Part shown: positions 1 to 64,000 of the stretch, one piece after another | Numbering within the stretch: the stretch's first letter is position 1 | Layout of the letters: each line of letters begins with the position of its first letter | Assembly: GCF_002201475.1 (NCBI RefSeq) | Contig: NZ_CP021422.1 | Location: 1,674,001 to 1,738,000, forward strand | Length of the DNA: 64,000 nt | Reading direction: 5' to 3' | Source: Acutalibacter muris | Lineage (GTDB): Bacteria > Bacillota > Clostridia > Oscillospirales > Acutalibacteraceae | Notes under the pieces: model-generated | Databases searched by the model: none | Told to the model about the DNA's origin: nothing | What the model saw: the letters and a program-made list of their open reading frames with translations, nothing else | Translations under genes and position numbers: made by a program

Positions 1-603
<603 letters not shown>

Positions 604-658
604 TTAGGATGCTCGGTGTGCCGGGCGGCCAGAGCCGGACCTTCGCACTTACCAATAT

Positions 659-687
659 ATTTTACCATTAAATTTGGCTTCTGTAAA
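659..687 (-). promoter_or_regulatory. Sigma-A promoter of nifJ
   Basis: On the reverse strand TTTACA (682-687) and TAAAAT (659-664) are separated by 17 bases. Transcription would start near 652, giving a leader of roughly 65 bases before the nifJ start. Confidence 0.75.
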
Positions 688-814
688 GGACAAAATCGCC
701 ATTTTGCGATTTTTTTGTGCCCAAAAAGAATCAGTGCAGGAGCGTCTGAGGGTAATCTGAACGCTACTTTCTCTATTAATAGGCCACCGATAGGGAGCAC
801 TTAACAAATGCGGC

Positions 815-844
815 TTGACAATCAGTCCATGCCTGCAGTATACT
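815..844 (+). promoter_or_regulatory. Sigma-A promoter of the GNAT gene
   Basis: TTGACA at 815-820 and TATACT at 839-844 with an 18-base spacer, about 70 bases upstream of the GNAT start at 918. Both hexamers are near consensus, so the broken gene still has an intact promoter. Confidence 0.7.
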
Positions 845-917
845 GTGAAAACTATTAAAAGTCAGCAATTTGGGATTAGAACCCGTACAAACGGATTAGT
901 TGAGAGAGGAATCTTGC

Positions 918-1419
918 ATGAATAAAGTAGAGCTTAAACTATATGAAAACGCCCACAAGGAAACTATGCTGGAGGATATTGCAGCTTTCTGGAGCACCCA
1001 TTACCAGACTGTTACTCCAGCTCAGGCGGCGGGCAATAATAGAAGAATGGACATCAGAGGGGCACGCACTGTACGCTATCTTTTCCAATGGTTTGGAGGT
1101 GGGTTTCCTTCATATGGGAAGTCGGGGCGATGCCTGTGACTGGCTGGAGGAGGTGTTTGTCCGGGAAGACTTCCGCAGACAAGGTATTGGGAGTACGGCC
1201 ATTGAGGCGGCTTGGGCTATGCTGCGGGAGAAGGGGCTGGAAACCATGTATCTGGAGGTAGTTCCTGCTAACGAAGGGGCTATCCGGCTTTACCATCGGC
1301 TGGGTTTCACCAATCTAAACACTCTGACGCTGAACCGTTCGGTAAAAGAGAAACGACAGTTGGGTACACAGAATATTGGTGGGCTGGAGTTTCGGACTTA
1401 TCGGCCCAATAATGGATAA
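918..1419 (+). pseudogene. GNAT-family N-acetyltransferase, interrupted by a frameshift
   Basis: Acetyl-CoA-dependent N-acetyltransferase of the GNAT superfamily, substrate unknown. The N-terminal part (MNKVELKLYENAHKETMLED... to TPAQAA) is read from ATG 918, which has AGAGAGGA seven bases upstream. The conserved remainder (EEWTSEGHALYAIFSNG, then the acetyl-CoA loop RRQGIGSTA and the NEGAIRLYHRLGF signature) lies in the next frame and runs to the stop at 1419. The switch falls around 1030-1045 and corresponds to one extra base (or two missing). Joined, the product would be about 165 residues, normal for the family. It is either a recent pseudogene or a sequence error. Confidence 0.85.
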
Positions 1420-1521
1420 TATCGATTTGTCAAGGGGGTTCATCTTTTGGGTGAATCCCTTTGATAAACCTTCTCTTTCATAGGTATAAGGTGTCTTCCA
1501 AAGCCTAAAACGACTTTATGA

Positions 1522-1550
1522 TTGACAATGCGGCCCCTTTACTGTAAAAT
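1522..1550 (+). promoter_or_regulatory. Sigma-A promoter of the CBS-domain membrane protein gene
   Basis: TTGACA at 1522-1527 and TAAAAT at 1545-1550 with a 17-base spacer, about 50 bases ahead of the start codon at 1601. A wobble-containing hairpin (about 1430-1468) lies further upstream, without a clear T tract. Confidence 0.75.
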
Positions 1551-1600
1551 AAGAAATAATTTACCGAATTTTCCTATTCAAGAAAGGAGTTTCCACAGCC

Positions 1601-2947
1601 ATGCCAGAAGACCCTGACGGTACTGCCGTCATACCGATTATACTGACCGTCATATTCATGCTCCTCTCTGCGCTCTACGCAGCGGGGGCCTCGGCGGTTT
1701 CCGCCCTGTCAGTTTCCCAGGTGAAGCGAGAGGCGGATTCCGGCGGGAGGAGGGCAAAGGCCCTATTGAAGATCATTGAGGCCCAGGAGACCGTGGTATC
1801 GCCTCTGCAATCGGGCCTGCTTCTCTGCGGGCTTCTGGGGCTCGCCTGCTGTATCACGGCCCTGCAGCGCCCTATAGCTTCGCTGTTCCCGGATACAATA
1901 GGGGCCGGGCTGCGCCTGGCCCTTGGCAGTCTGCTTGCCGCGCTGGGGTACATCGTTCTGTTTTTCCTGCTGTGCGACCTGCTGCCGAAGAAGGCCGCAA
2001 GGCACTGGGCCAAGAGCTTTGCATACGGCCACCATAAGTTTATAAAAAGGCTTTCCGGCGCGGCCATGCCCTTCCTTGCCGCAACCAAAGCCATAGTAAA
2101 CGGCATTTTGCGCCTGCTGCGCATAGACCCCCACAGCCTTGAGGACGCGGTCACCGAGGAGGAGATAATGCAGATGGTGGGCGAGGGCGAGGAAAAGGGC
2201 GTTATTGAGGAGACGGAGAAGGACATGATAGCCAATATCCTGGACTTCAACGACACCGCCGCCGGGGAAATAATGACCCACCGCACGGATATCGCTGCCG
2301 TTTCCGATGACTCGGACGTGACCCAGGTGGTGGCTCTGGCCCTGGAGCACGGCTGCTCCAGGGTGCCGGTGTATCACGAGGATATCGACTCTGTTGTGGG
2401 AATCTGTTACGTAAAGGATCTTCTTCCATATGTGGGGGTGACTCTGCCGAAGGCCGTTTCCGTTACCCGGCTTATGCGTCCCGCATACTTTATTCCTGAG
2501 ACTAAAAAGTGCAGCCAGCTCTTTACCGAGATGACCGAGCGCAAGGTACAGATAGCCATCGTAGTGGACGAGTACGGCGGGACAGCCGGGCTTATAACCC
2601 TTGAGGACCTGGTGGAGTCTATTGTGGGCAACATCCAGGACGAGTACGACAACGAGACGGAGGAGATACACCGGGTCAGCGAGACCGAGTTCACTGTGGA
2701 CGGCACCGCCTCTATCGATGAAATATCGGACCTGACGGAGACCGAGCTCCCCGAGGGCAATTACGATACTATTGGCGGCCTTGTCACTGAGATGCTTGGG
2801 TATATCCCAAAGGAGGGGGAACAGCCCCAGGTGGAGGTGGCGGGTCTCAGCATAAAAGTGCTGGAGGTCGAGGACAGGCGGCTCTACCGTCTGCTTATTA
2901 TTAAGCTGCCTCCCATAGACGAAGACGGTGAGAAGGAGGACGAATAG
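1601..2947 (+). CDS. CNNM/CorC (HlyC) family membrane protein with CBS pair
   Basis: A 448-residue integral membrane protein of the hemolysin C/CNNM family, members of which are linked to Mg2+/Co2+ homeostasis. The order is the usual one: an N-terminal DUF21 membrane domain with hydrophobic segments in roughly residues 6-160; a linker containing VTEEEIMQMVGEGEEKGVIEETEKDMI; a CBS pair (about residues 205-330, with the conserved DEYGGTAGLITLEDLVESIVG); and a C-terminal CorC_HlyC domain. AAAGGAG precedes ATG 1601. The downstream MATE gene starts two bases after this stop codon, so the two are probably cotranscribed. Function beyond the family level is inference. Confidence 0.88.
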   Translation: MPEDPDGTAVIPIILTVIFMLLSALYAAGASAVSALSVSQVKREADSGGRRAKALLKIIEAQETVVSPLQSGLLLCGLLGLACCITALQRPIASLFPDTIGAGLRLALGSLLAALGYIVLFFLLCDLLPKKAARHWAKSFAYGHHKFIKRLSGAAMPFLAATKAIVNGILRLLRIDPHSLEDAVTEEEIMQMVGEGEEKGVIEETEKDMIANILDFNDTAAGEIMTHRTDIAAVSDDSDVTQVVALALEHGCSRVPVYHEDIDSVVGICYVKDLLPYVGVTLPKAVSVTRLMRPAYFIPETKKCSQLFTEMTERKVQIAIVVDEYGGTAGLITLEDLVESIVGNIQDEYDNETEEIHRVSETEFTVDGTASIDEISDLTETELPEGNYDTIGGLVTEMLGYIPKEGEQPQVEVAGLSIKVLEVEDRRLYRLLIIKLPPIDEDGEKEDE

Positions 2948-2949
2948 CT

Positions 2950-4331
2950 ATGAAGGGCACGACAAAGGTTAAAAAGGAACAGGACTTGGGCTCTGATAAT
3001 ATAGGAAAGCTTATGTTTACCCTGGCTGTCCCGGCTATAACCGCCCAGCTGGTAAATTGCTCTATAATATCGTGGACCGCATATATATCGGACATATCCC
3101 TGAGATAGGCTCTGCGGCGCTCACAGGCGTGGGCATCTGTTTCCCGATAATCATGCTGATTATGGCTTTCAGCTCTCTTGTGGCCATGGGCGGCGCGCCC
3201 CAGGCGGCCATAGCCATGGGCCAGCAGAACAACGAGAAGGCCGAGCGTATACTGGGCAACTGTTTCACAAGCCTGCTTATAGTGGCGGCGGCGCTTACAG
3301 CGGTGTTTCTCATTTTCGGCGAGCCAATACTCAGAGCCTTTGGGGCCAGCGACAACACTATCGGCTATGCCAACGACTACCTACAGATATACGTGATAGG
3401 CACGGTGTTTGTCCAGATTGCTCTCGGCATGAATATGTTTATCACCACCCAGGGCTTTGCCAAGATAAGTATGCTCACCGTAGTTATCGGCGCGGCGCTG
3501 AACATAGCCTTTGACCCGGTGTTTATCTTTGTGTTCAACATGGGTGTGCGGGGAGCGGCCCTGGCAACTATCATATCTCAGGGGGTTTCGGCCGCGTGGG
3601 TGCTGAAATTCCTTACGGGGAGAAAGACTACCCTGCGCATCAGAAAGCGCGGTATGAGGATAAGGCCGAAGATCCTGCTGCCGGTGCTGGCTCTGGGCGT
3701 ATCGCCCTTTATCATGCAGAGTACCGAGAGCCTTTTGAGCGTGGTGCTGAACACCTCCCTGCTAAAGTACGGCGGGGACATCGCCGTGGGGGCCTATACT
3801 GTTATTGGCAGCGTTATGCAGATAGTCAACCTGCCTATGCAGGGCCTGTTTCAGGGGGCCCAGCCCATCACAAGCTTCAACTACGGCGCGCAGAACTTTG
3901 ACCGGGTGAAAAAATCTGTGCGGCTTCTTACCACCACGGCCGTTATATATGGCACTCTGTTCTGGCTGGCGCTGATGCTGGTGCCCCAGGTGTTTGTGGG
4001 GATGTTTACCGGCGATGCTGAGCTGACGGAAATGACCGTCTGGGCTATGCGTATATTTTTGGCGGGAGTCTTCGCCTTCGGGTTCCAGGGGGCCTTTCAG
4101 AACTCCTTTCTGGCCCTGGGCCAGGCCAAGGTGTCCCTGCTGCTGGCGCTGCTTAGAAAGATAGTGCTTTTGATACCCCTTATCTTTGTAATGCCGCTGT
4201 TTTTTGAGAACAAGCTGTTCGGTGTGTTTATAGCCGAGCCCATTGCGGATATCACCGCCGCCCTTGTCACGACGATCTCCTTCCTCACATGGGCCCGCAG
4301 GAATCTGAATAGGCCTAAGGCAGAAATATAA
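2950..4331 (+). pseudogene. MATE-family efflux transporter with a single-base frameshift
   Basis: Multidrug/Na+ antiporter of the MATE family, 12 membrane segments expected, about 460 residues if repaired. Translation should start at ATG 2950, which has AAGGAGG nine bases upstream inside the previous gene, and reads MKGTTKVKKEQDLGSDNIGKL... up to AQLVN. The family's conserved continuation LLYNIVDRIYIGH is then found one frame over, from 3057. One T is missing in the run at 3057-3058: restoring it gives LVNLLYNIVDR. From 3057 to 4331 the frame is open and shows normal MATE sequence in both halves. Either a fresh inactivating indel in a short homopolymer or a sequencing error. Confidence 0.88.
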
Positions 4332-4379
4332 TATCAAAATGATATCAAACAAAAATCTTTCATATATCTTACGATTTTG

Positions 4380-4406
4380 TAAGGGCTCTTGCCTAGGGCC
4401 CTTTTA
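4380..4406 (+). terminator. Probable terminator after the MATE gene
   Basis: AAGGGC and GCCCTT form a six-base-pair stem around an 11-base loop, followed by TTT. The promoter of the next operon overlaps it. Confidence 0.5.
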
Positions 4407-4418
4407 CTGTGCTAAAAT
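4389..4418 (+). promoter_or_regulatory. Promoter of the ABC transporter pair
   Basis: TTGCCT (4389-4394) and an extended minus-10 TGC-TAAAAT (hexamer 4413-4418), spacer 18. It lies about 40 bases ahead of the ATPase start at 4460. Confidence 0.5.
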
Positions 4419-4459
4419 ATATGGCTGTAAGCTTGCGAATAAGAGAAAGGGGTTTATTT

Positions 4460-5155
4460 ATGCTGTCAATTAGCGGAGTCACAAAAAGGTACGGCAAGAC
4501 CGTTGCCAACGACAATATCAGCTTTGCCGTTGGCGACGGGCAGATAGGGATACTTATGGGACCAAACGGCGCGGGAAAGTCCACCATCATCAAGTGCATA
4601 ACCGGCCTTCTGCGCTTTACCGGGCGCATAGAAATAAACGGCGCGCTCAATAATACGGTCGAGGCCAAGCGCCAGCTGGGCTATATCCCGGAGATGCCCG
4701 CCGTGTACGACTTGCTTACCGTGTCCGAGCACCTGGAGTTCATACGCCGGGCATATAAGGTGCAGGACGAGGCCTACTCACAGCAGCTTCTGGAGCGCCT
4801 GGAGCTCTGGGATAAGAAGGATAAGCTGGGCAAAGAGCTTTCAAAAGGTATGCAGCAGAAGCTCTCTATCTGCTGCGCTTTGTGCCATAGGCCCAGGGTC
4901 GCCGTTTTCGACGAGCCGTTGGTGGGCCTTGATCCCCACGCCATCAAGGAGTTGAAGAATATCTTTAGGGAACTGAAGTCGGACGGCGTATCTGTGCTCA
5001 TAAGCACCCACATGATAGACAGCGTCGAGGACTACTGGGACGTGGCGAACATCATGATGAACGGCCGGTTTGCCGCCACCATGCTCAACGACGGCAGCGA
5101 GGGTGAGAGTCTTGAGGACCTGTTCTTCCAGATAACAGAGGGGGGAGCAAAATGA
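4460..5155 (+). CDS. ABC transporter ATP-binding protein
   Basis: A 231-residue ATPase subunit of an ABC exporter. Walker A is GPNGAGKST near residue 36, the Q-loop region is GYIPE, the signature is LSKGMQQK (a variant of LSGGQ), Walker B is VAVFDEP followed by the D-loop VGLDPHA, and the switch histidine is in STHMID. I chose ATG 4460 (MLSISGVTKRYG, AGAAAGG upstream) over upstream in-frame codons. The stop overlaps the permease start by four bases (ATGA), implying translational coupling. Such ATPases serve drug, lantibiotic or peptide export or Gram-positive membrane processes; the substrate is unknown. Confidence 0.92.
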   Translation: MLSISGVTKRYGKTVANDNISFAVGDGQIGILMGPNGAGKSTIIKCITGLLRFTGRIEINGALNNTVEAKRQLGYIPEMPAVYDLLTVSEHLEFIRRAYKVQDEAYSQQLLERLELWDKKDKLGKELSKGMQQKLSICCALCHRPRVAVFDEPLVGLDPHAIKELKNIFRELKSDGVSVLISTHMIDSVEDYWDVANIMMNGRFAATMLNDGSEGESLEDLFFQITEGGAK

Positions 5156-6789
5156 GAAGCCCGCTGGTATACCTGACACTAGTTAAGCTGAAAAACCAGC
5201 TAAAGGAGGCTGTGAAGCATCCGGCAAAGCTGTTCTATGTGGTGTTCCTGGCCGCTATGCTCCTGCTTACCGCCATAGGAGGGCGGGACACGGAGATGGA
5301 GCTCCGCCCGCTCTCTGAACTGACGGCCATAATGGTACTGTTCTACAGCCTGATGTTCCTGATGACCTTTATCAACGGACTGAACGGCGGGGCGGGGAAT
5401 TATCCCATGTTCACCCTGTCCGACGTGAGTATGCTGTTCCCGTCGCCCTTAAAGCCAAATAAGGTCCTGTTCTATGGCCTGACCCGGCAGCTGGGTCTGT
5501 CGCTTCTACTGGGTTTCTTCCTGCTGTTCCAATACAGTTGGATGCACGCGGCATACGGCGTTGGATATTTGCACCTGGTGCTGATAGTGTTGGGATATGC
5601 TCTCTGCCTGTTCCTTGGACAGATCTGCGCCATGGCGGCATATACCCGCACCAGCGGCAACGACAGCGCCCGGCGCGTGGTGAGATATCTTGTCTATGGC
5701 ATAACCGTGGCTTTCGTGGCAGGGCTGATTTATAGCTGCATGCCGAAGATAACAGTTGGCGCAAATTCGGAGGAGATGCTTTCCTTTGCCCTGTACGGCG
5801 CTCTTGATGCGGGGGCGGAATTCCTCTCCGCTATAGGCGTTTTCTTCCCGGTGTCCGGCTGGGCGGCAGGGCTCATCGGCGGCGTATTTACCGGTGAGTA
5901 CATAACAGCGGGCATATGCGCCCTGCTGATGCTGGCGGCCTTTGCCATAGCGCTGCTGTTGGTGATAAAGAATAAGAACAACTACTATGAGGACGTGCTG
6001 CAAACCGCCGAGGTGGCTCAGTCCGCCATTACCGCCAAGAAGGAGGGCCAGCCCGCCGAGGTGACCCCCAAGAAGGTGCGCGTGGGCAAGACCGGCCTTG
6101 ATAAGGGCAGCGGCTCCAGCGCCATGTTCTATAAGCACCTTTTGGAGAACCGGCGCTCCGGGGTGTTCATGTTCTCCAAGATGACCCTGATCTTTATGGG
6201 CATCACCATAGGCTGCGCTGTCATGTACAGCTTCATATTTTCTGACGAGGGTGACAGCACCGCCGCCTTTGTGGCCGTGTTCACCATGAGCACTTATATG
6301 CAGATGTTCTCTGAGAGCATGGGCCGGTTCAGCTGGGAGATATCGAAGCCCTATATCTATCTTATCCCGGAGCCGCCCTTTAAGAAGCTGCTCTGGGCCA
6401 CGGCGGAGACTCTGCTGGCCGACTGCGTAGAGGCGGTATTCCTGTTTGTACCCATCGGGCTTATCCTAAATATCGGCCCCATTGAAACTGTCCTCTGCAT
6501 AATTGCACGGATATCCTTCGCGCTGCTGTTCACCTCGGGCAATATGCTGGTGGAGAGGGTATTCGGCACAGTGCGCTCCAAGGGCCTGATACTGTTCTTC
6601 TACATCATTTCGCTGATGATACTGGCGGCGCCGGGGATCGTGCTGGGCGTGCTGCTGCTGAGCCTGGAGCTTCTGCCGGGGTTTATCGGTATGCTGCTGG
6701 GCATTATAGCCGCCAACGTGCCCGTTGCGCTGCTGGTAATGTTCCTTTGCCGCAACGTGCTCCAGTATACGGAGATAAACGGAAGGTAA
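5152..6789 (+). CDS. ABC exporter membrane protein
   Basis: A 545-residue polytopic membrane protein that starts inside the stop of the ATPase gene (ATGA overlap). Hydrophobic segments occur in two groups (about residues 28-275 and 345-540) separated by a charged cytoplasmic stretch rich in K/E/P around residues 290-330. It resembles the large permease partners of two-gene ABC exporters in Firmicutes. The tight coupling strongly implies it forms one transporter with the preceding ATPase. No substrate can be assigned. Confidence 0.82.
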   Translation: MRSPLVYLTLVKLKNQLKEAVKHPAKLFYVVFLAAMLLLTAIGGRDTEMELRPLSELTAIMVLFYSLMFLMTFINGLNGGAGNYPMFTLSDVSMLFPSPLKPNKVLFYGLTRQLGLSLLLGFFLLFQYSWMHAAYGVGYLHLVLIVLGYALCLFLGQICAMAAYTRTSGNDSARRVVRYLVYGITVAFVAGLIYSCMPKITVGANSEEMLSFALYGALDAGAEFLSAIGVFFPVSGWAAGLIGGVFTGEYITAGICALLMLAAFAIALLLVIKNKNNYYEDVLQTAEVAQSAITAKKEGQPAEVTPKKVRVGKTGLDKGSGSSAMFYKHLLENRRSGVFMFSKMTLIFMGITIGCAVMYSFIFSDEGDSTAAFVAVFTMSTYMQMFSESMGRFSWEISKPYIYLIPEPPFKKLLWATAETLLADCVEAVFLFVPIGLILNIGPIETVLCIIARISFALLFTSGNMLVERVFGTVRSKGLILFFYIISLMILAAPGIVLGVLLLSLELLPGFIGMLLGIIAANVPVALLVMFLCRNVLQYTEINGR

Positions 6790-6811
6790 GATATAACGGA
6801 GGAGGGGTTCT

Positions 6812-8071
6812 ATGTTTGAAAATGAGGAGAGCCGGGAGCGGGCGCTGCTGGTGTCCCTGGACACTGGGGAATACGATGCTGAAACCTCTTTAGCAGAGCT
6901 CTGCGAGCTTGTGGAGAGCGCCGGCGCGGACCCGGCCTTTACCCTTATGCAGAAGCGCCCTGCGCCGGACGCGGCCACCTGTATTGGCTCGGGCATGGCA
7001 CAGGAGGCGGCGGAGCTGATAGAGCGGGAGGGACTGGACCTGTGCATATTTGACCGGGAACTGAGCCCCACCCAGATACGGAACTTAGAGGAGCTTTTCG
7101 GCGTTAGGGTAATTGACCGCACCATGCTTATACTGGATATCTTCGCCCAGCGGGCAAAGAGCCGGGAGGGCAAGCTCCAGGTGGAGCTTGCCCAGCTTCG
7201 CTATATGCTGCCAAGGCTCACGGGCCGGGGCACTGCCCTCTCAAGGCTGGGCGGCGGCATCGGCACCAGGGGCCCCGGCGAGACAAAGCTTGAGACGGAC
7301 CGGCGGCATATCCGGCGAAGGATAGGGAGCCTGAAGGAGCAGTTGGAGGAGGCCGAAGCCGCCCGGGCGGTAACAGGAAAGCGCAGGAGGAAGAACTCGG
7401 TGATCTCTGTGGCTCTGGTGGGCTATACAAACGCCGGCAAGAGTACGCTTATGAACCGTCTGACCCAGGCGGGGGTATTGGCCGAGGATAAGCTGTTTGC
7501 CACCCTTGACCCGACCGCCAGGGCCTTAAAGCTGCCCTGCGGGAAGACGGTCATGCTGATAGATACTGTCGGCCTTATACGGAGACTGCCGCATCATCTG
7601 GTCGAGGCCTTCAAGTCCACCCTTGAGCAGGCGGCCACGGCTGATATACTTTTGAATATCTGCGACGCGTCAAGCGATGAAGCCCGGGAGCACCTACAGG
7701 TGACAGAGGAACTGCTCCAGAGCCTTGGCTCAGGGGAGCGCCCGGTGATACCTGTGCTCAATAAATGGGACGCGGTTGGGGACGAGGAGCTGGCCCCGCG
7801 CCTGCCGGGGGCGGTGCGCATCAGCGCGCTGAACGGCGAGGGGATTGACCGGCTGCTGGAAGCGGTGGAGGAGAACCTGCCCGAGAAAACCTTTGACGTA
7901 GAGCTGCTGCTGCCCTTTGCAAAGAGCGGCCTTGCCGCAAGGCTCCGGGACGAGGGCGCACTGCTTAGCGAGGAATATGTAGAGGAGGGACTGAGAATTA
8001 CTGCCAGGGTTGATGGGCGGCTCTACGGCCTTGTAAAGGAGTATGACCTCAACCCAAGAGAGGAGGAGTGA
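6812..8071 (+). CDS. hflX: GTPase HflX
   Basis: A 419-residue ribosome-associated GTPase that, in characterised bacteria, splits stalled or hibernating 70S ribosomes. The N-terminal HflX domain carries IGSGMAQE, then the glycine-rich linker SRLGGGIGTRGPGETKLE, followed by a coiled region and the G domain with GYTNAGKST (P-loop near residue 204), DTVGLIRRLPHHLVEAF (G3 and switch) and NKWD (G4). GGAGGAGG precedes ATG 6812. It sits 22 bases after the exporter gene and just before a small uncharacterised gene. Assignment is firm. Confidence 0.95.
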   Translation: MFENEESRERALLVSLDTGEYDAETSLAELCELVESAGADPAFTLMQKRPAPDAATCIGSGMAQEAAELIEREGLDLCIFDRELSPTQIRNLEELFGVRVIDRTMLILDIFAQRAKSREGKLQVELAQLRYMLPRLTGRGTALSRLGGGIGTRGPGETKLETDRRHIRRRIGSLKEQLEEAEAARAVTGKRRRKNSVISVALVGYTNAGKSTLMNRLTQAGVLAEDKLFATLDPTARALKLPCGKTVMLIDTVGLIRRLPHHLVEAFKSTLEQAATADILLNICDASSDEAREHLQVTEELLQSLGSGERPVIPVLNKWDAVGDEELAPRLPGAVRISALNGEGIDRLLEAVEENLPEKTFDVELLLPFAKSGLAARLRDEGALLSEEYVEEGLRITARVDGRLYGLVKEYDLNPREEE

Positions 8072-8073
8072 GT

Positions 8074-8643
8074 ATGTTTTACCATGCAAGCCCTACGCAC
8101 TGTATTGAGGTGCTGGAGCCGAGAGTTTCTAATCATGGAAAGCCGCTGGTATATCTGTCGAAAAAGAGGGAGAACGTGCTGCCGTACCTTTCCAACGCTG
8201 TGGAAAAGTATTGCAGAGAGACCGGCTTTCCCCATGAGGGGCCCTGGTATAAGTGGGGCAGCTACGGCTTTTTTGAGGGAAAGCTGCGCATTGACGAATA
8301 CTGGCCGAACGCACTTGAGGAGACCTATAAGGGAGTATCCGGCTATATCTACGCCGCCGAGACCGTGCCCGGGCGGGAGGAGCTGAAGGGCATCCCGGAC
8401 GCTGTGATAACCTCAGAGCCGGTACCGGTCACCGGCTGCGAGTACGTGCCGGACGCATACGAAGCCCTCCTTATCGCGGCGGAGCTGGGACAGATATTTA
8501 TACGCCGCTATGAGCAGCTGCCGGAGAAAATGCTGGCATGGATAGAAAGCTCTATCAAGCAGCAGTATGAGGCGGCGGATATCCCCACATACAAGCATTT
8601 TCTAAAGGGCAAGTTTCCCGAAATTACCGCCAGACTTGAATAA
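8074..8643 (+). CDS. Uncharacterised protein of 189 residues
   Basis: I do not recognise a characterised family. The start at ATG 8074 has AGGAGG seven bases upstream; a GTG two codons earlier is possible. The product is soluble with no signal peptide or membrane segment, rich in aromatic residues (FYHASPTHCIEVLEP near the N-terminus, WYKWGSYGFFEG mid-protein). The opening resembles small domains in which a FYHAS stretch precedes a statement of the residue's address, seen in some ADP-ribosyltransferase-like folds, but that is a weak impression. It follows hflX closely and ends at a strong hairpin. Confidence 0.75.
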   Translation: MFYHASPTHCIEVLEPRVSNHGKPLVYLSKKRENVLPYLSNAVEKYCRETGFPHEGPWYKWGSYGFFEGKLRIDEYWPNALEETYKGVSGYIYAAETVPGREELKGIPDAVITSEPVPVTGCEYVPDAYEALLIAAELGQIFIRRYEQLPEKMLAWIESSIKQQYEAADIPTYKHFLKGKFPEITARLE

Positions 8644-8655
8644 ATGTATGACAAA

Positions 8656-8696
8656 AGGTCCAAAATGTATAATTATTCATTTTGGACCTTGATTTT
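8656..8696 (+). terminator. Terminator hairpin after the uncharacterised gene
   Basis: AAGGTCCAAAATG pairs perfectly with CATTTTGGACCTT (13 bp) around an AT-rich loop, followed by GATTTTT. The same palindrome contains an ARG-box-like sequence, see the separate entry. Confidence 0.8.
8664..8681. promoter_or_regulatory. Candidate ARG box (ArgR/AhrC operator) upstream of argG
   Basis: The 18 bases AATGTATAATTATTCATT match the ARG-box pattern TNTGNATWWWWATNCANA at every defined position except the two ends. A weaker match lies at 8706-8723, 42 bp away (about four helical turns) and over the minus-10 element. Arginine operons are normally repressed by ArgR bound to paired boxes. No argR gene is in the window, so binding is inference. 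Confidence 0.55.
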
Positions 8697-8715
8697 TGGG
8701 ATTTTAGTGTATAAT
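8689..8715 (+). promoter_or_regulatory. Promoter of the arginine operon
   Basis: TATAAT at 8710-8715 is a perfect minus-10. The best minus-35 is TTGATT at 8689-8694 with a short 15-base spacer, so the minus-35 is weak or misplaced. It lies 40 bases before the argG start. Confidence 0.55.
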
Positions 8716-8754
8716 GATGTATGAAAGAAAACATAGAGGGAAGGAATGTCCGTT

Positions 8755-9981
<1,227 letters not shown>

Positions 9982-9996
9982 GGGGAGGCCTCCTAG

Positions 9997-10545
9997 ATGG
10001 AGCTGATAGATATATACGATAAAGACGGCAATAAGGCCGGCGCCGTTCGCGACAAAGAAGCGCCCCTTGGGCCGGGGGAGTACCGTATGGCTGTGGGTAT
10101 GTGGATAGTGGACAGGGGCGGCAGGATATTCCTCACCCGCCGGAGCATGGAAAAGAAGTACGCCCCCGGCAAGTGGGAGAACCCCGCCGGTCACGTGCAG
10201 GCGGGCGAGGACCCGGTCCACGCCGTTATTCGGGAGCTCTTTGAGGAGACCGGCCTCACTGTCCAGGAGGAGCAGATAACTCTCCTTGGCCGCTCCTGCA
10301 CTTGGCCGTACATCGGCCGGGACTTCGGGGTGCGCATGGACGTAGACTTGAACGATGTGCGTTTCCAGAAAGGCGAGACCTGCGACGCCAAATGGGTGAC
10401 CTTTGAGGAGTTCGCCGAAATGGCCCGGGCGGGGGAGTTTGCACCCTCCCTTACGGACCATATGCGGGACTATAGAGATGCGTTTCTGGACTTCACCGAA
10501 CACCCGGGCAGTACGGCTCTTGACTTCTTGACAGCGGAGGAATAA
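9997..10545 (+). CDS. Nudix hydrolase within the arginine operon
   Basis: A 182-residue Nudix protein, hydrolysing a nucleoside diphosphate linked to another moiety; substrate unknown. The Nudix box is complete: G-x5-E-x7-REL-x-EE-x-GL at about residues 65-87 (GHVQAGED through RELFEETGL). The N-terminal portion (ELIDIYDKDGNKAG) resembles the isopentenyl-diphosphate isomerase-like/YfcD type of Nudix proteins. It sits between argG and argH with a two-base gap to argH, so it is cotranscribed with arginine genes though no known arginine step needs it. Confidence 0.88.
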   Translation: MELIDIYDKDGNKAGAVRDKEAPLGPGEYRMAVGMWIVDRGGRIFLTRRSMEKKYAPGKWENPAGHVQAGEDPVHAVIRELFEETGLTVQEEQITLLGRSCTWPYIGRDFGVRMDVDLNDVRFQKGETCDAKWVTFEEFAEMARAGEFAPSLTDHMRDYRDAFLDFTEHPGSTALDFLTAEE

Positions 10546-10547
10546 AA

Positions 10548-11932
<1,385 letters not shown>

Positions 11933-11933
<1 letters not shown>

Positions 11934-12973
11934 TGAACAGAGTAAAGGTTGGAATTGTGGGGGCTACAGGTTATGCCGGGGTGGAGCTCTGCCGGCTGAT
12001 AATGGGCCATCCCCAGGCGGAACTGTCAGCTATAAGCTCGGTGAGCTTTGAGGGCAAAACCCTTTCGGAGGTGTACCCGGCATACTTCCATATGTGCGAC
12101 ATGATATGCGGAACCCAGGAGCAAGTGCTGGAAAAGAGCGAGGTTATTTTTGCCGCGCTGCCCCACGGGCTGTCCCAGGAGCTGGCGGCCCAGTGCGTGA
12201 AGGCCGGTAAGGCGTTCACAGACTTGGGGGCGGACTTCCGGCTTGAGAGCGAGGAGGAATACAAGGAGTGGTACGGCGGCAGCTTCACGGATAAGGCGCT
12301 GCACCAGGAGGCGGTGTACGGACTGCCGGAGCTTTTCCGGGAGCGGATAAGGGGTAAACGGCTCATAGCGAACCCCGGCTGCTATACCACAGCCGTGCCC
12401 CTGGCTCTAGCCCCGGCCTTGGAGGCGGGGCTAATACAGCCGGAGGGGATAATTGCAGACTGCAAGTCCGGCGTGACCGGCGCGGGGCGCAAGCCCACCC
12501 AGGGAAACCATTACCCGGAGCTGAACGAGGGCTTCACCGCCTATAAGGTCGCGGCCCACAGGCACACCCCGGAGATGGAGCAGACCCTTTCGCATATAGC
12601 CGGACAGAAGATAAAGCTGACCTTTGTGCCCCATCTGCTGCCCATAAACCGGGGAATATTGGCCACCTGCTACGCGAAGCTGGCTCCGGGCGCGGAGCTT
12701 GCCGCCATACGCAAAGCTTATGAAAATCGCTATGCCGGGGAGTTCTTCATTCGACTGCTGCCAGACGGACAGTGCGCAAATGTGAAGAATGTGCGCTGCA
12801 CAAACTTCTGTGACATATCCCTTTTTGCTGACTCGCGCACCGGCACCTTCATAGCTGTTTCGGCTATTGACAATATGGTGAAGGGCGCGGCGGGCCAGGC
12901 CATACAGAACATGAATCTTGCCCTGGGCATTGACGAGACTGCCGGGCTTAAGCTGGTACCGCCGGCGTTTTAA
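11933..12973 (+). CDS. argC: N-acetyl-gamma-glutamyl-phosphate reductase
   Basis: NADPH-dependent reduction of N-acetylglutamyl phosphate to the semialdehyde, third step of the acetylated ornithine route. The 346-residue protein begins with the Rossmann motif VGIVGATGYAGVELCRL and contains the catalytic cysteine in NPGCYTTA near residue 147, plus the HRHTPEMEQ segment around 200. It shares an overlapping stop/start with argH and is followed 22 bases later by argJ. Confidence 0.96.
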
Positions 12974-12995
12974 AAAATTTTTAGGAGAATGAGAA

Positions 12996-14213
12996 ATGGA
13001 ATTTATCAAGGGCGGCGTAACCGCCGCCAAAGGCTTTTCAGCGGGTGGCCTCCACTGCGGGATCCGCAAGAATAAGACGAAGCCGGATCTGGCACTTATC
13101 CTCAGCGACCGGGAATGTGCCGCCGCCGGGGTCTATACCCGCAATCTGGTGAAGGGAGCGCCCATAACGGTCACCCAGAGGAACATAGCAGACGGCAGAG
13201 CCTGGGCCGTCATTTGCAACTCCGGCATAGCAAACACCTGTGCCCCGGACGGCCTTGAAAAGGCCGAAGCCATGTGCCGCGTGGCGGCCTCGGCGCTGGG
13301 GCTGAAGCCGGAGGACATTATAGTGGCCTCCACTGGCGTTATCGGTCCGTCTCTGCCAATAGAGCCCATAGCCAACGGCATAGAGGAGTTGAAGGCCTCC
13401 CTTAGCGGGGAAGGCTCTCTGGCGGCGGCAACGGCTATCATGACCACCGACACCGTACCAAAGGAGGCCGCCGTTAAATTTACCGTGGGCGGAAAAACTG
13501 CCTATATGGGCGGCATATCAAAGGGCAGCGGCATGATTCACCCCAATATGGCCACCATGCTCTGCTTTGTGACCACCGACTGCGCCATCGACCCGGCACT
13601 GCTGCAAAAGGCCGTTAAGACCGCCGCCGACGCCACCTTCAACATGATAAGCGTGGATGGCGACACCTCTACCAACGACACCTTTATGGTGCTGGCAAAC
13701 GGAGCTGCCGGGAATGTGGAGATTACAGAAGAAAGCGAAGATTATGCCGCCTTTGTAGAGGCCCTTACGGCGGTTGGGCGGAGGCTTGCCATGATGATGG
13801 CGAAGGACGGCGAGGGGGCCTCAAGGCTGATAATCTACCGGGTGAGCGGGGCCCCGGACCTTGAGACCGCCCGCACAGTGGCCCGCGCCGTCAGCAGCTC
13901 CACACTGGTAAAGGCCGCCTTCTTCGGGGCGGACGCCAACGCCGGGGGGCGGGCCATGTGCGCCGTGGGCTACTCCGGGGCCCGGGTGGACGTGGAGAAG
14001 ATAGACATTGCCTTTAAGTCCGCAAAGGGCAGGGTAGAGGTGGTGAAGTTTGGCCTGGGCATAGAGTTCTCCGAGGAGCTGGCCCTTGAGGTCCTAAAGG
14101 AGCCGGAGATAGAGACGCTTATAGACCTGCATATGGGAGATGTATCCGCCGAGGCCTATGGCTGCGACCTCACCTACGACTACGTGAAGATAAACGCGGA
14201 CTACCGCACTTGA
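12996..14213 (+). CDS. argJ: Bifunctional glutamate N-acetyltransferase / amino-acid acetyltransferase
   Basis: ArgJ transfers acetyl from N-acetylornithine to glutamate and, in the bifunctional form, also makes N-acetylglutamate from acetyl-CoA. The 405-residue precursor self-cleaves before the threonine in KGSGMIHPNMATML (about residue 186) to give alpha and beta chains; that motif is intact. No argA-like gene is seen in the window, consistent with the bifunctional form, though this cannot be proven here. Start ATG 12996 has TAGGAG upstream. Confidence 0.95.
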   Translation: MEFIKGGVTAAKGFSAGGLHCGIRKNKTKPDLALILSDRECAAAGVYTRNLVKGAPITVTQRNIADGRAWAVICNSGIANTCAPDGLEKAEAMCRVAASALGLKPEDIIVASTGVIGPSLPIEPIANGIEELKASLSGEGSLAAATAIMTTDTVPKEAAVKFTVGGKTAYMGGISKGSGMIHPNMATMLCFVTTDCAIDPALLQKAVKTAADATFNMISVDGDTSTNDTFMVLANGAAGNVEITEESEDYAAFVEALTAVGRRLAMMMAKDGEGASRLIIYRVSGAPDLETARTVARAVSSSTLVKAAFFGADANAGGRAMCAVGYSGARVDVEKIDIAFKSAKGRVEVVKFGLGIEFSEELALEVLKEPEIETLIDLHMGDVSAEAYGCDLTYDYVKINADYRT

Positions 14214-14223
14214 GGAGGGTAAT

Positions 14224-14550
14224 ATGCTGGAAAAGCTCGGCGTAAAGAGCCGGTGGGATATTGTTCCGGCGGTACTTTCGGTGCTGCTGTACCTAAACTT
14301 TATTGTGTTTGTGATATTGCTTTTTGCCGCCACCGGCGTGCTGCTCCTATATGCAGCGCCGTCACTGCTGACGGCGGCGCTGCTTATCGCGGCAATCATT
14401 ACCCATCTTATTACCAGGAGGAGGTCGTCAAAGCTCTGGCGCAGGCTGCTGCTGGGCGGGATAGCGGCTGATTTCCTTATAATTATATTCTTTGTGGCAG
14501 CGGTCCTCCTGTTCATATTCGCTTGGGGCGGTTTGGCGGCCACAAATTGA
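14224..14550 (+). CDS. Small membrane protein of the arginine operon
   Basis: A 108-residue hydrophobic protein with about three membrane segments (roughly residues 17-38, 40-61 and 78-103) separated by a basic stretch, TRRRSSKLWRR. It starts ten bases after argJ with GAGGAGG upstream and ends before argB, so it is made with the arginine enzymes. No family recognised. A role in transport or envelope localisation would be speculation. Confidence 0.7.
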   Translation: MLEKLGVKSRWDIVPAVLSVLLYLNFIVFVILLFAATGVLLLYAAPSLLTAALLIAAIITHLITRRRSSKLWRRLLLGGIAADFLIIIFFVAAVLLFIFAWGGLAATN

Positions 14551-14563
14551 GAGGGGCGGAAAA

Positions 14564-15415
14564 ATGCAGGTATCAAACAGCGAGAGGGCTAATATCCTTG
14601 TGCAGGCCCTGCCGTATATCAAAAAGTACGCAGGGGCCACGGTGGTGGTGAAGTACGGAGGGAACGCCATGCTGGACGACGAGCTGAAATCGGCGGTTAT
14701 GAGCGATATCGTGCTGATGCAGTTGGTGGGCATAAACGTGGTGCTGGTCCACGGCGGCGGGCCGGAAATAAACGCCATGCTGAAAAGGATCGGCAAGGAG
14801 AGCAAATTCATCGGCGGTATGCGCTATACGGACGAGGAAACTATCGGTATCGTTCAGCAGGTGCTGGCAGGGAAGGTGAACAAGGACCTTGTGCAGCTTC
14901 TTGAGGACGCGGGTGGCAGGGCCATAGGGCTTTGTGGCCTGGACGGTTCGTTATTAAAGGCAGACCGGCTGGAGGAGGACCTAGGCTTCGTGGGGGAGAT
15001 AAGGGAGGTCAATGTGGATATCCTGCGTGACGCCGCCCAGAACGGCTATATCCCCATCGTTTCTACTGTAGCGGCGGGCTATCACGGCGAGGTGTACAAC
15101 ATCAATGCGGACATTGCCGCCGCTCGGATAGCTGCGGAGCTGGGGGCCATGAAGCTGATACTTATGACGGACGTATGCGGCCTTTTGCGGAACAAGGATG
15201 ACGAGAACACCCTTATTCCGGTGGTGAACGTCAGCGATGTGCGGAGACTCAAAAAAGAGGGCGTGATAAACGGCGGCATGATACCCAAGATAGACTGCTG
15301 TGTGGACGCGGTCCGCCGGGGTGTGAACCGGGCCCATATAATTGACGGGCGCATCGCGCATTCGATCCTCGTGGAGCTTTTCACCGACGAGGGCATCGGT
15401 ACTATGTTCTATTAG
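14564..15415 (+). CDS. argB: Acetylglutamate kinase
   Basis: Phosphorylates N-acetylglutamate. The 283-residue protein has the amino-acid kinase features VVKYGGNAM near residue 28, VHGGGPEINAML near 64 and the C-terminal VINGGMIPKID near 233. ATG 14564 (MQVSNSERANIL) follows GAGGGGCGGA; upstream in-frame codons overlap the preceding gene and are less likely. Whether it is arginine-inhibited cannot be judged with certainty, though the extended N-terminal helix seen in feedback-sensitive enzymes (ERANILVQALPYIKKY) is present. Confidence 0.95.
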   Translation: MQVSNSERANILVQALPYIKKYAGATVVVKYGGNAMLDDELKSAVMSDIVLMQLVGINVVLVHGGGPEINAMLKRIGKESKFIGGMRYTDEETIGIVQQVLAGKVNKDLVQLLEDAGGRAIGLCGLDGSLLKADRLEEDLGFVGEIREVNVDILRDAAQNGYIPIVSTVAAGYHGEVYNINADIAAARIAAELGAMKLILMTDVCGLLRNKDDENTLIPVVNVSDVRRLKKEGVINGGMIPKIDCCVDAVRRGVNRAHIIDGRIAHSILVELFTDEGIGTMFY

Positions 15416-15428
15416 GAGAGATCAGGCT

Positions 15429-16601
15429 ATGAAATTTCAAGAGATAAAGGACCAGGAGCAAGAGTATATCATACACACCTACGGCAGAGTGGACGCGGCG
15501 CTGGTAAAGGGTAGAAACGCTACCGCCTGGGATGTGGAGGGCAGGGAGTATATTGATTTCACCTCTGGCATAGGTGTGAACAGCCTTGGATACAGCGACC
15601 CGGATTGGACTGCCGCCGTGTCAAAACAGGCAGGGGAGATTCAGCACCTATGTAACTATTACTATTCGCCCCAGAACACAGCCCTTGCACAGGAACTGTG
15701 CACAGCCGCCGGAATGGCCCAGGCTTTCTTCTGCAACTCTGGGGCAGAGGCCAACGAGTGCGCAATAAAAATAGCGCGGAAATATGGGGAAAAGCGGGGC
15801 GCATATAAAATTGCCACCCTTGAAAACTCCTTCCACGGACGCACCCTGACGACCCTGGCCGCCACCGGCCAGGAGGGCTTCCATAAGGATTTTCTGCCCC
15901 TTACAGAGGGTTTCCTATACGCCAAGGCGGGCGATATCAAGGCTATGGACGCGTTATTAGATGGCAGTGTATGCGCCGTTATGATAGAGACCGTTCAGGG
16001 CGAGGGCGGTGTGGTGCCCATGGACCCGAATTTCCTTAAGGCTCTCGGCGAACTATGCCATGAGCGGGACGTGCTTCTAATTATCGATGAGGTACAGACA
16101 GGAGTGGGCCGCACGGGGCATTTTTACAGTTATCAGGGCTATGGCGTTCAGCCTGATGTGGTGACAAGCGCCAAGGGTCTTGCGGGCGGCCTACCCATAG
16201 GAATATGTCTGGTGGCTGAAAAGCTCCGGGATATCTTGAAGCCCGGCCAGCAGGGCTCCACCTTCGGCGGCAACCCGGTGGTATGCGCCGGGGCCAGAGA
16301 GGTGGTCCGGCGGGTAAGCTCCCCGGAGTTTTTGCAGACTGTCCGGGAGAAGGGGGAGTATATTTCCAAGAGACTTGAGAAGCTTTTCCAGGTGGAATTT
16401 GTGCGGGGCAGAGGGCTGATGCTTGGGATCAAGCTGAAATCCGGCGACGCCCATGACGTGCTTGTAAAATGTGCCCGGCAGGGATTATTGGTGCTCACCG
16501 CTAAAGAGCTGGTGCGGTTCCTGCCGCCACTGACTATCACCATGGAGGAGATCGATAAAGGACTTTTGATATTTGAAAAAGTTTTGCAGGAGGAAAACTG
16601 A
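15429..16601 (+). CDS. argD: Acetylornithine aminotransferase
   Basis: PLP-dependent class-III aminotransferase converting N-acetylglutamate semialdehyde to N-acetylornithine. The 390-residue protein has FTSGIGVNSLGY, FCNSGAEANECAIKIAR, the DEVQTGVGRTG segment and the PLP lysine in TSAKGLAGGLPIG at about residue 243. ATG 15429 (MKFQEIKDQ) has TAGGAGAG upstream. argF follows with its start two bases after this stop. Confidence 0.95.
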   Translation: MKFQEIKDQEQEYIIHTYGRVDAALVKGRNATAWDVEGREYIDFTSGIGVNSLGYSDPDWTAAVSKQAGEIQHLCNYYYSPQNTALAQELCTAAGMAQAFFCNSGAEANECAIKIARKYGEKRGAYKIATLENSFHGRTLTTLAATGQEGFHKDFLPLTEGFLYAKAGDIKAMDALLDGSVCAVMIETVQGEGGVVPMDPNFLKALGELCHERDVLLIIDEVQTGVGRTGHFYSYQGYGVQPDVVTSAKGLAGGLPIGICLVAEKLRDILKPGQQGSTFGGNPVVCAGAREVVRRVSSPEFLQTVREKGEYISKRLEKLFQVEFVRGRGLMLGIKLKSGDAHDVLVKCARQGLLVLTAKELVRFLPPLTITMEEIDKGLLIFEKVLQEEN

Positions 16602-16602
16602 T

Positions 16603-17508
16603 ATGGAGCATTTACTAAAGCTTTTGGACATGAGCGGCGAGGAGATAATCGAGGTGCTGAACCTTGCCGACCAGCTTAAATACGAGACAAAGCACGGCAT
16701 CGAGCACCCGCACTTAAAGGGCAAGTGCCTTGGAATGATTTTTGAGAAGTCCTCCACCCGCACAAGAGTCTCCTTTGAGGTGGGGATAAATCAGCTGGGG
16801 GGCTACGCCGTGGTGCTGTCTTCAGAGGGCTCCCAGATAGGCAGGGGCGAGCCGGTGCAGGACACGGCGCGGGTGCTGTCAAGATATGTGGACGGCATTA
16901 TGATACGCACCTTCAGCCAGCAGGAGGTGGAGGACCTGGCAAAATACGGCAGTGTGCCGGTGATAAACGGCCTGACAGACTTCTGCCATCCCTGTCAGGT
17001 GCTGGCGGACCTTATGACTATCCGGGAATTTAAGGGTTCACTGGATGGCCTGAAAATGTGCTTCATCGGGGACGGCAACAATATGATGAACTCCCTTGTT
17101 GTGGGGGGACTAAAGGTCGGTATGGCCGTCTCTGTTGCCTGCCCGGAGGGCTACCGCCCGCCAAAGGAGATACTTGACTTTGCAAAGAATTATGACTGCT
17201 TCGAGCTGACTGACGATCCTATGCAGGCGGCAAAAAACGCCGATGTGGTCATCACCGACGTGTGGACCTCCATGGGCCAGGAGGAGGAGCGTCAAAAGCG
17301 CGAGGCGGCCTTTAAGGGCTACTGCGTGAACAAAGAGCTAATGGCCCAGGCCAAGCCCGACGCCATGGTACAGCACTGCCTGCCAGCCCATAGGGGAGAG
17401 GAGATTACCGAAGAGATATTCGAGCAGAACGCCCAGCATATCTTTGAGGAGGCCGAGAACCGCCTGCACGCCCAGAAGGCGGTCATGGTGAAGACGATGG
17501 CGAAATAA
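16603..17508 (+). CDS. argF: Ornithine carbamoyltransferase
   Basis: Makes citrulline from ornithine and carbamoyl phosphate. The 301-residue protein shows carbamoyl-phosphate binding STRTR (residues near 47), HPCQ near 132, and ornithine-site HCLPAHRG near 264. The start ATG 16603 has GCAGGAGG overlapping the argD end. It is the last gene of the operon and overlaps, tail to tail, the end of a membrane protein gene on the other strand by 26 bases. Confidence 0.96.
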   Translation: MEHLLKLLDMSGEEIIEVLNLADQLKYETKHGIEHPHLKGKCLGMIFEKSSTRTRVSFEVGINQLGGYAVVLSSEGSQIGRGEPVQDTARVLSRYVDGIMIRTFSQQEVEDLAKYGSVPVINGLTDFCHPCQVLADLMTIREFKGSLDGLKMCFIGDGNNMMNSLVVGGLKVGMAVSVACPEGYRPPKEILDFAKNYDCFELTDDPMQAAKNADVVITDVWTSMGQEEERQKREAAFKGYCVNKELMAQAKPDAMVQHCLPAHRGEEITEEIFEQNAQHIFEEAENRLHAQKAVMVKTMAK

Positions 17509-18562
17509 GCCTAGGCAGTATCCCGGCATTACGCAATAGGGAGTACAGCATAAAGAGCCCGGCGGTGTAGACCAATACCCAAAGGCTGCCTGCCGCCAGC
17601 GAGAAATAGACCGCCGCCAGCATGGTTAGCGGGTGTAGCTTTGCCGTAGAGGCCACCAGCTTCGGCTCTATAACCTGGCGCACGCAGCCCATTACTGCCC
17701 ACCCCACCAGGACCCCGGCCGCCCGGCCATAGGACCCGCAGAGGGCTTGCCAGACCGCTATGGGGCCCAGGACAAAGCCGGGCCCAAGCACGGGAAGTAT
17801 ATCGGCGAAGCATGTGATAACTGCGCTTATGAGGGGGTACGGCACGTTTAAGATGGACAGTATAACGAAGGCTTCGCAGAAGCTGATTAAATATATCAGC
17901 ACATAGGACAACAGATACTTTTTTCCGGCGCCGGAGGAGTGCGCAGCAGCACGCCGGAGCTGACCGGCAGCTTTATCGCTTAAAAATCCCCTGGCCCAGC
18001 CGCGCAGCCTGTCAAAATCCCGGGCAAGGAAGAAGGCTGAAAAGCCCGTCACCAGGGCCATTGCCAGCAGGACCGGCAGCGACCCCAGCACGCCCAGCAC
18101 TCTGTTCAGCGCGGCCATGGCCAGGTCCGCGCTGTTCTTCAAGAATTCCATCAGTTGTTCCCGGTGACGCTCCAGAAACTCCGCGTCTATCTGACGAACT
18201 AGATCCCCAAGCCACCGAAAGAATCTCTGCACCGGCGGGGAAAACTCGGGAAACCCGCCGCCGGCGGCCCTTGCGAGAAAGTCCGCCAACTCCCGCACGC
18301 CGAGGAACGTTAAGAGTATCAGCGCCGAGAGCAGCAGCGCCAGCGCCAAAGCCGTGACTGCCCCGGAGGCGGCAGCCCTGCTTAGGCGCAGTTTACCCTG
18401 AGTCCACCTTATGACCGGCTGCAACGCCGCAGCTATAAGAAGGCCCAACAGGAACGGCAATGAATAGATAAAGGTGGCTTTCCAAAGAAGGAAGGCAAGG
18501 CTGTATACGGCAAAAAACACCCCAATGGGGGCCAGACGTTTTAGCTCCTCTGTGTGAAACAT
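17483..18562 (-). CDS. AI-2E transporter/YtvI-type membrane protein
   Basis: A 359-residue polytopic membrane protein of the AI-2E transporter (PF01594) superfamily, which includes the sporulation protein YtvI and TqsA/PerM. I see two hydrophobic stretches near the N-terminus (residues 12-55), a further pair around 65-90, an extended central loop, and the C-terminal cluster containing YPLISAVITCFADILPVLGPG that is typical of the family. ATG 18562 has GGAGG five bases upstream; longer in-frame starts lack a site. The substrate is uncertain; in spore formers these are often export or ion-coupled permeases. Its stop lies inside argF. Confidence 0.82.
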   Translation of the reverse strand: MFHTEELKRLAPIGVFFAVYSLAFLLWKATFIYSLPFLLGLLIAAALQPVIRWTQGKLRLSRAAASGAVTALALALLLSALILLTFLGVRELADFLARAAGGGFPEFSPPVQRFFRWLGDLVRQIDAEFLERHREQLMEFLKNSADLAMAALNRVLGVLGSLPVLLAMALVTGFSAFFLARDFDRLRGWARGFLSDKAAGQLRRAAAHSSGAGKKYLLSYVLIYLISFCEAFVILSILNVPYPLISAVITCFADILPVLGPGFVLGPIAVWQALCGSYGRAAGVLVGWAVMGCVRQVIEPKLVASTAKLHPLTMLAAVYFSLAAGSLWVLVYTAGLFMLYSLLRNAGILPRLISPSSSP

Positions 18563-18639
18563 ATACGCCTCCATATCCGATACTAAATACACTATGGTAA
18601 TATGGGGACATTTGGACAAAATATGCGTGAGCGCATCAC

Positions 18640-18682
18640 ATGAAAATGCCCCGCCGGCGTCAAAAGCCGCAGCGGGGCATAT
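18640..18682 (-). terminator. Hairpin terminator of the XRE regulator gene
   Basis: ATGCCCCGC (18646-18654) pairs with GCGGGGCAT (18672-18680), with an inner CGGC/GCCG stem, giving 13 bp in all. On the reverse strand it is followed by TTTTC. It lies just after the stop of the XRE gene. Confidence 0.65.
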
Positions 18683-18694
18683 AGATATGCTTTT

Positions 18695-18964
18695 TTAGGA
18701 ATTATGCTGCTGGGGCCGTTCCTCGCCTGTCAGCAACCACATGACCGATACGCCCAAAATCTGGGAAAGGGCCAGGAGCTCCGTGTCCGTCACGTACCGT
18801 ATCTGCCCCTCGAGCTTTGAAAGCCCGGAGGCGTTAAGGTCAACGCCCCGCACCTGTAGCTGGGCAAGAAGCTCCTTCTGCTTCATGCCCTGATTTCTGC
18901 GGGCATTCTCCACCCGTGCACCGATCAGATTCTTTGTGCCTAATGGCTGCCCCCGCAGTCTCAT
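18695..18964 (-). CDS. XRE-family helix-turn-helix transcriptional regulator
   Basis: An 89-residue cytoplasmic DNA-binding protein with one helix-turn-helix domain (about residues 12-70): IGARVENARRNQGMKQKELLAQLQ, then SGLSKLEGQIRYVTDTELLALSQILGV. There is no extra sensor domain, so it may respond by oligomerisation or partner binding. Start ATG 18964 has AAGGGAG ten bases upstream; an out-of-frame ATG with an immediate stop sits in between. It has a consensus promoter of its own and is divergent from pncB. Target genes unknown. Confidence 0.85.
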   Translation of the reverse strand: MRLRGQPLGTKNLIGARVENARRNQGMKQKELLAQLQVRGVDLNASGLSKLEGQIRYVTDTELLALSQILGVSVMWLLTGEERPQQHNS

Positions 18965-19041
18965 AGCATATTCACTCCCTTGAGTATCTTAGTTTTAACT
19001 TTAGGTTTTATATAATATATTTTCCCTCATTACATATATAC

Positions 19042-19070
19042 ATTATAATAGCATATTTGTAAAAAATCAA
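19042..19070 (-). promoter_or_regulatory. Sigma-A promoter of the XRE regulator gene
   Basis: Reverse-strand TTGATT (19065-19070) and TATAAT (19042-19047), spacer 17, about 80 bases before the start codon. Confidence 0.7.
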
Positions 19071-19120
19071 GTACCTTTTAGAAATAAATTTGTCATTGTG
19101 CCAGAAAGGAAAAATAAGGC

Positions 19121-19149
19121 TGTACTTTTCATCTTTGGCCTGCTATAAT
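19121..19149 (+). promoter_or_regulatory. Promoter of pncB
   Basis: Extended minus-10 TGC-TATAAT (hexamer 19144-19149); a weak minus-35 TGTACT sits 17 bases upstream. About 50 bases before the start codon. Confidence 0.55.
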
Positions 19150-19199
19150 ATACAAAATATGAAGATACACAGATGAGAAATCAGAGAGGACGATTCCTA

Positions 19200-20654
19200 A
19201 TGAGCAAGATGTTTTCACAGCGCGAGCTGACCATGCTCACCGACTTTTACGAGATAACCATGGCCAACGGATATTTTTTGGAGGGCTTTAAGGACACTAT
19301 ATGCTATTTTGATATGTTTTTCCGCAAGCTGCCCGATAACGGCGGCTTTGCCATAATGGCTGGGGTGGAGCAGCTGGTGGAGTACCTGAAAAACCTGCAC
19401 TTCTCCACGGAGGATATTGAATACCTCTCGGGGAGGCATATGTTCAGCGGGGAGTTTTTGGAGTATCTCCGCAATTTCAAGTTCTCCTGCGACGTATGGA
19501 CTATCCCGGAGGGTACGCCTATTTTCCCCGGCGAACCTGTTGTTACCGTTCGCGGCCCTGTCATACAGGCCCAATTTATCGAGACCATGGTACTGCTGTG
19601 CATAAACCACCAGAGCCTTATAGCCACCAAGTCGAACCGAATAGTCCGCGCGGCCCAGGGGCGTGCTGTAATGGAGTTTGGCTCGCGCCGGGCACAGGGC
19701 TTCGATGGGGCCGTATACGGCGCAAGGGCGGCATATATCGGCGGCTGTGCCGGCACGGCCTGCACCATCAGCGACCAACTCTTTGGGGTTCCGGCACTGG
19801 GCACAATGGCACATAGCTGGGTACAGCTCTTCGACTCCGAGTACGAGGCCTTTAAGGCCTACGCCAAGGCATATCCCAACAACTGCGTGCTGCTGGTGGA
19901 TACCTATAATGTGCTGAAATCCGGCGTGCCCAACGCCATAAAGGTCTTTAACGAGGTGCTGGTGCCAAATGGCTACCGGCCCACGGGCATCCGCATAGAC
20001 AGCGGCGATATCACCTATCTGTCCCGCAAGGCCCGCAAGCTGCTGGACGATGCGGGCTTTGAGGACTGCCAGATATGCGCGTCCAACTCCCTGGACGAAT
20101 ACATTATCCGCGATATGCTCATCCAAGGGGCGAAGGTGGATTCCTTCGGCGTGGGCGAGCGGCTGATAACCTCCTCCTCCGAGCCTGTGTTCGGCGGGGT
20201 ATACAAGCTGGTGGGCGTTGAGAACCCGGACGGCACAGTAAAGCCCAAGATAAAGATAAGCGAGAATGTTGTGAAGATAACCACGCCCTGCTTCAAGAAC
20301 GTGTGGCGGCTTTTTGATAAAGAGACCGACAAGGCCATTGCCGACGTGGTCACTATGCACGACGAGGTGATAGACGAGGAACAGCCCTATGTGCTGTTCG
20401 ACCCAAACCATACCTGGAAACGCAAGACAGTGGAGAATTTCCACGCTGTGCCCCTGCTGACACAGATATTTAAAAACGGCGAGTGCGTCTACACACCCCG
20501 GGCTCTTAACGCCATCAAGGCCTACTGCGCGGCCCAGGTGGACACACTATGGGAGGAGGTCACCCGGTTTGAAAACCCGCACAGCTACTATGTGGACCTG
20601 TCCCAGAAGCTCTGGGACGAGAAGAACCGTATGCTCTCAGAAAAAAACTATTGA
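19200..20654 (+). CDS. pncB: Nicotinate phosphoribosyltransferase
   Basis: Converts nicotinate and PRPP to nicotinate mononucleotide in NAD salvage. The 484-residue protein begins MSKMFSQRELTMLTDFYEITMANGY, typical of the Firmicutes NAPRTase branch, with the substrate-site EFGSRRAQGFDGA and the phosphate-binding GIRIDSGD segment. ATG 19200 is preceded by AGAGGA. Its TGA stop is embedded in the minus-35 hexamer of the RNase P RNA promoter that follows. Confidence 0.93.
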   Translation: MSKMFSQRELTMLTDFYEITMANGYFLEGFKDTICYFDMFFRKLPDNGGFAIMAGVEQLVEYLKNLHFSTEDIEYLSGRHMFSGEFLEYLRNFKFSCDVWTIPEGTPIFPGEPVVTVRGPVIQAQFIETMVLLCINHQSLIATKSNRIVRAAQGRAVMEFGSRRAQGFDGAVYGARAAYIGGCAGTACTISDQLFGVPALGTMAHSWVQLFDSEYEAFKAYAKAYPNNCVLLVDTYNVLKSGVPNAIKVFNEVLVPNGYRPTGIRIDSGDITYLSRKARKLLDDAGFEDCQICASNSLDEYIIRDMLIQGAKVDSFGVGERLITSSSEPVFGGVYKLVGVENPDGTVKPKIKISENVVKITTPCFKNVWRLFDKETDKAIADVVTMHDEVIDEEQPYVLFDPNHTWKRKTVENFHAVPLLTQIFKNGECVYTPRALNAIKAYCAAQVDTLWEEVTRFENPHSYYVDLSQKLWDEKNRMLSEKNY

Positions 20655-20679
20655 CATAAAAGAGAGTATGAATTAAAAT
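20651..20679 (+). promoter_or_regulatory. Sigma-A promoter of rnpB, overlapping the pncB stop codon
   Basis: TTGACA at 20651-20656, TAAAAT at 20674-20679, spacer 17. The pncB TGA occupies 20652-20654, inside the minus-35. Confidence 0.8.
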
Positions 20680-20685
20680 GATAAC

Positions 20686-21075
20686 GTGAGCAAGCCGGGC
20701 AGTTGCGGGCGCAGGGTGAAAACCCGCGTCTGAGGAAAGTCCGAGCTTCATAGGGCAAGGATAACGGCTAACCGCCGCCGGGGGCGACCCCAGGGAAAGT
20801 GCAACAGAGATATACCGCCTGATTTGGGGCGCAAGCCACAATATCATGGTAAGGGTGGAAAGGCGAGGTAAGAGCTCACCGGCGCGGGGGAGACCCCGCG
20901 GCCCTGTAAACCCTATCCGAAGCAACACCGTGGAGGAACAGGAGACTTTAGCGTCAGCTAAATGTCTTCAGCGCGGCCCGCGCGTTCCGTGGAGGTGGCG
21001 CGAGCCCGTCGGCAACGGCGGGCCAAGATAGATGACTGCTCAAGACAGAACTCGGCTTACAGACTTGGTCACATC
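20686..21075 (+). ncRNA. rnpB: RNase P RNA
   Basis: Catalytic RNA of ribonuclease P, which trims the 5' ends of tRNA precursors. Hallmark conserved regions are present in order: GAGGAAAGTCCGAGC (CR-I, near 20734), the internal CAACAGAGAtATACCGCC stretch, GGTAAGGGTGGAAAGGCG followed by GGTAAGAGCTCACC (CR-II/III area, about 20850-20880), and ACAGAACTCGGCTTACAGAC near the 3' end (CR-V, about 21045-21065). The ends GTGAGCAAG and CTTGGTCAC can pair as helix P1 with one mismatch. The exact ends are estimates. Flanked by a consensus promoter and a terminator. Confidence 0.93.
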
Positions 21076-21082
21076 AGGAAAA

Positions 21083-21106
21083 GGGGCGCATAATGTGCCC
21101 TTTTTT
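21083..21106 (+). terminator. Terminator of rnpB
   Basis: GGGCGCA-taa-TGTGCCC hairpin (one wobble) followed by six T residues. Confidence 0.85.
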
Positions 21107-21150
21107 GCTTGAATAGAAATGAGAGCGTTTAAAAGCGAGGAGCCGGCAGT

Positions 21151-22989
21151 ATGGAAAAATTATCTCTATTGAAGACGTTTTTCGGCCATGACAAGTTCAG
21201 GACCGGGCAGGAGTTACTTATAGACGCCCTGCTTTCCGGCCGGGACGTGTTGGGGGTAATGCCCACAGGGGCGGGCAAGTCGGTATGCTATCAGCTGCCG
21301 GCCCTGATGCTGCCGGGGATCACTCTGGTGATATCCCCGCTTATCTCTCTGATGAAGGATCAGGTGGGGGCCCTTTTACAGTCCGGCGTACCGGCGGCGT
21401 ACCTCAATTCCTCCCTGTCACAGGAGGAGTATTATCAGGTTATGGCTGGAGTGCGGCGGGGGGAGTACAAGCTCTTATACGTTGCCCCCGAGAGACTGCT
21501 GGCCGAAGGATTCCTGTCCCTTGCAAAAAGGACGCCCATATCCCTGCTGGCGGTGGACGAGGCCCACTGTGTCTCCCAATGGGGCCAGGATTTTAGGCCC
21601 AGCTACTTACAGATACCTGAGTTCATCAAAGCCCTTCCAAAGCGCCCAGTGCTTGGGGCCTTTACGGCCACAGCCACCCGGCAGGTGAAGGCGGACATAG
21701 CAAGGCTCCTTCTGCTAAAGGAACCGCTGGGGGTGACCACCGGCTTTGACCGTCCCAACCTGTTTTTCAGCGTGGAAAGGCCCAAAAATAAAGCCGCTTG
21801 GCTTTGCAGCTTTTTGAGGTCTCGCCCACAGGAGAGCGGCATAGTCTACTGCTCCACACGCAAGCAGGTAGAAGCTATCTACGAGATGCTGGGAGCAAGG
21901 GGCATAGCCGCCGCCCGGTACCACGCGGGGCTCTCCGACGAGGAGCGCCGCATGAACCAGGAGGAATTTGTAAACGACAGGGTACGGGTTATGGCGGCAA
22001 CAAACGCTTTTGGTATGGGCATAGACAAGTCCAACGTGAGCTTTGTGGTGCATTATAACATGCCAAAGGATATAGAGAGCTATTATCAGGAGGCCGGTCG
22101 GGCGGGCCGGGACGGTTCCAACGCCCAATGTGTGCTGCTGTTTTCCCCGGGCGACGTGAACACGGCAAAGTATCTTATATTTAACTCCCAGGATAATGAG
22201 AGTCTGACAGAAGCGGAGCAGGACATACTGCGCCAAAGGGATATGGAGCGCCTAGATAAAATGACTGGCTACTGCAAAACGGCTGGATGTCTTAGGTCCT
22301 ACCTTCTGGAATATTTCGGAGAGGAGACCCTCGGGGAGTGCGGCAGCTGCGGAAACTGCCAAAAGGGGCTTGAGAGCCGGGATATCACTGTTGAGGCCCG
22401 GAAAATACTATCGGCAGTGGCCAGAGCACAGCGCAAATACCGCCGTGGGATTGGTGCCGGTTCCATTGCGCTTATGCTCGTGGGAAGCAGGGAACAGAAG
22501 GTCTCCAGGCTGGGCCTTGACCGGCTGTCCACATACGGCATAATGAAGGACGTGGACCGGGGGCTTATCCGGGACTACATGGACTTTCTGATACAGGAGG
22601 GTTATCTCTGCACCGAGGGAGGTGAATACCCGGTGGTGCGCCTTGGCGCAAACGCCCGGGGAGTGCTGTCGGGGGAGGAGCGCGTGACTTATCTATACAG
22701 AAAGACCGAATGGGCCGAGAACGTCTCTGCCGCTGCGGCGAAGGTCCAGGAGGGCGGTCCGCTGTATGAGGAGCTTCGGGCCCTTCGGCGGCAGTTGGCC
22801 CAGGCCGCGGGGATACCGCCGTATATGATATTCAGTAACGCAGCCCTGGAGGATATGGCCCGACGCAGGCCAAGGGATATGGAAGGATTTCTTATGGTCT
22901 CCGGCGTGGGGGAGGTCAAGGCCAAAAAGTACGGCAAGGCCTTTCTCCAGAAGCTCAGGGAGTGGGAAGAGAAGGAACAGGAGGGATAG
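21151..22989 (+). CDS. recQ: ATP-dependent DNA helicase RecQ
   Basis: 3'-5' DNA helicase of recombination and repair. The 612-residue protein has the standard layout: helicase motif I PTGAGKSVCYQLPAL (near residue 34), DEAH box in AVDEAHCVSQWG (near 134), motif VI QEAGRAGRDG (near 315), the four-cysteine zinc module with C-x-YLLEYF...CGSCGNC (about 370-400), an RQC winged-helix, and a C-terminal HRDC domain (about 525-605). GAGGAG precedes ATG 21151. The next gene begins six bases after the stop. Confidence 0.94.
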   Translation: MEKLSLLKTFFGHDKFRTGQELLIDALLSGRDVLGVMPTGAGKSVCYQLPALMLPGITLVISPLISLMKDQVGALLQSGVPAAYLNSSLSQEEYYQVMAGVRRGEYKLLYVAPERLLAEGFLSLAKRTPISLLAVDEAHCVSQWGQDFRPSYLQIPEFIKALPKRPVLGAFTATATRQVKADIARLLLLKEPLGVTTGFDRPNLFFSVERPKNKAAWLCSFLRSRPQESGIVYCSTRKQVEAIYEMLGARGIAAARYHAGLSDEERRMNQEEFVNDRVRVMAATNAFGMGIDKSNVSFVVHYNMPKDIESYYQEAGRAGRDGSNAQCVLLFSPGDVNTAKYLIFNSQDNESLTEAEQDILRQRDMERLDKMTGYCKTAGCLRSYLLEYFGEETLGECGSCGNCQKGLESRDITVEARKILSAVARAQRKYRRGIGAGSIALMLVGSREQKVSRLGLDRLSTYGIMKDVDRGLIRDYMDFLIQEGYLCTEGGEYPVVRLGANARGVLSGEERVTYLYRKTEWAENVSAAAAKVQEGGPLYEELRALRRQLAQAAGIPPYMIFSNAALEDMARRRPRDMEGFLMVSGVGEVKAKKYGKAFLQKLREWEEKEQEG

Positions 22990-22994
22990 ACAGA

Positions 22995-24338
22995 ATGAAC
23001 CAGGACCTTACCCAGGGCCCGGTTGTGGGCGGACTGCTTCGCTTTGCCGTGCCCATGATACTTGGCGACCTTTTGCAGCAGTGCTATAATATTGCCGATA
23101 CCCTGATAATAGGGCGGTGCCTTGGGCCAAACGCTCTAGCTGCGGTGGGCTCCTCCTTCACGCTGATGACCTTTCTCACCTCTATACTCCTGGGCCTCTG
23201 CATGGGCAGCGGCACCGTATTCTCTATACGCTTTGGCCAGAGGGACCAGGCGGGGCTGCGGGAGGGAGTATTCGCCGCTTTCGCGCTGGTAGCAGGGCTT
23301 ACAGTGGTGCTAATAGCTGCCGCTTTCGCCACTCTAAAGGATATCCGGCTTTTTCTCAATGTGCCCGGGGCGGTTTGGGGAATGATGCGGGAGTATCTTT
23401 TCGTCATCTATACCGGCATATTGGCAGTGTTTCTCTATAATTTTTTTGCCTCCTTCTTGCGGGCTGTGGGGAACTCCGTAGTACCTCTAGCTTTTTTAGC
23501 AGTGTCGGCGCTATTGAATATTGTGCTGGACCTATGGTTCGTTATCGGCCTTGAGTGGGGAGTGCCGGGCGCGGCAGCGGCCACGGTCATATCACAGTAT
23601 CTGTCTGGGCTTGGTATAGCAGTGTACAGTCTTATTAAATTCCCTCAGCTTCGTCCCGGAAAGCAAATGCGCATAAGCCTTCAAAGTGTTAAATCTATTT
23701 CAAGCTTCTCAGTGCTGACTTGTGTGCAGCAGTCGGTCATGAACCTGGGCATTTTGATGGTGCAGGGGCTGGTCAACAGCTTCGGTCCTACGGTCATGGC
23801 GGCATTTGCAGCGGCGGTGAAGGTAGATGCCTTCGCTTATATGCCGGTGCAGGACTTCGGCAACGCCTTCTCCACCTTCATCGCCCAGAACTACGGCGCA
23901 GGGGAAAAGGAGAGGATAAGAAAAGGGCTTCGTTCCGCAGTGCTGGCAGCGTTTATCTTCTGTACAGCTGTGTCCCTGCTGGTGTTTATCTTTGCAGGGC
24001 TCCTGATGGGGCTGTTTGTAGACGCCGGAGAGAGCGCAATAATTGCCGAGGGCGTTGCGTATCTGCGCATAGAGGGGGCGTTCTACTGGGGCATCGGCTG
24101 TCTTTTCCTGCTGTATGGCCTGTATAGGGGCCTTGGCAGGCCAGGGATGTCCGTGGTGCTGACGGCGGTATCTCTGGGCACCAGGGTGGCGCTGGCATAT
24201 ATCCTGTCGGGCCTGGTGGGCGTAACGGGCATATGGTGGTCCGTCCCCATAGGCTGGGTGCTGGCAGATATTGTGGGCTTGGCTTACTACATGCTGAAGG
24301 TAAAAGAGCCGAAAATAAAGGGGGAGACGCAAAAATAG
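22995..24338 (+). CDS. MATE-family efflux transporter
   Basis: A 447-residue 12-segment antiporter of the MATE family, exporting drugs or metabolites with Na+ or H+. The start region MNQDLTQGPVVGGLLRFAVPMILGDLLQQ and CYNIADTLIIGRCLG are the family's N-terminal signature, and the second half repeats the topology (VDAFAYMPVQDFGNAFSTF). ATG 22995 has AGGAGGG upstream within the recQ end, so it is likely cotranscribed with recQ. This is a second MATE gene in the window; unlike the one at 2950 it is intact. Confidence 0.9.
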   Translation: MNQDLTQGPVVGGLLRFAVPMILGDLLQQCYNIADTLIIGRCLGPNALAAVGSSFTLMTFLTSILLGLCMGSGTVFSIRFGQRDQAGLREGVFAAFALVAGLTVVLIAAAFATLKDIRLFLNVPGAVWGMMREYLFVIYTGILAVFLYNFFASFLRAVGNSVVPLAFLAVSALLNIVLDLWFVIGLEWGVPGAAAATVISQYLSGLGIAVYSLIKFPQLRPGKQMRISLQSVKSISSFSVLTCVQQSVMNLGILMVQGLVNSFGPTVMAAFAAAVKVDAFAYMPVQDFGNAFSTFIAQNYGAGEKERIRKGLRSAVLAAFIFCTAVSLLVFIFAGLLMGLFVDAGESAIIAEGVAYLRIEGAFYWGIGCLFLLYGLYRGLGRPGMSVVLTAVSLGTRVALAYILSGLVGVTGIWWSVPIGWVLADIVGLAYYMLKVKEPKIKGETQK

Positions 24339-24378
24339 CGGGTACAGAAACGCATCCGCCAAAAAGTTACACACACGC

Positions 24379-24409
24379 AAAAGTTCCTGGAATCGAAGAT
24401 TCCAGGAAC
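24379..24409 (-). terminator. Second terminator-like hairpin downstream of tRNA-Leu
   Basis: GTTCCTGGAATC (24383-24394) and GATTCCAGGAAC (24398-24409) form a perfect 12-bp stem with a GAA loop; on the reverse strand the next bases are TTTTGCG. It could also limit read-through of the MATE gene on the other strand. Confidence 0.6.
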
Positions 24410-24440
24410 TTGGGGACTTGGGCCACGGACTACACAAACG

Positions 24441-24471
24441 AAAACCTTGGACCCTGCGGGTCCAAGGTTTT
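24441..24471 (-). terminator. Terminator abutting tRNA-Leu(UAA)
   Basis: A perfect 14-bp stem (24441-24454 with 24458-24471), AAAACCTTGGACCC against its complement, touching the last base of the tRNA CCA end. On the reverse strand the stem itself ends in a T tract. Confidence 0.75.
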
Positions 24472-24556
24472 GGTGCCGCTGACCGGACTTGAACCGGTAC
24501 GGCATCGCTGCCGAGGGATTTTAAGTCCCTTGTGTCTGCCATTCCACCACAGCGGC
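24471..24556 (-). tRNA. tRNA-Leu, anticodon UAA
   Basis: The reverse strand gives an 86-base tRNA: acceptor GCCGCTG pairs with CAGCGGC followed by discriminator A and encoded CCA. The anticodon arm reads GGGAC-TTAAAAT-CCC with anticodon TAA. A long variable arm (class II, as in Leu tRNAs) and the T-arm GGTTCAAGTCC are present. Confidence 0.95.
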
Positions 24557-24650
24557 TCATCTGTAATATTTTAACATGTACCGAAGAAAAAATCAAGTAC
24601 GGCGGGAAATTTTACCCCTAAAAATTTTTGAAAAAACTTCTTGAAAATAT

Positions 24651-24679
24651 TTGCTTTCCAGCCAGGAATATAGTATACT
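24651..24679 (+). promoter_or_regulatory. Sigma-A promoter of the glucokinase gene
   Basis: TTGCTT (24651-24656) and TATACT (24674-24679) with a 17-base spacer, about 55 bases before the start. Confidence 0.65.
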
Positions 24680-24738
24680 ACTAACAGAAGAGGGCCCTCA
24701 TATGGGTGGCCCCAATTATCGTAAAGGAGCATTTGCTT

Positions 24739-25695
24739 ATGTATTATCTGGGAATCGACCTGGGCGGTACCAATATCGCCGTGGGAGTTGTGGACGAGGA
24801 CTGTAAAATAGTCGCTAAGGCCAGCTCCTCCACTGCCACCGAAAACGCCGAGCAGATAGCCGACGCCATGGCCGCCACTGCCAGGCAGGCTCTTGAAAAG
24901 GCCGGGATCACTCTTAACGATGTGCCCTGGGTGGGCTTGGGCTCTCCTGGTACGATCAATAAGGCCACGGGCATTATTGAGTACGCCAATAATCTCCCCT
25001 TCCTAAACACCCCCATGCAGAAGATGCTCTCCGAGCGCCTGGACGGCAAGCAGGTTTATATGGAGAACGATGCCAATGCTGCGGCCTTTGGCGAGTACAT
25101 GGCTGGGGCCCTCAAGGGGGCGCAGGTCGCCATGGCCATTACCCTTGGCACAGGCGTGGGCGGCGGCATCATTATCGATGGCAAGATTTTCTCCGGCAGC
25201 AACTTCGCCGGGGCAGAGCTTGGCCACACTGTAATAGTTGCCGACGGCTGGCCCTGTACCTGCGGGCGCCTTGGCTGCTGGGAGGCCTACGCTTCTGCTA
25301 CCGGCCTTATCAAGCGCACCAAGAAGCATATGCAGGACGCGCCAAAGGGGTCTGCCCTCTGGAACCAGGTGGGCGGCGACATCGATAAGGTCAATGGCCG
25401 CACTGCCTTTGACGCTATGCGCCAGGGCGACCCGGTGGGACAGAAGATAGTAGACGAGTACATAAAATATCTGAGCGTGGGACTTATCAACATGATCAAT
25501 ATCTTCCAGCCCAACATACTGTGTGTGGGCGGCGGCGTTGGCAACGAGGGCGAGAGTCTGCTGGAGCCTGTGCGCGCGATAGTTGAGAAGGAGCAGTACG
25601 GCCATAATCCCGACGCGGCCACCAAGATCTGCAAGGCTCAGCTGGGTAACGACGCGGGCATAATCGGCGCGGCCATGCTGGGCAAGGAAGGTTGA
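24739..25695 (+). CDS. glcK: ROK-family glucokinase
   Basis: Phosphorylates glucose to glucose 6-phosphate in the cytoplasm. The 318-residue protein starts MYYLGIDLGGTNIAVGVV (ATP phosphate loop), has the sugar-site ENDANAAAFGE near residue 110, LGTGVGGGIIIDG, the ELGH histidine and the ROK zinc motif CTCGRLGCWE near 173-182. These match Firmicutes ROK glucokinases better than ROK repressors, as there is no helix-turn-helix. ATG 24739 follows AAAGGAG. galM follows five bases later, fitting a hexose-entry pair. Confidence 0.92.
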   Translation: MYYLGIDLGGTNIAVGVVDEDCKIVAKASSSTATENAEQIADAMAATARQALEKAGITLNDVPWVGLGSPGTINKATGIIEYANNLPFLNTPMQKMLSERLDGKQVYMENDANAAAFGEYMAGALKGAQVAMAITLGTGVGGGIIIDGKIFSGSNFAGAELGHTVIVADGWPCTCGRLGCWEAYASATGLIKRTKKHMQDAPKGSALWNQVGGDIDKVNGRTAFDAMRQGDPVGQKIVDEYIKYLSVGLINMINIFQPNILCVGGGVGNEGESLLEPVRAIVEKEQYGHNPDAATKICKAQLGNDAGIIGAAMLGKEG

Positions 25696-25699
25696 GCCT

Positions 25700-26746
25700 A
25701 TGTCTGTAGAAGTAAAAGAGTTTGGGATTCTGCCGGACGGCAGGCCTGCACATGCCTATACCCTGAAGGGCAAGGGGAATTTAGAGCTGACCGCCAGCGA
25801 CTACGGCTGCCGTATACTGCACCTGATGGCCCCGGACAGGGACGGCAGAAGGGGGGATATGCTGCTTGGACATAATACCCTTGAGGGATACCTGGGTAAA
25901 AACTTTCAGGGGGCCACGATAGGCCGTGTGGGCAACCGTATAGGCGGCGCGTGTTTTACCCTTGAGGGCCAGGAGTATCACCTGGCAAAGAACGACGGAG
26001 AGAATTCCCTTCATGGTGGGCCAGGGGGGTTCCATCAGGCCCTCTGGCAGGCTGAGGTGAGGGACGGCGACGAGCCTGAGATCATCTTCACCTTAGAGAG
26101 TCACGACGGCGAGGAGGGCTTTCCCGGGAACATAAGGGTGCAGGTGATCTATAGGCTGGACGAGGAGGATTCCTTGCTTATCACCTATCGGGCAAAAACG
26201 GACAAGCTGACCCTTTTTAACCCCACCAATCACAGCTTCTTCAATCTCTCCGGCGACCCGGAAAAGAAGGTGCTGGACACATATCTAACCATCAACGCCA
26301 CAAGGTATACCGCAGTCAGTGACGACCTAATACCCACCGGGGAGCTTCTTTCGGTAGACGGCGGACCTTTGGACTTCCGCAGCCCCAAGAAGCTGGGGGA
26401 GGATATGTTCAGCTCCGACCACCTGGTAAACCTATGCGGCGGTTTTGATCACAACTTCTGTTTGGACGGCACAGGCTTCCGCAAGGTAGCCGAAGCCTAT
26501 GAGCCGGACAGCGGCAGGGTGATGGAGGCCTTCACCGATATGCCCGGTATGCAGCTGTACACCTTCAACAGGCCCGACGAGGGGCTTATTGGCAGGGACG
26601 GCAAGCAGATGGGCCCCCACACGGCTTTCTGCCTTGAGACCCAGTTTTACCCGGACACGGTCCATCACCCGGATTTCCCCGGGGGATATCTGCGCCCGGA
26701 GGAGGAGTTTATCAGCAAAACCTCCTATAAGTTCTCTGTAAAGTAA
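25700..26746 (+). CDS. galM: Aldose 1-epimerase (mutarotase)
   Basis: Interconverts alpha and beta anomers of glucose or galactose. The 348-residue protein has GRVGNRIGGACF near residue 75, the histidine motif NPTNHSFFNLSG near 175 and the catalytic glutamate in CLETQFYPD near 315. It lies directly behind glucokinase, the enzyme that uses its product. A terminator follows. Confidence 0.93.
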   Translation: MSVEVKEFGILPDGRPAHAYTLKGKGNLELTASDYGCRILHLMAPDRDGRRGDMLLGHNTLEGYLGKNFQGATIGRVGNRIGGACFTLEGQEYHLAKNDGENSLHGGPGGFHQALWQAEVRDGDEPEIIFTLESHDGEEGFPGNIRVQVIYRLDEEDSLLITYRAKTDKLTLFNPTNHSFFNLSGDPEKKVLDTYLTINATRYTAVSDDLIPTGELLSVDGGPLDFRSPKKLGEDMFSSDHLVNLCGGFDHNFCLDGTGFRKVAEAYEPDSGRVMEAFTDMPGMQLYTFNRPDEGLIGRDGKQMGPHTAFCLETQFYPDTVHHPDFPGGYLRPEEEFISKTSYKFSVK

Positions 26747-26753
26747 AAGTAAA

Positions 26754-26790
26754 AGGGCCTGGTGAAATCAAGCCAGGCCCTCTTTGATTT
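26754..26790 (+). terminator. Terminator after galM
   Basis: AGGGCCTGG (26754-26762) pairs with CCAGGCCCT (26773-26781), followed by CTTTGATTT. Confidence 0.75.
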
Positions 26791-26803
26791 GGAGGAAATA
26801 GAT

Positions 26804-27226
26804 ATGAAACTGAACGTAAAGATGGAAAAATCCTGCGGCGCTGTAATCTGGCGGGAGCAGGAGAGCCTGCCCCATGTTCTGGTCCTGCAGCACCAGAACG
26901 GTGGGCACTGGGCGTTCCCAAAGGGCCATGTAGAGGGGAAGGAGACAGAGGAGCAGACGGCGCTCAGGGAAATAATGGAGGAGACCGGGCTTAAAGTTAA
27001 ACTTGACCCGGGCTTTCGCAGGGTGGTGACCTTCTCCCCAAAGCCCGGGGTAATGAAGGACGTGGTATACTTTGCTGCCCAGCCCATAGGAGGGAAACTC
27101 CGGCGGCAAGAGGAGGAGGTCGTGGACCTCCGCTGGCTGACACTTGGACAGGCGCTAAAGCTTGTCACTTATGAGACGGATAGGGCCGTGCTCAGGGACT
27201 TTGCGCAGGGGTATGTTTTTCCTTGA
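26804..27226 (+). CDS. Nudix hydrolase, Ap4A-hydrolase-like
   Basis: A 140-residue Nudix protein. It starts MKLNVKMEKSCGAVIW; the Nudix box runs GHVEGKETEEQTALREIMEETGL-like (G-x5-E-x7-RE-x2-EE-x-G) around residues 43-65. The opening SCGAVIWRE and WAFPKGHVE are typical of bis(5'-nucleosyl)-tetraphosphatases, so Ap4A hydrolysis is likely but not proven. ATG 26804 has GGAGG. The stop abuts the stop of the gene on the opposite strand with no base between. Confidence 0.85.
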   Translation: MKLNVKMEKSCGAVIWREQESLPHVLVLQHQNGGHWAFPKGHVEGKETEEQTALREIMEETGLKVKLDPGFRRVVTFSPKPGVMKDVVYFAAQPIGGKLRRQEEEVVDLRWLTLGQALKLVTYETDRAVLRDFAQGYVFP

Positions 27227-28663
27227 TTATTCAGGCTTATGGGCAGAGAAGCCCTCGGAAATTTCTGGGAAATTCTCAACAGAGTCCGCCTCTGTTATCT
27301 CGCGTATCACACGGCAGGGGACACCGGCTGCAAAAGAATTTGGGGGAATATCCCGGGTAACAACGCTGCCCGCGCCGATAACACAGCCGTGGCCGATAGT
27401 GACTCCTGGGCAGACCACCACGTTGGCCCCGAACCAGCAGTCGCTGCCGATATGTACAGGCTTTGCCCAACAGAGATGCTTTGGGTTGCCCTCGGAATCA
27501 TAGAGCTCACGGCGCTCACCGGGGAGCAGGGGATGCACCGGGGTTACGATGGTGACGTTTGGGCCGAAGTTGCAGTCGTCACCGATGGTAACCTCTGCGT
27601 CGTCTTGTACGGTAAAGTTAAAGTTGGCAAAAAACCTCTTGCCTATCTTAGTGTGCTTTCCATAATGGAAGGCGATGGGCCCTTGTATGCGGCCGCCCTC
27701 GTCAAACTCACCGATAATCTCATGGAGTATAGCGGAGCGCTTTTCATACTCGTCCTCATGGGTCATATTGTAGTCCACATTAAGGTTATGGGTGCGAAGC
27801 TTTATGGCCACAAGCTCCGGGTCCCCGGGGGCGAACAGTACGCCTCTGTTTATCCTGGCTTCTTCCTTTGTCATATGAGTAACTCCTTTATAGGTTTTAT
27901 GTATATTGTCCACCACACTGCCTGGAAAAGCAAGAGGAGGCTCCAGGTGGCTTTTCTGCCGCTCAAGTTTTCCACAGCGGAACAAATAGGCCTCACCGAA
28001 AAGTTCGGCCTTGCCCTCGTGTATGTAAAAATATGAGCCGTCAGTGAGAAGGTAAATAGGCGTTTTGAAAGTATCCGGGCATACGATGTCAGCATAGAAG
28101 CTTTTGCCGTCCAGAGTAAGGTTTTGGTTATCGTTATAGTGTGGAAGGAGGTTGATGTCCGTCAGCCCCAGCCCAGGACGAAAACGCTCAAAATTTGGAT
28201 CTTTACTCTCGCCGGGCAGTTCCGGGCAGACATAGACAACCTCTGCACAGTTCATGCTGCCTGCGCTTTGAGCTACGATTATTCCGTCAAATTCCGCTAG
28301 AATGTCTCTTAACCCGATCCTCTGGAAAAATAGGTTTTGGGTAGGGAGATGTCCGCCGGATAGGAATATTACATCTGCCTGAGCTGCCAGCTTTTCCAGC
28401 GCCCATGCGTTGCGCCCATCGATCAGCACACATTCGCCGAACCGTATATCCTCCCTTTCCAGAGCGTCTATCGTATTCTGGAACCAGTCGGATATTTTTT
28501 CGTTTGGTTCGGGACTGCTGGAAATGTATAGCATTAGCTTCGTTTCCCGCAGGCACTTTTTAAAAAGGGTCAGGAAGCCGAAACGGTCGTCAATCTTTCC
28601 GGCCATACGCCTGCCGTTCAGGTTGGCTGTAGCGTCAATCTTGCTGGTTAAAAATAGATCCAA
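27227..28663 (-). CDS. Fusion of a peptidase S51-like domain and a sugar O-acetyltransferase-like domain
   Basis: One uninterrupted 478-codon frame joins two normally separate proteins. Residues 1-250 are a peptidase S51 (dipeptidase E/cyanophycinase-like) domain with nucleophile in QSAGS (Ser133) and FLSGGHLPTQN. Residues 264-478 are a left-handed beta-helix acetyltransferase of the maltose/galactoside acetyltransferase type (NFGPNVTIVTPVHPL, then HIGSDCWFGANVVV, GAGSVVTRDIP, FAAGVPCRVIR). The start is TTG 28663 with GGGGA upstream. At the junction an intact AAAGGAG sits eight bases before ATG 27874, exactly where a stand-alone acetyltransferase would begin. So it may yield a fusion, a separate 215-residue acetyltransferase, or both. 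Functions are family-level only. Confidence 0.8.
   Translation of the reverse strand: MDLFLTSKIDATANLNGRRMAGKIDDRFGFLTLFKKCLRETKLMLYISSSPEPNEKISDWFQNTIDALEREDIRFGECVLIDGRNAWALEKLAAQADVIFLSGGHLPTQNLFFQRIGLRDILAEFDGIIVAQSAGSMNCAEVVYVCPELPGESKDPNFERFRPGLGLTDINLLPHYNDNQNLTLDGKSFYADIVCPDTFKTPIYLLTDGSYFYIHEGKAELFGEAYLFRCGKLERQKSHLEPPLAFPGSVVDNIHKTYKGVTHMTKEEARINRGVLFAPGDPELVAIKLRTHNLNVDYNMTHEDEYEKRSAILHEIIGEFDEGGRIQGPIAFHYGKHTKIGKRFFANFNFTVQDDAEVTIGDDCNFGPNVTIVTPVHPLLPGERRELYDSEGNPKHLCWAKPVHIGSDCWFGANVVVCPGVTIGHGCVIGAGSVVTRDIPPNSFAAGVPCRVIREITEADSVENFPEISEGFSAHKPE
27872..27889 (-). promoter_or_regulatory. Internal ribosome binding site and start codon inside the fusion gene
   Basis: Reverse strand AAAGGAG (27883-27889), eight bases, ATG (27872-27874), followed by MTKEEARINRG, the normal beginning of a maltose acetyltransferase. 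It allows independent translation of the C-terminal domain. Confidence 0.6.
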
Positions 28664-28721
28664 TGCTAATTTTCCCCACTATTCAAATAAAATATAACTA
28701 ATTGAAAAGGAGTGCTAAAGA

Positions 28722-29648
28722 GTGAAAAAAGTTCTAGTAATAGGCAGCATTAACTGTGACTACGTGATAAACGTCCCCAAAATGCCCGAAACAGGGGAGA
28801 CCCTGCTCTGCGGCGGTTATGAGCTGGCACCCGGAGGTAAGGGGGCCAATCAGGCCTACGCTCTCGCCAAGCTGGGCGGCAAGGTGGCCATGCTGGGAGC
28901 TGTAGGAGACGACGGGCCGGGTGAGAAACTTCTTGGGAATCTCCGAGCGGTGGGGGTAGATGTTTCAGAGATTATGACCCTCCCGGGAGAGAGCACCGGC
29001 ACGGCATTTATATTTGTGGACAGCGCCGGCTCCAACAGCATCCTCGTTTCCCAGGGGGCCAACCTCCGGGTAAACGAGGAGTATATCAAGAAGCATGATA
29101 GAAGGTTCAGGGAATGCGATATAGTGGTGCTGCAACTGGAGATACCTCTGGACACGGTGCTGTATTGCGCCAGGCGGGCAAAGGAGCTTCAAAAGACGGT
29201 GATACTGGACCCTGCCCCTGCCCGGGCGGACATACCAAGGGAACTCTATCGGTGTGTGGACTATATCAAGCCTAACGAGGTGGAGCTGGGTATGCTTCTG
29301 GAGGACAGCAAGGCTCGTAATCATCTGGAGGAGTCCACAGCGGTTTTACAGAGCTGGGGAGTAAAGAACGTGGTGGTGACTATGGGGGATAAGGGGGCGT
29401 TCCTCCGGGACGAAGCCGGACGGACCCGGAATTTTCCGCCTGTCACCGGCTTGCAGGTGGTAGATACAACTGCCGCCGGTGACAGCTTCACCGCCGCCTT
29501 GGCCTATGGGCTCTCAGAGGGGAGAGGGCTCCGGGACGCACTGGAGCTTGCCATATACGTATCGGGGCTCGTGGTGACCCGGCGGGGAGCCCAAACCTCC
29601 ATACCTGGGAGGGAGAGGGTTAAAGAGTTCATGGCGCGGAACAAATAG
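28722..29648 (+). CDS. rbsK: Ribokinase-type PfkB carbohydrate kinase
   Basis: ATP-dependent sugar kinase, most like ribokinase (ribose to ribose 5-phosphate). The 308-residue protein has GSINCDYVINVPKMPETGET, GGKGANQAYALAKLGG near residue 38 and the C-terminal DTTAAGDSFTAALAYG (catalytic Asp near 255). It starts at GTG 28722 with AAAAGGAG upstream. No rbs transporter is adjacent. The gene is divergent from the peptidase-acetyltransferase fusion and convergent with glnS. Confidence 0.88.
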   Translation: MKKVLVIGSINCDYVINVPKMPETGETLLCGGYELAPGGKGANQAYALAKLGGKVAMLGAVGDDGPGEKLLGNLRAVGVDVSEIMTLPGESTGTAFIFVDSAGSNSILVSQGANLRVNEEYIKKHDRRFRECDIVVLQLEIPLDTVLYCARRAKELQKTVILDPAPARADIPRELYRCVDYIKPNEVELGMLLEDSKARNHLEESTAVLQSWGVKNVVVTMGDKGAFLRDEAGRTRNFPPVTGLQVVDTTAAGDSFTAALAYGLSEGRGLRDALELAIYVSGLVVTRRGAQTSIPGRERVKEFMARNK

Positions 29649-29705
29649 CTTATGGAGGGATCAGCGCTTATGTGTTCATATAGCGCTATTAAAGATATTG
29701 GATAA

Positions 29706-31400
29706 TCATTTCCCAGGCTTAAACCCATCCTTGAGCTTTACCGAGCGGTTAAACACCAAGCGCCCAGGCTTATTGTCCTTGCTGTCCGCACAAAAGTACC
29801 CCTGACGCATGAACTGGTAGCTCTCGCCGGGCTTCGCCCCGGATAGTGAAGCCTCAGCCTTGCAGCCTGTGAGCACCTCTAAAGAGTCCGGGTTCAAGTA
29901 GTCCAGAAAGTCGCCCTCCTCCGGGTTGTCCACTGTAAACAGGTTATCGTATATACGCACCTCGGCGTCCACAGCCGTTCCAGCGTCCACCCAGTGTAAA
30001 GTGGCCCCCTTTACCTTGCGCCCGTCCGCAGGATCTCCGCCCCGGCTGTCCGGGTCGTATTCGGCGGTTATCTCCGTTATATTGCCGTCTCCATCAGCTG
30101 TAAAGCCAGTGCACTTCACGATATACGCCCCCTTCAGCCGGCACTCCGGCCCATCAGGGTACAGGCGTTTATACTTGGGCACAGGCTCCGAAAGGAAGTC
30201 CTCGGCCTCTATCCAAAGTTCCCTGGAGAAGGTTATCTCCCTACTGCCGTCCTCGGGCCGGTTGGGGTTGTTTTCCACTGTAAACGTCTCTGACTTGTCA
30301 ACCGGGTAGTTAGTAATAACCAGCTTTACCGGGTGCAGCACTGCCATCACCCGCCGGGCTGTCATATTCAGGTCCTCGCGCAGGCAGTATTCCAAAAACG
30401 CATACTCCACCGTGGAAGCAGCCTTCGACACGCCGTTCCTCTCTGAGAAATTGCGTATGGCCCTGGGGGTATATCCCCGGCGGCGCAGGCCGCAGATAGT
30501 GGGCATACGGGGGTCATCCCAACCGTCAACATAGCCCTTCTCCACCAGCACTCTCAGCTTGCGCTTGCTCAGCACCGTATTATTGATGCCCAGCGGCGCA
30601 AATTCAATCTGGCGGGGCTTAGAGGGCAGCGTCACGTTCTCAACCACCCAGTTATAAAAGGGCCTGTGCGCTTCAAACTCTACGGTGCACAACGAGTGGG
30701 TGATATGCTCCATAGCGTCCTCAAAGGGGTGGGCATAGTCGTACATGGGATAAATGCACCACTTGTCGCCGGTCCTATGGTGGGAGGTGTGATTTATGCG
30801 GTATATCACCGGGTCGCGCATATTGAAGTTGCCCGAGGCCAAATCTATCTTGGCCCGCAGGGTCATGCGGCCGTCCTCAAACTCTCCGGCCCGCATACGT
30901 TTAAACAGCTCCAAACTCTCCTCCTTGGGACGGTCCCGGTAAGGGCTCCTGGCGGGAGTAGTCAAGTCCCCGCGCATTTCCCTCATCTGCTCCTGGGAGA
31001 GCTCGCAGACATAGGCAAGGCCCTTCTCTATCAGCTCGACAGCGCCCTGGTACATCTCCTCGAAGAAGTCCGATCCGTAATAGAAGCGGTCCCCCCAGTC
31101 GTATCCAAGCCAGTGAAGGTCCTCCTTTATGGCCTTCACATACTCAACATCCTCCTTGGTGGGATTGGTGTCATCCATCCGCAGGTTACAGATACCACCG
31201 AAACGCTCCGCTGTGCCAAAGTCCACATAAATTGCCTTTGCGTGGCCAATGTGCAGGTAGCCGTTGGGTTCCGGCGGAAACCGTGTGTGCACCTGCATAC
31301 CCTCAGTGCGTCCCCCGGGCCCGATATCCTCCTTTACAAACTCGTCTATAAAGTTTGTGCTGACAATCTCCGTATTCCCGCCTTTATATTCCTCGCTCAT
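29706..31400 (-). CDS. glnS: Glutaminyl-tRNA synthetase
   Basis: Charges tRNA-Gln directly with glutamine. The 564-residue class-I synthetase has the PPEPNGYLHIGHAK motif (HIGH near residue 52), FDDTNP-like RMDDTNPTKEDVEY, the VLSKRKL (KMSKS-equivalent) near 255, and the C-terminal beta-barrel anticodon domain. It is not a GluRS: the TNPTKE and SKR contexts are those of GlnRS. It is followed on the same strand, 30 bases upstream, by gltX, so they form one operon (gltX-glnS). Confidence 0.94.
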   Translation of the reverse strand: MSEEYKGGNTEIVSTNFIDEFVKEDIGPGGRTEGMQVHTRFPPEPNGYLHIGHAKAIYVDFGTAERFGGICNLRMDDTNPTKEDVEYVKAIKEDLHWLGYDWGDRFYYGSDFFEEMYQGAVELIEKGLAYVCELSQEQMREMRGDLTTPARSPYRDRPKEESLELFKRMRAGEFEDGRMTLRAKIDLASGNFNMRDPVIYRINHTSHHRTGDKWCIYPMYDYAHPFEDAMEHITHSLCTVEFEAHRPFYNWVVENVTLPSKPRQIEFAPLGINNTVLSKRKLRVLVEKGYVDGWDDPRMPTICGLRRRGYTPRAIRNFSERNGVSKAASTVEYAFLEYCLREDLNMTARRVMAVLHPVKLVITNYPVDKSETFTVENNPNRPEDGSREITFSRELWIEAEDFLSEPVPKYKRLYPDGPECRLKGAYIVKCTGFTADGDGNITEITAEYDPDSRGGDPADGRKVKGATLHWVDAGTAVDAEVRIYDNLFTVDNPEEGDFLDYLNPDSLEVLTGCKAEASLSGAKPGESYQFMRQGYFCADSKDNKPGRLVFNRSVKLKDGFKPGK

Positions 31401-31430
31401 GATATTCCCTTCTTTTCATATTATTTCTTT

Positions 31431-32876
31431 TCATGCCAGCTTGCTGAGCCCGGCCCTTAGTCTCCTGAGTGCTTCTTCTTTGCCCAGCAGTGTCAGTATT
31501 TCCATAGCCCCGCCCGGGGTCACCAAAGTGCCTGCGGCCGCGATGCGCACCGGCCAGAGCAGGGTGCCGTTCTTAACCTCTAGCTTCTGGGCCAAATTTA
31601 TCATCCCTTCATGGATAGTCTCCAGTTCCCATGCGGATAGCTGTTCCAGTGCTTCTATTGCCGCTTCAAGCATCTTTGGTGAATTCTCAAGGTTTGTTTT
31701 GGACTTCTTATTTACGAAAAAGTCTACAGGGTAATCGGGCAGCTCTTTGAAGAAGCCCAAAAGCCCGGGTATCTCATTAAATTTCGTCAGCCGCGCCCGC
31801 AGGATAGAGTCCAGGACCTCCCAGGGCTTTTCCTCGTCCCCGAAGACCTCTTTATAAAACGGCATGGCCTGGGCACGGAAGTCTTCACTGCTCATTGCCT
31901 TGATATACTCACCGTTGAACCAGTTTAGCTTATCATAGTCAAACACTGCCGGAGATTTACTTATACGGTCAATAGAAAAGCTTTTCACAAGCTCCTCAAG
32001 GCTGAAGATTTCCTGGTTATCTTTTGGGGCCCAGCCCAGCAGCGCAATATAGTTGGTGATGACCTCTGGCAGATAGCCGTCCTGTACCAGCCCCTCGAAG
32101 CTGGTGGAGCCGTGGCGCTTTGCAAGCTTCGAGGTAGTGCCGTCCTCGTTTCGGCCCATAATGAGCGGAAGATGGATATAAGTGGGCTGCTCCCATCCCA
32201 GCGCCTCATACAGCATCTGGTACTTGGGTGTAGACGTTAGGTACTCGCATCCGCGCACCACATGGGTAATGCTCATCAAGTGGTCGTCTATCACATTTGC
32301 AAAGTTATATGTGGGATAGCCGTCGGCTTTTATAAGCACCTGATCCTCTATCTCCTTGTTCTCAATGGTGATCTCTCCAAACACCGCGTCCTTAAAGGTG
32401 GTGGAGCCGGTAAGCGGCACCTTCTGTCGTATAACATAGGGTGTGCCAGCCTCCAGAAGTCGCTGGACCTCCTCCCGGGGGAGCTCCCGGCAGTGGCGGT
32501 CATAACCGCCGAAGCCCTGCTCATGAAGCTGCTCCAGGCGCTCCTTGGTGCAGAAGCAGTAGTATGCCTTGCCCTCCCTGACCAGCTGCTCGGCGTATGG
32601 CCTATAGGTTTCCAGCCGCTGGCTCTGTACATACGGTTCATATGGCCCGCCTATATTCGGCCCCTCGTCGTGCTTCAGCCCTACCCGGTCAAGAGTACGG
32701 TAGATAACGTCTACCGCGCCCTCCACCAAACGCTCCTGGTCGGTGTCCTCTATCCTCAGAACGAACTGGCCCCCCTGGCTTTTAGCGGTCAGATACGCGT
32801 AGAGCCCCGTGCGCAGATTGCCCACATGCATAAACCCTGTGGGGCTGGGCGCAAATCTTGTCCTTACCTTGCTCAT
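31431..32876 (-). CDS. gltX: Glutamyl-tRNA synthetase
   Basis: Charges tRNA-Glu. The 481-residue protein begins MSKVRTRFAPSPTGFMHVGN (HIGH-equivalent HVGN), then RIEDTDQERLV, and SKLAKRHG as the KMSKS equivalent near residue 245. ATG 32876 with GAGGG upstream is preferred over the upstream in-frame codon that adds a hydrophobic but unconserved leader. First gene of the gltX-glnS operon. Confidence 0.94.
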   Translation of the reverse strand: MSKVRTRFAPSPTGFMHVGNLRTGLYAYLTAKSQGGQFVLRIEDTDQERLVEGAVDVIYRTLDRVGLKHDEGPNIGGPYEPYVQSQRLETYRPYAEQLVREGKAYYCFCTKERLEQLHEQGFGGYDRHCRELPREEVQRLLEAGTPYVIRQKVPLTGSTTFKDAVFGEITIENKEIEDQVLIKADGYPTYNFANVIDDHLMSITHVVRGCEYLTSTPKYQMLYEALGWEQPTYIHLPLIMGRNEDGTTSKLAKRHGSTSFEGLVQDGYLPEVITNYIALLGWAPKDNQEIFSLEELVKSFSIDRISKSPAVFDYDKLNWFNGEYIKAMSSEDFRAQAMPFYKEVFGDEEKPWEVLDSILRARLTKFNEIPGLLGFFKELPDYPVDFFVNKKSKTNLENSPKMLEAAIEALEQLSAWELETIHEGMINLAQKLEVKNGTLLWPVRIAAAGTLVTPGGAMEILTLLGKEEALRRLRAGLSKLA

Positions 32877-32913
32877 GATGTTCCCTCTTTCCACTTCGTT
32901 AGCTTTGCCTTTT

Positions 32914-32942
32914 ATAATACAATAAACCGCCGTAATTGGCAA
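32914..32942 (-). promoter_or_regulatory. Sigma-A promoter of gltX-glnS
   Basis: Reverse-strand TTGCCA (32937-32942) and TATTAT (32914-32919), spacer 17; about 40 bases before the gltX start. Confidence 0.65.
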
Positions 32943-32986
32943 GAAAAAATTTAGCCGCCCGGACAAAATTTTGCCACGGGACGGCT
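32943..32986 (-). terminator. Terminator of the VanY-type gene
   Basis: Reverse-strand AGCCGTCCCG and CGGGCGGCT arms form an imperfect hairpin followed by AAATTTTTTC. Confidence 0.7.
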
Positions 32987-33008
32987 GATTAAGAAGCCTT
33001 TGGGTCTT

Positions 33009-33923
33009 TTATGCGATTCCCTGATCCTTCAGGTACTGGACGTATTCCTCCAGGCACATGTTGAGCTCATTCATTTTTTTGGCGTTCTCAACCCCCACAT
33101 AGCGGTAATGCCAACTCTCGTTGTCAATGCCGGTAATGTCCACCTTATCTGAGCGGTAGCGCTGCACAAAGCCGTAGTCCTCCGCGTGCTCGCTAAGCCA
33201 CCGATAGGTTTCTGTCTCCTCAAAAGCGTTGTCAACATCGTTGAGATCCACCACAAAGCCCGTGTGGTGCTCACTGTGTCCCGGGCGGGCAATGGTACGC
33301 AAGGCAAGCTCCCTTGCCTCCTCCTCGGACATCCCTTCGCTCATGTGCAGCTCTATATCACGATTTAGGATTATCTCCTGTTCTTCAACGCTGCGGTAGC
33401 CTGAGCATATCCAAATGCTAACGCCGTCCTCCTGGGCGTCACGTATCATTGAGCTCAACTGGTCATATACACGGATATCCACAGACTCCTCACCGATAAA
33501 GCTGGGAGTGACCTCCCAACCCTCCGGCAGTGGAACTTCGTCGTTTACCAGAACCAGGAACGGATCTGAAAGCTGTTTGAAGCCGCTGTCATTAGACGCC
33601 GCCTGTGCCTGTCCGGCCTCCGTTGCCTGCTGTGCTCCGCTCTCCATGCGTATGGGTGTTCCGGCAGTTGGCTGTACCGGCTCGTCTTCATATCCGCCGG
33701 CAAAATATAATGATATAATTACCGCAGACATACATACAAGCACAGCGATAATGACCACGACCGCCGCCAAGGTCTCCTTGATTCGTTTTTGCTGCTGCTT
33801 TGGGCGGCGGGAGACATTTTCCTGTGATGTCCTCCCCACTGTCCTCTCTGACGGTCTGCGATTGGCTTTGCGTCTTTTGCCGTTGGGTATGTCTCTATAC
33901 TCACGCGTCCTATTTTCTGTCAC
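33009..33923 (-). CDS. Membrane-anchored D-alanyl-D-alanine carboxypeptidase, VanY/M15 family
   Basis: Trims the terminal D-Ala of peptidoglycan stem peptides outside the membrane. A basic N-terminal cytoplasmic tail (residues 1-48) precedes one membrane segment (about 50-76, LAAVVVIIAVLVCMSAVIIS), then a low-complexity linker and the M15 catalytic domain. Zinc ligands are visible in SEHHTGFVVDLN and in ESWHYRYVG. The product is about 304 residues. I prefer GTG 33923, nine bases from GAGAGG, over ATG 33932, which directly touches that site. A terminator follows. No vanX/vanA genes are near, so this is ordinary wall maintenance. Confidence 0.88.
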   Translation of the reverse strand: MTENRTREYRDIPNGKRRKANRRPSERTVGRTSQENVSRRPKQQQKRIKETLAAVVVIIAVLVCMSAVIISLYFAGGYEDEPVQPTAGTPIRMESGAQQATEAGQAQAASNDSGFKQLSDPFLVLVNDEVPLPEGWEVTPSFIGEESVDIRVYDQLSSMIRDAQEDGVSIWICSGYRSVEEQEIILNRDIELHMSEGMSEEEARELALRTIARPGHSEHHTGFVVDLNDVDNAFEETETYRWLSEHAEDYGFVQRYRSDKVDITGIDNESWHYRYVGVENAKKMNELNMCLEEYVQYLKDQGIA

Positions 33924-34021
33924 TATAATCATCCTCTCTGAGTTATCTTCATAATATTGGGGATGTGGGCCCGGCCGGTAAAAATTGTCCTACTATCCTG
34001 TCGATGTTATGAAGAAAATAC

Positions 34022-34051
34022 TTGACAGAAAAAGATTGTTAGATATATAAT
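34022..34051 (+). promoter_or_regulatory. Sigma-A promoter ahead of the amidotransferase gene
   Basis: TTGACA (34022-34027) and TATAAT (34046-34051), spacer 18. It would produce a leader of about 325 bases before ATG 34385. Confidence 0.7.
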
Positions 34052-34384
34052 GCTGTTTCACGACCCTTTCTGTCAACCAAGGTTTAGACGGAAAATGGCT
34101 GGAAAAGGTAAGTTTAGTTTCGTGATTTAAGATATTTAAAATATATTATAATGGGTAAAAACCACCAAGTCAACAGATACTCTGTAAACTTTCTGCCATA
34201 TGGGGAAAATCGTTCTACAGTATACGACACAATACTACAAAGTTCCCTCAATATATTGCAGTTTCCTATTTTTCGCGTGATTAGCTAAGAAAGTTTTAAG
34301 AGACAAATAGAAAAAACATTGGTGTGGGGAACGGTAGTTAAGCTCAAAAATTGCTATTTTTATTACATAAGGAGGATTATGTAA
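34052..34384 (+). other. Long untranslated leader, AT-rich, no gene seen
   Basis: About 330 bases between the promoter and the amidotransferase start. No convincing open frame with a ribosome binding site, no riboswitch family that I recognise and no clear terminator. It ends with ATAAGGAGG ten bases before the start codon. Confidence 0.4.
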
Positions 34385-35032
34385 ATGAAGAAAATCTATA
34401 TTTATGGAGACAGAGAAAAGCGCCAAAACTATGTAGAGGCCATTGAGGCCTGCGGTGCGCAGGTCCTGGTGTCGTTGGACACACATGAGGCTGAACACTG
34501 CGATGCTCTTCTCCTGCCCGGAGGGGCCGATATGGATCCCAGACTCTACGGCGAGGAAAATCTGTGTAGTCATGGAATAGACCTGGCTCTGGACACAACC
34601 GAACTGGAGCTGACACAGGCTTTTTCTGATAGCTGCCGGCCAATCCTTGGAATATGCCGTGGTATGCAGGTACTGAATGTAGCTTTTGGCGGTACCCTGA
34701 TACAGAACCTTCCCACTGCCGCTGCACATCGTTGGGAGGAGGGTATTGGTGATCGTGTACATACAGTCATAGTGTCTAAGGAGAGCTTTCTTTTCAAATT
34801 ATATGGTAGACGTTTCGCGGTTAACAGTGCCCACCACCAAGGTGTGGGGAGACTTGGTGACAGTTTTCAAATAGCTGCCCGGGCTGAGGAGGGTGGGATA
34901 GAGGCTATACAGTCGCCGGTAAAGAAAATTTATGCTGTGCAGTGGCATCCAGAGCGTTTGACATTAAGGCATAAACGCACAGATGCAGTGGAGGGAAAGA
35001 AGCTATTTGAATTTTTTTTAGAAAATTTCTAA
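34385..35032 (+). CDS. Class-I glutamine amidotransferase / gamma-glutamyl hydrolase-like (peptidase C26)
   Basis: A 215-residue cytoplasmic hydrolase related to PuuD, which cleaves gamma-glutamyl-GABA. The nucleophile is in GICRGMQ (Cys91), the catalytic His-Glu pair is in WHPE near residue 191, and LLLPGGADMDP near 45 fits the family. It is short compared with typical PuuD (about 250), mainly at the N-terminus. ATG 34385 has AAGGAGG. It stands alone between a VanY gene and a tRNA; no putrescine pathway genes are nearby, so the substrate is open. Confidence 0.85.
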   Translation: MKKIYIYGDREKRQNYVEAIEACGAQVLVSLDTHEAEHCDALLLPGGADMDPRLYGEENLCSHGIDLALDTTELELTQAFSDSCRPILGICRGMQVLNVAFGGTLIQNLPTAAAHRWEEGIGDRVHTVIVSKESFLFKLYGRRFAVNSAHHQGVGRLGDSFQIAARAEEGGIEAIQSPVKKIYAVQWHPERLTLRHKRTDAVEGKKLFEFFLENF

Positions 35033-35050
35033 TAATATCTAAATTACCGA

Positions 35051-35079
35051 TTGACAACTCGACAATTAAGTGATATAAT
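35051..35079 (+). promoter_or_regulatory. Consensus sigma-A promoter of tRNA-Leu(GAG)
   Basis: TTGACA (35051-35056) and TATAAT (35074-35079), spacer exactly 17: a perfect consensus, 12 bases before the mature tRNA. Confidence 0.9.
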
Positions 35080-35091
35080 AGCATTGTAATT

Positions 35092-35175
35092 GCGCGAGTG
35101 CTGGAACTGGCAGACAGGCACGTTTGAGGTGCGTGTGCCTTTGGCGTACGGGTTCAAGTCCCGTCTCGCGCACCA
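35092..35175 (+). tRNA. tRNA-Leu, anticodon GAG
   Basis: An 84-base class-II tRNA: acceptor GCGCGAG pairs with CTCGCGC, followed by A and encoded CCA. The anticodon arm is GCACG-TTGAGGT-GCGTG with anticodon GAG, the variable arm is long and the T-arm reads GGGTTCAAGTCCC. Confidence 0.96.
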
Positions 35176-35177
35176 AA

Positions 35178-35240
35178 TCTAAATAATCCGAACCTGTTTC
35201 CAATAGGAGAGATGGGTTCGGATTATTTAGTTTCTTTGGC
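35178..35240 (+). terminator. Terminator of tRNA-Leu(GAG)
   Basis: CTAAATAATCCGAACC pairs perfectly over 16 bp with GGTTCGGATTATTTAG, followed by TTTCTTT. The loop is about 20 bases. Confidence 0.85.
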
Positions 35241-35469
35241 TGATACAAAAGCATCCATTTCCGCAACGGAGTGGAGCGCAAACCAACCTTTAAGCCGAGA
35301 GGCCCATGGAAGAAGTAGACCCCATAACCGCGAACAGGGTGGGCGCAGCCGTTTCTACGGTGCTCCCGCCCTGTTCGTCCTTATTCTCCGTTGTCCTCTT
35401 GTTCGTCCGCTTTCCGCTGTTCCTTCCACTCAGCAAACTCTGCTGGCCCTCCTCACCTTCGTCGAAAAA

Positions 35470-35911
35470 CGGCGCAGCTTATCGCCCGGAAATGAAGGCT
35501 GTACCTGCTGCTGGTAATCCTACTGGCATGGCTGCTCATATTTCAGTACACGCCTATGGGCGGAGTTCTTATGGCTTTTGAGGATTATTGAATAACAAAG
35601 GGGATTTTTGGCAGCGAATGGGTAGGCCTCAAGTATTTTGCTATGTTCTTCAATTCTCCGAATTTTGCCACGCTTTTGTGAAATACTCTCGCTCTGAGCG
35701 TCTATTCCCTTATCGTCGGGTTTCCTGTGCTGAGTGTAGTCGGCATAGCTTTCAGAAATATGTACGTCTGATCCGGGGGCTGGCAGGGGGTGGGCTTTGA
35801 AAAGGCTCTGCTTATGCAGACCAGCGCCAATATGGCGGTTTCTGAAATCATCTCCACTTATGTCTATAAAGTGGGTATCCAGTGGGGACAGTATAGCTTT
35901 GGGCCGTAGGG
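35470..35911 (+). pseudogene. Remnant of an LplB-type sugar ABC transporter permease
   Basis: In the frame of base 35499 the sequence reads LYLLLVILLAWLLIFQYTPMGG and VLMAFEDY, then TKGIFGSEWVGLKYF, NTLALSVYSLIVGFPVLSV and finally ANMAVSEIISTYVYKVG: consecutive landmarks of LplB permeases. In-frame TGA codons interrupt it at about 35495, 35589, 35682 and 35769, and a stretch is missing around 35775. The C-terminus is lost at a junction with the next remnant near 35911. Stops without frame changes suggest base substitutions following loss of selection. The intact homologue is at 60926-61873. Bases 35241-35470 hold nothing I can identify. Confidence 0.85.
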
Positions 35912-36250
35912 CTGTTCAAGATCGTGCTGCCTCTTTCTATGCCGATCCTAGCGGTAGCTTTTTTGATGTACGCCGTGGGCTATTGGAACAGCTGGTTTGC
36001 CGCCTCAATTTACCTGCGCAGCGAGAGCAAATATCCTCTACAGCTTATCCTGCGGAATATCCTGCTTTCGACAAAGATTTCCGCTAAGACCATGAACCTT
36101 GTAGGACCCGAAGCTGTTTATCAGGAGGAAAATGCAGTATATGCTGAAGGTTCCTGTATCGTGCTGGCCACCGCGCCGATGCATATGCTCTATCCCTTTA
36201 TCCAGAAAAATTTTGTGAAGGGTCACATGATCGGGGCAATCAAGGGATAA
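35912..36250 (+). pseudogene. C-terminal remnant of a YtcP/LplC-type sugar permease
   Basis: An open frame encoding only the last third of the permease: LFKIVLPLSMPILAVAF, MYAVGYWNSWFAASIYLR, LLSTKISAKTMN and the typical ending YPFIQKNFVKGHMIGAIKG then stop. The EAA loop and everything before it are missing, removed by the deletion that fuses it to the LplB remnant. Sequence past the junction has no further damage. Homologous to the intact 59890-60807 gene. Confidence 0.85.
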
Positions 36251-36331
36251 GCGCAGCAGGAAAGTCTAACCTTCGTACTTTGGGGAGTGAAAGCTCTGTC
36301 AAAATAAAATCAACTGAAAAGGAGTTTTAAC

Positions 36332-37015
36332 ATGAAAAGTGAAATCAGCGAGCAGCTTGTATGCCTGCTATTGGCGGGCGGCGGTCGACCCAGGGCACCG
36401 GCAGCCACGTTAAGAGCACCGTGTCCGGGGCACAAGCGGGCAGAGAGCCTCCTTCTACGTGCCCAGGGCATCGGCTCGGGCGCGTCCCTGGCGATCTCCA
36501 AAGAGTGTAAATATCCTGAAATTACCTTCCGCTTTTTCGACTACATACTCAGCATTGATTATACCCTGAACGACTTTGTTGGCCTGGGAAACTGGGAATA
36601 TATCACCGAGGACACGGATAAGGAGGCTCAAGCCGGCACGAAAGCTATCGTCGATCTAGTAGAAGAGGACAAAGACAGTTCATACCAGGAGATGTCCGCC
36701 GTGAACGATCTGCTCTTCATGCGCCCTGGCTTCATGTGCAAGGATTACGACTACGGCGGGTTCGCTTACGATAGCCGGGCTTGAGGACTAGAACCATAGC
36801 AATGCCATCGTGTGTATTCTGGGATACTATACCGACCGCTATGAGGAGTATGCAGGCAAGAAAGTACCCTCTTGGGCCTATCGTATATGAAGCTGAGACA
36901 TCTCAGGAGCTGGCTCAGCTGAAGACATCCATGAAAGCCTATCTTGACGGCAGTCGTATTGCCTTTATCAACGGCGAAATGAGTCTGGGCGCTGATTGGG
37001 ACACAAAGGACCACT
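36332..37015 (+). pseudogene. Remnant of an LplA-type extracellular solute-binding lipoprotein
   Basis: After a good GGAG site and ATG 36332, the signal region is followed by an internal deletion. The C-terminal lobe is then recognisable in three different frames: SKECKYPEITFRFFDYILS and SAVNDLLFMRPGFMCKDYD (frame of 36332, to 36784), YEEYAGKKVPSWAYR (from 36840) and ELAQLKTSMKAYLDGSRIAFINGEMSLGADWD (from about 36901). At least two frameshifts and one large deletion make it non-functional. Confidence 0.82.
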
Positions 37016-37019
37016 TCGG

Positions 37020-37623
37020 CTCTCCGCCTATCCCACTAAGGTGGGCGGTCATATCGAGATAGACAGTGGCGTCGATATCCTTAAAACATGGCGTGAGATA
37101 ACCGGCAAGTACGGCGTGGGTCTGTTCGCGCACTATTCCGGCACCTTTGAGATAAACGATGTCGAACAGCACCCGGAGTGGTCAGCACTTGATGAAAAGG
37201 GGAGAAGCTACAGCGTATCAGACACCAATCCACCCCGGCACTATGCCCAAAAGGCCTGACGGAGGAATAGACTTTTTCGGGACGAATAGTGTCGGCTCCG
37301 GCCGGTTTGCGGGACTTTGTATGTCAAACCACGGAAAGCCGAGGGACCTGATGGCCTGGGGTTGGAGTATTGGTTAGCCGAACGTCTGCTTCAATCAGGA
37401 CAGACTCCATATGCGCGAGCCTATACAGCTCTGCCAGGAGGCGGCCGTTGTGTTCTCCGTCGGAAACGGCATACTGCGCATTATACAAGCGAATTGCAAC
37501 AAGCAGATCAGCGGTTTTTTGAACTCAGCGCGGCGGTGTTTTTCCTCTCCGTGGTACTGCTCTTTTCCATGCCGAAAGGCGGACCTGCCTCCATCACCGG
37601 TAAGGGAGCGCGGCTCCTGCTGA
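37020..37623 (+). pseudogene. Remnant of a glycoside-hydrolase-like protein
   Basis: The first part (about 37027-37259) reads AYPTKVGGHIEI, then LKTWREITGKYGVGLFAHYSG and DVEQHPEWSALDEKG. It continues in another frame with GKPRDLMAWGWS (37320-37377) and, after an in-frame TAG, MREPIQLCQEAAVVFSVGNG (37408-37480). These strings match a family of uncharacterised TIM-barrel glycosidase-like proteins (hypothetical glycosyl hydrolase 6/alpha-fucosidase-like) that normally number several hundred residues more. Only pieces remain. It closes the decayed uptake locus. Confidence 0.65.
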
Positions 37624-38226
37624 TAAATTTCCTGGTCAATGGTTTTACCTCCACTTTGGGAAAGCGGGAAACATGGCGGGAAGCGCTTTGAAATGGTTTC
37701 ATGCTTATCTCATGTGAAATATTACTGCTCGTTGTATACGGCTTTTTATCGAAAATATATCGGACAAAAAGAGCACTCGGAGGAAACTTCAATTATTCCG
37801 ATATTCAAACCCCTTTGACACGCAGATTCCTTTTAGCTTTTGCGCTGATATTTGATTATACAACATATTTTTTTGTGAAATCAAGGAAAATGAATTTATA
37901 TTGAGATTTATAATACCAGATTCTATCATGTGCATAAGCCTTCCGTGTTTTCGTTGCTTTTTGTGTCACACAGTTTCCCTTTTCATATCCAAGATTGTAA
38001 CATAATATTTGGCTATACGCCGAAGGCAGGAGCCGGAAATTTTCGGCTTTCTTCCCTGTTTCTAGAGGGGAGAAGGAAGAACATTATTTTGCGATCAAGA
38101 TTTGCGCCGCAAAGTAAGGAAAAAGGTTTTACGGGAACATAGAAAAAGTAAAAATGTCAGAGGACTTTCCCCGCAAGGGCTGTACGCTGTGTTGTTGACG
38201 CATTCCGAGACCGATCGGTTTTTCGC
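37624..38226 (+). other. Non-coding, AT-rich stretch after the decayed locus
   Basis: About 600 bases with no supported gene. Short frames here lack ribosome binding sites and recognisable domains. Probably further decayed DNA. Confidence 0.4.
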
Positions 38227-38254
38227 TTGCAATTTGCCGTATATGGTGTATAAT
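38227..38254 (+). promoter_or_regulatory. Promoter of the TlpA-CD1871A-polyferredoxin operon
   Basis: TTGCAA (38227-38232) and TATAAT (38249-38254), spacer 16, about 63 bases before ATG 38318. Confidence 0.6.
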
Positions 38255-38317
38255 GTTAAAATATGGGGTGTTCTTTCAAAGATTTATCCCCCAAAACTAA
38301 GGAAAGAGGTTCTCAGC

Positions 38318-38860
38318 ATGAAAAGCAAGAAAGCAGTTTTGATACTTCTGACCCTCCTTATGGTTACAGCCCTTATTCTTACCGGCTGCTCTCAGGCCAG
38401 AGGAGAGTACGGCTCGTTTACTGCCGACACTCTGGACGGCGGCACGTTTAAGGGCGGAGACATAGCGGCAAAGGACCTGACCGTCATAAACTTTTGGGGC
38501 ACCTTTTGCTCCCCTTGCATTGCCGAGATGCCGGACCTTGCGGCCTTTGAAAAGTCCTTGCCGGACAATGTGCAGCTTATCACAATCTGTGTGGACGCCC
38601 AGGGAAACGAGGAGACTGCCAGATACCTGCTGGACCAGGCGGGTTATACCGGCATAACGCTTACTGCCGGTGACGAGAGCTTCAACAGTATTCTCAACGG
38701 CATACAGGCTGTGCCTACTACCGTATTTGTGGGACCTGACGGAAGTCAGATAGGGGAGGAGATCATCGGTATGCAGCCGGACCTGGAGAGCGCCTACCTG
38801 TCGGCCATAAACTCGTGCCTGAAGGAGTTGGGAAAGGGTGAGATAAGCATTGAAAAGTAA
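38318..38860 (+). CDS. TlpA-like thioredoxin-fold lipoprotein
   Basis: A 180-residue extracytoplasmic thiol-disulfide protein. The signal peptide ends in the lipobox LILTGC (lipid-modified Cys24). The thioredoxin fold carries WGTFCSPC with redox cysteines 64 and 67, and the cis-proline context AVPTTVF near 140. It follows the AhpC/TSA-TlpA pattern. ATG 38318 (AAAGAGG upstream) is chosen because it begins the signal peptide; the long upstream in-frame extension is not protein-like. Its stop overlaps the start of the small CxxC protein, and a polyferredoxin gene follows, suggesting the three work as one electron-transfer chain. Confidence 0.9.
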   Translation: MKSKKAVLILLTLLMVTALILTGCSQARGEYGSFTADTLDGGTFKGGDIAAKDLTVINFWGTFCSPCIAEMPDLAAFEKSLPDNVQLITICVDAQGNEETARYLLDQAGYTGITLTAGDESFNSILNGIQAVPTTVFVGPDGSQIGEEIIGMQPDLESAYLSAINSCLKELGKGEISIEK

Positions 38861-38996
38861 AGCTTTCACGGCTGTCAGGTACGGCCTGCTCGCCCTGGCA
38901 ATAGCGTTTATCGTCATAGGCCTTTTGGGTCGGGAGCATATCGAGGTTTTGCAAAAGGCGGTGAAAATATGCCTGGAATGCATAGGTATAGGCTAA
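38850..38996 (+). CDS. CD1871A-type small membrane protein with C-terminal CxxC
   Basis: A 48-residue protein starting at TTG 38850, inside the TlpA stop region, with GGGTGAGA about nine bases upstream. It has one membrane segment (about residues 11-26, GLLALAIAFIVIGLLG) and ends AVKICLECIGIG, the C-x-x-C tail that defines the family named after C. difficile CD1871A. It is short enough to be missed by most gene callers. It overlaps both neighbours. In other Clostridia this family sits between redox genes, as here. Its role is not established; passing electrons or thiols between the membrane Fe-S protein and the TlpA lipoprotein is inference. Confidence 0.85.
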   Translation: MKSKAFTAVRYGLLALAIAFIVIGLLGREHIEVLQKAVKICLECIGIG

Positions 38997-39874
38997 GAAG
39001 CTTTAAGCTCAGCTTTCAGCGTAAGGTACAGCTCATCTCCGCCGTGCTGATAAACGGATACGCGGTGGGCTTTGCCAAGGGGAAAATCTTCACCGGCGGC
39101 ACCAAAGCCGTCTGCGTGCCCGTGCTCAACTGCTACTCCTGCCCGGGAGCCCTGGGGGCTTGTCCCATCGGCTCCCTCCAGGCCGTTTTGGGCGGTGCGA
39201 GCCATCGGTTCCCCTTCTATGTGCTGGGCCTGTTAATGCTCTTTGGGGTGGTGCTGGGACGGTTGGTGTGCGGGTTGTTGTGCCCGTTTGGGCTTGTGCA
39301 GGAGCTGCTGCACAAGATACCTTCGCCAAAGCTCAAGGTACCGAAGAAAATTGACCGGCCCCTACGCTGGTTAAAGTATATAGTCCTGACGGTCATGGTT
39401 ATACTGCTCCCGGCCTTTGCTGTCACTGACACCGGCGTGACCCCGCCATACTTCTGCAAATACCTCTGCCCGGCAGGCACCTTGGGCGGGGGCATACCTC
39501 TTTTGACGGCAAACCCGTCTCTAAGGGCGCTGGCAGGCGCGTTGTTCAGCTGGAAGGCGCTGGTGCTGGCGCTGATACTGCTGGCGTGTGTGTTTATACC
39601 CCGGGCCTTCTGTCGGTACCTTTGTCCGTTAGGAGCCTTCTACTCGCTGTTTAACCGCTTTGGCTTTTACCAGATGAAGTTGGACAGGGATAAGTGCGTG
39701 GGCTGCAAAAAATGTGAGCGGGTATGTCCCATGGCGGTGGAGGTCACCAAGGATATCAACAGCGGGGAGTGCCTCCGCTGCGGGAGGTGCCGGGAAATTT
39801 GTCCCACGAAGGCCATCAGTTCAAGGGTGGACATTGACCGGAGGCAGCCGTCCCAAAAACCTGAAAAGATGTGA
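38969..39874 (+). CDS. 4Fe-4S polyferredoxin membrane protein (NapH/RnfB-like arrangement)
   Basis: A 301-residue membrane protein with Fe-S centres on both sides of its membrane segments. Around residues 50-66 lies CYSCPGALGACPIGSLQ; CGLLCPFGLVQE and CKYLCPAGTLGGG then CRYLCPLGAF follow, each after a hydrophobic stretch, as in NapH/CcoG-type proteins. The cytoplasmic C-terminus carries two ferredoxin clusters, CVGCKKCERVCP and CLRCGRCREICP. ATG 38969 (or 38978) overlaps the end of the small CxxC gene by 28 bases. It should take electrons from cytoplasmic ferredoxin and deliver them across the membrane; the acceptor is inferred to be the TlpA lipoprotein. Confidence 0.88.
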   Translation: MPGMHRYRLRSFKLSFQRKVQLISAVLINGYAVGFAKGKIFTGGTKAVCVPVLNCYSCPGALGACPIGSLQAVLGGASHRFPFYVLGLLMLFGVVLGRLVCGLLCPFGLVQELLHKIPSPKLKVPKKIDRPLRWLKYIVLTVMVILLPAFAVTDTGVTPPYFCKYLCPAGTLGGGIPLLTANPSLRALAGALFSWKALVLALILLACVFIPRAFCRYLCPLGAFYSLFNRFGFYQMKLDRDKCVGCKKCERVCPMAVEVTKDINSGECLRCGRCREICPTKAISSRVDIDRRQPSQKPEKM

Positions 39875-40469
39875 TGGAATGTGACCGGGGAGGGCTTTCG
39901 CTGGGGATTTTATCTTTGTCAGTGCCAAAACACCGATGCTTCCCGACTTTGCGCCCACAATATGGGCACACGCTCCAGTGTCTGTTTCTTGGTCCGCTGT
40001 ACTTGCCGGTGGTGGCCATACCCAGCGCGGGGGAAAATGGAAGGGGAAACAGGGGTATTAGGTTTCATTTTGGTGACAGCGATTCCTTTCCAAACCGCTT
40101 GCCCTCCATATGATTGATAAATATAGACGGCACTTTGCAAAGCTGCAGAGTGCCGTTAAATTTTGCGCCTTAAAACAAAAAAACGGAATAAAAGCAAGGG
40201 ACCTTCTGTCCAATTCGATTTACTGCAAGGCAGATGAAATATCTTTCGATTATTTCTACCAGAAAAACAGGAATATCTGCTCCGATGAAGAAGATTTTGA
40301 TGCCTTTCATGGGATCATGGCATATAATATAGGACTGACCAAGAAAGGCTGGAGGAGGAAGAAAGCATATTTACTGAACCGAACTTTGTTCGGGTATGTG
40401 CGGACAAGCCAGGGTTTAAATGCGGCTGTCCAAAAAGGCGGGAGAAAGAAAAATGCGGCTTCAAATGTA
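39875..40469 (+). other. Intergenic stretch without a supported gene
   Basis: A 127-codon open frame exists at 40110-40493 (starting MIDKYRRHFAKLQSAVKF) but has no ribosome binding site and no family I recognise. A CGGCACT/AGTGCCG stem at about 40129-40159 may end the redox operon, though its T tail is poor. The rest shows nothing. Confidence 0.4.
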
Positions 40470-40499
40470 TTGACATCAACCAAAAGAAAATAGTATAAT
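40470..40499 (+). promoter_or_regulatory. Sigma-A promoter of the kinase/binding-protein operon
   Basis: TTGACA (40470-40475) and TATAAT (40494-40499), spacer 18; about 80 bases before the kinase start. Confidence 0.8.
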
Positions 40500-40577
40500 A
40501 AAATGTAATATAGCCGCCGGAATTTTTCTTTTGGCGCGAAAGGCTGTCACAGATAATAGGGAAGGGGGAGTGCGTCA

Positions 40578-43127
40578 ATGAACGAAAAGGGAAGGGCACG
40601 AAAAAAAGCGGGCGGATTCCCCTTGCTCCTCGCAATTATAGTGATTTTCGGGATCTTTGGCGCGATAGTTTTTTCGGTTTCACAGAAAATCTCCAGGGAA
40701 ATGTCCGAATCTGCCATTCAGAACCTTAGCGAGAGCTTGGATCTGATACAGAGCACCATCGAAGCCATTCTCCAAAGCGAGGCGGAGTTCCAGAAAACGA
40801 TTGCCAAGGAGATTGGTCGGGCATCGGACCCGGAGGCGTATATCCGCACATGTGAAAGAAATGATTTCGTTGCGAAAATGTCGTTTATCCTCTCCGGCCA
40901 TACTGAGGGAGTCTCCAACAACGGAGAGCGGTTTACCGAGGAGGGCATAGACTTCTCCGCGGGCGGGACAGTAGCCGGCCTGCCGGTTTCCCAGTCCTAT
41001 GTGAATCACATGGGTACCTGGTCTTATACCATGAAATGCCCGGTGGAGCGGAATGGGCAGAGCATCGGTACCCTTTATATAGAGTATGTCTATGACTATA
41101 TCGATCAGTCCCTCCCAGATGGGTTTTACAACAAGCAGGCGTCGCTGTATATTATGGACTCAAAGAGCCAGCGCTTTGTCTTAAAGCCCAAGGGCATGGG
41201 GATGCGAAGCGCCGGGCATCTGAACCTGACGGATTTTTATCGGGCGAATAGTATTCAGGAGGCGGATATAAAGGCGGAGGTGGAGGACTGCCTTCTCAAC
41301 GGGCGCAATGTCCTGTTCTATCATGACATCCGTCAGGTGGACGCTCTGAACTATATGTGGGCGGTGAACGGCGGCACCATTTTTCTGGTGGGCTATGTCC
41401 CTGTGGAGGCCATTCAGCAGGAGGGGAGGACAGTCAACCATAATATAGCCACTGTTGTAATCTCTCTGCTGGCGGCGTTCTCGCTGTGCATTGTCGTATA
41501 CTATCTAAACTGGCGGCAGCAGGATAAGGTCCGCCAAGAGCGGGAGGCCGAGCGGAGACTCCATGCCCAGCAGCTATCTGAGGCTCTTCGGGCCGCCCAG
41601 ATAGCCAGCGAGTCCAAGACCACCTTCCTTTCAAATATGTCCCACGATATCCGAACGCCCATGAACGCTGTGCTGGGATTTACCACACTGCTTGCCAGGG
41701 ACGCGGAGGACCCGGCCAAGGTGCGGGAATATACAAAGAAGATTACCGCCTCCGGCCAGCACCTTTTAAGCCTTATCAATGACGTTCTGGACGTTTCAAA
41801 AATCGAGAGCGGAAAAGTCGTGCTGAACCCGGAAAGGTTCGCCCTTAACGACGTGATCTCCTCGGTGGACGCCATTATCCAGCCTATGGCAAAGGCCAAG
41901 GGACAGGAATTTCACCAGGAGATGACAGGCCTCCGGCATGAATACCTGGTTGGGGACGAGACCCGGATAAACCAGATACTTATCAATCTCCTTTCCAACG
42001 CCGTCAAGTACACCCCGGAGGGCGGAAAGATCTGGCTTCGCATCATTGGGCTTGGGCAGAGGTCCAGTCAGTATGAGCATATCTGCATTGAGGTGGAGGA
42101 TACCGGCTATGGTATGACGCCGGAGTATTTGGAGACCATTTTCGATGCCTTCACCCGGGCGGAGAACAGTACGACCAATAAGGTGCAGGGCACGGGCCTT
42201 GGTATGGCCATCACTAAGAGCATTGTCGAGCTTATGGGCGGAACCATAGAGGTCACGAGCCAAGTCGATAAGGGCTCCCTTTTCCGGGTGGAACTGGAGC
42301 TTCGTATCCTGGAGGAGACGGCGGACCGGCAGTTCTGGGAGCAGCGGGGCATTTCGTGCATTTTGGCTGTGGGCGGAGACACGGAAAGCAGGGAGAATAT
42401 ACTGGCGCTTATGGGAAATACAGGCGTCCGGGTGGACACCGCCGCCACAGCGAAGGAGGCTCACAATACCGAAAATTGCCAGCTGGCACTGTTGGACTGG
42501 GAGACCGGGGGCATGCCCGAGGCCAGGGCCCTTCGCGCCGTACTCCCGGAGGGCGTCCTCCTCCTGCTTCTGGCAGAGTATGACGCTGAAGGCCTGGAGG
42601 AGGCCTTGCGGCTTGGCTCCATAGACACCCTCACCAAGCCCTTCTTTGCTTCGGCCCTTCGCGTTAAGATACAGGAGCTGCAAAAGTCAGAGCCTCAGAG
42701 CCCGGAGAAAGGTTATACTCTGGACGGTATGCGTTTCCTGGCCGCTGAGGACAATGAGATAAACGCAGAAATTCTTACGGAGCTTCTGGAACTGGAGGGG
42801 GCTGCTTGTGAGATTGCGGAAAACGGCCTTCTGGCGCTTGAGCGTTTCCGAAGCTCTGAAAAGGGCGAGTTCGACGCGATTCTGATGGATGTCCAGATGC
42901 CTGTGATGAACGGCCACGAGGCCGCCCGGGCTATTCGCGCTCTTGACAGGGAGGAGGCTGGCGGCATTCCTATTATTGCCATGACGGCAAACGCCTTTGC
43001 TGAGGACGAAAAGGCCGCTTTGGATGCCGGAATGGACGCACACGTGCCGAAGCCTCTGGATATAGAGGCGCTGAAGAAGGTTATCCGACAGCTTAAACAG
43101 CGAAAGGAAGGTTTGGATCAAATATGA
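40578..43127 (+). CDS. Hybrid sensor histidine kinase with degenerate and functional receiver domains
   Basis: An 849-residue membrane kinase. Membrane segment 1 is near residues 14-36 and segment 2 near 286-306 (VVISLLAAFSLCIVVYYL); the roughly 250 residues between are an extracytoplasmic sensor, probably Cache-like. HisKA follows, with phosphoacceptor His356 in FLSNMSHDIRTPMN, then the ATPase domain (NLLSNAVKYTPEGG, VEDTGYGMTPE, GTGLGMAI). Next comes a receiver-like region (about 590-700) where the usual aspartate motif reads LLDWETG and the rest is loose. The last domain (about 715-845) is a canonical receiver with Asp771 in ILMDVQMPVMNG. It has no DNA-binding output. The next gene, a solute-binding lipoprotein, overlaps it by four bases. 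Confidence 0.88.
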   Translation: MNEKGRARKKAGGFPLLLAIIVIFGIFGAIVFSVSQKISREMSESAIQNLSESLDLIQSTIEAILQSEAEFQKTIAKEIGRASDPEAYIRTCERNDFVAKMSFILSGHTEGVSNNGERFTEEGIDFSAGGTVAGLPVSQSYVNHMGTWSYTMKCPVERNGQSIGTLYIEYVYDYIDQSLPDGFYNKQASLYIMDSKSQRFVLKPKGMGMRSAGHLNLTDFYRANSIQEADIKAEVEDCLLNGRNVLFYHDIRQVDALNYMWAVNGGTIFLVGYVPVEAIQQEGRTVNHNIATVVISLLAAFSLCIVVYYLNWRQQDKVRQEREAERRLHAQQLSEALRAAQIASESKTTFLSNMSHDIRTPMNAVLGFTTLLARDAEDPAKVREYTKKITASGQHLLSLINDVLDVSKIESGKVVLNPERFALNDVISSVDAIIQPMAKAKGQEFHQEMTGLRHEYLVGDETRINQILINLLSNAVKYTPEGGKIWLRIIGLGQRSSQYEHICIEVEDTGYGMTPEYLETIFDAFTRAENSTTNKVQGTGLGMAITKSIVELMGGTIEVTSQVDKGSLFRVELELRILEETADRQFWEQRGISCILAVGGDTESRENILALMGNTGVRVDTAATAKEAHNTENCQLALLDWETGGMPEARALRAVLPEGVLLLLLAEYDAEGLEEALRLGSIDTLTKPFFASALRVKIQELQKSEPQSPEKGYTLDGMRFLAAEDNEINAEILTELLELEGAACEIAENGLLALERFRSSEKGEFDAILMDVQMPVMNGHEAARAIRALDREEAGGIPIIAMTANAFAEDEKAALDAGMDAHVPKPLDIEALKKVIRQLKQRKEGLDQI

Positions 43128-44425
43128 AAAAGCGCGGGTTCATTTCTTTATGTCTGTCAGCGTTTGTTGTCATGACAATAGTCTCCTGCGGCCAAGAGGA
43201 TTCAAGGAACCTAGTTAAGAAGAATACGCCGACGGAGGAGCGGGTGGTAGACCTGTTCAGCCCCATGGAAAAGACCAACCCTGATGCTGAGAACGTAGCC
43301 CGAACTGCGGCGGATCTGACGGTGGCTATGGCCGAGGAGGAGCTGGGAGTAAATGTCGCCTACTGGACCTATACAGCAGAAAATTACCAGGATCGCACCT
43401 ATGACGAGGTGGCCCTGGACCGGGCGAGGAACAATATGGACGATCTGTATCTGCTGAACCCTAACGTTATTTTGACCTTGGGAGCGGAGGGTAAGCTTCG
43501 GGACCTGTCCGGGCTGGACAGCGCAAAAAATCTGAGGGACATTATCCGCGTCGCCAACACGGTGGACGGCAAGCTGGTGGCCATTCCCCAGGAGGTGGTG
43601 GCCTATGGCCTGTTTGTGAATATGGATATTTTCAAGAAGTACAGCCTGGAACTGCCGAACACGCCGGAGGAGTTTTTGGAGTGCTGTCGGGTGCTTAAGG
43701 AGAACGGCATCGAGACTCCGGTGGGCGCGAACCGCTGGTGGCTGGAGACCTTCGTCTTTGCCCAGGCCTATGCGGACCTCTATAACGGAGGTAATACTGA
43801 GGCGGAAATTGCCGACCTCAACAGCGGCAGGGCGCGGTACAGCGACTATATGCGTCCGGGCTTCGAGTTTCTCAAGACCCTTATTGATAAGGACTATATA
43901 GACGCGGAAAAGGCGCTTATAAGCGAAGCCATAGAGGGAGAGGGCGCGGATTTCCTTTCTGGAAAGACCCCAATAGTCATGGCCTACTGGGGAGCGGCCA
44001 ACACCAAGACCGCCTATGGCGAGACTGATTTTGAGATGCAGGTCATAGGATTCCCCAGCAGCCGGGGCCAGATGCCTGTTATACCCATGACCGGCTGGGC
44101 GGTGGGCGCCGAAGCGGAGCATACCGAGGACGCCCTGCTGGTGATGGACGTTATGATGTCCGACGAAGCGCTGCAGCTCTTTGCCGAGACCAACCGGGTC
44201 ATCTCACCCTCCAAGAATGTGAAGGTGGAATGTGTCCCTGCACTCCGCTCTCTTAACGACCGCATTGAAGAAGGGGTCTATGTGTTGGGCTCCAACGCCG
44301 AGATGGACGTGGAGCAGTGGGGCAATACCTGCCTTATAGTGCGGGACCTGCTGGCCGGCGCGTCGGTGGACGAGTGCATGGTAGCCTTTGACGCTCTGCA
44401 GGACGAAGCCCTGGGCAAAAAATGA
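43124..44425 (+). CDS. Extracellular solute-binding lipoprotein, probable sensor partner of the kinase
   Basis: A 433-residue family-1-type sugar-binding lipoprotein. The signal peptide MKKRGFISLCLSAFVVMTIVSC places the lipidated cysteine at residue 22. Mid-protein features such as GKLVAIPQEVVAYGLFVN and the GKTPIVMAYWG segment are typical of ABC substrate-binding proteins. No permease or ATPase is adjacent. The start overlaps the kinase stop (ATGA), so both are made together, which suggests that ligand binding here is reported to the kinase sensor domain rather than feeding uptake. Ligand unknown. Confidence 0.85.
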   Translation: MKKRGFISLCLSAFVVMTIVSCGQEDSRNLVKKNTPTEERVVDLFSPMEKTNPDAENVARTAADLTVAMAEEELGVNVAYWTYTAENYQDRTYDEVALDRARNNMDDLYLLNPNVILTLGAEGKLRDLSGLDSAKNLRDIIRVANTVDGKLVAIPQEVVAYGLFVNMDIFKKYSLELPNTPEEFLECCRVLKENGIETPVGANRWWLETFVFAQAYADLYNGGNTEAEIADLNSGRARYSDYMRPGFEFLKTLIDKDYIDAEKALISEAIEGEGADFLSGKTPIVMAYWGAANTKTAYGETDFEMQVIGFPSSRGQMPVIPMTGWAVGAEAEHTEDALLVMDVMMSDEALQLFAETNRVISPSKNVKVECVPALRSLNDRIEEGVYVLGSNAEMDVEQWGNTCLIVRDLLAGASVDECMVAFDALQDEALGKK

Positions 44426-44607
44426 AAATCAAGGGGCGGTATATCTATAAACTTAATCCATGTGATGATTCCCCGATGGACCGCGACAAATTACCACACC
44501 GCTCCTAACCTCCGGAACCCGATCGAAATGTCAAGGGAAGGGTACAAAATAGTGTTATACAAAAATTTATCAGGTATTTAAATTATTGCAGAAACGAGGG
44601 ATTACCG

Positions 44608-45894
44608 ATGACATATCAGGAGGCCGTGGAAAAGATAGATTCAAGGCTGCTTTTCGGTATGAAGCCAGGGCTCGAGCGTATGCGTGCCCTTATGGATGAG
44701 TTGGGAGGGCCCCAGGAGAAGGTGGAGTTTGTGCATATCTGCGGCACCAACGGTAAGGGCTCCGTCTGCGCCCTGGTCTCAAGCGTCCTAAAAGAGAGCG
44801 GTTATAAGACCGGCCTTAACATTTCGCCATATGTGCTGAACTTCCGGGAACGCTTTCAGATAGACGGCCAGATGATCACCGAGGAGGAGCTGGCGGGGGA
44901 GATGGACGTAATCTGGCCCGCAGTAGAGCGGCTGGACGCCCGGAATATCGTGATATCCGAATTCGAGCTGGTGACGGCCATAGCTCTGCACTGGTTCGCA
45001 AAGAAAGGCTGCGACATAGCGGTACTTGAGGTGGGTATGGGCGGCCTGCATGACGCTACCAATGTGATACCCACCCCGGCGGCAGCGGCAGTCATGTCCA
45101 TCTCCCTGGACCATACCGCATGGCTAGGGGACACGGTGGAGCAGATAGCCCTGGAGAAGTCCGGCATAATAAAGCGCAACGGCCGGGTGGTGCTCTACCC
45201 GGAGCAGCAGTACGGGGTAACGGAAATAATTGAGGGAGTCTGTGCCGAGCGGGGGGCAGAGCTCCACATACCTGACATACGCCAGACACAGGTGTGGACA
45301 GAGGGCGTCGACGGCACGGATTTTGTGATGGGCGGTATTAAGCTGCACACGCCTTTTATGGGCTGGCACCAGATAAATAACGCCGCCGTGGCGTTGGAGC
45401 TTGTGAAGGTGCTGCGGGAGCAGGGCTTTAATATTTCGGAGGAGAATTTGGCGGTGGGCTTTAAAAAGGCCTTTATCCCCGCCCGGATGGAGCTCCTGTC
45501 CGAGCGCCCCCTCTGCCTGCTGGACGGCGGACACAACCCCGGCTGCGCCCTGGCGCTGAGGGGGGTCCTGGAGCGCTATGTGCCGGAGCGCAAGGTGGCC
45601 ATAATGGGCATGATGGCCGATAAGGACAGCGCCGCCGCCCTTGAGATACTGGGGCCCATGTTCAGTAAGGTGATTACGGTAAGGCCCGATAACCCCCGCT
45701 CTCTCAGCGCGGAGGACCTGGCGGCGACCGCTGCCCGCTTCTGCCCTGAGGCGGTCCCAGTGGGCAGCTGCCGGGAGGCGCTGGACATGGCCCTGGAGGA
45801 TGTCTCTGACAGGGAGGCGCTGATAGCCTGCGGCTCCTTCTATCTGGCCGGGGAGCTCAGGCCCCTTCTGCTGGAAAAATTTCCGGCAAGGTGA
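44608..45894 (+). CDS. folC: Folylpolyglutamate synthase / dihydrofolate synthase
   Basis: Adds glutamate to dihydropteroate and tetrahydrofolate. The 428-residue Mur-ligase-like protein has the ATP loop HICGTNGKGSVCA near residue 45, the family string AVLEVGMGGLHDATNVI near 135, and SISLDHTAWLGDTVEQIALEKSGIIK. ATG 44608 is preceded by GAGGG. It stands alone between the binding-protein gene and the spoIIA operon; the 180 bases before it show no clear promoter. Confidence 0.93.
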   Translation: MTYQEAVEKIDSRLLFGMKPGLERMRALMDELGGPQEKVEFVHICGTNGKGSVCALVSSVLKESGYKTGLNISPYVLNFRERFQIDGQMITEEELAGEMDVIWPAVERLDARNIVISEFELVTAIALHWFAKKGCDIAVLEVGMGGLHDATNVIPTPAAAAVMSISLDHTAWLGDTVEQIALEKSGIIKRNGRVVLYPEQQYGVTEIIEGVCAERGAELHIPDIRQTQVWTEGVDGTDFVMGGIKLHTPFMGWHQINNAAVALELVKVLREQGFNISEENLAVGFKKAFIPARMELLSERPLCLLDGGHNPGCALALRGVLERYVPERKVAIMGMMADKDSAAALEILGPMFSKVITVRPDNPRSLSAEDLAATAARFCPEAVPVGSCREALDMALEDVSDREALIACGSFYLAGELRPLLLEKFPAR

Positions 45895-46033
45895 CAGACT
45901 TTAACAAAAAGCGCGGCGCGCGCCGTGTAGAATAAGCTTGAAAAGCCCCAGCGAAAACCAGCTTTTTGCCGGGACTTTCTCTTTAGCGGAACACATATCA
46001 TGTGAATCATAATTAAAGAAAGGAAGTATAAAT

Positions 46034-46351
46034 ATGAGCGTCCAGATAAGCTATAAGGAAGGGGTAATGACTGCAAAGCTCTCCGGGGAGATAGACCACC
46101 ACAACGCCCGGGAGATGCGCGAGGCCATCGACGACACCGCCCAGAAGCTGAAGCCCTACTGTCTGCGGCTGGACTTCAGCCGGGTGCCCTTTATGGACAG
46201 CTCCGGGGTGGGGCTGATACTGGGGCGGGTGCGTATGTGCAATTTCTGGCGGGGCAGGGTGGTCCTCTGCGGCCTGTCGCAAAACCTAAACAAGATGGTG
46301 GAGCTCTCCGGCATAGCCAGCGTGGCTGCCATAGAGAGGAGGGCCGGCTGA
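46034..46351 (+). CDS. spoIIAA: Anti-sigma F factor antagonist SpoIIAA
   Basis: STAS-domain protein that, when dephosphorylated in the forespore, binds SpoIIAB and frees sigma F. The 105-residue protein carries the phosphorylated serine motif in FMDSSGVGLILGR (Ser56/57). AAGGAAG precedes ATG 46034. Stop and next start overlap (TGATG). First gene of the classical three-gene operon. Confidence 0.95.
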   Translation: MSVQISYKEGVMTAKLSGEIDHHNAREMREAIDDTAQKLKPYCLRLDFSRVPFMDSSGVGLILGRVRMCNFWRGRVVLCGLSQNLNKMVELSGIASVAAIERRAG

Positions 46352-46782
46352 TGAAGCCCATAAACCAGACACAGATAAGCTTTTCATCGAATTCCGTGAA
46401 CGAGGGTTACGCCAGAGCGGCGGTGGCGGCCTTCCTCTCCCAGCTGGACCCAACGGTGGCGGACCTGTCGGATGTCCGCACGGCGGTCTCCGAGGCCGTC
46501 ACCAACGCCATCGTGCATGGCTATAGGGACAGGCTTGGCACAGTGTACATAAGCGTGAAGATATATGAGGACGGACATGCCCAGGTGCGGGTGCGGGACA
46601 AGGGCTGCGGCATCCCGGACGTGAAGCAGGCCATGGAACCCCTTTTTACCACCGGCGGCGAGGAGCGGGCAGGGCTGGGCTTTGCCGTCATGCAGAGCTT
46701 CTGCGACAGCGTGCGGGTGAGTTCCACCGTGGGTAAGGGCACCAGCGTGACCCTTATAAAGCGTTTTACACCCAAATGCTGA
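46351..46782 (+). CDS. spoIIAB: Anti-sigma F factor SpoIIAB
   Basis: A 143-residue GHKL-type protein kinase that holds sigma F inactive and phosphorylates SpoIIAA. The N box reads VSEAVTNAIVHGY near residue 47, followed by VRDKGCGIPD and the lid region TTGGEERAGLGFAVM. ATG 46351 overlaps the spoIIAA stop. The stop overlaps the sigF start by seven bases, so the three are coupled. Confidence 0.95.
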   Translation: MKPINQTQISFSSNSVNEGYARAAVAAFLSQLDPTVADLSDVRTAVSEAVTNAIVHGYRDRLGTVYISVKIYEDGHAQVRVRDKGCGIPDVKQAMEPLFTTGGEERAGLGFAVMQSFCDSVRVSSTVGKGTSVTLIKRFTPKC

Positions 46783-47432
46783 AGGAGGACAACCCCCTGG
46801 TCACCGAGAACATGGGCCTTGTGCACCTGTGCGCCCGGCGGTTTGTTGGCCGTGGGATAGACTATGAGGACATGGTCCAAGCCGGATCCCTGGGGCTTGT
46901 GAAGGCCGCGAGGAACTTTGATCCGGGGCGGGGGCTTCGGTTCTCCACCTACGCCGTGCCGGTGATATTGGGAGAGATACGGCGGCTGTTTCGGGACGGC
47001 GGGGCCATGCGGGTCTCAAGGGGCCTTCGGGAGCTGGCCCAGCAGGCCCAGAGGATCTCCGAGGGGCTGGAGGCCGGGCTTGGCCGTGCGCCCACCGTTG
47101 GGGAGATAGCGGATAAGCTGGGGGTTACCCCACAGCGTGCGGCGCTGGCTCTGGGGGCCCTGAGACGGCCCATGTCCCTGACCGGCGGGGAGGAGGGGGA
47201 GCAGCTGGAGATACCAGTAGAGGCCTCGGAGGAGCAGACGGCGGAGCGGCTGACCCTTTACGCCATTATTGAGAGGATGGAAGTGAAGGACAGAGAGCTT
47301 ATCCGATGCAGGTACTTCAAGGGCATGACCCAGGCCAAGACCGCCGAGGAGCTGGGAATGACGCAGGTGCAGGTGAGCCGCAGGGAGAAGAAGCTGCTGG
47401 CGTATATGCGGCAGGAGTTTGGTGACGGCTAG
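46776..47432 (+). CDS. sigF: Sporulation sigma factor SigF
   Basis: RNA polymerase sigma factor that starts forespore gene expression. The 218-residue protein begins at ATG 46776 inside the end of spoIIAB and shows region 2 (LVTENMGLVHLCARRF, DYEDMVQAGSLGLVKAARNFDPGRGLRFSTYAVPVILGEIRR), region 3 with GRAPTVGEIADKLG and region 4 (RELIRCRYFKGMTQAKTAEELGMTQVQVSRREKK). Start context has no Shine-Dalgarno, so translation depends on coupling. Its presence makes the host a spore former genetically. Confidence 0.95.
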   Translation: MLKEDNPLVTENMGLVHLCARRFVGRGIDYEDMVQAGSLGLVKAARNFDPGRGLRFSTYAVPVILGEIRRLFRDGGAMRVSRGLRELAQQAQRISEGLEAGLGRAPTVGEIADKLGVTPQRAALALGALRRPMSLTGGEEGEQLEIPVEASEEQTAERLTLYAIIERMEVKDRELIRCRYFKGMTQAKTAEELGMTQVQVSRREKKLLAYMRQEFGDG

Positions 47433-47467
47433 GTGCGCGGTCAAGGGGCGTTAGGCCCTTTGCGGGG

Positions 47468-47486
47468 CTTGGGGCGGCGCCCCAAG
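47468..47486 (+). terminator. Hairpin after sigF
   Basis: CTTGGGGC pairs with GCCCCAAG around GGC. There is no T tract, so it may stabilise or only weakly terminate the transcript. Confidence 0.4.
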
Positions 47487-47551
47487 GTCTCGAGAGAGCG
47501 AGGCGCGAAAAACAAACTACACCAATTTAGTATATTTTCCCTTTTTAGGTC

Positions 47552-47580
47552 TTGCATATTTCCGGCAAAAATAGTATAAT
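47552..47580 (+). promoter_or_regulatory. Sigma-A promoter of the DUF1858 gene
   Basis: TTGCAT (47552-47557) and TATAAT (47575-47580), spacer 17; 45 bases before the start. Confidence 0.7.
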
Positions 47581-47625
47581 AACAAAAAGAGAAGGCGAAT
47601 AAGCCGGAATATGGAGGAACAAAAA

Positions 47626-47826
47626 ATGGCATCTATAACCAAAGACACTATTATCGGCGAGATTTTGGATCTGGACGAGACCACAGCCCCCTTCTTCCTG
47701 GAGATGGGTATGCACTGCCTGGGCTGCCCCTCTGCCCGGGGCGAGACCCTGGAGCAGGCCTGCGCCGTCCACGGCGTGGACCCGGAGGAGCTGGTAAGCA
47801 AGATCAACGCACATCTGAGCAAGTAA
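47626..47826 (+). CDS. DUF1858 (hybrid-cluster-associated redox disulfide) small protein
   Basis: A 66-residue cytoplasmic protein. The DUF1858 domain fills it: MASITKDTIIGEILDLDE, then a redox-type cysteine pair HCLGCP (Cys31 and Cys34) and the helical tail. Family members are often found beside hybrid-cluster proteins or thiol redox genes in anaerobes. ATG 47626 has GGAGGA upstream; ATG 47611 in the same frame overlaps that site. It has its own promoter and terminator. Confidence 0.88.
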   Translation: MASITKDTIIGEILDLDETTAPFFLEMGMHCLGCPSARGETLEQACAVHGVDPEELVSKINAHLSK

Positions 47827-47838
47827 GCGGGAGAGCGA

Positions 47839-47892
47839 CGAAAGGCAGCCGCGCGGCTAGGGGAGACCCGCAGCTTCGCGGCGGCTTCGTTT
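47839..47892 (+). terminator. Terminator after the DUF1858 gene
   Basis: A GC-rich stem, arms at 47839-47853 and 47877-47889, with a roughly 23-base loop region and TTTATT behind it. It lies just before trmK. Confidence 0.5.
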
Positions 47893-47908
47893 ATTGGAGA
47901 GTACAGCG

Positions 47909-48586
47909 ATGAAGGAACCCTTTTCCCTGGGCCCGAGGCTCAGCCTGTGCGCCCGGCTTCTGCGCCCGGGCAGACCCATGGCGGATATCGGCACGGACCA
48001 CGGCTATCTGCCCATCTGGCTTTTAAGGACCGGTGCGGCCCCAAGAGCCATAGCCTGCGATATAAACCCCGGCCCACTGGAGGCAGCAAGAAAGCACGCG
48101 GAGATGTATGGGGTGAAACTGAGATTGGTCCTCTCGGACGGCCTTTCGGCCATATCGCCGGAGGACGCGGAGGATATAGTTATAGCGGGCATGGGCGGGG
48201 AGCTCATTCTGCGTATAATCGACGGCGCGCCCTGGGTCAAATGTACAGATAAGAATATAGTATTGCAGCCCATGAGCGCCGCAGACAAGCTTCGGATTGG
48301 ATTGTGGGAGCGGGGTTTTAATGTGCAGAAGGAGCTGGCGGCTATGGAGAACGGTAAGGTCTACTCGGCATTTTCTGTGCGGTATAAGGGAGAGCTGGGG
48401 GAGATGGGCAGTATCTACCCATATATGGGCAGGCTGGAGTCTGGCACCAGCGAAGTATCTGCATATGCAAAAAAGACCCTGCGGGGCATTAAAAACTCCC
48501 TGCAGGGCGCGGAGCACAACGACAATTCCGAGGAGGCCCGGCGGCTTCGGGAAGTGGTAGAGGGGATAGAGAGGGAATACCTATAA
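47909..48586 (+). CDS. trmK: tRNA (adenine(22)-N1)-methyltransferase TrmK
   Basis: SAM-dependent methylation of A22 in tRNA. The 225-residue protein shows the TrmK/DUF633 signature ADIGTDHGYLPIWLL near residue 24, IACDINPGPLEAAR, and the substrate-site VIAGMGGELI near 94. ATG 47909 has GGAGA upstream. The next gene, nif3-like, is the usual partner of trmK in Firmicutes. Confidence 0.92.
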   Translation: MKEPFSLGPRLSLCARLLRPGRPMADIGTDHGYLPIWLLRTGAAPRAIACDINPGPLEAARKHAEMYGVKLRLVLSDGLSAISPEDAEDIVIAGMGGELILRIIDGAPWVKCTDKNIVLQPMSAADKLRIGLWERGFNVQKELAAMENGKVYSAFSVRYKGELGEMGSIYPYMGRLESGTSEVSAYAKKTLRGIKNSLQGAEHNDNSEEARRLREVVEGIEREYL

Positions 48587-48599
48587 TAAGGAGCACAAT

Positions 48600-49367
48600 A
48601 TGGCAAGAATCTGCGACATATACGACATTATAAACAGCGCCGCCCCCTTTGACAGCCAGATGGCCTTTGACAACTCCGGCCTGCTGGTGGGGGACAGGGC
48701 CACGGAGGTCACCCGGGTGCTTATCTGCCTGGACATAACCCGGGAGGTAATAGACGAGGCAGGGGCCATGAACGCTAACCTGATAATCAGCCATCATCCT
48801 GTGATATTCGACCCTATAAAGTCCCTGAGTAGCCAGGACCCGGCCTATCTGCTGGCGAGGAACGGCATAGCGGCTCTCTGCTGCCACACCAACCTGGATA
48901 TCTCCCCGGTGTGCGGGGTGAACGTTGCCCTGGCAAATAGACTGGGGCTTAGGAATATCCGGCCCGAGGAGGCCTTCGGCGAGGACTGCGTGCTCTACTC
49001 CGGGGAGCTCCTGGAGCCCATGGAGCCTGAGGAATTCGCCTTACACGTAAAGGGGCGGCTTTCAGCCGGCGCGTTGAAGCTCCTCCCCGGCGACGGCATG
49101 GTAAAGCGCGTGTTCCTGTGCAGCGGCGCAGGCGGGGAGTTCGCCCCATACGCCGCCATGCGCGGCGGTGACGCGTACCTGACTGGCGAGATGAAACACC
49201 ACGAGGCTCTTGAAGCTAGAAAAACCGGCCTTACCTGCGTGGTTGCCGGGCATTACGAGACGGAGCGGGTCTTTGCCGAGTATCTGGCGGCGTACCTTAA
49301 AAAGAGGGCGCCTGATACCGGATTCCTGGTGAGCAGGGCGGAGAGCGCGCCCTTCACGACGGTATAG
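48600..49367 (+). CDS. Nif3-like dinuclear metal-binding protein
   Basis: A 255-residue protein of the Nif3/YqfO family, hexameric with a two-metal site. It has DNSGLLVGD near residue 25, the metal ligands in ISHHPVIF near 65 and HTNLDI near 99, and GVNVALANRLGL. In many species it lies behind trmK and sometimes binds GTP cyclohydrolase; its biochemical function is unsettled. Start ATG 48600 has AAGGAG. Confidence 0.9.
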   Translation: MARICDIYDIINSAAPFDSQMAFDNSGLLVGDRATEVTRVLICLDITREVIDEAGAMNANLIISHHPVIFDPIKSLSSQDPAYLLARNGIAALCCHTNLDISPVCGVNVALANRLGLRNIRPEEAFGEDCVLYSGELLEPMEPEEFALHVKGRLSAGALKLLPGDGMVKRVFLCSGAGGEFAPYAAMRGGDAYLTGEMKHHEALEARKTGLTCVVAGHYETERVFAEYLAAYLKKRAPDTGFLVSRAESAPFTTV

Positions 49368-49380
49368 AGGAGACAACGGT

Positions 49381-49842
49381 ATGACAATAGAACCGGCAAA
49401 GCTTGAGGATATGGAGGGTATTTCCAGACTCTACAAAGCGCTCAACACCGATATGTCCCGCCTGCAGCCGGAGATGTTCCGGCCTGCTGGGGAGGACGGC
49501 GGGTTTATCCGCTCCGTGCTGGAAAGTGAAAGAGGTGACCTCCTCCTGGCGCGGGAGGACGGGAGGGTCCTGGGCTTGGCCCTTGTGCAGGATAAGGACA
49601 CGCCGCCATACCCCGCGTTTATCCAGCGGCGGTATACATACCTAATGGACTTGGTGGTAGACCCGGAGTGCCGCAGACAAGGTGTCGGCCGGGCGCTGAT
49701 GGGTGCGGTAAAGGAGTGGGCTAAAAGCCGGAACGCGGAGTTTATCGAGCTGGGCGTGCTGGCGCAGAACGAGGGGGCCATCAGGCTGTATGAGAACCTG
49801 GGCTTTAGGGATTCCAGAAAAATAATGCAGATGGATTTGTAA
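49381..49842 (+). CDS. GNAT-family N-acetyltransferase
   Basis: A 153-residue acetyltransferase. The acetyl-CoA loop is ECRRQGVGRALM near residue 97 and the C-terminal signature NEGAIRLYENLGF near 130. Substrate unknown. It sits 14 bases after the nif3-like gene and 25 before rqcH, so it is probably in the same transcript. Confidence 0.87.
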   Translation: MTIEPAKLEDMEGISRLYKALNTDMSRLQPEMFRPAGEDGGFIRSVLESERGDLLLAREDGRVLGLALVQDKDTPPYPAFIQRRYTYLMDLVVDPECRRQGVGRALMGAVKEWAKSRNAEFIELGVLAQNEGAIRLYENLGFRDSRKIMQMDL

Positions 49843-49867
49843 ATCTACGGACAGAAAGGAACACAAA

Positions 49868-51604
49868 ATGGCACTTGACGGCGCGTTTCTACGCCACATA
49901 AAAAAAGAACTGGAGGACCGGCTCCTGGGGGCTCGGGTGGACAAGGTCCACCAGCCCAACCGCGAGGAACTTGTGATATCCTTCAGAAGCCGGGAGGGAG
50001 CCGAAAAGGTGCTCTTTTCAGCCCGGGCCAACAGCGCCCGGGTACACCTAACTGCGATACCCCTGGAAAACCCGGCCCAGCCGCCGATGCTTTGTATGCT
50101 CCTTCGAAAACGGCTGCTGGGGGCAAAGCTTCGGGAGATACGCCAGCCGGAGCTGGAGCGGCTTCTGCACTTCGACTTCGACTGCATAGATGAACTGGGG
50201 GACCGGGTGGTGCTGACCCTGACGATGGAGATAATGGGCCGGTACAGCAACATAATCCTCAGCGGCCCCGACGGCAAGATAATCGACGCATTAAAGCGGG
50301 TGGACGCGTCCATGACCTCCCAGCGTCTGGTCCTGCCTGGGCTTACTTACCAGCTGCCCCCGCCCCAGGACAAGCTCTGTATGCTGACGGCCGCCCCCCA
50401 GGAGCTGACGGCGGCGCTGCAGGGGCTGCCAAGGGATATGGAGCTCTCCAAGGGGCTTTTAAGCGTGCTGCAAGGAGTTTCCCCGGTGGTCTGCCGGGAG
50501 TTGGCCCACCGGGTGGGCCGGGGCCGGGAGCTGACGGTGATGACAATGGACGAGGAGCAGCTTTTCCGGCTTGGCTTCTTCTACCAGAAGCTGCGGGAGA
50601 CGGTGAGGGACGTAAGTGGCGAGCCGTATATGGCGGTGAATATGCAGAAAAAGCCCATGGACTTCTCGTTTATAGACATACAGCAGTACGGTACCTCGGC
50701 CGTGGTGCGAAAGGGGGAGAGCTTTTCGGGGCTTCTGGACAGCTTCTATCAGGAGAAGGACCAGTTGGAGCGTATGCGGGTGCGGGAGCAGGACCTTCTG
50801 CGGCTGCTTTCTAACCACTCCGAGCGGCTCTCAAGGAAGATAAGCGCCCAGCAGGCAGAGCTCAGTCAGTGTGCCCAGCGGGATAATCTGCGGGTGATGG
50901 GCGATCTTCTCAGTGCGAACCTCTACAGCCTTGAAAAGGGGAGGGAATCGGTAGAGTTGCAAAACTTCTACGAGGAGGACGGGCCCACGGTAAGGATAAA
51001 GCTTGACCCGGCCCTCACCCCCAACCAGAACGCTCAGAAATACTATAAGGAGTACCGCAAGGCAAAGACCGCCGAGGAGAAGCTCACCGAGCAGATAGAG
51101 CTGGCGGGCAGGGAGCTTACTTACCTCGAGTCGGTGCTGGAGGCCCTGGCTCGGGCCGAGACCGAGCGGGACCTTATGGAGATACGCACCGAGCTCAAGG
51201 AGCAGGGGTATCTCAAGACCAGTCGCGGCAAAAAGGAGCGGCCCCCCGCTGTAAGCGCACCCATGAGTTTTCAGAGCTCTGACGGCTTCACAATACTTGT
51301 GGGCAGGAATAACCGCCAGAACGACCGGCTGACCATGAAGCTGGCGAGCAATAACGATATCTGGTTCCACACCAAGAATATACCCGGTTCCCACACCGTA
51401 CTGGTGACAGAGGGCCGTAGGCCGACGGAGAAAGCCATGGAGGAGGCCGCCGTGCTGGCCGCCCGACACAGTCGGGCCAAGGGCTCCTCTCAGGTGCCGG
51501 TGGACTATACCCAGGTGCGTAACGTCAGCAAGCCTCAGGGGGCAAGGCCGGGCATGGTGATATATGTGAATTATAAGACGGTATTTGTGGACCCCGGGGA
51601 GTAG
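49868..51604 (+). CDS. rqcH: Ribosome quality control protein RqcH (NFACT family)
   Basis: A 578-residue NFACT protein. Homologues bind stalled large ribosomal subunits and recruit tRNA-Ala to add C-terminal alanine tails; some are also annotated as fibronectin-binding. The NFACT-N domain opens MALDGAFLRHIKKELEDRLLGARVDKVHQP; a long coiled-coil follows about residues 295-480; the NFACT-R domain is in FTILVGRNNRQNDRLTMK, DIWFHTKNIPGSHTVL. AAAGGA precedes ATG 49868. A very strong hairpin lies 27 bases behind the stop. Confidence 0.9.
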   Translation: MALDGAFLRHIKKELEDRLLGARVDKVHQPNREELVISFRSREGAEKVLFSARANSARVHLTAIPLENPAQPPMLCMLLRKRLLGAKLREIRQPELERLLHFDFDCIDELGDRVVLTLTMEIMGRYSNIILSGPDGKIIDALKRVDASMTSQRLVLPGLTYQLPPPQDKLCMLTAAPQELTAALQGLPRDMELSKGLLSVLQGVSPVVCRELAHRVGRGRELTVMTMDEEQLFRLGFFYQKLRETVRDVSGEPYMAVNMQKKPMDFSFIDIQQYGTSAVVRKGESFSGLLDSFYQEKDQLERMRVREQDLLRLLSNHSERLSRKISAQQAELSQCAQRDNLRVMGDLLSANLYSLEKGRESVELQNFYEEDGPTVRIKLDPALTPNQNAQKYYKEYRKAKTAEEKLTEQIELAGRELTYLESVLEALARAETERDLMEIRTELKEQGYLKTSRGKKERPPAVSAPMSFQSSDGFTILVGRNNRQNDRLTMKLASNNDIWFHTKNIPGSHTVLVTEGRRPTEKAMEEAAVLAARHSRAKGSSQVPVDYTQVRNVSKPQGARPGMVIYVNYKTVFVDPGE

Positions 51605-51630
51605 GACTAATACGCCGGAGCCGCAAAAAG

Positions 51631-51668
51631 AGAAATCAAACCCCTAGTTTACTAGGGGTTTGATTTCT
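51631..51668. terminator. Bidirectional terminator after rqcH
   Basis: A perfect 18-bp inverted repeat (51631-51648 with 51651-51668) with a two-base centre. The arms begin AGAAATCAAACCCC. It can fold in either transcript and lies between rqcH and the AraC gene, which converge here. Confidence 0.75.
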
Positions 51669-51831
51669 GCACAGCAAAGCTAATTGCGGTCTGAAAATTG
51701 TGCACTATCTTGCGAGCTTATGGAAAATAGATTCTCTTAGGGGAATATAAAATCAATATAGTGGAAAAAGAAGTCAAAGAGAGGGTAGAAACCAAAGACT
51801 ACTGCCGATATAATAGAGACAGAGAGTGTTC

Positions 51832-52659
51832 CTAGTCGCCAAAGGTCTCTCGGAAGGCTCTGGGCGGGCAGCCGTAGCGCTGGGTAAAGAGCCTGTAAAA
51901 GTGGCTCTGGCTGTTGAAGCCGCACTGAGCGCCAACCTCGATCACCGGCAGATCCTGGGTGAGCAGCAGCTGCGCCGCATAGCTAAGGCGTTTTGCGTTG
52001 ATGAACTCTGTGGGCGTAACCCCCAGATACCGGCGGAAGGAGCGGGTTAGGTGCTCCTGGGAGAGCCTTGCTAGTGTCAGCATATGGGAAAGTCCCGGGA
52101 CAAAGTGCTCCGGGCTTTCCATCTGATCCACGAGCTGAGCCAACCAGGAGGGAAGGCGGTCGGTTTCCTCTGGCATTGCAAGGAACAGCCCTACTAGGTA
52201 TGGAAACACGCTGAGCATATGCCGGTAGGAGGTCTCGTTCTCCGAAATGGTTTGATTTTCCAGGAGTTTCTTCTGGGCGTCCCAAAGCGCTGGGCCGGAG
52301 AGCACCCGCAAGGGGGATATCGGGGGAGCATCAAACCTGGCCCTGTCTATCTCCAGATATTCGCACAGTCGGAGAAAGACCGGGCAGGGGATACCGATGT
52401 TGATTATCTCGAAGTCGCTGTTATTGAGGAACTCGTACCTATGGGTGTCCGTGGGACGGATCAGCACTAGGGAACCCGCGGTCAGCAGCTGGGTCTGACC
52501 GTTGATTACGTGGACCGCGCTGCCCTGAGGGACCAGAAACAGCTCATAAAAGTCGTGGGTGTGCAGCCGGTAGGTGGAGTGTACACCGTACTGGTGCAGG
52601 GCCTTGCCACCTGTCCGGCGCATTTCCTCCTCCGTCTGGCGCAGCAGGACCGCCTCCAT
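51832..52659 (-). CDS. AraC-family transcriptional regulator with N-terminal cupin domain
   Basis: A 275-residue regulator. The N-terminal half is a cupin-like sensor: THDFYELFLVPQG, LLTAGSLVLIRPTDTHRYEF. The C-terminal two helix-turn-helix motifs read LARLSQEHLTRSFRRYLGVTPTEFINAKRL and IEVGAQCGFNSQSHFYRLFTQRYGCPP. ATG 52659 has AAGGAGG upstream; the longer in-frame start lacks a site. It is transcribed divergently from the glycyl radical enzyme gene across 124 bases, so that gene is the likely target, activated by a small carbohydrate-type ligand. Ligand and operator are unknown. Confidence 0.9.
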   Translation of the reverse strand: MEAVLLRQTEEEMRRTGGKALHQYGVHSTYRLHTHDFYELFLVPQGSAVHVINGQTQLLTAGSLVLIRPTDTHRYEFLNNSDFEIINIGIPCPVFLRLCEYLEIDRARFDAPPISPLRVLSGPALWDAQKKLLENQTISENETSYRHMLSVFPYLVGLFLAMPEETDRLPSWLAQLVDQMESPEHFVPGLSHMLTLARLSQEHLTRSFRRYLGVTPTEFINAKRLSYAAQLLLTQDLPVIEVGAQCGFNSQSHFYRLFTQRYGCPPRAFRETFGD

Positions 52660-52783
52660 AAAACCGCCTCCTTTTTGGTTTATCCCCATTATATCGTTCG
52701 GAGGAGGAAAGCGCAAGAGAAAAATCAATAAACGAGAACTTTGGAAAGAAATTATACTGAAAATTCAGAAAGGAAGTTATGCT

Positions 52784-55033
52784 ATGAGCCGAACTGATTT
52801 ACAGAAGCTTCGGGAGGTTCTGGAATTTACACGCATCTACCAGGAAAACAGCGGGGATATCTATTTGAGAGAGGCCCGCTGCTTAGACTACCAACTGGAG
52901 CATATCCTGGTGCCTTTGGACGAAGAGGCGGGAATTGCCGGACGTTATGACCATGGCTTTGTTGGATTCAGCTCCCAGACTGGGGGCTACTCTGTCTTGG
53001 GTGCCGGGTACACCTACTACTTTAAGGAGTTTGAGTTCGTAAACGCCCTGCAGCGTTGTGCCGGGGAACTGACTGCCTCCGAGAACTATGCCCTGCAGGC
53101 AGCCCAAGCCTTCTGGAAGGAGGAGAATACCTCCAGAAAGCTGGACCTGGCCTTTGCCCGCCGGTATGGTTATGTCCCGGGTAAGGGCTATCCTGCCCCG
53201 GGCGTGGGAAATTGCGACTGCCGGGTGGCGGGGACCAACCTTGACTTCCACAAGCTTGTGGACCTTGGTTTTGACGGCCTTGAAAAGGAGATTGAACAGA
53301 AGATAAAGGAAAACGGAGACTCCAGCTTCTATGAAGCTCTTAAGCTCTGGATCGGGAGCCTGCAAAAAGCCTGTGAGCGCTACCGCCGCCAGGCCCTGGA
53401 GCTGGCGGCCCACAGCACCTCCAAGGAGTCCAGACGGCGGTTCCTGGATTTAGCGGGGGCTTTGGAGCACCTCCAGCACCAGCCTCCTCAGAGTTTCCTG
53501 GAGGGCGTGCAGCTTATGTGGATCTACTCCGTAAGCTGTGATTTGATGAACTACGGCCGTATGGACGACTATCTGGGTCCGCTCTACGCCGGGGACCTAG
53601 ATGCCGGACGGCTTACGGAGGAGGAGGGCGTGCAGATTATCCTATACTTATATAAGCACTTTTTGGAGATAAACAAGATCCACGACTGCCGTGTGATTGT
53701 GGGAGGCGTAGGCCGCCGGCATCCCCGGGAGGCGGACAGGCTGGCCGTTGCCATTATGGAGGCGACCCGGCGCTTCCGGGAGGCGGTGCCCCAGCTGACC
53801 CTGCGGTACTATACCGGCATGAGCGAAGCGGTGTTCCATAAGGCCATGGAGGTGAACGCCGAAGGGGTCACCTTCCCCATTATTTACTCTGACGACACCA
53901 ACGTGCCCGCGGTACAGCAGGTATATGGGGTCGGCAGGGAGGAGGCAGAGCAGTATGTGCCCTTTGGCTGCGGGGAATACGTGCTGGCAGGGTACAGCGT
54001 GGGCACCCCCAACAACGGCATCAATGCCCTGAAGGCTCTGGATCTGGCCCTGCATAACGGGCGGGACTCATATCACAACGTCCTATGTGGGCCTCGAACC
54101 GGGGAGCTCTCAGAGCTTGACGGCTTCGAGAAGCTCTATGAGGCGGTTCTCAATCAGCTTAAGCCGGTAATGGAGCGATTTGCTGAGCATAAGTACCTCA
54201 ACTATATAGTCGCCGGAGAGAACGCTCCCTATCTGCATCTGAGCCTGCTGCTGCACGACTGTGTGGAGACTGGAAAGCCGGTCTTTGAAGGAGGTGTACG
54301 TTACCTGAATGCTTCCAGCGAGACCTTTGGAGTAATTAGCTGTGCGGACAGCCTTACAGCCATTCGGAAACTAGTGTATGAGGAGAAACGCCTGAGCTTA
54401 GAGGAACTGGTGGAGGTCCTGGACCAAAACTTTGAAGGCAGGGAGGAGATACGCCGGCTCTGCCTGGAAGCGCCCAAATACGGCAACGACGACGACATTG
54501 CCGACAGCATGGCCCAGCGGCTTTTCAGCGACATGGGAGATATCACCTTAGAGGCAGGGAAGAAGGCAGGACTGCATCGGTACAATATTGTCAGCGTTAA
54601 CAACTCCATGAGCGCTGAATGGGGCAATTTCTGCTCCGCCTCCGCCTGCGGACGGAAAAAAGGCGATCCCATGGCCAACGCCAACGGCCCCTCCATCGGC
54701 GCGGACAAATGCGGTATTACGGCGCTTCTCAACTCTATGTCTAAATTTGATAACACAAAGCATGTGGGAGTCATCAACAACGTGCGCTTTACCAAAGAGC
54801 TCTTCACCCGGTCCGGCGACAAGGTGGCGGCGGTGCTCAAGGCCTTCTACCAGAACGGCGGGGTTCAGACCAACCTGTGCGTGGTGGGCCGGGAGGACCT
54901 GGAAAACGCTATGGAGCACCCGGAAAAGTACCAGAATCTTATGGTACGCATCGGCGGCTTCAGCGCCCGGTTTGTTACCCTAAACCCCATTGTGCAGCGT
55001 GAGATATTGGAGAGGACCACCTATGACGCGTGA
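52784..55033 (+). CDS. Glycyl radical enzyme of the pyruvate formate-lyase/diol dehydratase superfamily
   Basis: A 749-residue oxygen-sensitive radical enzyme. The catalytic cysteine is in FGCGEYV (Cys396), followed two residues later by Glu398, as in the dehydratase/lyase clades rather than the Cys-Cys of pyruvate formate-lyase. The radical glycine is Gly725 in VRIGGFSARF, 24 residues from the end. ATG 52784 (MSRTDLQKLREVLEF) has AGGAAG upstream. The activase gene overlaps its end by 11 bases. No microcompartment or acetyl-CoA genes are near. Neighbours are a GH28-like enzyme and an oligosaccharide transporter, so the substrate may come from plant polysaccharides; this is inference. The exact reaction cannot be assigned. 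Confidence 0.9.
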   Translation: MSRTDLQKLREVLEFTRIYQENSGDIYLREARCLDYQLEHILVPLDEEAGIAGRYDHGFVGFSSQTGGYSVLGAGYTYYFKEFEFVNALQRCAGELTASENYALQAAQAFWKEENTSRKLDLAFARRYGYVPGKGYPAPGVGNCDCRVAGTNLDFHKLVDLGFDGLEKEIEQKIKENGDSSFYEALKLWIGSLQKACERYRRQALELAAHSTSKESRRRFLDLAGALEHLQHQPPQSFLEGVQLMWIYSVSCDLMNYGRMDDYLGPLYAGDLDAGRLTEEEGVQIILYLYKHFLEINKIHDCRVIVGGVGRRHPREADRLAVAIMEATRRFREAVPQLTLRYYTGMSEAVFHKAMEVNAEGVTFPIIYSDDTNVPAVQQVYGVGREEAEQYVPFGCGEYVLAGYSVGTPNNGINALKALDLALHNGRDSYHNVLCGPRTGELSELDGFEKLYEAVLNQLKPVMERFAEHKYLNYIVAGENAPYLHLSLLLHDCVETGKPVFEGGVRYLNASSETFGVISCADSLTAIRKLVYEEKRLSLEELVEVLDQNFEGREEIRRLCLEAPKYGNDDDIADSMAQRLFSDMGDITLEAGKKAGLHRYNIVSVNNSMSAEWGNFCSASACGRKKGDPMANANGPSIGADKCGITALLNSMSKFDNTKHVGVINNVRFTKELFTRSGDKVAAVLKAFYQNGGVQTNLCVVGREDLENAMEHPEKYQNLMVRIGGFSARFVTLNPIVQREILERTTYDA

Positions 55034-55910
55034 AGAAAAGGCCCTGATTTTCGATGTCCAGCGCTTCTGTGTACACGATGGTCCGGGCATTCGCAGCACG
55101 GTATTTTTCAAAGGCTGCAATATGCGCTGTGCCTGGTGCCACAACCCTGAGAGCTTCTCACAAAGGCCGGAGCTACTCTTTCGCCCGGAGAAATGCACCG
55201 CCTGCGGGGCCTGTGAAGCCTGCCCTTCGGGGGCGCACCGAAGGGAGAACGGCTCTCACAGCTTTCATCGTGAGAACTGTTCTGGCTGCGGAGTCTGTGC
55301 CAGTCTCTGTCCAAATGGGGCTTTGGAGCTATCCGGCCGGGAGATGACCGTAGAAGAGGTCATGGAGGAGCTTCGAAAGGACGATAAATACTATGCCGCC
55401 TCCGGCGGCGGGGTCACGCTCTCCGGGGGAGAGGCCTCCATCTGGTTTAATTTTGTTCGGGAGCTGCTGGACGCCTGTAAGTCTCAGGGGTTTCATACGG
55501 CACTGGAAACCAACGGCCTTATCTCTGCAGAGCGCTTGGAAGCCCTGATTCCCAGGACAGATCTGTTTCTCTTTGACTGCAAGCACACGGACCCAGAGCC
55601 CCATCTTCACTGGACAGGTGCTCCTCTCCAGCCGGTACTGGACAGCTTGCAGGCTTTGGACCGGGCCGGGGCGAAGGTTATCCTACGCTGTCCAATAATC
55701 CCCGGGGTGAACGACGGTGAGGCCCATTTTGCGGCGCTTCGGGATATCCGGGCAAAGTATGCCTCAATTCAGCAGGTAGAGGTCATGGCCTATCATGACG
55801 TCGGCCGGGGCAAGTGGCAGGCGCTGGGGCGGTCCTACGCTTTTGAGGATCTAAAGACGGTCCCGCCGGACCAGAAGCGCCGCTGGCAGGAGCAGTTAAG
55901 TCAACTATGA
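55023..55910 (+). CDS. Glycyl radical enzyme activating enzyme
   Basis: Radical-SAM protein that abstracts hydrogen from the partner enzyme's glycine. The 295-residue protein has the CxxxCxxC cluster motif in GCNMRCAWCHNPE near residue 31, the inserted two-cluster ferredoxin domain (CTACGACEACP and CSGCGVCASLCP, about residues 58-105) that marks dehydratase-type activases and is missing in PflA, then GGVTLSGGE and the C-terminal barrel. ATG 55023 lies inside the end of the radical enzyme gene, implying coupled translation and a dedicated pair. Confidence 0.94.
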   Translation: MTREEKALIFDVQRFCVHDGPGIRSTVFFKGCNMRCAWCHNPESFSQRPELLFRPEKCTACGACEACPSGAHRRENGSHSFHRENCSGCGVCASLCPNGALELSGREMTVEEVMEELRKDDKYYAASGGGVTLSGGEASIWFNFVRELLDACKSQGFHTALETNGLISAERLEALIPRTDLFLFDCKHTDPEPHLHWTGAPLQPVLDSLQALDRAGAKVILRCPIIPGVNDGEAHFAALRDIRAKYASIQQVEVMAYHDVGRGKWQALGRSYAFEDLKTVPPDQKRRWQEQLSQL

Positions 55911-55913
55911 GTA

Positions 55914-55948
55914 AAACGGACGCGGCCATTAAGGCTGCGTCCGTTTCC
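55914..55948. terminator. Bidirectional terminator between convergent operons
   Basis: AACGGACGCGGCC pairs with GGCTGCGTCCGTT (one wobble), with T-rich flanks on both strands (TTTCC on plus, TTTTAC on minus). It separates the activase gene from the leftward sugar operon. Confidence 0.75.
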
Positions 55949-55953
55949 TCCGC

Positions 55954-56790
55954 TTAGAGCTTCACCCATTCGTCTGGCTGAACAGAGGCTTTCAGCAAAG
56001 CTTCCCGGGTGGCAATTACGGCAATGGTGTCCTCGTGAGAGACCGGTGGATCTTCCCCCAGAAAGAACCGGGCCATCTCCTTCATGAACCTGTGGTAATA
56101 GTCAGAGACGATTTCTATGCGCTGGGTGGAGGCGTCCGTCTTGTCCAAGGTCATGGCGAAGGGACAGTCCCAGCCGTGGTGGGAGAAGTGAGAGAGCCTT
56201 CCGTCGGCAAATTCCAGCACCCCGGCGGGCAGGGATTGGGTGCCGGTAAATTTCACCCGCTTCACCGCCCTGCCCATCAGAGCTAGGATAGGCTCTATCT
56301 GGTGGATGGCGTAGTTATCCAGGGGACCGGGGCCCTCGCTAACCAGCCCGGCCAGCCGGGCACGGTCCACCGGCTCTAGCTCCTCCGCAAAGCGCAGGGC
56401 GGAGGCGGAGAAGCAAGGGGTGTCGTTTCTTTCGGCAATGTCAAAGAGCTCCTGGGCCTCACGCTTGGAGTTTGCGAAGGTCTTGTCCACATACACCCGC
56501 TTGCCACTCTCTAAAGGCAGGCGGCAGAGCTCAGGATGCATCTCAGGGTTATCAGGGGACAGCACATTCAGACAGTCGCTCCTCTCAATGAGCTCCTCAA
56601 TGCTCCCCACCAGCTCCATGCCGTGCTTCTCGCACCACTCCTCGCTTGTCATGCCGGTGATGGGCGAGGTTATCTTCCCATAGGCGTACCTGACCTCCAG
56701 CTCGCCCTTCGAGGCGTCCTTGAGCCACTGAGGGTAATTATTGGCGTGGTACTCATCCAGATAGTAGTCAATGAATCCAACTGTTTTCAT
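55954..56790 (-). CDS. Gfo/Idh/MocA-like oxidoreductase, atypical and short
   Basis: A 278-residue protein distantly like NAD(P)-dependent sugar oxidoreductases. It starts MKTVGFIDYYLDEYHANNYPQWL, lacking the usual GxGxxG of the Rossmann fold. The next elements are family-like: CLNVLSPDNPEMHPELC, GKRVYVDKTFANS (position of the EKP lysine) and a C-terminal alpha/beta portion (GVLEFADGRLSHFSHHGWDCPF). It is shorter than the typical 330-380. It ends the transporter-GH28 operon, with start ATG 56790 preceded by AGGAGA. It may oxidise or epimerise a sugar released from the imported oligosaccharide; the missing motif leaves cofactor use open. Confidence 0.75.
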   Translation of the reverse strand: MKTVGFIDYYLDEYHANNYPQWLKDASKGELEVRYAYGKITSPITGMTSEEWCEKHGMELVGSIEELIERSDCLNVLSPDNPEMHPELCRLPLESGKRVYVDKTFANSKREAQELFDIAERNDTPCFSASALRFAEELEPVDRARLAGLVSEGPGPLDNYAIHQIEPILALMGRAVKRVKFTGTQSLPAGVLEFADGRLSHFSHHGWDCPFAMTLDKTDASTQRIEIVSDYYHRFMKEMARFFLGEDPPVSHEDTIAVIATREALLKASVQPDEWVKL

Positions 56791-56806
56791 AATAAAGCGT
56801 CTCCTA

Positions 56807-58099
56807 TTACTCTACGAGAATTTTCTGCTCTGTTCCATGGAAGGGCAGCACGCGGACCTTCTCAAGGCTCAACCCTCCGGCCGATTTTACGTATACCCCT
56901 GTATTTTCCGGCACTTCGCATATGCAGGGCGACGGCGCGATATCAAAGGTGTGCCCCTTGAGGGTAAGATTCTCCGAATCCTTCATCTGTACGGTGATGT
57001 CCCTAAGGAGGACATTTTCAAAGTTATCCCCTGTGCCCACCGCACCAGCGGCGTTTTCACAGGTACAGAACGCATTTTGGACAGTAATATTCCTGAAGTT
57101 TGCAGGAGTATCCCGATGTGGGTTCTGCTCGGGAGGAATATGGGAGTCGTGCTCCACGCCCATAAAGAAGATGGGTTCGCCGTTGCCCCACCAGTTGCCT
57201 GCCTGTATCCTGGTGTCGATAAGCAGATTTGAGGCCCGAACATTTTCAACAAGGCCGCCCTTGTCGTTGCACATAAAGGTGAGCCCGCGGTTGCTGCCTT
57301 TGATTATAATATTGTTAATGACCACATTGCGGACATGGCTGTAAATATACCCCAGCACGAGGGCCTTGGAGCAGGAGCGTAGGATACAGTCTGATATGAC
57401 CAGGTTCTCACAGGGCTTCGCCCAGTTGGTGATTCCTGAGACGGCAATACAGTCATCGCCGCTGGAGATATTGCAGCCTGAGATGATCACATCGTCACAG
57501 CTGGAAATATGTATCCCGTCGTCGTTTGGCACCCTAAGGTTGGTGTCGATGTTCATCCCGGTAAGCTTTACGTTTACGCACTCAGCGACGGTTATAGTCC
57601 AGCAGGGAGCGTCCAGCACGGTGACATCGCGCATGGTCAGCTTTTTTACCTTGTAGAAAAAGATGGACTGGGTAGGTCGCCATTCCCGCTCAACGGTGCA
57701 TTCCTCAAGCTGGCTTTGGGTCATCTCAACCCGGCTTTCGGGTATGATCGGGCGGGAAAAGTCGAAGAAGGACGAGCCGTTAAGGTCAATAACGCCGTCT
57801 CCGTCTATTACAACATCTTCGCCTTCGAGACACACTATCAACGCCTGCAGATCGCCCAGCTCATTATGGTGAAAGGGCATTATTGGGTAGTCCTCCCGGT
57901 TAGGCGAGCCTTTGATCACAGCGCCCTTCTCCAAATGGAGGGACACTCCCTGCAGATCAATGGTGCCGGTAAGGAAACCTCCGGCGGGCACCAGCACGGC
58001 CTCGCCGCTGGCCTTAGCTGCGGCTATGGCTTTGCAAAAGCTGCCGGTATTTAGAGTCAGACCGTCGCCTGAGGCTCCATAGTCCAAAATATTTATCAT
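56807..58099 (-). CDS. GH28-like parallel beta-helix protein, probably intracellular
   Basis: A 430-residue pectinase-type beta-helix protein. It opens MINILDYGASGDGLTLNT, characteristic of GH28 polygalacturonases and related rhamnogalacturonan enzymes, and shows VPNDDGIHISSC and SSGDDCIAVSG, the positions of the conserved aspartates (NxD and DD motifs). The third motif expected, GHG with a histidine, is instead ALVLGYIYSH, and the RIK-type end is replaced by GSNRGLTF. No signal peptide, so it acts in the cytoplasm on imported oligomers. ATG 58099 has AGGAGA upstream; the longer frame start is rejected. It follows the binding-protein gene with an attenuating hairpin. Confidence 0.82.
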   Translation of the reverse strand: MINILDYGASGDGLTLNTGSFCKAIAAAKASGEAVLVPAGGFLTGTIDLQGVSLHLEKGAVIKGSPNREDYPIMPFHHNELGDLQALIVCLEGEDVVIDGDGVIDLNGSSFFDFSRPIIPESRVEMTQSQLEECTVEREWRPTQSIFFYKVKKLTMRDVTVLDAPCWTITVAECVNVKLTGMNIDTNLRVPNDDGIHISSCDDVIISGCNISSGDDCIAVSGITNWAKPCENLVISDCILRSCSKALVLGYIYSHVRNVVINNIIIKGSNRGLTFMCNDKGGLVENVRASNLLIDTRIQAGNWWGNGEPIFFMGVEHDSHIPPEQNPHRDTPANFRNITVQNAFCTCENAAGAVGTGDNFENVLLRDITVQMKDSENLTLKGHTFDIAPSPCICEVPENTGVYVKSAGGLSLEKVRVLPFHGTEQKILVE

Positions 58100-58123
58100 A
58101 CTGAATTTTCTCCTGGGAAAAAT

Positions 58124-58153
58124 AATCAGAACCCGGGGCAAAAGTCCCGGGCC
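58124..58153 (-). terminator. Attenuator-like hairpin between binding protein and GH28 genes
   Basis: Reverse strand CCCGGG-acttttgc-CCCGGG stem followed by TTCTGATTATTTTT. It would let the binding-protein gene be expressed more strongly than the enzymes behind it. Confidence 0.5.
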
Positions 58154-58173
58154 CTGGTCAATGAATAATCGAA

Positions 58174-59820
58174 TTACTTTGTGGAGCCCTTAGCGATCTC
58201 CATAACGTCGGGGTTGTCCTCCAGATACTTGGCGAACTGGGTGCGGTACTCCTCCAGGTACTTGTCAAGGCCGGCGGCCTTCAGCTTCTCGATAGCCGCG
58301 TCGATGTTCTCCTCATAGGGGACCATGCCTATCTTGATGGGGTAGATGGAGGCAATAATCTCGGTTTGCAGGTTGGTAAGCTCCGTAGTCACATTGCTGG
58401 AATCGAACAGGAAACCGGCAATGGGGGAGACCACGTAGTTATCGGCCTTATAGTTCATATAGTCCAGATATTCGTCGGTGGTGGTGGCCGCATCATAGCG
58501 CATATATGGCATATAACCGGTCATCCAGGTGTCCAGCTGGTACAGAGCGTCGCCATTCTCATTCTTCATCTCGTCGGTGCGGGAGAACATACCGGTTCCC
58601 TCATCGGTGAAGTATTTGCCCTCGGTGCCCAGGTGGAACAGGTCGTGATTCTCCTGGCTGCTATAGAGCCAATCAAGGAACTTGAGACCGGACTCGGGAT
58701 TCTCGGAGGTGGAGGAGATGGCGTTCAGATTCTGCACGAAGGTGTAGACCATTTCGGGCTTCTCAGGGCACATCTTCACCCAGTCGGCAGTGACGTCCTT
58801 AAGGTCGGTGTTCTGCATGATTATCTTCGCCTCGGAGGGGTCAAAGGTCTGGGAGGGAAGGAAGGCGCCCAGCTTGGCCTCGTCGTACATAGCGGAGTGG
58901 TCGATGTTCAGCACGTCGGGGTTCACAAGACCCTCCTGGTACATCTTGTAGTAGGTCTCGCAGTCCTTCTTGAACTCCTCGCTCTCATAGAAGGAATCGA
59001 TAGTGCCGTCCTGGCGGGCGAGAATTATGCCCAGACTGTTCTCAACATAGAAGGGATAGGTATCATAGGTCCTGTGCAGCCAGTGGGCGGTGTCCTGGTT
59101 CTGGTGGAACCAGTTGTAGGCTTTGATGCCGGTTTCCTCAAGGATATAGTCCTGACTTTTCTTCATCAGGTCCAGCACGTCCTCCACACTGTCGGCGGGG
59201 AACTCCTCATAACCAACCTTTTTCATAACGTCGGTACGCAGGTTCATGTAGGACATGGTGTTCTCAAAGCTCCTCCAGGAGCAGGGTACAGCGTAGTGGT
59301 CGCCGGCGTAGACAGCGCCCAGCCACTCGTTCTCGGTAAAGCGGCCCACCAGGTCGGGATACTTCTCCAGCAGGTCGTCCAGAGGAATAATAGCGCCCAT
59401 ACCCGCGATAGAGGACAGGTTTTTCACGTCCTGCATCACGTGCAGCAGCTCGAACTCCTCGCCGGTGGTAAGCATCAGGTTCAGCTTTTCAGCATAGGAA
59501 TCCCAGGGGATGCGCTGGACGGAAACCTCGATGTTCACTCCGTCGGCCTTCAGCTTTTCATTGACGGCGGCGATGCCCTGCTCGTACTCGTCCGGCAGGT
59601 TGCCGGGCTGCACGATACGCATGGGATGGATCTCCCCGTCGTCGCCGCTGGTGGAGGCTTCGGAGCTTTCCGGGGCTTCCTCGGAGCTTTCGCCACTGGC
59701 GGTAGAGCTTTCAGGTGTGGAGCTGCCGGAACTACCGCTGTCGTTGCCGCAGGCGGCGAACAGGGACAGCACCAGAGCCATCGCCAGCAACAGAGCGGCG
59801 ATCTTTTTCAGATTCTTCAT
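58174..59820 (-). CDS. LplA-type extracellular solute-binding lipoprotein
   Basis: A 548-residue binding protein for oligosaccharides. Signal peptide MKNLKKIAALLLAMALVLSLFAACG with lipidated Cys24, then an acidic serine-rich spacer (residues 25-65) and a two-lobe binding domain. Features such as GEEFELLHVMQDVKNLSSIAGMGAIIPLDDLL are typical of LplA-like proteins. Two ATG codons lie close together; the second at 59820 has GAAGGAG in place. It is the last transporter gene in an operon LplB-YtcP-LplA. No ATPase is in the operon, so a shared MsmX-type ATPase elsewhere is expected. Confidence 0.9.
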   Translation of the reverse strand: MKNLKKIAALLLAMALVLSLFAACGNDSGSSGSSTPESSTASGESSEEAPESSEASTSGDDGEIHPMRIVQPGNLPDEYEQGIAAVNEKLKADGVNIEVSVQRIPWDSYAEKLNLMLTTGEEFELLHVMQDVKNLSSIAGMGAIIPLDDLLEKYPDLVGRFTENEWLGAVYAGDHYAVPCSWRSFENTMSYMNLRTDVMKKVGYEEFPADSVEDVLDLMKKSQDYILEETGIKAYNWFHQNQDTAHWLHRTYDTYPFYVENSLGIILARQDGTIDSFYESEEFKKDCETYYKMYQEGLVNPDVLNIDHSAMYDEAKLGAFLPSQTFDPSEAKIIMQNTDLKDVTADWVKMCPEKPEMVYTFVQNLNAISSTSENPESGLKFLDWLYSSQENHDLFHLGTEGKYFTDEGTGMFSRTDEMKNENGDALYQLDTWMTGYMPYMRYDAATTTDEYLDYMNYKADNYVVSPIAGFLFDSSNVTTELTNLQTEIIASIYPIKIGMVPYEENIDAAIEKLKAAGLDKYLEEYRTQFAKYLEDNPDVMEIAKGSTK

Positions 59821-59889
59821 TTCTTTCGTCTCCTTCATATAGGATTTTTATTGTTTCAACAGGCAGGGCCTGATAAAACCAGGATAAAT

Positions 59890-60807
59890 TCAGCCCTTCA
59901 CCGCGCCGATTACCATGCCCTTCACAAAGTATTTCTGGAGGAAGGGGTAGAGGAGAATGATAGGCCCCATGGTGATAACGGAGGTAGCCATCTTGAAGCT
60001 CTCCTTGGGGGGAGCGCTCCGGGTCGCGCCCTGGGCCACCTTCTGCATGGCGGTAATTTCGGACTGTATTTTTAACAGCATCATCTGGAGGTTATAATAC
60101 TTCTGGTCGTTGATGAGCATGACGCAGTTGAAGTAGTTGTTCCAGTAGCCGATGGCATAGAACAGGGCTATGGTAGCCAGCACCGGCATACAAAGGGGAA
60201 GGTAGATGGTAAAGGCGATCCGCACTTCTCCTGCTCCGTCAATTCGGGCCGACTCATTTAATGCGTCCGGGATGCCCCGCACGAAGTTGCGGACCAGGAA
60301 CATATTGAAGGGGGAGAACAGAAGGGAGGGCACTATCAATGCCCAGATATTATCGTAGCAGCCTACCATTTTTGAGATCATGTACCAGGGCACCATGCCC
60401 GCGGAAAAGACCATCGTGATGTAGAAATACAGGGACAGCCCGTTGCGGTAGCGGCACTGCTTATTTGCAAGAGTATAACCCGCGCCAAAGGTGATAAGCG
60501 ACGCTATCAGGGTGCCCACCACCGTTGCCAGGCCGGTAACCTGATAGGCCCTGGGCACATTGGAGGATTTGGAGAAGAGCCGCTGGTAAGCGTCAAGGGA
60601 CCATTGGGCGGGGAAGAAGGAATAGCCGTTTATGGTGATGGACTTCTCCTCTGTAAAAGATACGATAATTACGAGGATAAAGGGTATCAGACAGACCAGG
60701 GCGAATAGTATCACCAGGAAATAAATAAGAAACTGCGCCAGCTTGTCGCTACTGCTGGTCTTTATTTTGTTCCGGGCGCTGAGTGCGCCGGCTGGATTAG
60801 CGGACAT
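59890..60807 (-). CDS. Carbohydrate ABC transporter permease, YtcP/LplC type
   Basis: A 305-residue membrane protein with about six segments. The EAA loop, which docks the ATPase, reads LNESARIDGAGEVRIAFTIYLPLCMP near residue 195. The end YPFLQKYFVKGMVIGAVKG is the family's. The first 25 residues are polar and the first hydrophobic stretch follows (LAQFLIYFLVILFALVCLIPF). It pairs with the LplB permease. Confidence 0.92.
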   Translation of the reverse strand: MSANPAGALSARNKIKTSSSDKLAQFLIYFLVILFALVCLIPFILVIIVSFTEEKSITINGYSFFPAQWSLDAYQRLFSKSSNVPRAYQVTGLATVVGTLIASLITFGAGYTLANKQCRYRNGLSLYFYITMVFSAGMVPWYMISKMVGCYDNIWALIVPSLLFSPFNMFLVRNFVRGIPDALNESARIDGAGEVRIAFTIYLPLCMPVLATIALFYAIGYWNNYFNCVMLINDQKYYNLQMMLLKIQSEITAMQKVAQGATRSAPPKESFKMATSVITMGPIILLYPFLQKYFVKGMVIGAVKG

Positions 60808-60925
60808 GGTGCAAAACTCCTTTCAAGCTTTCATTTTTCATGGATATATGCGGGAGCTGCCGGCAGCTCTGGGAAAGTGAAACCGCACGGTTTCACTTAT
60901 TGTTCTCTGTGTATAGGTAATTAGT

Positions 60926-61873
60926 TTAGAACAGCGCCCCGTCAGGGAAGTGCCGGCGCACAATCCAGTTTGAGGTGAACACCAGAATGAAGCCCACAAT
61001 GGACTGGTACAGGCCAACGGCCATGGAGAGGCTGGGGTCGCCGGTATTTTTGAAGGTGCGGTACACATAGGTGTCGATAACCTCCGCGATGGGCATAAGG
61101 GAGCTGTTGTCCCGGATTATGGCGTACATCATGCCGAAGTCGCCGTAGAAGATGCGCCCCACGGACATCAGCGTTAAAATGCAGATAGTGGGCATCAAAA
61201 GTGGCAGGGTAATATAACGAATACGCTTCCAGCGGGTAGCTCCGTCTATATAGGCGGCCTCATAGAGCCCCTCGTCAATGCCGGTAATGGCCGCCAGATA
61301 CACGATGGCGTTATAGCCGGTGGTCTTCCAGATGTTCAAAATCAGCAGGATAGGGTACCAATAGCCGGGATTTGCATAGAAATTGACCTTCTGTCCGCCC
61401 ATGCTGACGATGATGTTGTTGATAAGGCCGTTGTCCGTACCCAAGATGCCCTGGAGCATATAGCTGACAATTACCCAGGAGATGAAGTAAGGGAACAGCA
61501 TAAAGGACTGACTGACCTTCAAAAGGCGCTTGGCGTGCACCTCGTTGAGGGCGATGGCCAGCGCCACGGCGCATACGGTGCCCACGGCCAGGAAGAGCAC
61601 GTTTATGACCAAAGTATTTCGGGTGATGGTCCAGGCCCAGCTGGACTTGAAGAAATACTCAAAGTTCCTCAGACCTACAAACTCGCTGAAGATGCCGGTT
61701 TTATAGTTGAATTTCTCAAAGGCGATGGCCATATACGGCAGGGACATATAGGAGAATACAAAAGTATACAGCATGGCCGGTAGAACCAGCAGATATAAAA
61801 ACTTGTTTCTCCAGAGCTCTTTGAGGGGGTTTATGCGCCGGCGGGGCGCGGCGACTGTTTGGTTCCTCATCAT
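60926..61873 (-). CDS. Sugar ABC transporter permease, LplB type
   Basis: A 315-residue permease with about six membrane segments. It starts MMRNQTVAAPRRRINPLKELWRN, then FLYLLVLPAMLYTFVFSYMSL and the LplB hallmark YMAIAFEKFNYKTGIF; the EAA loop is GLYEAAYIDGATRWKRIRYITLPLLMP near residue 215. The start has AAGGA upstream. It is the first gene of the leftward operon, under the promoter at 61947-61975. The 118 bases before the next permease hold two hairpins. Confidence 0.92.
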   Translation of the reverse strand: MMRNQTVAAPRRRINPLKELWRNKFLYLLVLPAMLYTFVFSYMSLPYMAIAFEKFNYKTGIFSEFVGLRNFEYFFKSSWAWTITRNTLVINVLFLAVGTVCAVALAIALNEVHAKRLLKVSQSFMLFPYFISWVIVSYMLQGILGTDNGLINNIIVSMGGQKVNFYANPGYWYPILLILNIWKTTGYNAIVYLAAITGIDEGLYEAAYIDGATRWKRIRYITLPLLMPTICILTLMSVGRIFYGDFGMMYAIIRDNSSLMPIAEVIDTYVYRTFKNTGDPSLSMAVGLYQSIVGFILVFTSNWIVRRHFPDGALF

Positions 61874-61946
61874 TTCCTTTCATCCTTTCTTTACCTGTCG
61901 AAATCAATCTTGCCAAAAATTACAGCAGATGTACCTGATACCAATA

Positions 61947-61975
61947 TTTATAGCACAAGGCGGAACTGGTGTAAA
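61947..61975 (-). promoter_or_regulatory. Promoter of the LplB-YtcP-LplA-GH28 operon
   Basis: Reverse strand TTTACA (61970-61975), 17-base spacer, extended minus-10 TGC-TATAAA (hexamer 61947-61952). About 70 bases before the LplB start. Confidence 0.7.
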
Positions 61976-62138
61976 CTTCTATTATCCGCTTTTTCTCCAT
62001 TTATTTTCACTGATGCGAAAAAATTGCAGATTTTTTATACTCAGTTTTATGAGGAAATCTGCATTTTTTAACACTGGGAGAGCGTGCACTACAAAAATTA
62101 TTCCATAATTGAAAAAAGTGAGGCTTTGCTGTCCTCAC

Positions 62139-62166
62139 TTGACTTTTGTCAGAAAATTGTTATACT
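62139..62166 (+). promoter_or_regulatory. Promoter of the membrane sensor regulator
   Basis: TTGACT (62139-62144) and TATACT (62161-62166), spacer 16; 44 bases before ATG 62210. An AGTGAGG/CCTCACT hairpin (about 62116-62140) ends at this minus-35. The rest of the 336-base divergent region is AT-rich without other elements I can name. Confidence 0.6.
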
Positions 62167-62209
62167 TGTTTGTAGAACACTGGCAGCAGGGACGTTTGTG
62201 GAGGGTCAA

Positions 62210-64000
62210 ATGATAAAGAAGCTTCAAAACAGGGAAAAACTCAGCACCACATATCTGTGGTCAATTTTTATAGTCGTTATCATTATCGACTTTCTCATTA
62301 CTGTTGCGCTGTTTTCCATCTATTGCGCCGCTCAGATCTCCACAGCTGCCAAAAACTCAGTCAGTCAGCTTGAACAGGTACGCACCTCCACAGATATCCT
62401 CTTTGAGTCCATGGAGGCTGTAGTAAACCAGCTGGCCAACGACGCGGACACGGCCACATTTCTGCTTGGCGAGTCCACCAACCGCCTTCGGGAAGCGGCG
62501 GTTGGCCTGAAAATACGTACCCTCTGTACTGCCAATCCATATCTTCGCTTTATTACATTATATAATGATACCAGTAAGCGCTTTGTTTCCAGCGGCTATG
62601 CGGGAGATGACATTAAGTTGAATGCCCAGGAGTTTTACGACCGCCTGGGGGATCAACCCTATGTCTGTTTTTTCAGGCCCATTGGCGACGCCTATAATGT
62701 GCAGCTCAACAAAAAGGCTATGGCCTATACTTTTGTGTTCCGTATAAACCTCAAACCCAATTCCGGTTCCTCGGATCTGGTCATTATTGATGTCAATGAG
62801 AGCTATTTCAACAACGCTCTGGCGCCAATCCGCGTGGAGGAACATGAGCAGCGGGTGCTGCTTCAGGGAACGGAGCAGGAGTTTATCGCTGAGATGTCTG
62901 CCCTGCCGGCCCAGGAGCTTTTCTCTGTGGCTGCGGGCGGCAGTGGCGCGGACTATCCGGAGGCTAAGTCAATGGAAAGCTCCGGCTCTATGTTCTTCCA
63001 TACGCCGGGGCAGTTTTGGTTCACTACATATGTCCGAAGCGCAAAAGTCGGGTGGACCTTTTATAATATGCTTCCATATCAGGTGGTACTAGGGGCCTTA
63101 GTGACACCGGCTATTCTGACGGTAACCATGACCCTTCTGACGCTGGCCTTTGGCTATGTGCTGTCCCGATGGCTCAGTACACATCTGTATCAGCCCATAA
63201 AGGCCCTGTATGAAAATTATGTGGACAGCGCTGGGGAGAAAAAGGGGAATGAACTGGAACTTTTGAGCCAGGCGTTCTCTGATATGTATTTGAAGGCGGA
63301 CGAGTTGGAGAGAGGACTGATTGCCTCGTTCCATGAATCTAAAAATTTTTACCTACGGGCCTTGCTCTCTGGAGAAAGGGAGCGGGTGCAGGGTTCTCTG
63401 TCTACCTACCGGCGGCTGGGGATCAATCTTAACGCCCCATACTATGAGGTGGTCGTGCTGGAATGTGTTCCCCAGGAGGACATGAGCAGAGAAGTAGGCG
63501 GGAAGGAAAACCTATTTATCCCATACTATGCCTTGGAAAATATTACCAGGGAACTGATGGGTCCTGCCCTGGGGGTGGAGTTTATGAGGATCGGTGAAAA
63601 CCACTTTGCCGTGCTGCTGTATCTGGAGGAGCCCCAGCTTAACGACACTTTGCGCCAGGGGCTGGAGACTATCGTGGACCTGATGCCCAGGGAATTTCAT
63701 ATAGATACCAGTATTTGTGTGGGGCAGGTGGTGGATTCTTGGATGGACATCAATCTGGTATATGAGCAGGAGAAGATCGCCCTGCATTCCCGCACGGCCA
63801 GCCACTATGGACGGGTGTTCTTCGCGTGGGACGCCCCGGAGGCCATGAGCAGTGATTTGTACTACAGCGGTCTGCATACTCGCTTGGCGGATTGTGTGCG
63901 AAGCGGGGACCTGGAGGCCTGTGCCCGGGAGTTTGACCAGGCCCTGGCGGCTATGAAGGAGATCAGCTTCAAGTCAGCTCGTACCTATTTCCGGCATATT
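62210..64000 (+). CDS. Membrane-bound AraC/YesN-type transcriptional regulator with extracytoplasmic sensor, C-terminus beyond window
   Basis: The frame is open for 597 codons to the window end. It starts MIKKLQNREKLSTTYLWS (GGAGGG upstream), has membrane segment 1 near residues 18-43, an extracytoplasmic Cache-like sensor to about residue 290, and segment 2 near 291-320 (VVLGALVTPAILTVTMTLL). The following cytoplasmic part is that of AraC-type membrane regulators which sit beside LplA-LplB-YtcP operons. The DNA-binding end lies outside the window, so the family call rests on context and architecture. It is probably the sensor that switches on the divergent transporter operon. Confidence 0.8.
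   Translation, partial: MIKKLQNREKLSTTYLWSIFIVVIIIDFLITVALFSIYCAAQISTAAKNSVSQLEQVRTSTDILFESMEAVVNQLANDADTATFLLGESTNRLREAAVGLKIRTLCTANPYLRFITLYNDTSKRFVSSGYAGDDIKLNAQEFYDRLGDQPYVCFFRPIGDAYNVQLNKKAMAYTFVFRINLKPNSGSSDLVIIDVNESYFNNALAPIRVEEHEQRVLLQGTEQEFIAEMSALPAQELFSVAAGGSGADYPEAKSMESSGSMFFHTPGQFWFTTYVRSAKVGWTFYNMLPYQVVLGALVTPAILTVTMTLLTLAFGYVLSRWLSTHLYQPIKALYENYVDSAGEKKGNELELLSQAFSDMYLKADELERGLIASFHESKNFYLRALLSGERERVQGSLSTYRRLGINLNAPYYEVVVLECVPQEDMSREVGGKENLFIPYYALENITRELMGPALGVEFMRIGENHFAVLLYLEEPQLNDTLRQGLETIVDLMPREFHIDTSICVGQVVDSWMDINLVYEQEKIALHSRTASHYGRVFFAWDAPEAMSSDLYYSGLHTRLADCVRSGDLEACAREFDQALAAMKEISFKSARTYFRHI

Follow-up and report, generated by a model that had tools for sequence, protein, structure and literature searches.

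The oxygen-sensitive glycyl radical enzyme (GRE) encoded in the window, the 64,000-nt stretch analysed here from the genome of the anaerobic gut bacterium Acutalibacter muris, is in our view fairly likely to belong to an uncharacterised subfamily of GRE eliminases, which occurs in many phyla and is specialised for carbohydrate-derived substrates. Our confidence in this reading is set mainly by a family-wide count of neighbouring genes, by the residues of the predicted pocket, and by the seven of 16 genomes in which a subclade GRE occurs together with an orthologue of the nearby transporter. Records of the family are labelled as Bacillota, Bacteroidota, Spirochaetota, Ignavibacteriota, Acidobacteriota, Chloroflexota, Verrucomicrobiota, Enterobacteriaceae and Vibrionaceae, and no reaction of the subfamily was described in the titles and opening parts of abstracts among the papers listed in literature searches. 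GREs are responsible for many of the difficult anaerobic reactions in the gut, and a family of such breadth for which no reaction was found described represents a real gap.

The GRE cassette and the adjacent operon

The GRE scored above both Pfam cut-offs (PFL-like, 345.7 bits; Gly_radical, 72.3 bits), these two domains and the C-terminal Gly loop placing the protein in the GRE superfamily, and its structure was predicted with a pLDDT of 90.9. Cys396, Glu398 and Gly725 were invariant in 12 aligned sequences, including that of the window; in the larger alignment, the Cys and Glu of the CXE motif were present in 83/83 family rows and 9/9 eliminase-type references, and Gly725 in 83/83 family rows and 10/10 references. 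The CXE Cys loop is described as a feature of GRE eliminases in PMC8473560. The window protein contains such a loop (C396-G-E398), and its sequence assigns it to the eliminase (CXE) type of GREs. The genome encodes four GREs, and in the quick tree described below the other three (L002, L003 and L004) had long branches and were distant from the labelled references.

Table 1. Features of the GRE locus (positions in the window)
Feature	Position	Strand	Basis
Cupin-AraC regulator, divergent from GRE	51832..52659	-	Pfam AraC_binding, HTH_18
Divergent intergenic region, presumed promoter and operator	52660..52783	.	Inferred from gene layout
GRE, 749 aa, GCGEY Cys loop and RIGGFSAR Gly loop	52784..55033	+	Pfam, trees, model
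Codons of Cys396-Gly397-Glu398 (CXE) motif	53969..53977	+	Family alignment
Codon of Gly725, glycyl-radical residue	54956..54958	+	Family alignment
GRE activase, radical SAM (CX3CX2C by eye) and ferredoxin-like insert	55023..55910	+	Pfam, TIGR02494
Gfo/Idh-like protein, 278 aa, no recognisable GxGxxG by eye	55954..56790	-	PF01408 27.5 bits, cut-off 24 (weak)
GH28 polygalacturonase-like hydrolase, no signal peptide by eye	56807..58141	-	Pfam GH28 76.7 bits, cut-off 22.9
Solute-binding protein (SBP) with DUF3502	58174..59838	-	Pfam
ABC permease, LplC-like	59890..60807	-	Pfam BPD_transp_1
ABC permease, LplB-like	60926..61873	-	Pfam BPD_transp_1
Large sensor-type regulator of ABC operon, runs off window	62084..64000	+	Cache match below gathering score

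The activase gene starts with an ATG that gives an 11-base overlap with the GRE gene, and its product matched the radical SAM and 4Fe-4S domains in Pfam and TIGR02494 in NCBIfam (326.5 bits, cut-off 174.35), while none of the remaining activase models among the matches listed (25 of 56) reached its cut-off. The AraC gene is separated from the GRE gene by about 124 bases. With the window counted, an activase gene directly followed the GRE gene in 57/80 testable loci and a divergent AraC homologue was located upstream of it in 22/76 testable loci, while 72/81 loci had an activase anywhere in the available flanks; this cassette arrangement is more than chance. No activase match was detected in the available flanks of two subclade GREs (L053:9998-12244 and L059:4572-6845), which are presumably served by an activase encoded elsewhere.

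Convergent to the cassette, and 43 bases away, is an operon for the Gfo/Idh-like protein, the GH28 hydrolase, the SBP and the two permeases. The Gfo/Idh-like protein had six matches among solved structures, all weak (best 30.2 bits), and a 1,5-anhydrofructose-reductase-like enzyme is a candidate for its function through a family link. Homologues of this protein were found in 16 of 118 related genomes, the window's included, and 12 of these 16 have no subclade GRE. The GH28 protein was below the cut-off of all five NCBIfam equivalogs matched (PglB, 149 bits, cut-off 600), and its best solved match was an exo-poly-alpha-D-galacturonosidase (104 bits). The sensor-type gene is divergent from this operon, with its Cache domain match of 28.3 bits being under the cut-off of 45; the regulator corresponds to an 816-aa frame in L047, and in L154, L155, L156, L170, L171 and L173 homologues of the regulator again diverge from the same transporter.

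All components listed in the first-pass annotation, i.e. a GRE with Cys396, Glu398 and Gly725, an activase with a ferredoxin domain, a cupin-AraC regulator, and GH28, Gfo/Idh-like and transporter genes, were thus recovered from the open reading frames, Pfam and NCBIfam. It had also proposed the absence of a microcompartment, and this holds genome-wide, with no BMC-domain matches in the window's genome and positive controls in E. coli and Synechococcus. BMC matches were present in 3/16 subclade genomes (G123, G125 and G127), apparently on contigs other than that of their GRE.

Placement among GREs and residues of the pocket

In a quick tree of 82 rows, the family formed a 58-row clade on a long stem with an SH-aLRT support of 100; this tree came with warnings about long branches drawn together and, for some rows, about unusual composition. 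A careful tree of 31 rows was calculated with a mixture model, with L030 flagged as a long row and five rows flagged for unusual composition, and separated 18 family rows from eight reference rows at 100/100, with five unlabelled GREs on the reference side. The reference rows were YbiW, a YbiW-like GRE, PflD, a PflD-like GRE, a Pdu-BMC-linked GRE (named from its pdu gene context), HypD, a CutC equivalog (1603 bits) and a GRE nearest to CutC (782 bits, under the CutC cut-off). Membership of the YbiW or PflD clades was rejected, as the window GRE was outside both in the two trees. The same applies to the clade of the Pdu-BMC-linked GRE, which is also at odds with the absence of BMC genes from the genome, and to the HypD and CutC lineages, where the window GRE was additionally far under the NCBIfam cut-offs.

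The profile scores were low throughout, with TIGR01774 (PFL2/glycerol-dehydratase subfamily) at 334.3 bits, under its curated NCBIfam cut-off of 678.2, and the eight full-length equivalogs CutC, HypD, HpsG, HpfG, PflD (PRK09983), IAD, HPAD and PFL at 61.8–258.8 bits, with cut-offs of 994–1150. Structural alignment with the listed solved GREs of the PFL-like type gave 17–26% identity, and the best phmmer match among solved chains was CutC (233 bits), with 214.8 bits for the glycerol dehydratase of the C. butyricum type, which was tied with other GREs in the fold comparison, and 124–195 bits for the IslA, BSS/MasD and aryl decarboxylase GREs. By these sequence comparisons, the window GRE is in none of the characterised clades that could be tested, and the earlier suggestion that it would fall outside such clades stood for the YbiW, PflD, Pdu-BMC-linked, HypD and CutC rows of the trees. 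A phylum-wide search showed no other member among the matches listed, and as at most two candidates per genome were scored, this says little about rarity.

Within the family alignment, R303 was present in 83/83 family rows and in 0/10 references, and E513 in 83/83 family rows and in 0/9 references having a letter at that position. Position 301 was D, N or H in 82/83 family rows, versus F, Y, G or W in 10/10 references. The His residue of the beta-1 strand of YbiW and PflD was not kept in the family, nor were the Asp216 of CutC and its Phe at position 301. With pocket roles read from the sequence alignment alone, the family of the window GRE is marked by a predicted pocket signature of its own, unlike that of the references.

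The E. coli enzymes YbiW and PflD cleave 1,5-anhydroglucitol-6-phosphate and 1,5-anhydromannitol-6-phosphate, according to PMC12441222 and the titles of PDB entries 8id7 and 8id0. Since carbohydrate substrates of GREs are thus already known, the novelty here lies in the subfamily and probably in the substrate, and not in the kind of chemistry; the first-pass annotation, which expected a carbohydrate-derived substrate to be a new reaction class, put this too strongly. The window GRE may even catalyse this same reaction in a separate lineage, opening the ring of a 1,5-anhydrohexitol (phosphate) to give a 1-deoxyketose. This is supported by Vibrio rhodolitus (L124), where the family GRE is found beside a YbiW-like GRE (70% identical to YbiW) and an Fsa aldolase (53% identical to FsaA), by L120, where a family GRE is near another YbiW-like GRE (37%), and by the PTS genes that lie no more than 3.3 kb from the enteric and Vibrio members (8 loci), PTS neighbours being seen for E. 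coli PflD too. We nevertheless regard it as unlikely, given the separate clade at 100/100, the loss of the beta-1 His and the new residues R303 and E513, and the window locus having no PTS, Fsa or sugar-kinase match.

Sugar genes and the importer around family GREs

The loci were searched with carbohydrate queries drawn from these same loci (sugar ABC, ROK or FGGY kinase, PTS, GH28, GH1, GH38 or GH42), and matches were present in 32 of the 47 loci whose two flanks were both 5 kb or longer. After leaving out the loci that donated queries, sugar genes were found near the GRE in 25/40 loci versus 3/40 control stretches of 20 kb, the controls coming from nine Bacillota genomes and the GRE loci from many phyla; 17 of these 40 loci remained when only genes <60% identical to a query were counted, and 15 matched none of the sugar queries. 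These counts support, across the family, the carbohydrate link that had been proposed from the locus itself, and the co-occurrence described below supports the transporter as a partner. Four subclade loci had no sugar query match (L052, L060, L062 and L065, with little downstream sequence available in L060).

The genes concerned differed between lineages, with a PTS and a GntR-type gene near the family GRE in Citrobacter, Buttiauxella, Pluralibacter and Vibrio. Several Clostridia have GH38 there, accompanied by D-lyxose isomerase and a ROK-like gene, six others have GH42 and sugar ABC genes, and L045 and L125 have NanE with ROK. The GRE of L053, 71% identical to that of the window, has a true DeoC gene 302 bases upstream, which is the last of a series comprising Gfo/Idh, zinc alcohol dehydrogenase, xylose-isomerase-like barrel, fucose-isomerase-like protein, FGGY kinase and DeoC. 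A true DeoC gene also ends 13 bases before the GRE gene on a Chloroflexi contig (L104), the two proteins scoring 232 (L053) and 209 bits (L104) in NCBIfam (cut-off 117). Further DeoC matches occurred at distances of 5.1 kb in L120, where DeoC adjoins the other GRE, and of 8.8 kb in L079. DeoC was not enriched (1/47 loci versus 0/40 controls, the L104 contig being too short for inclusion in the 47), which weakens its role as a family-wide partner.

Several GREs may be clustered in one region. In V. rhodolitus, an 8-kb stretch (L124:9902-18083) contains the family GRE, the Fsa aldolase and the YbiW-like GRE with an activase-like frame recognised by eye, while L120:4111-12220 (Bacillota) has DeoC, the YbiW-like GRE and the family GRE within approximately 8 kb, with an activase-like frame for each GRE, again by eye. 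Genome G092, of the same order, has three GRE matches within approximately 18 kb (contig C12:27141-45053, part of which is L044).

Among the 16 genomes holding subclade GREs, five of which are also in the set of relatives as judged by matching places, an SBP orthologue (56–80% identity) was detected in seven, only a 33–34% homologue in two (G131 and G132) and no SBP in the other seven (G119, G120, G124-G127 and G133). Order-wide, the SBP orthologue was present in 2/345 genomes and a close GRE in 5/345, with both SBP carriers among the five; that search scored at most four candidates per genome among the matches listed, and may have missed some. The chance of this overlap is ~2e-4 with the window's genome and ~0.01 without it, calculated as if the genomes were independent, which they are not. 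The order-wide co-occurrence is weakened by the window's own genome being one of the two carriers, which leaves a single genome, G309, whose SBP place coincides with that of the L065 genome, one of the 16.

Physical linkage of the orthologous transporter to the GRE was restricted to three loci, i.e. the window, Scatolibacter rhodanostii (L056, SBP 67% identical) and a MAG (L059, 52%), in which the SBP gene is within 3.2 kb of the GRE gene and the gene orders differ. The Scatolibacter GRE is directly preceded by a Gfo/Idh-like protein that is 59% identical to the one in the window. In the set of relatives, an SBP of at least 80% identity was present in three genomes besides the window's, namely G005 and G015, which have the GRE and carry the whole operon including GH28 and regulator at another locus, and G026, in which the operon was present with no GH28 match and no GRE was detected (genome 86% complete). 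GH28 orthologues of at least 47% identity were found in 4/16 subclade genomes, each beside the SBP, with 36–44% homologues in three more, and GH28 was therefore rejected as a constant partner of the GRE; the ABC transporter is the better partner. The expectation from the first reading that clade members would share GH28/Lpl neighbours did not survive these counts, nor the displaced operon of the two close relatives. Other SBP operons varied in content, with DUF4127, NanE and ROK replacing the Gfo/Idh-like gene in L170:6053-9212, and GH28, DUF4127 and a NanE-like frame (by eye) without a Gfo/Idh-like gene in L171:12182-14656. DUF4127 has unknown function in Pfam.

It may also be that the GRE is independent of the GH28/SBP operon, in which case AraC, GRE and activase would work on their own on some small, common metabolite, with coincidental neighbours. 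The loci that match no sugar query are consistent with such independence, as are the unlinked operons of G005 and G015 and the L174 locus, where the cassette is present and 12.6 kb of sequence gave no transporter match. We doubt it, in view of the co-occurrence of SBP orthologues with the GRE and of the two additional linked loci (L056 and L059) with their different gene order.

The NanE genes raise the possibility of a radical C-N lyase acting on an amino-sugar derivative, by a CutC-like reaction on a compound of the N-acetylmannosamine type. The gene immediately before the family GRE is NanE in L125 and L045, and the NanE, ROK and DUF4127 genes of the L170 operon and the DUF4127 gene and NanE-like frame of L171 would fit as well, but no NanE was found in the window's genome (in a search without positive control) and a NanE match was listed only in L125 among 80 loci and the window, making this very improbable. 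Least probable of all is a diverged glycerol or propanediol dehydratase, considering the 22–25% identity in structural alignment, the position outside the Pdu-BMC-linked GRE clade and the lack of BMC genes in the window's genome.

Candidate reaction and comparison with known systems

Within the favoured reading of a subfamily specialised for carbohydrate-derived substrates, the window GRE probably acts by radical chemistry as a dehydratase or lyase on a polyol or sugar of carbohydrate origin, from which it would take off a hydroxyl group. The activase would place a radical on Gly725, and this radical would oxidise Cys396 to a thiyl, which may then abstract a hydrogen from an OH-bearing carbon of a polyol, anhydro-polyol or sugar, possibly phosphorylated and held by the polar residues D301, R303 and R147. 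With Glu398 as putative base, the neighbouring C-O bond would break to give a deoxy-sugar carbonyl compound. The substrate in this organism would probably originate from an oligosaccharide that the SBP-permease system imports and GH28 cleaves in the cytoplasm, and in some relatives the product may plausibly be split by an aldolase of the deoxyribose-phosphate type.

DeoC requires a 2-deoxyaldose phosphate. Its position upstream of the GRE in two loci (L053 and L104) suggests a diol-dehydratase-type reaction on an alditol phosphate, giving a 2-deoxyaldose phosphate. A speculative extension, which we think rather improbable as a whole, is that enzymes of the subfamily remove water from alditol phosphates at their terminal diol (or from an aldose at its C1-C2 diol), yielding 2-deoxyaldose phosphates. 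DeoC would then convert these to acetaldehyde and a triose or tetrose phosphate, and uptake would use the dedicated ABC transporter in the Oscillospiraceae of the gut but a PTS in vibrios and enteric bacteria. If true, this DeoC route would take plant-wall sugars to C2 and C3 units by a radical-based short cut. Deoxygenation of plant-wall sugars, if it takes place, would to our knowledge be a carbohydrate fermentation route absent from current gut models. The co-occurring importer offers a direct way to the substrate, via the ligand of the SBP.

Compared with known systems, the window GRE resembles YbiW and PflD of E. coli in its CXE motif, the adjoining activase gene and a putative carbohydrate-derived substrate, and differs in having only 24–26% identity to them (structural alignment), a separate clade and other pocket residues on beta-1 and beta-3. 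In E. coli, an fsa aldolase gene is near both ybiW and pflD, and PTS genes are beside pflD, whereas the window locus lacks PTS and Fsa matches. The beta-1 Arg of the R-x-x-G-x motif in HypD (Arg156) and IslA (Arg189), as given in PMC8473560 and PMC7077986, apparently matches R147 by eye, but the window GRE has Thr151 where HypD has His160 and IslA has Gln193. It is also not in the HypD lineage (the tree having no IslA row), and scored 245 bits with the HypD model against a cut-off of 1100. With the glycerol and 1,2-propanediol dehydratase GREs it shares the fold and likely an elimination of the vicinal-diol type, while differing in its pocket residues, in the lack of a microcompartment and in its position outside the Pdu-BMC-linked clade. 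The choline TMA-lyase CutC likewise has a CXE motif and is the top sequence match among solved chains, but the window GRE reached 245 bits with the CutC model (cut-off 1050) and has not kept Asp216 and the Phe at position 301.

ABC systems of the LplA/YtcQ type (DUF3502) with an intracellular GH28 are associated with the import of pectin-type oligosaccharides. The operon in the window shares with these systems the DUF3502 SBP, two permeases, membrane sensor-type regulator and GH28, and is distinguished from them by the GRE and activase encoded nearby.
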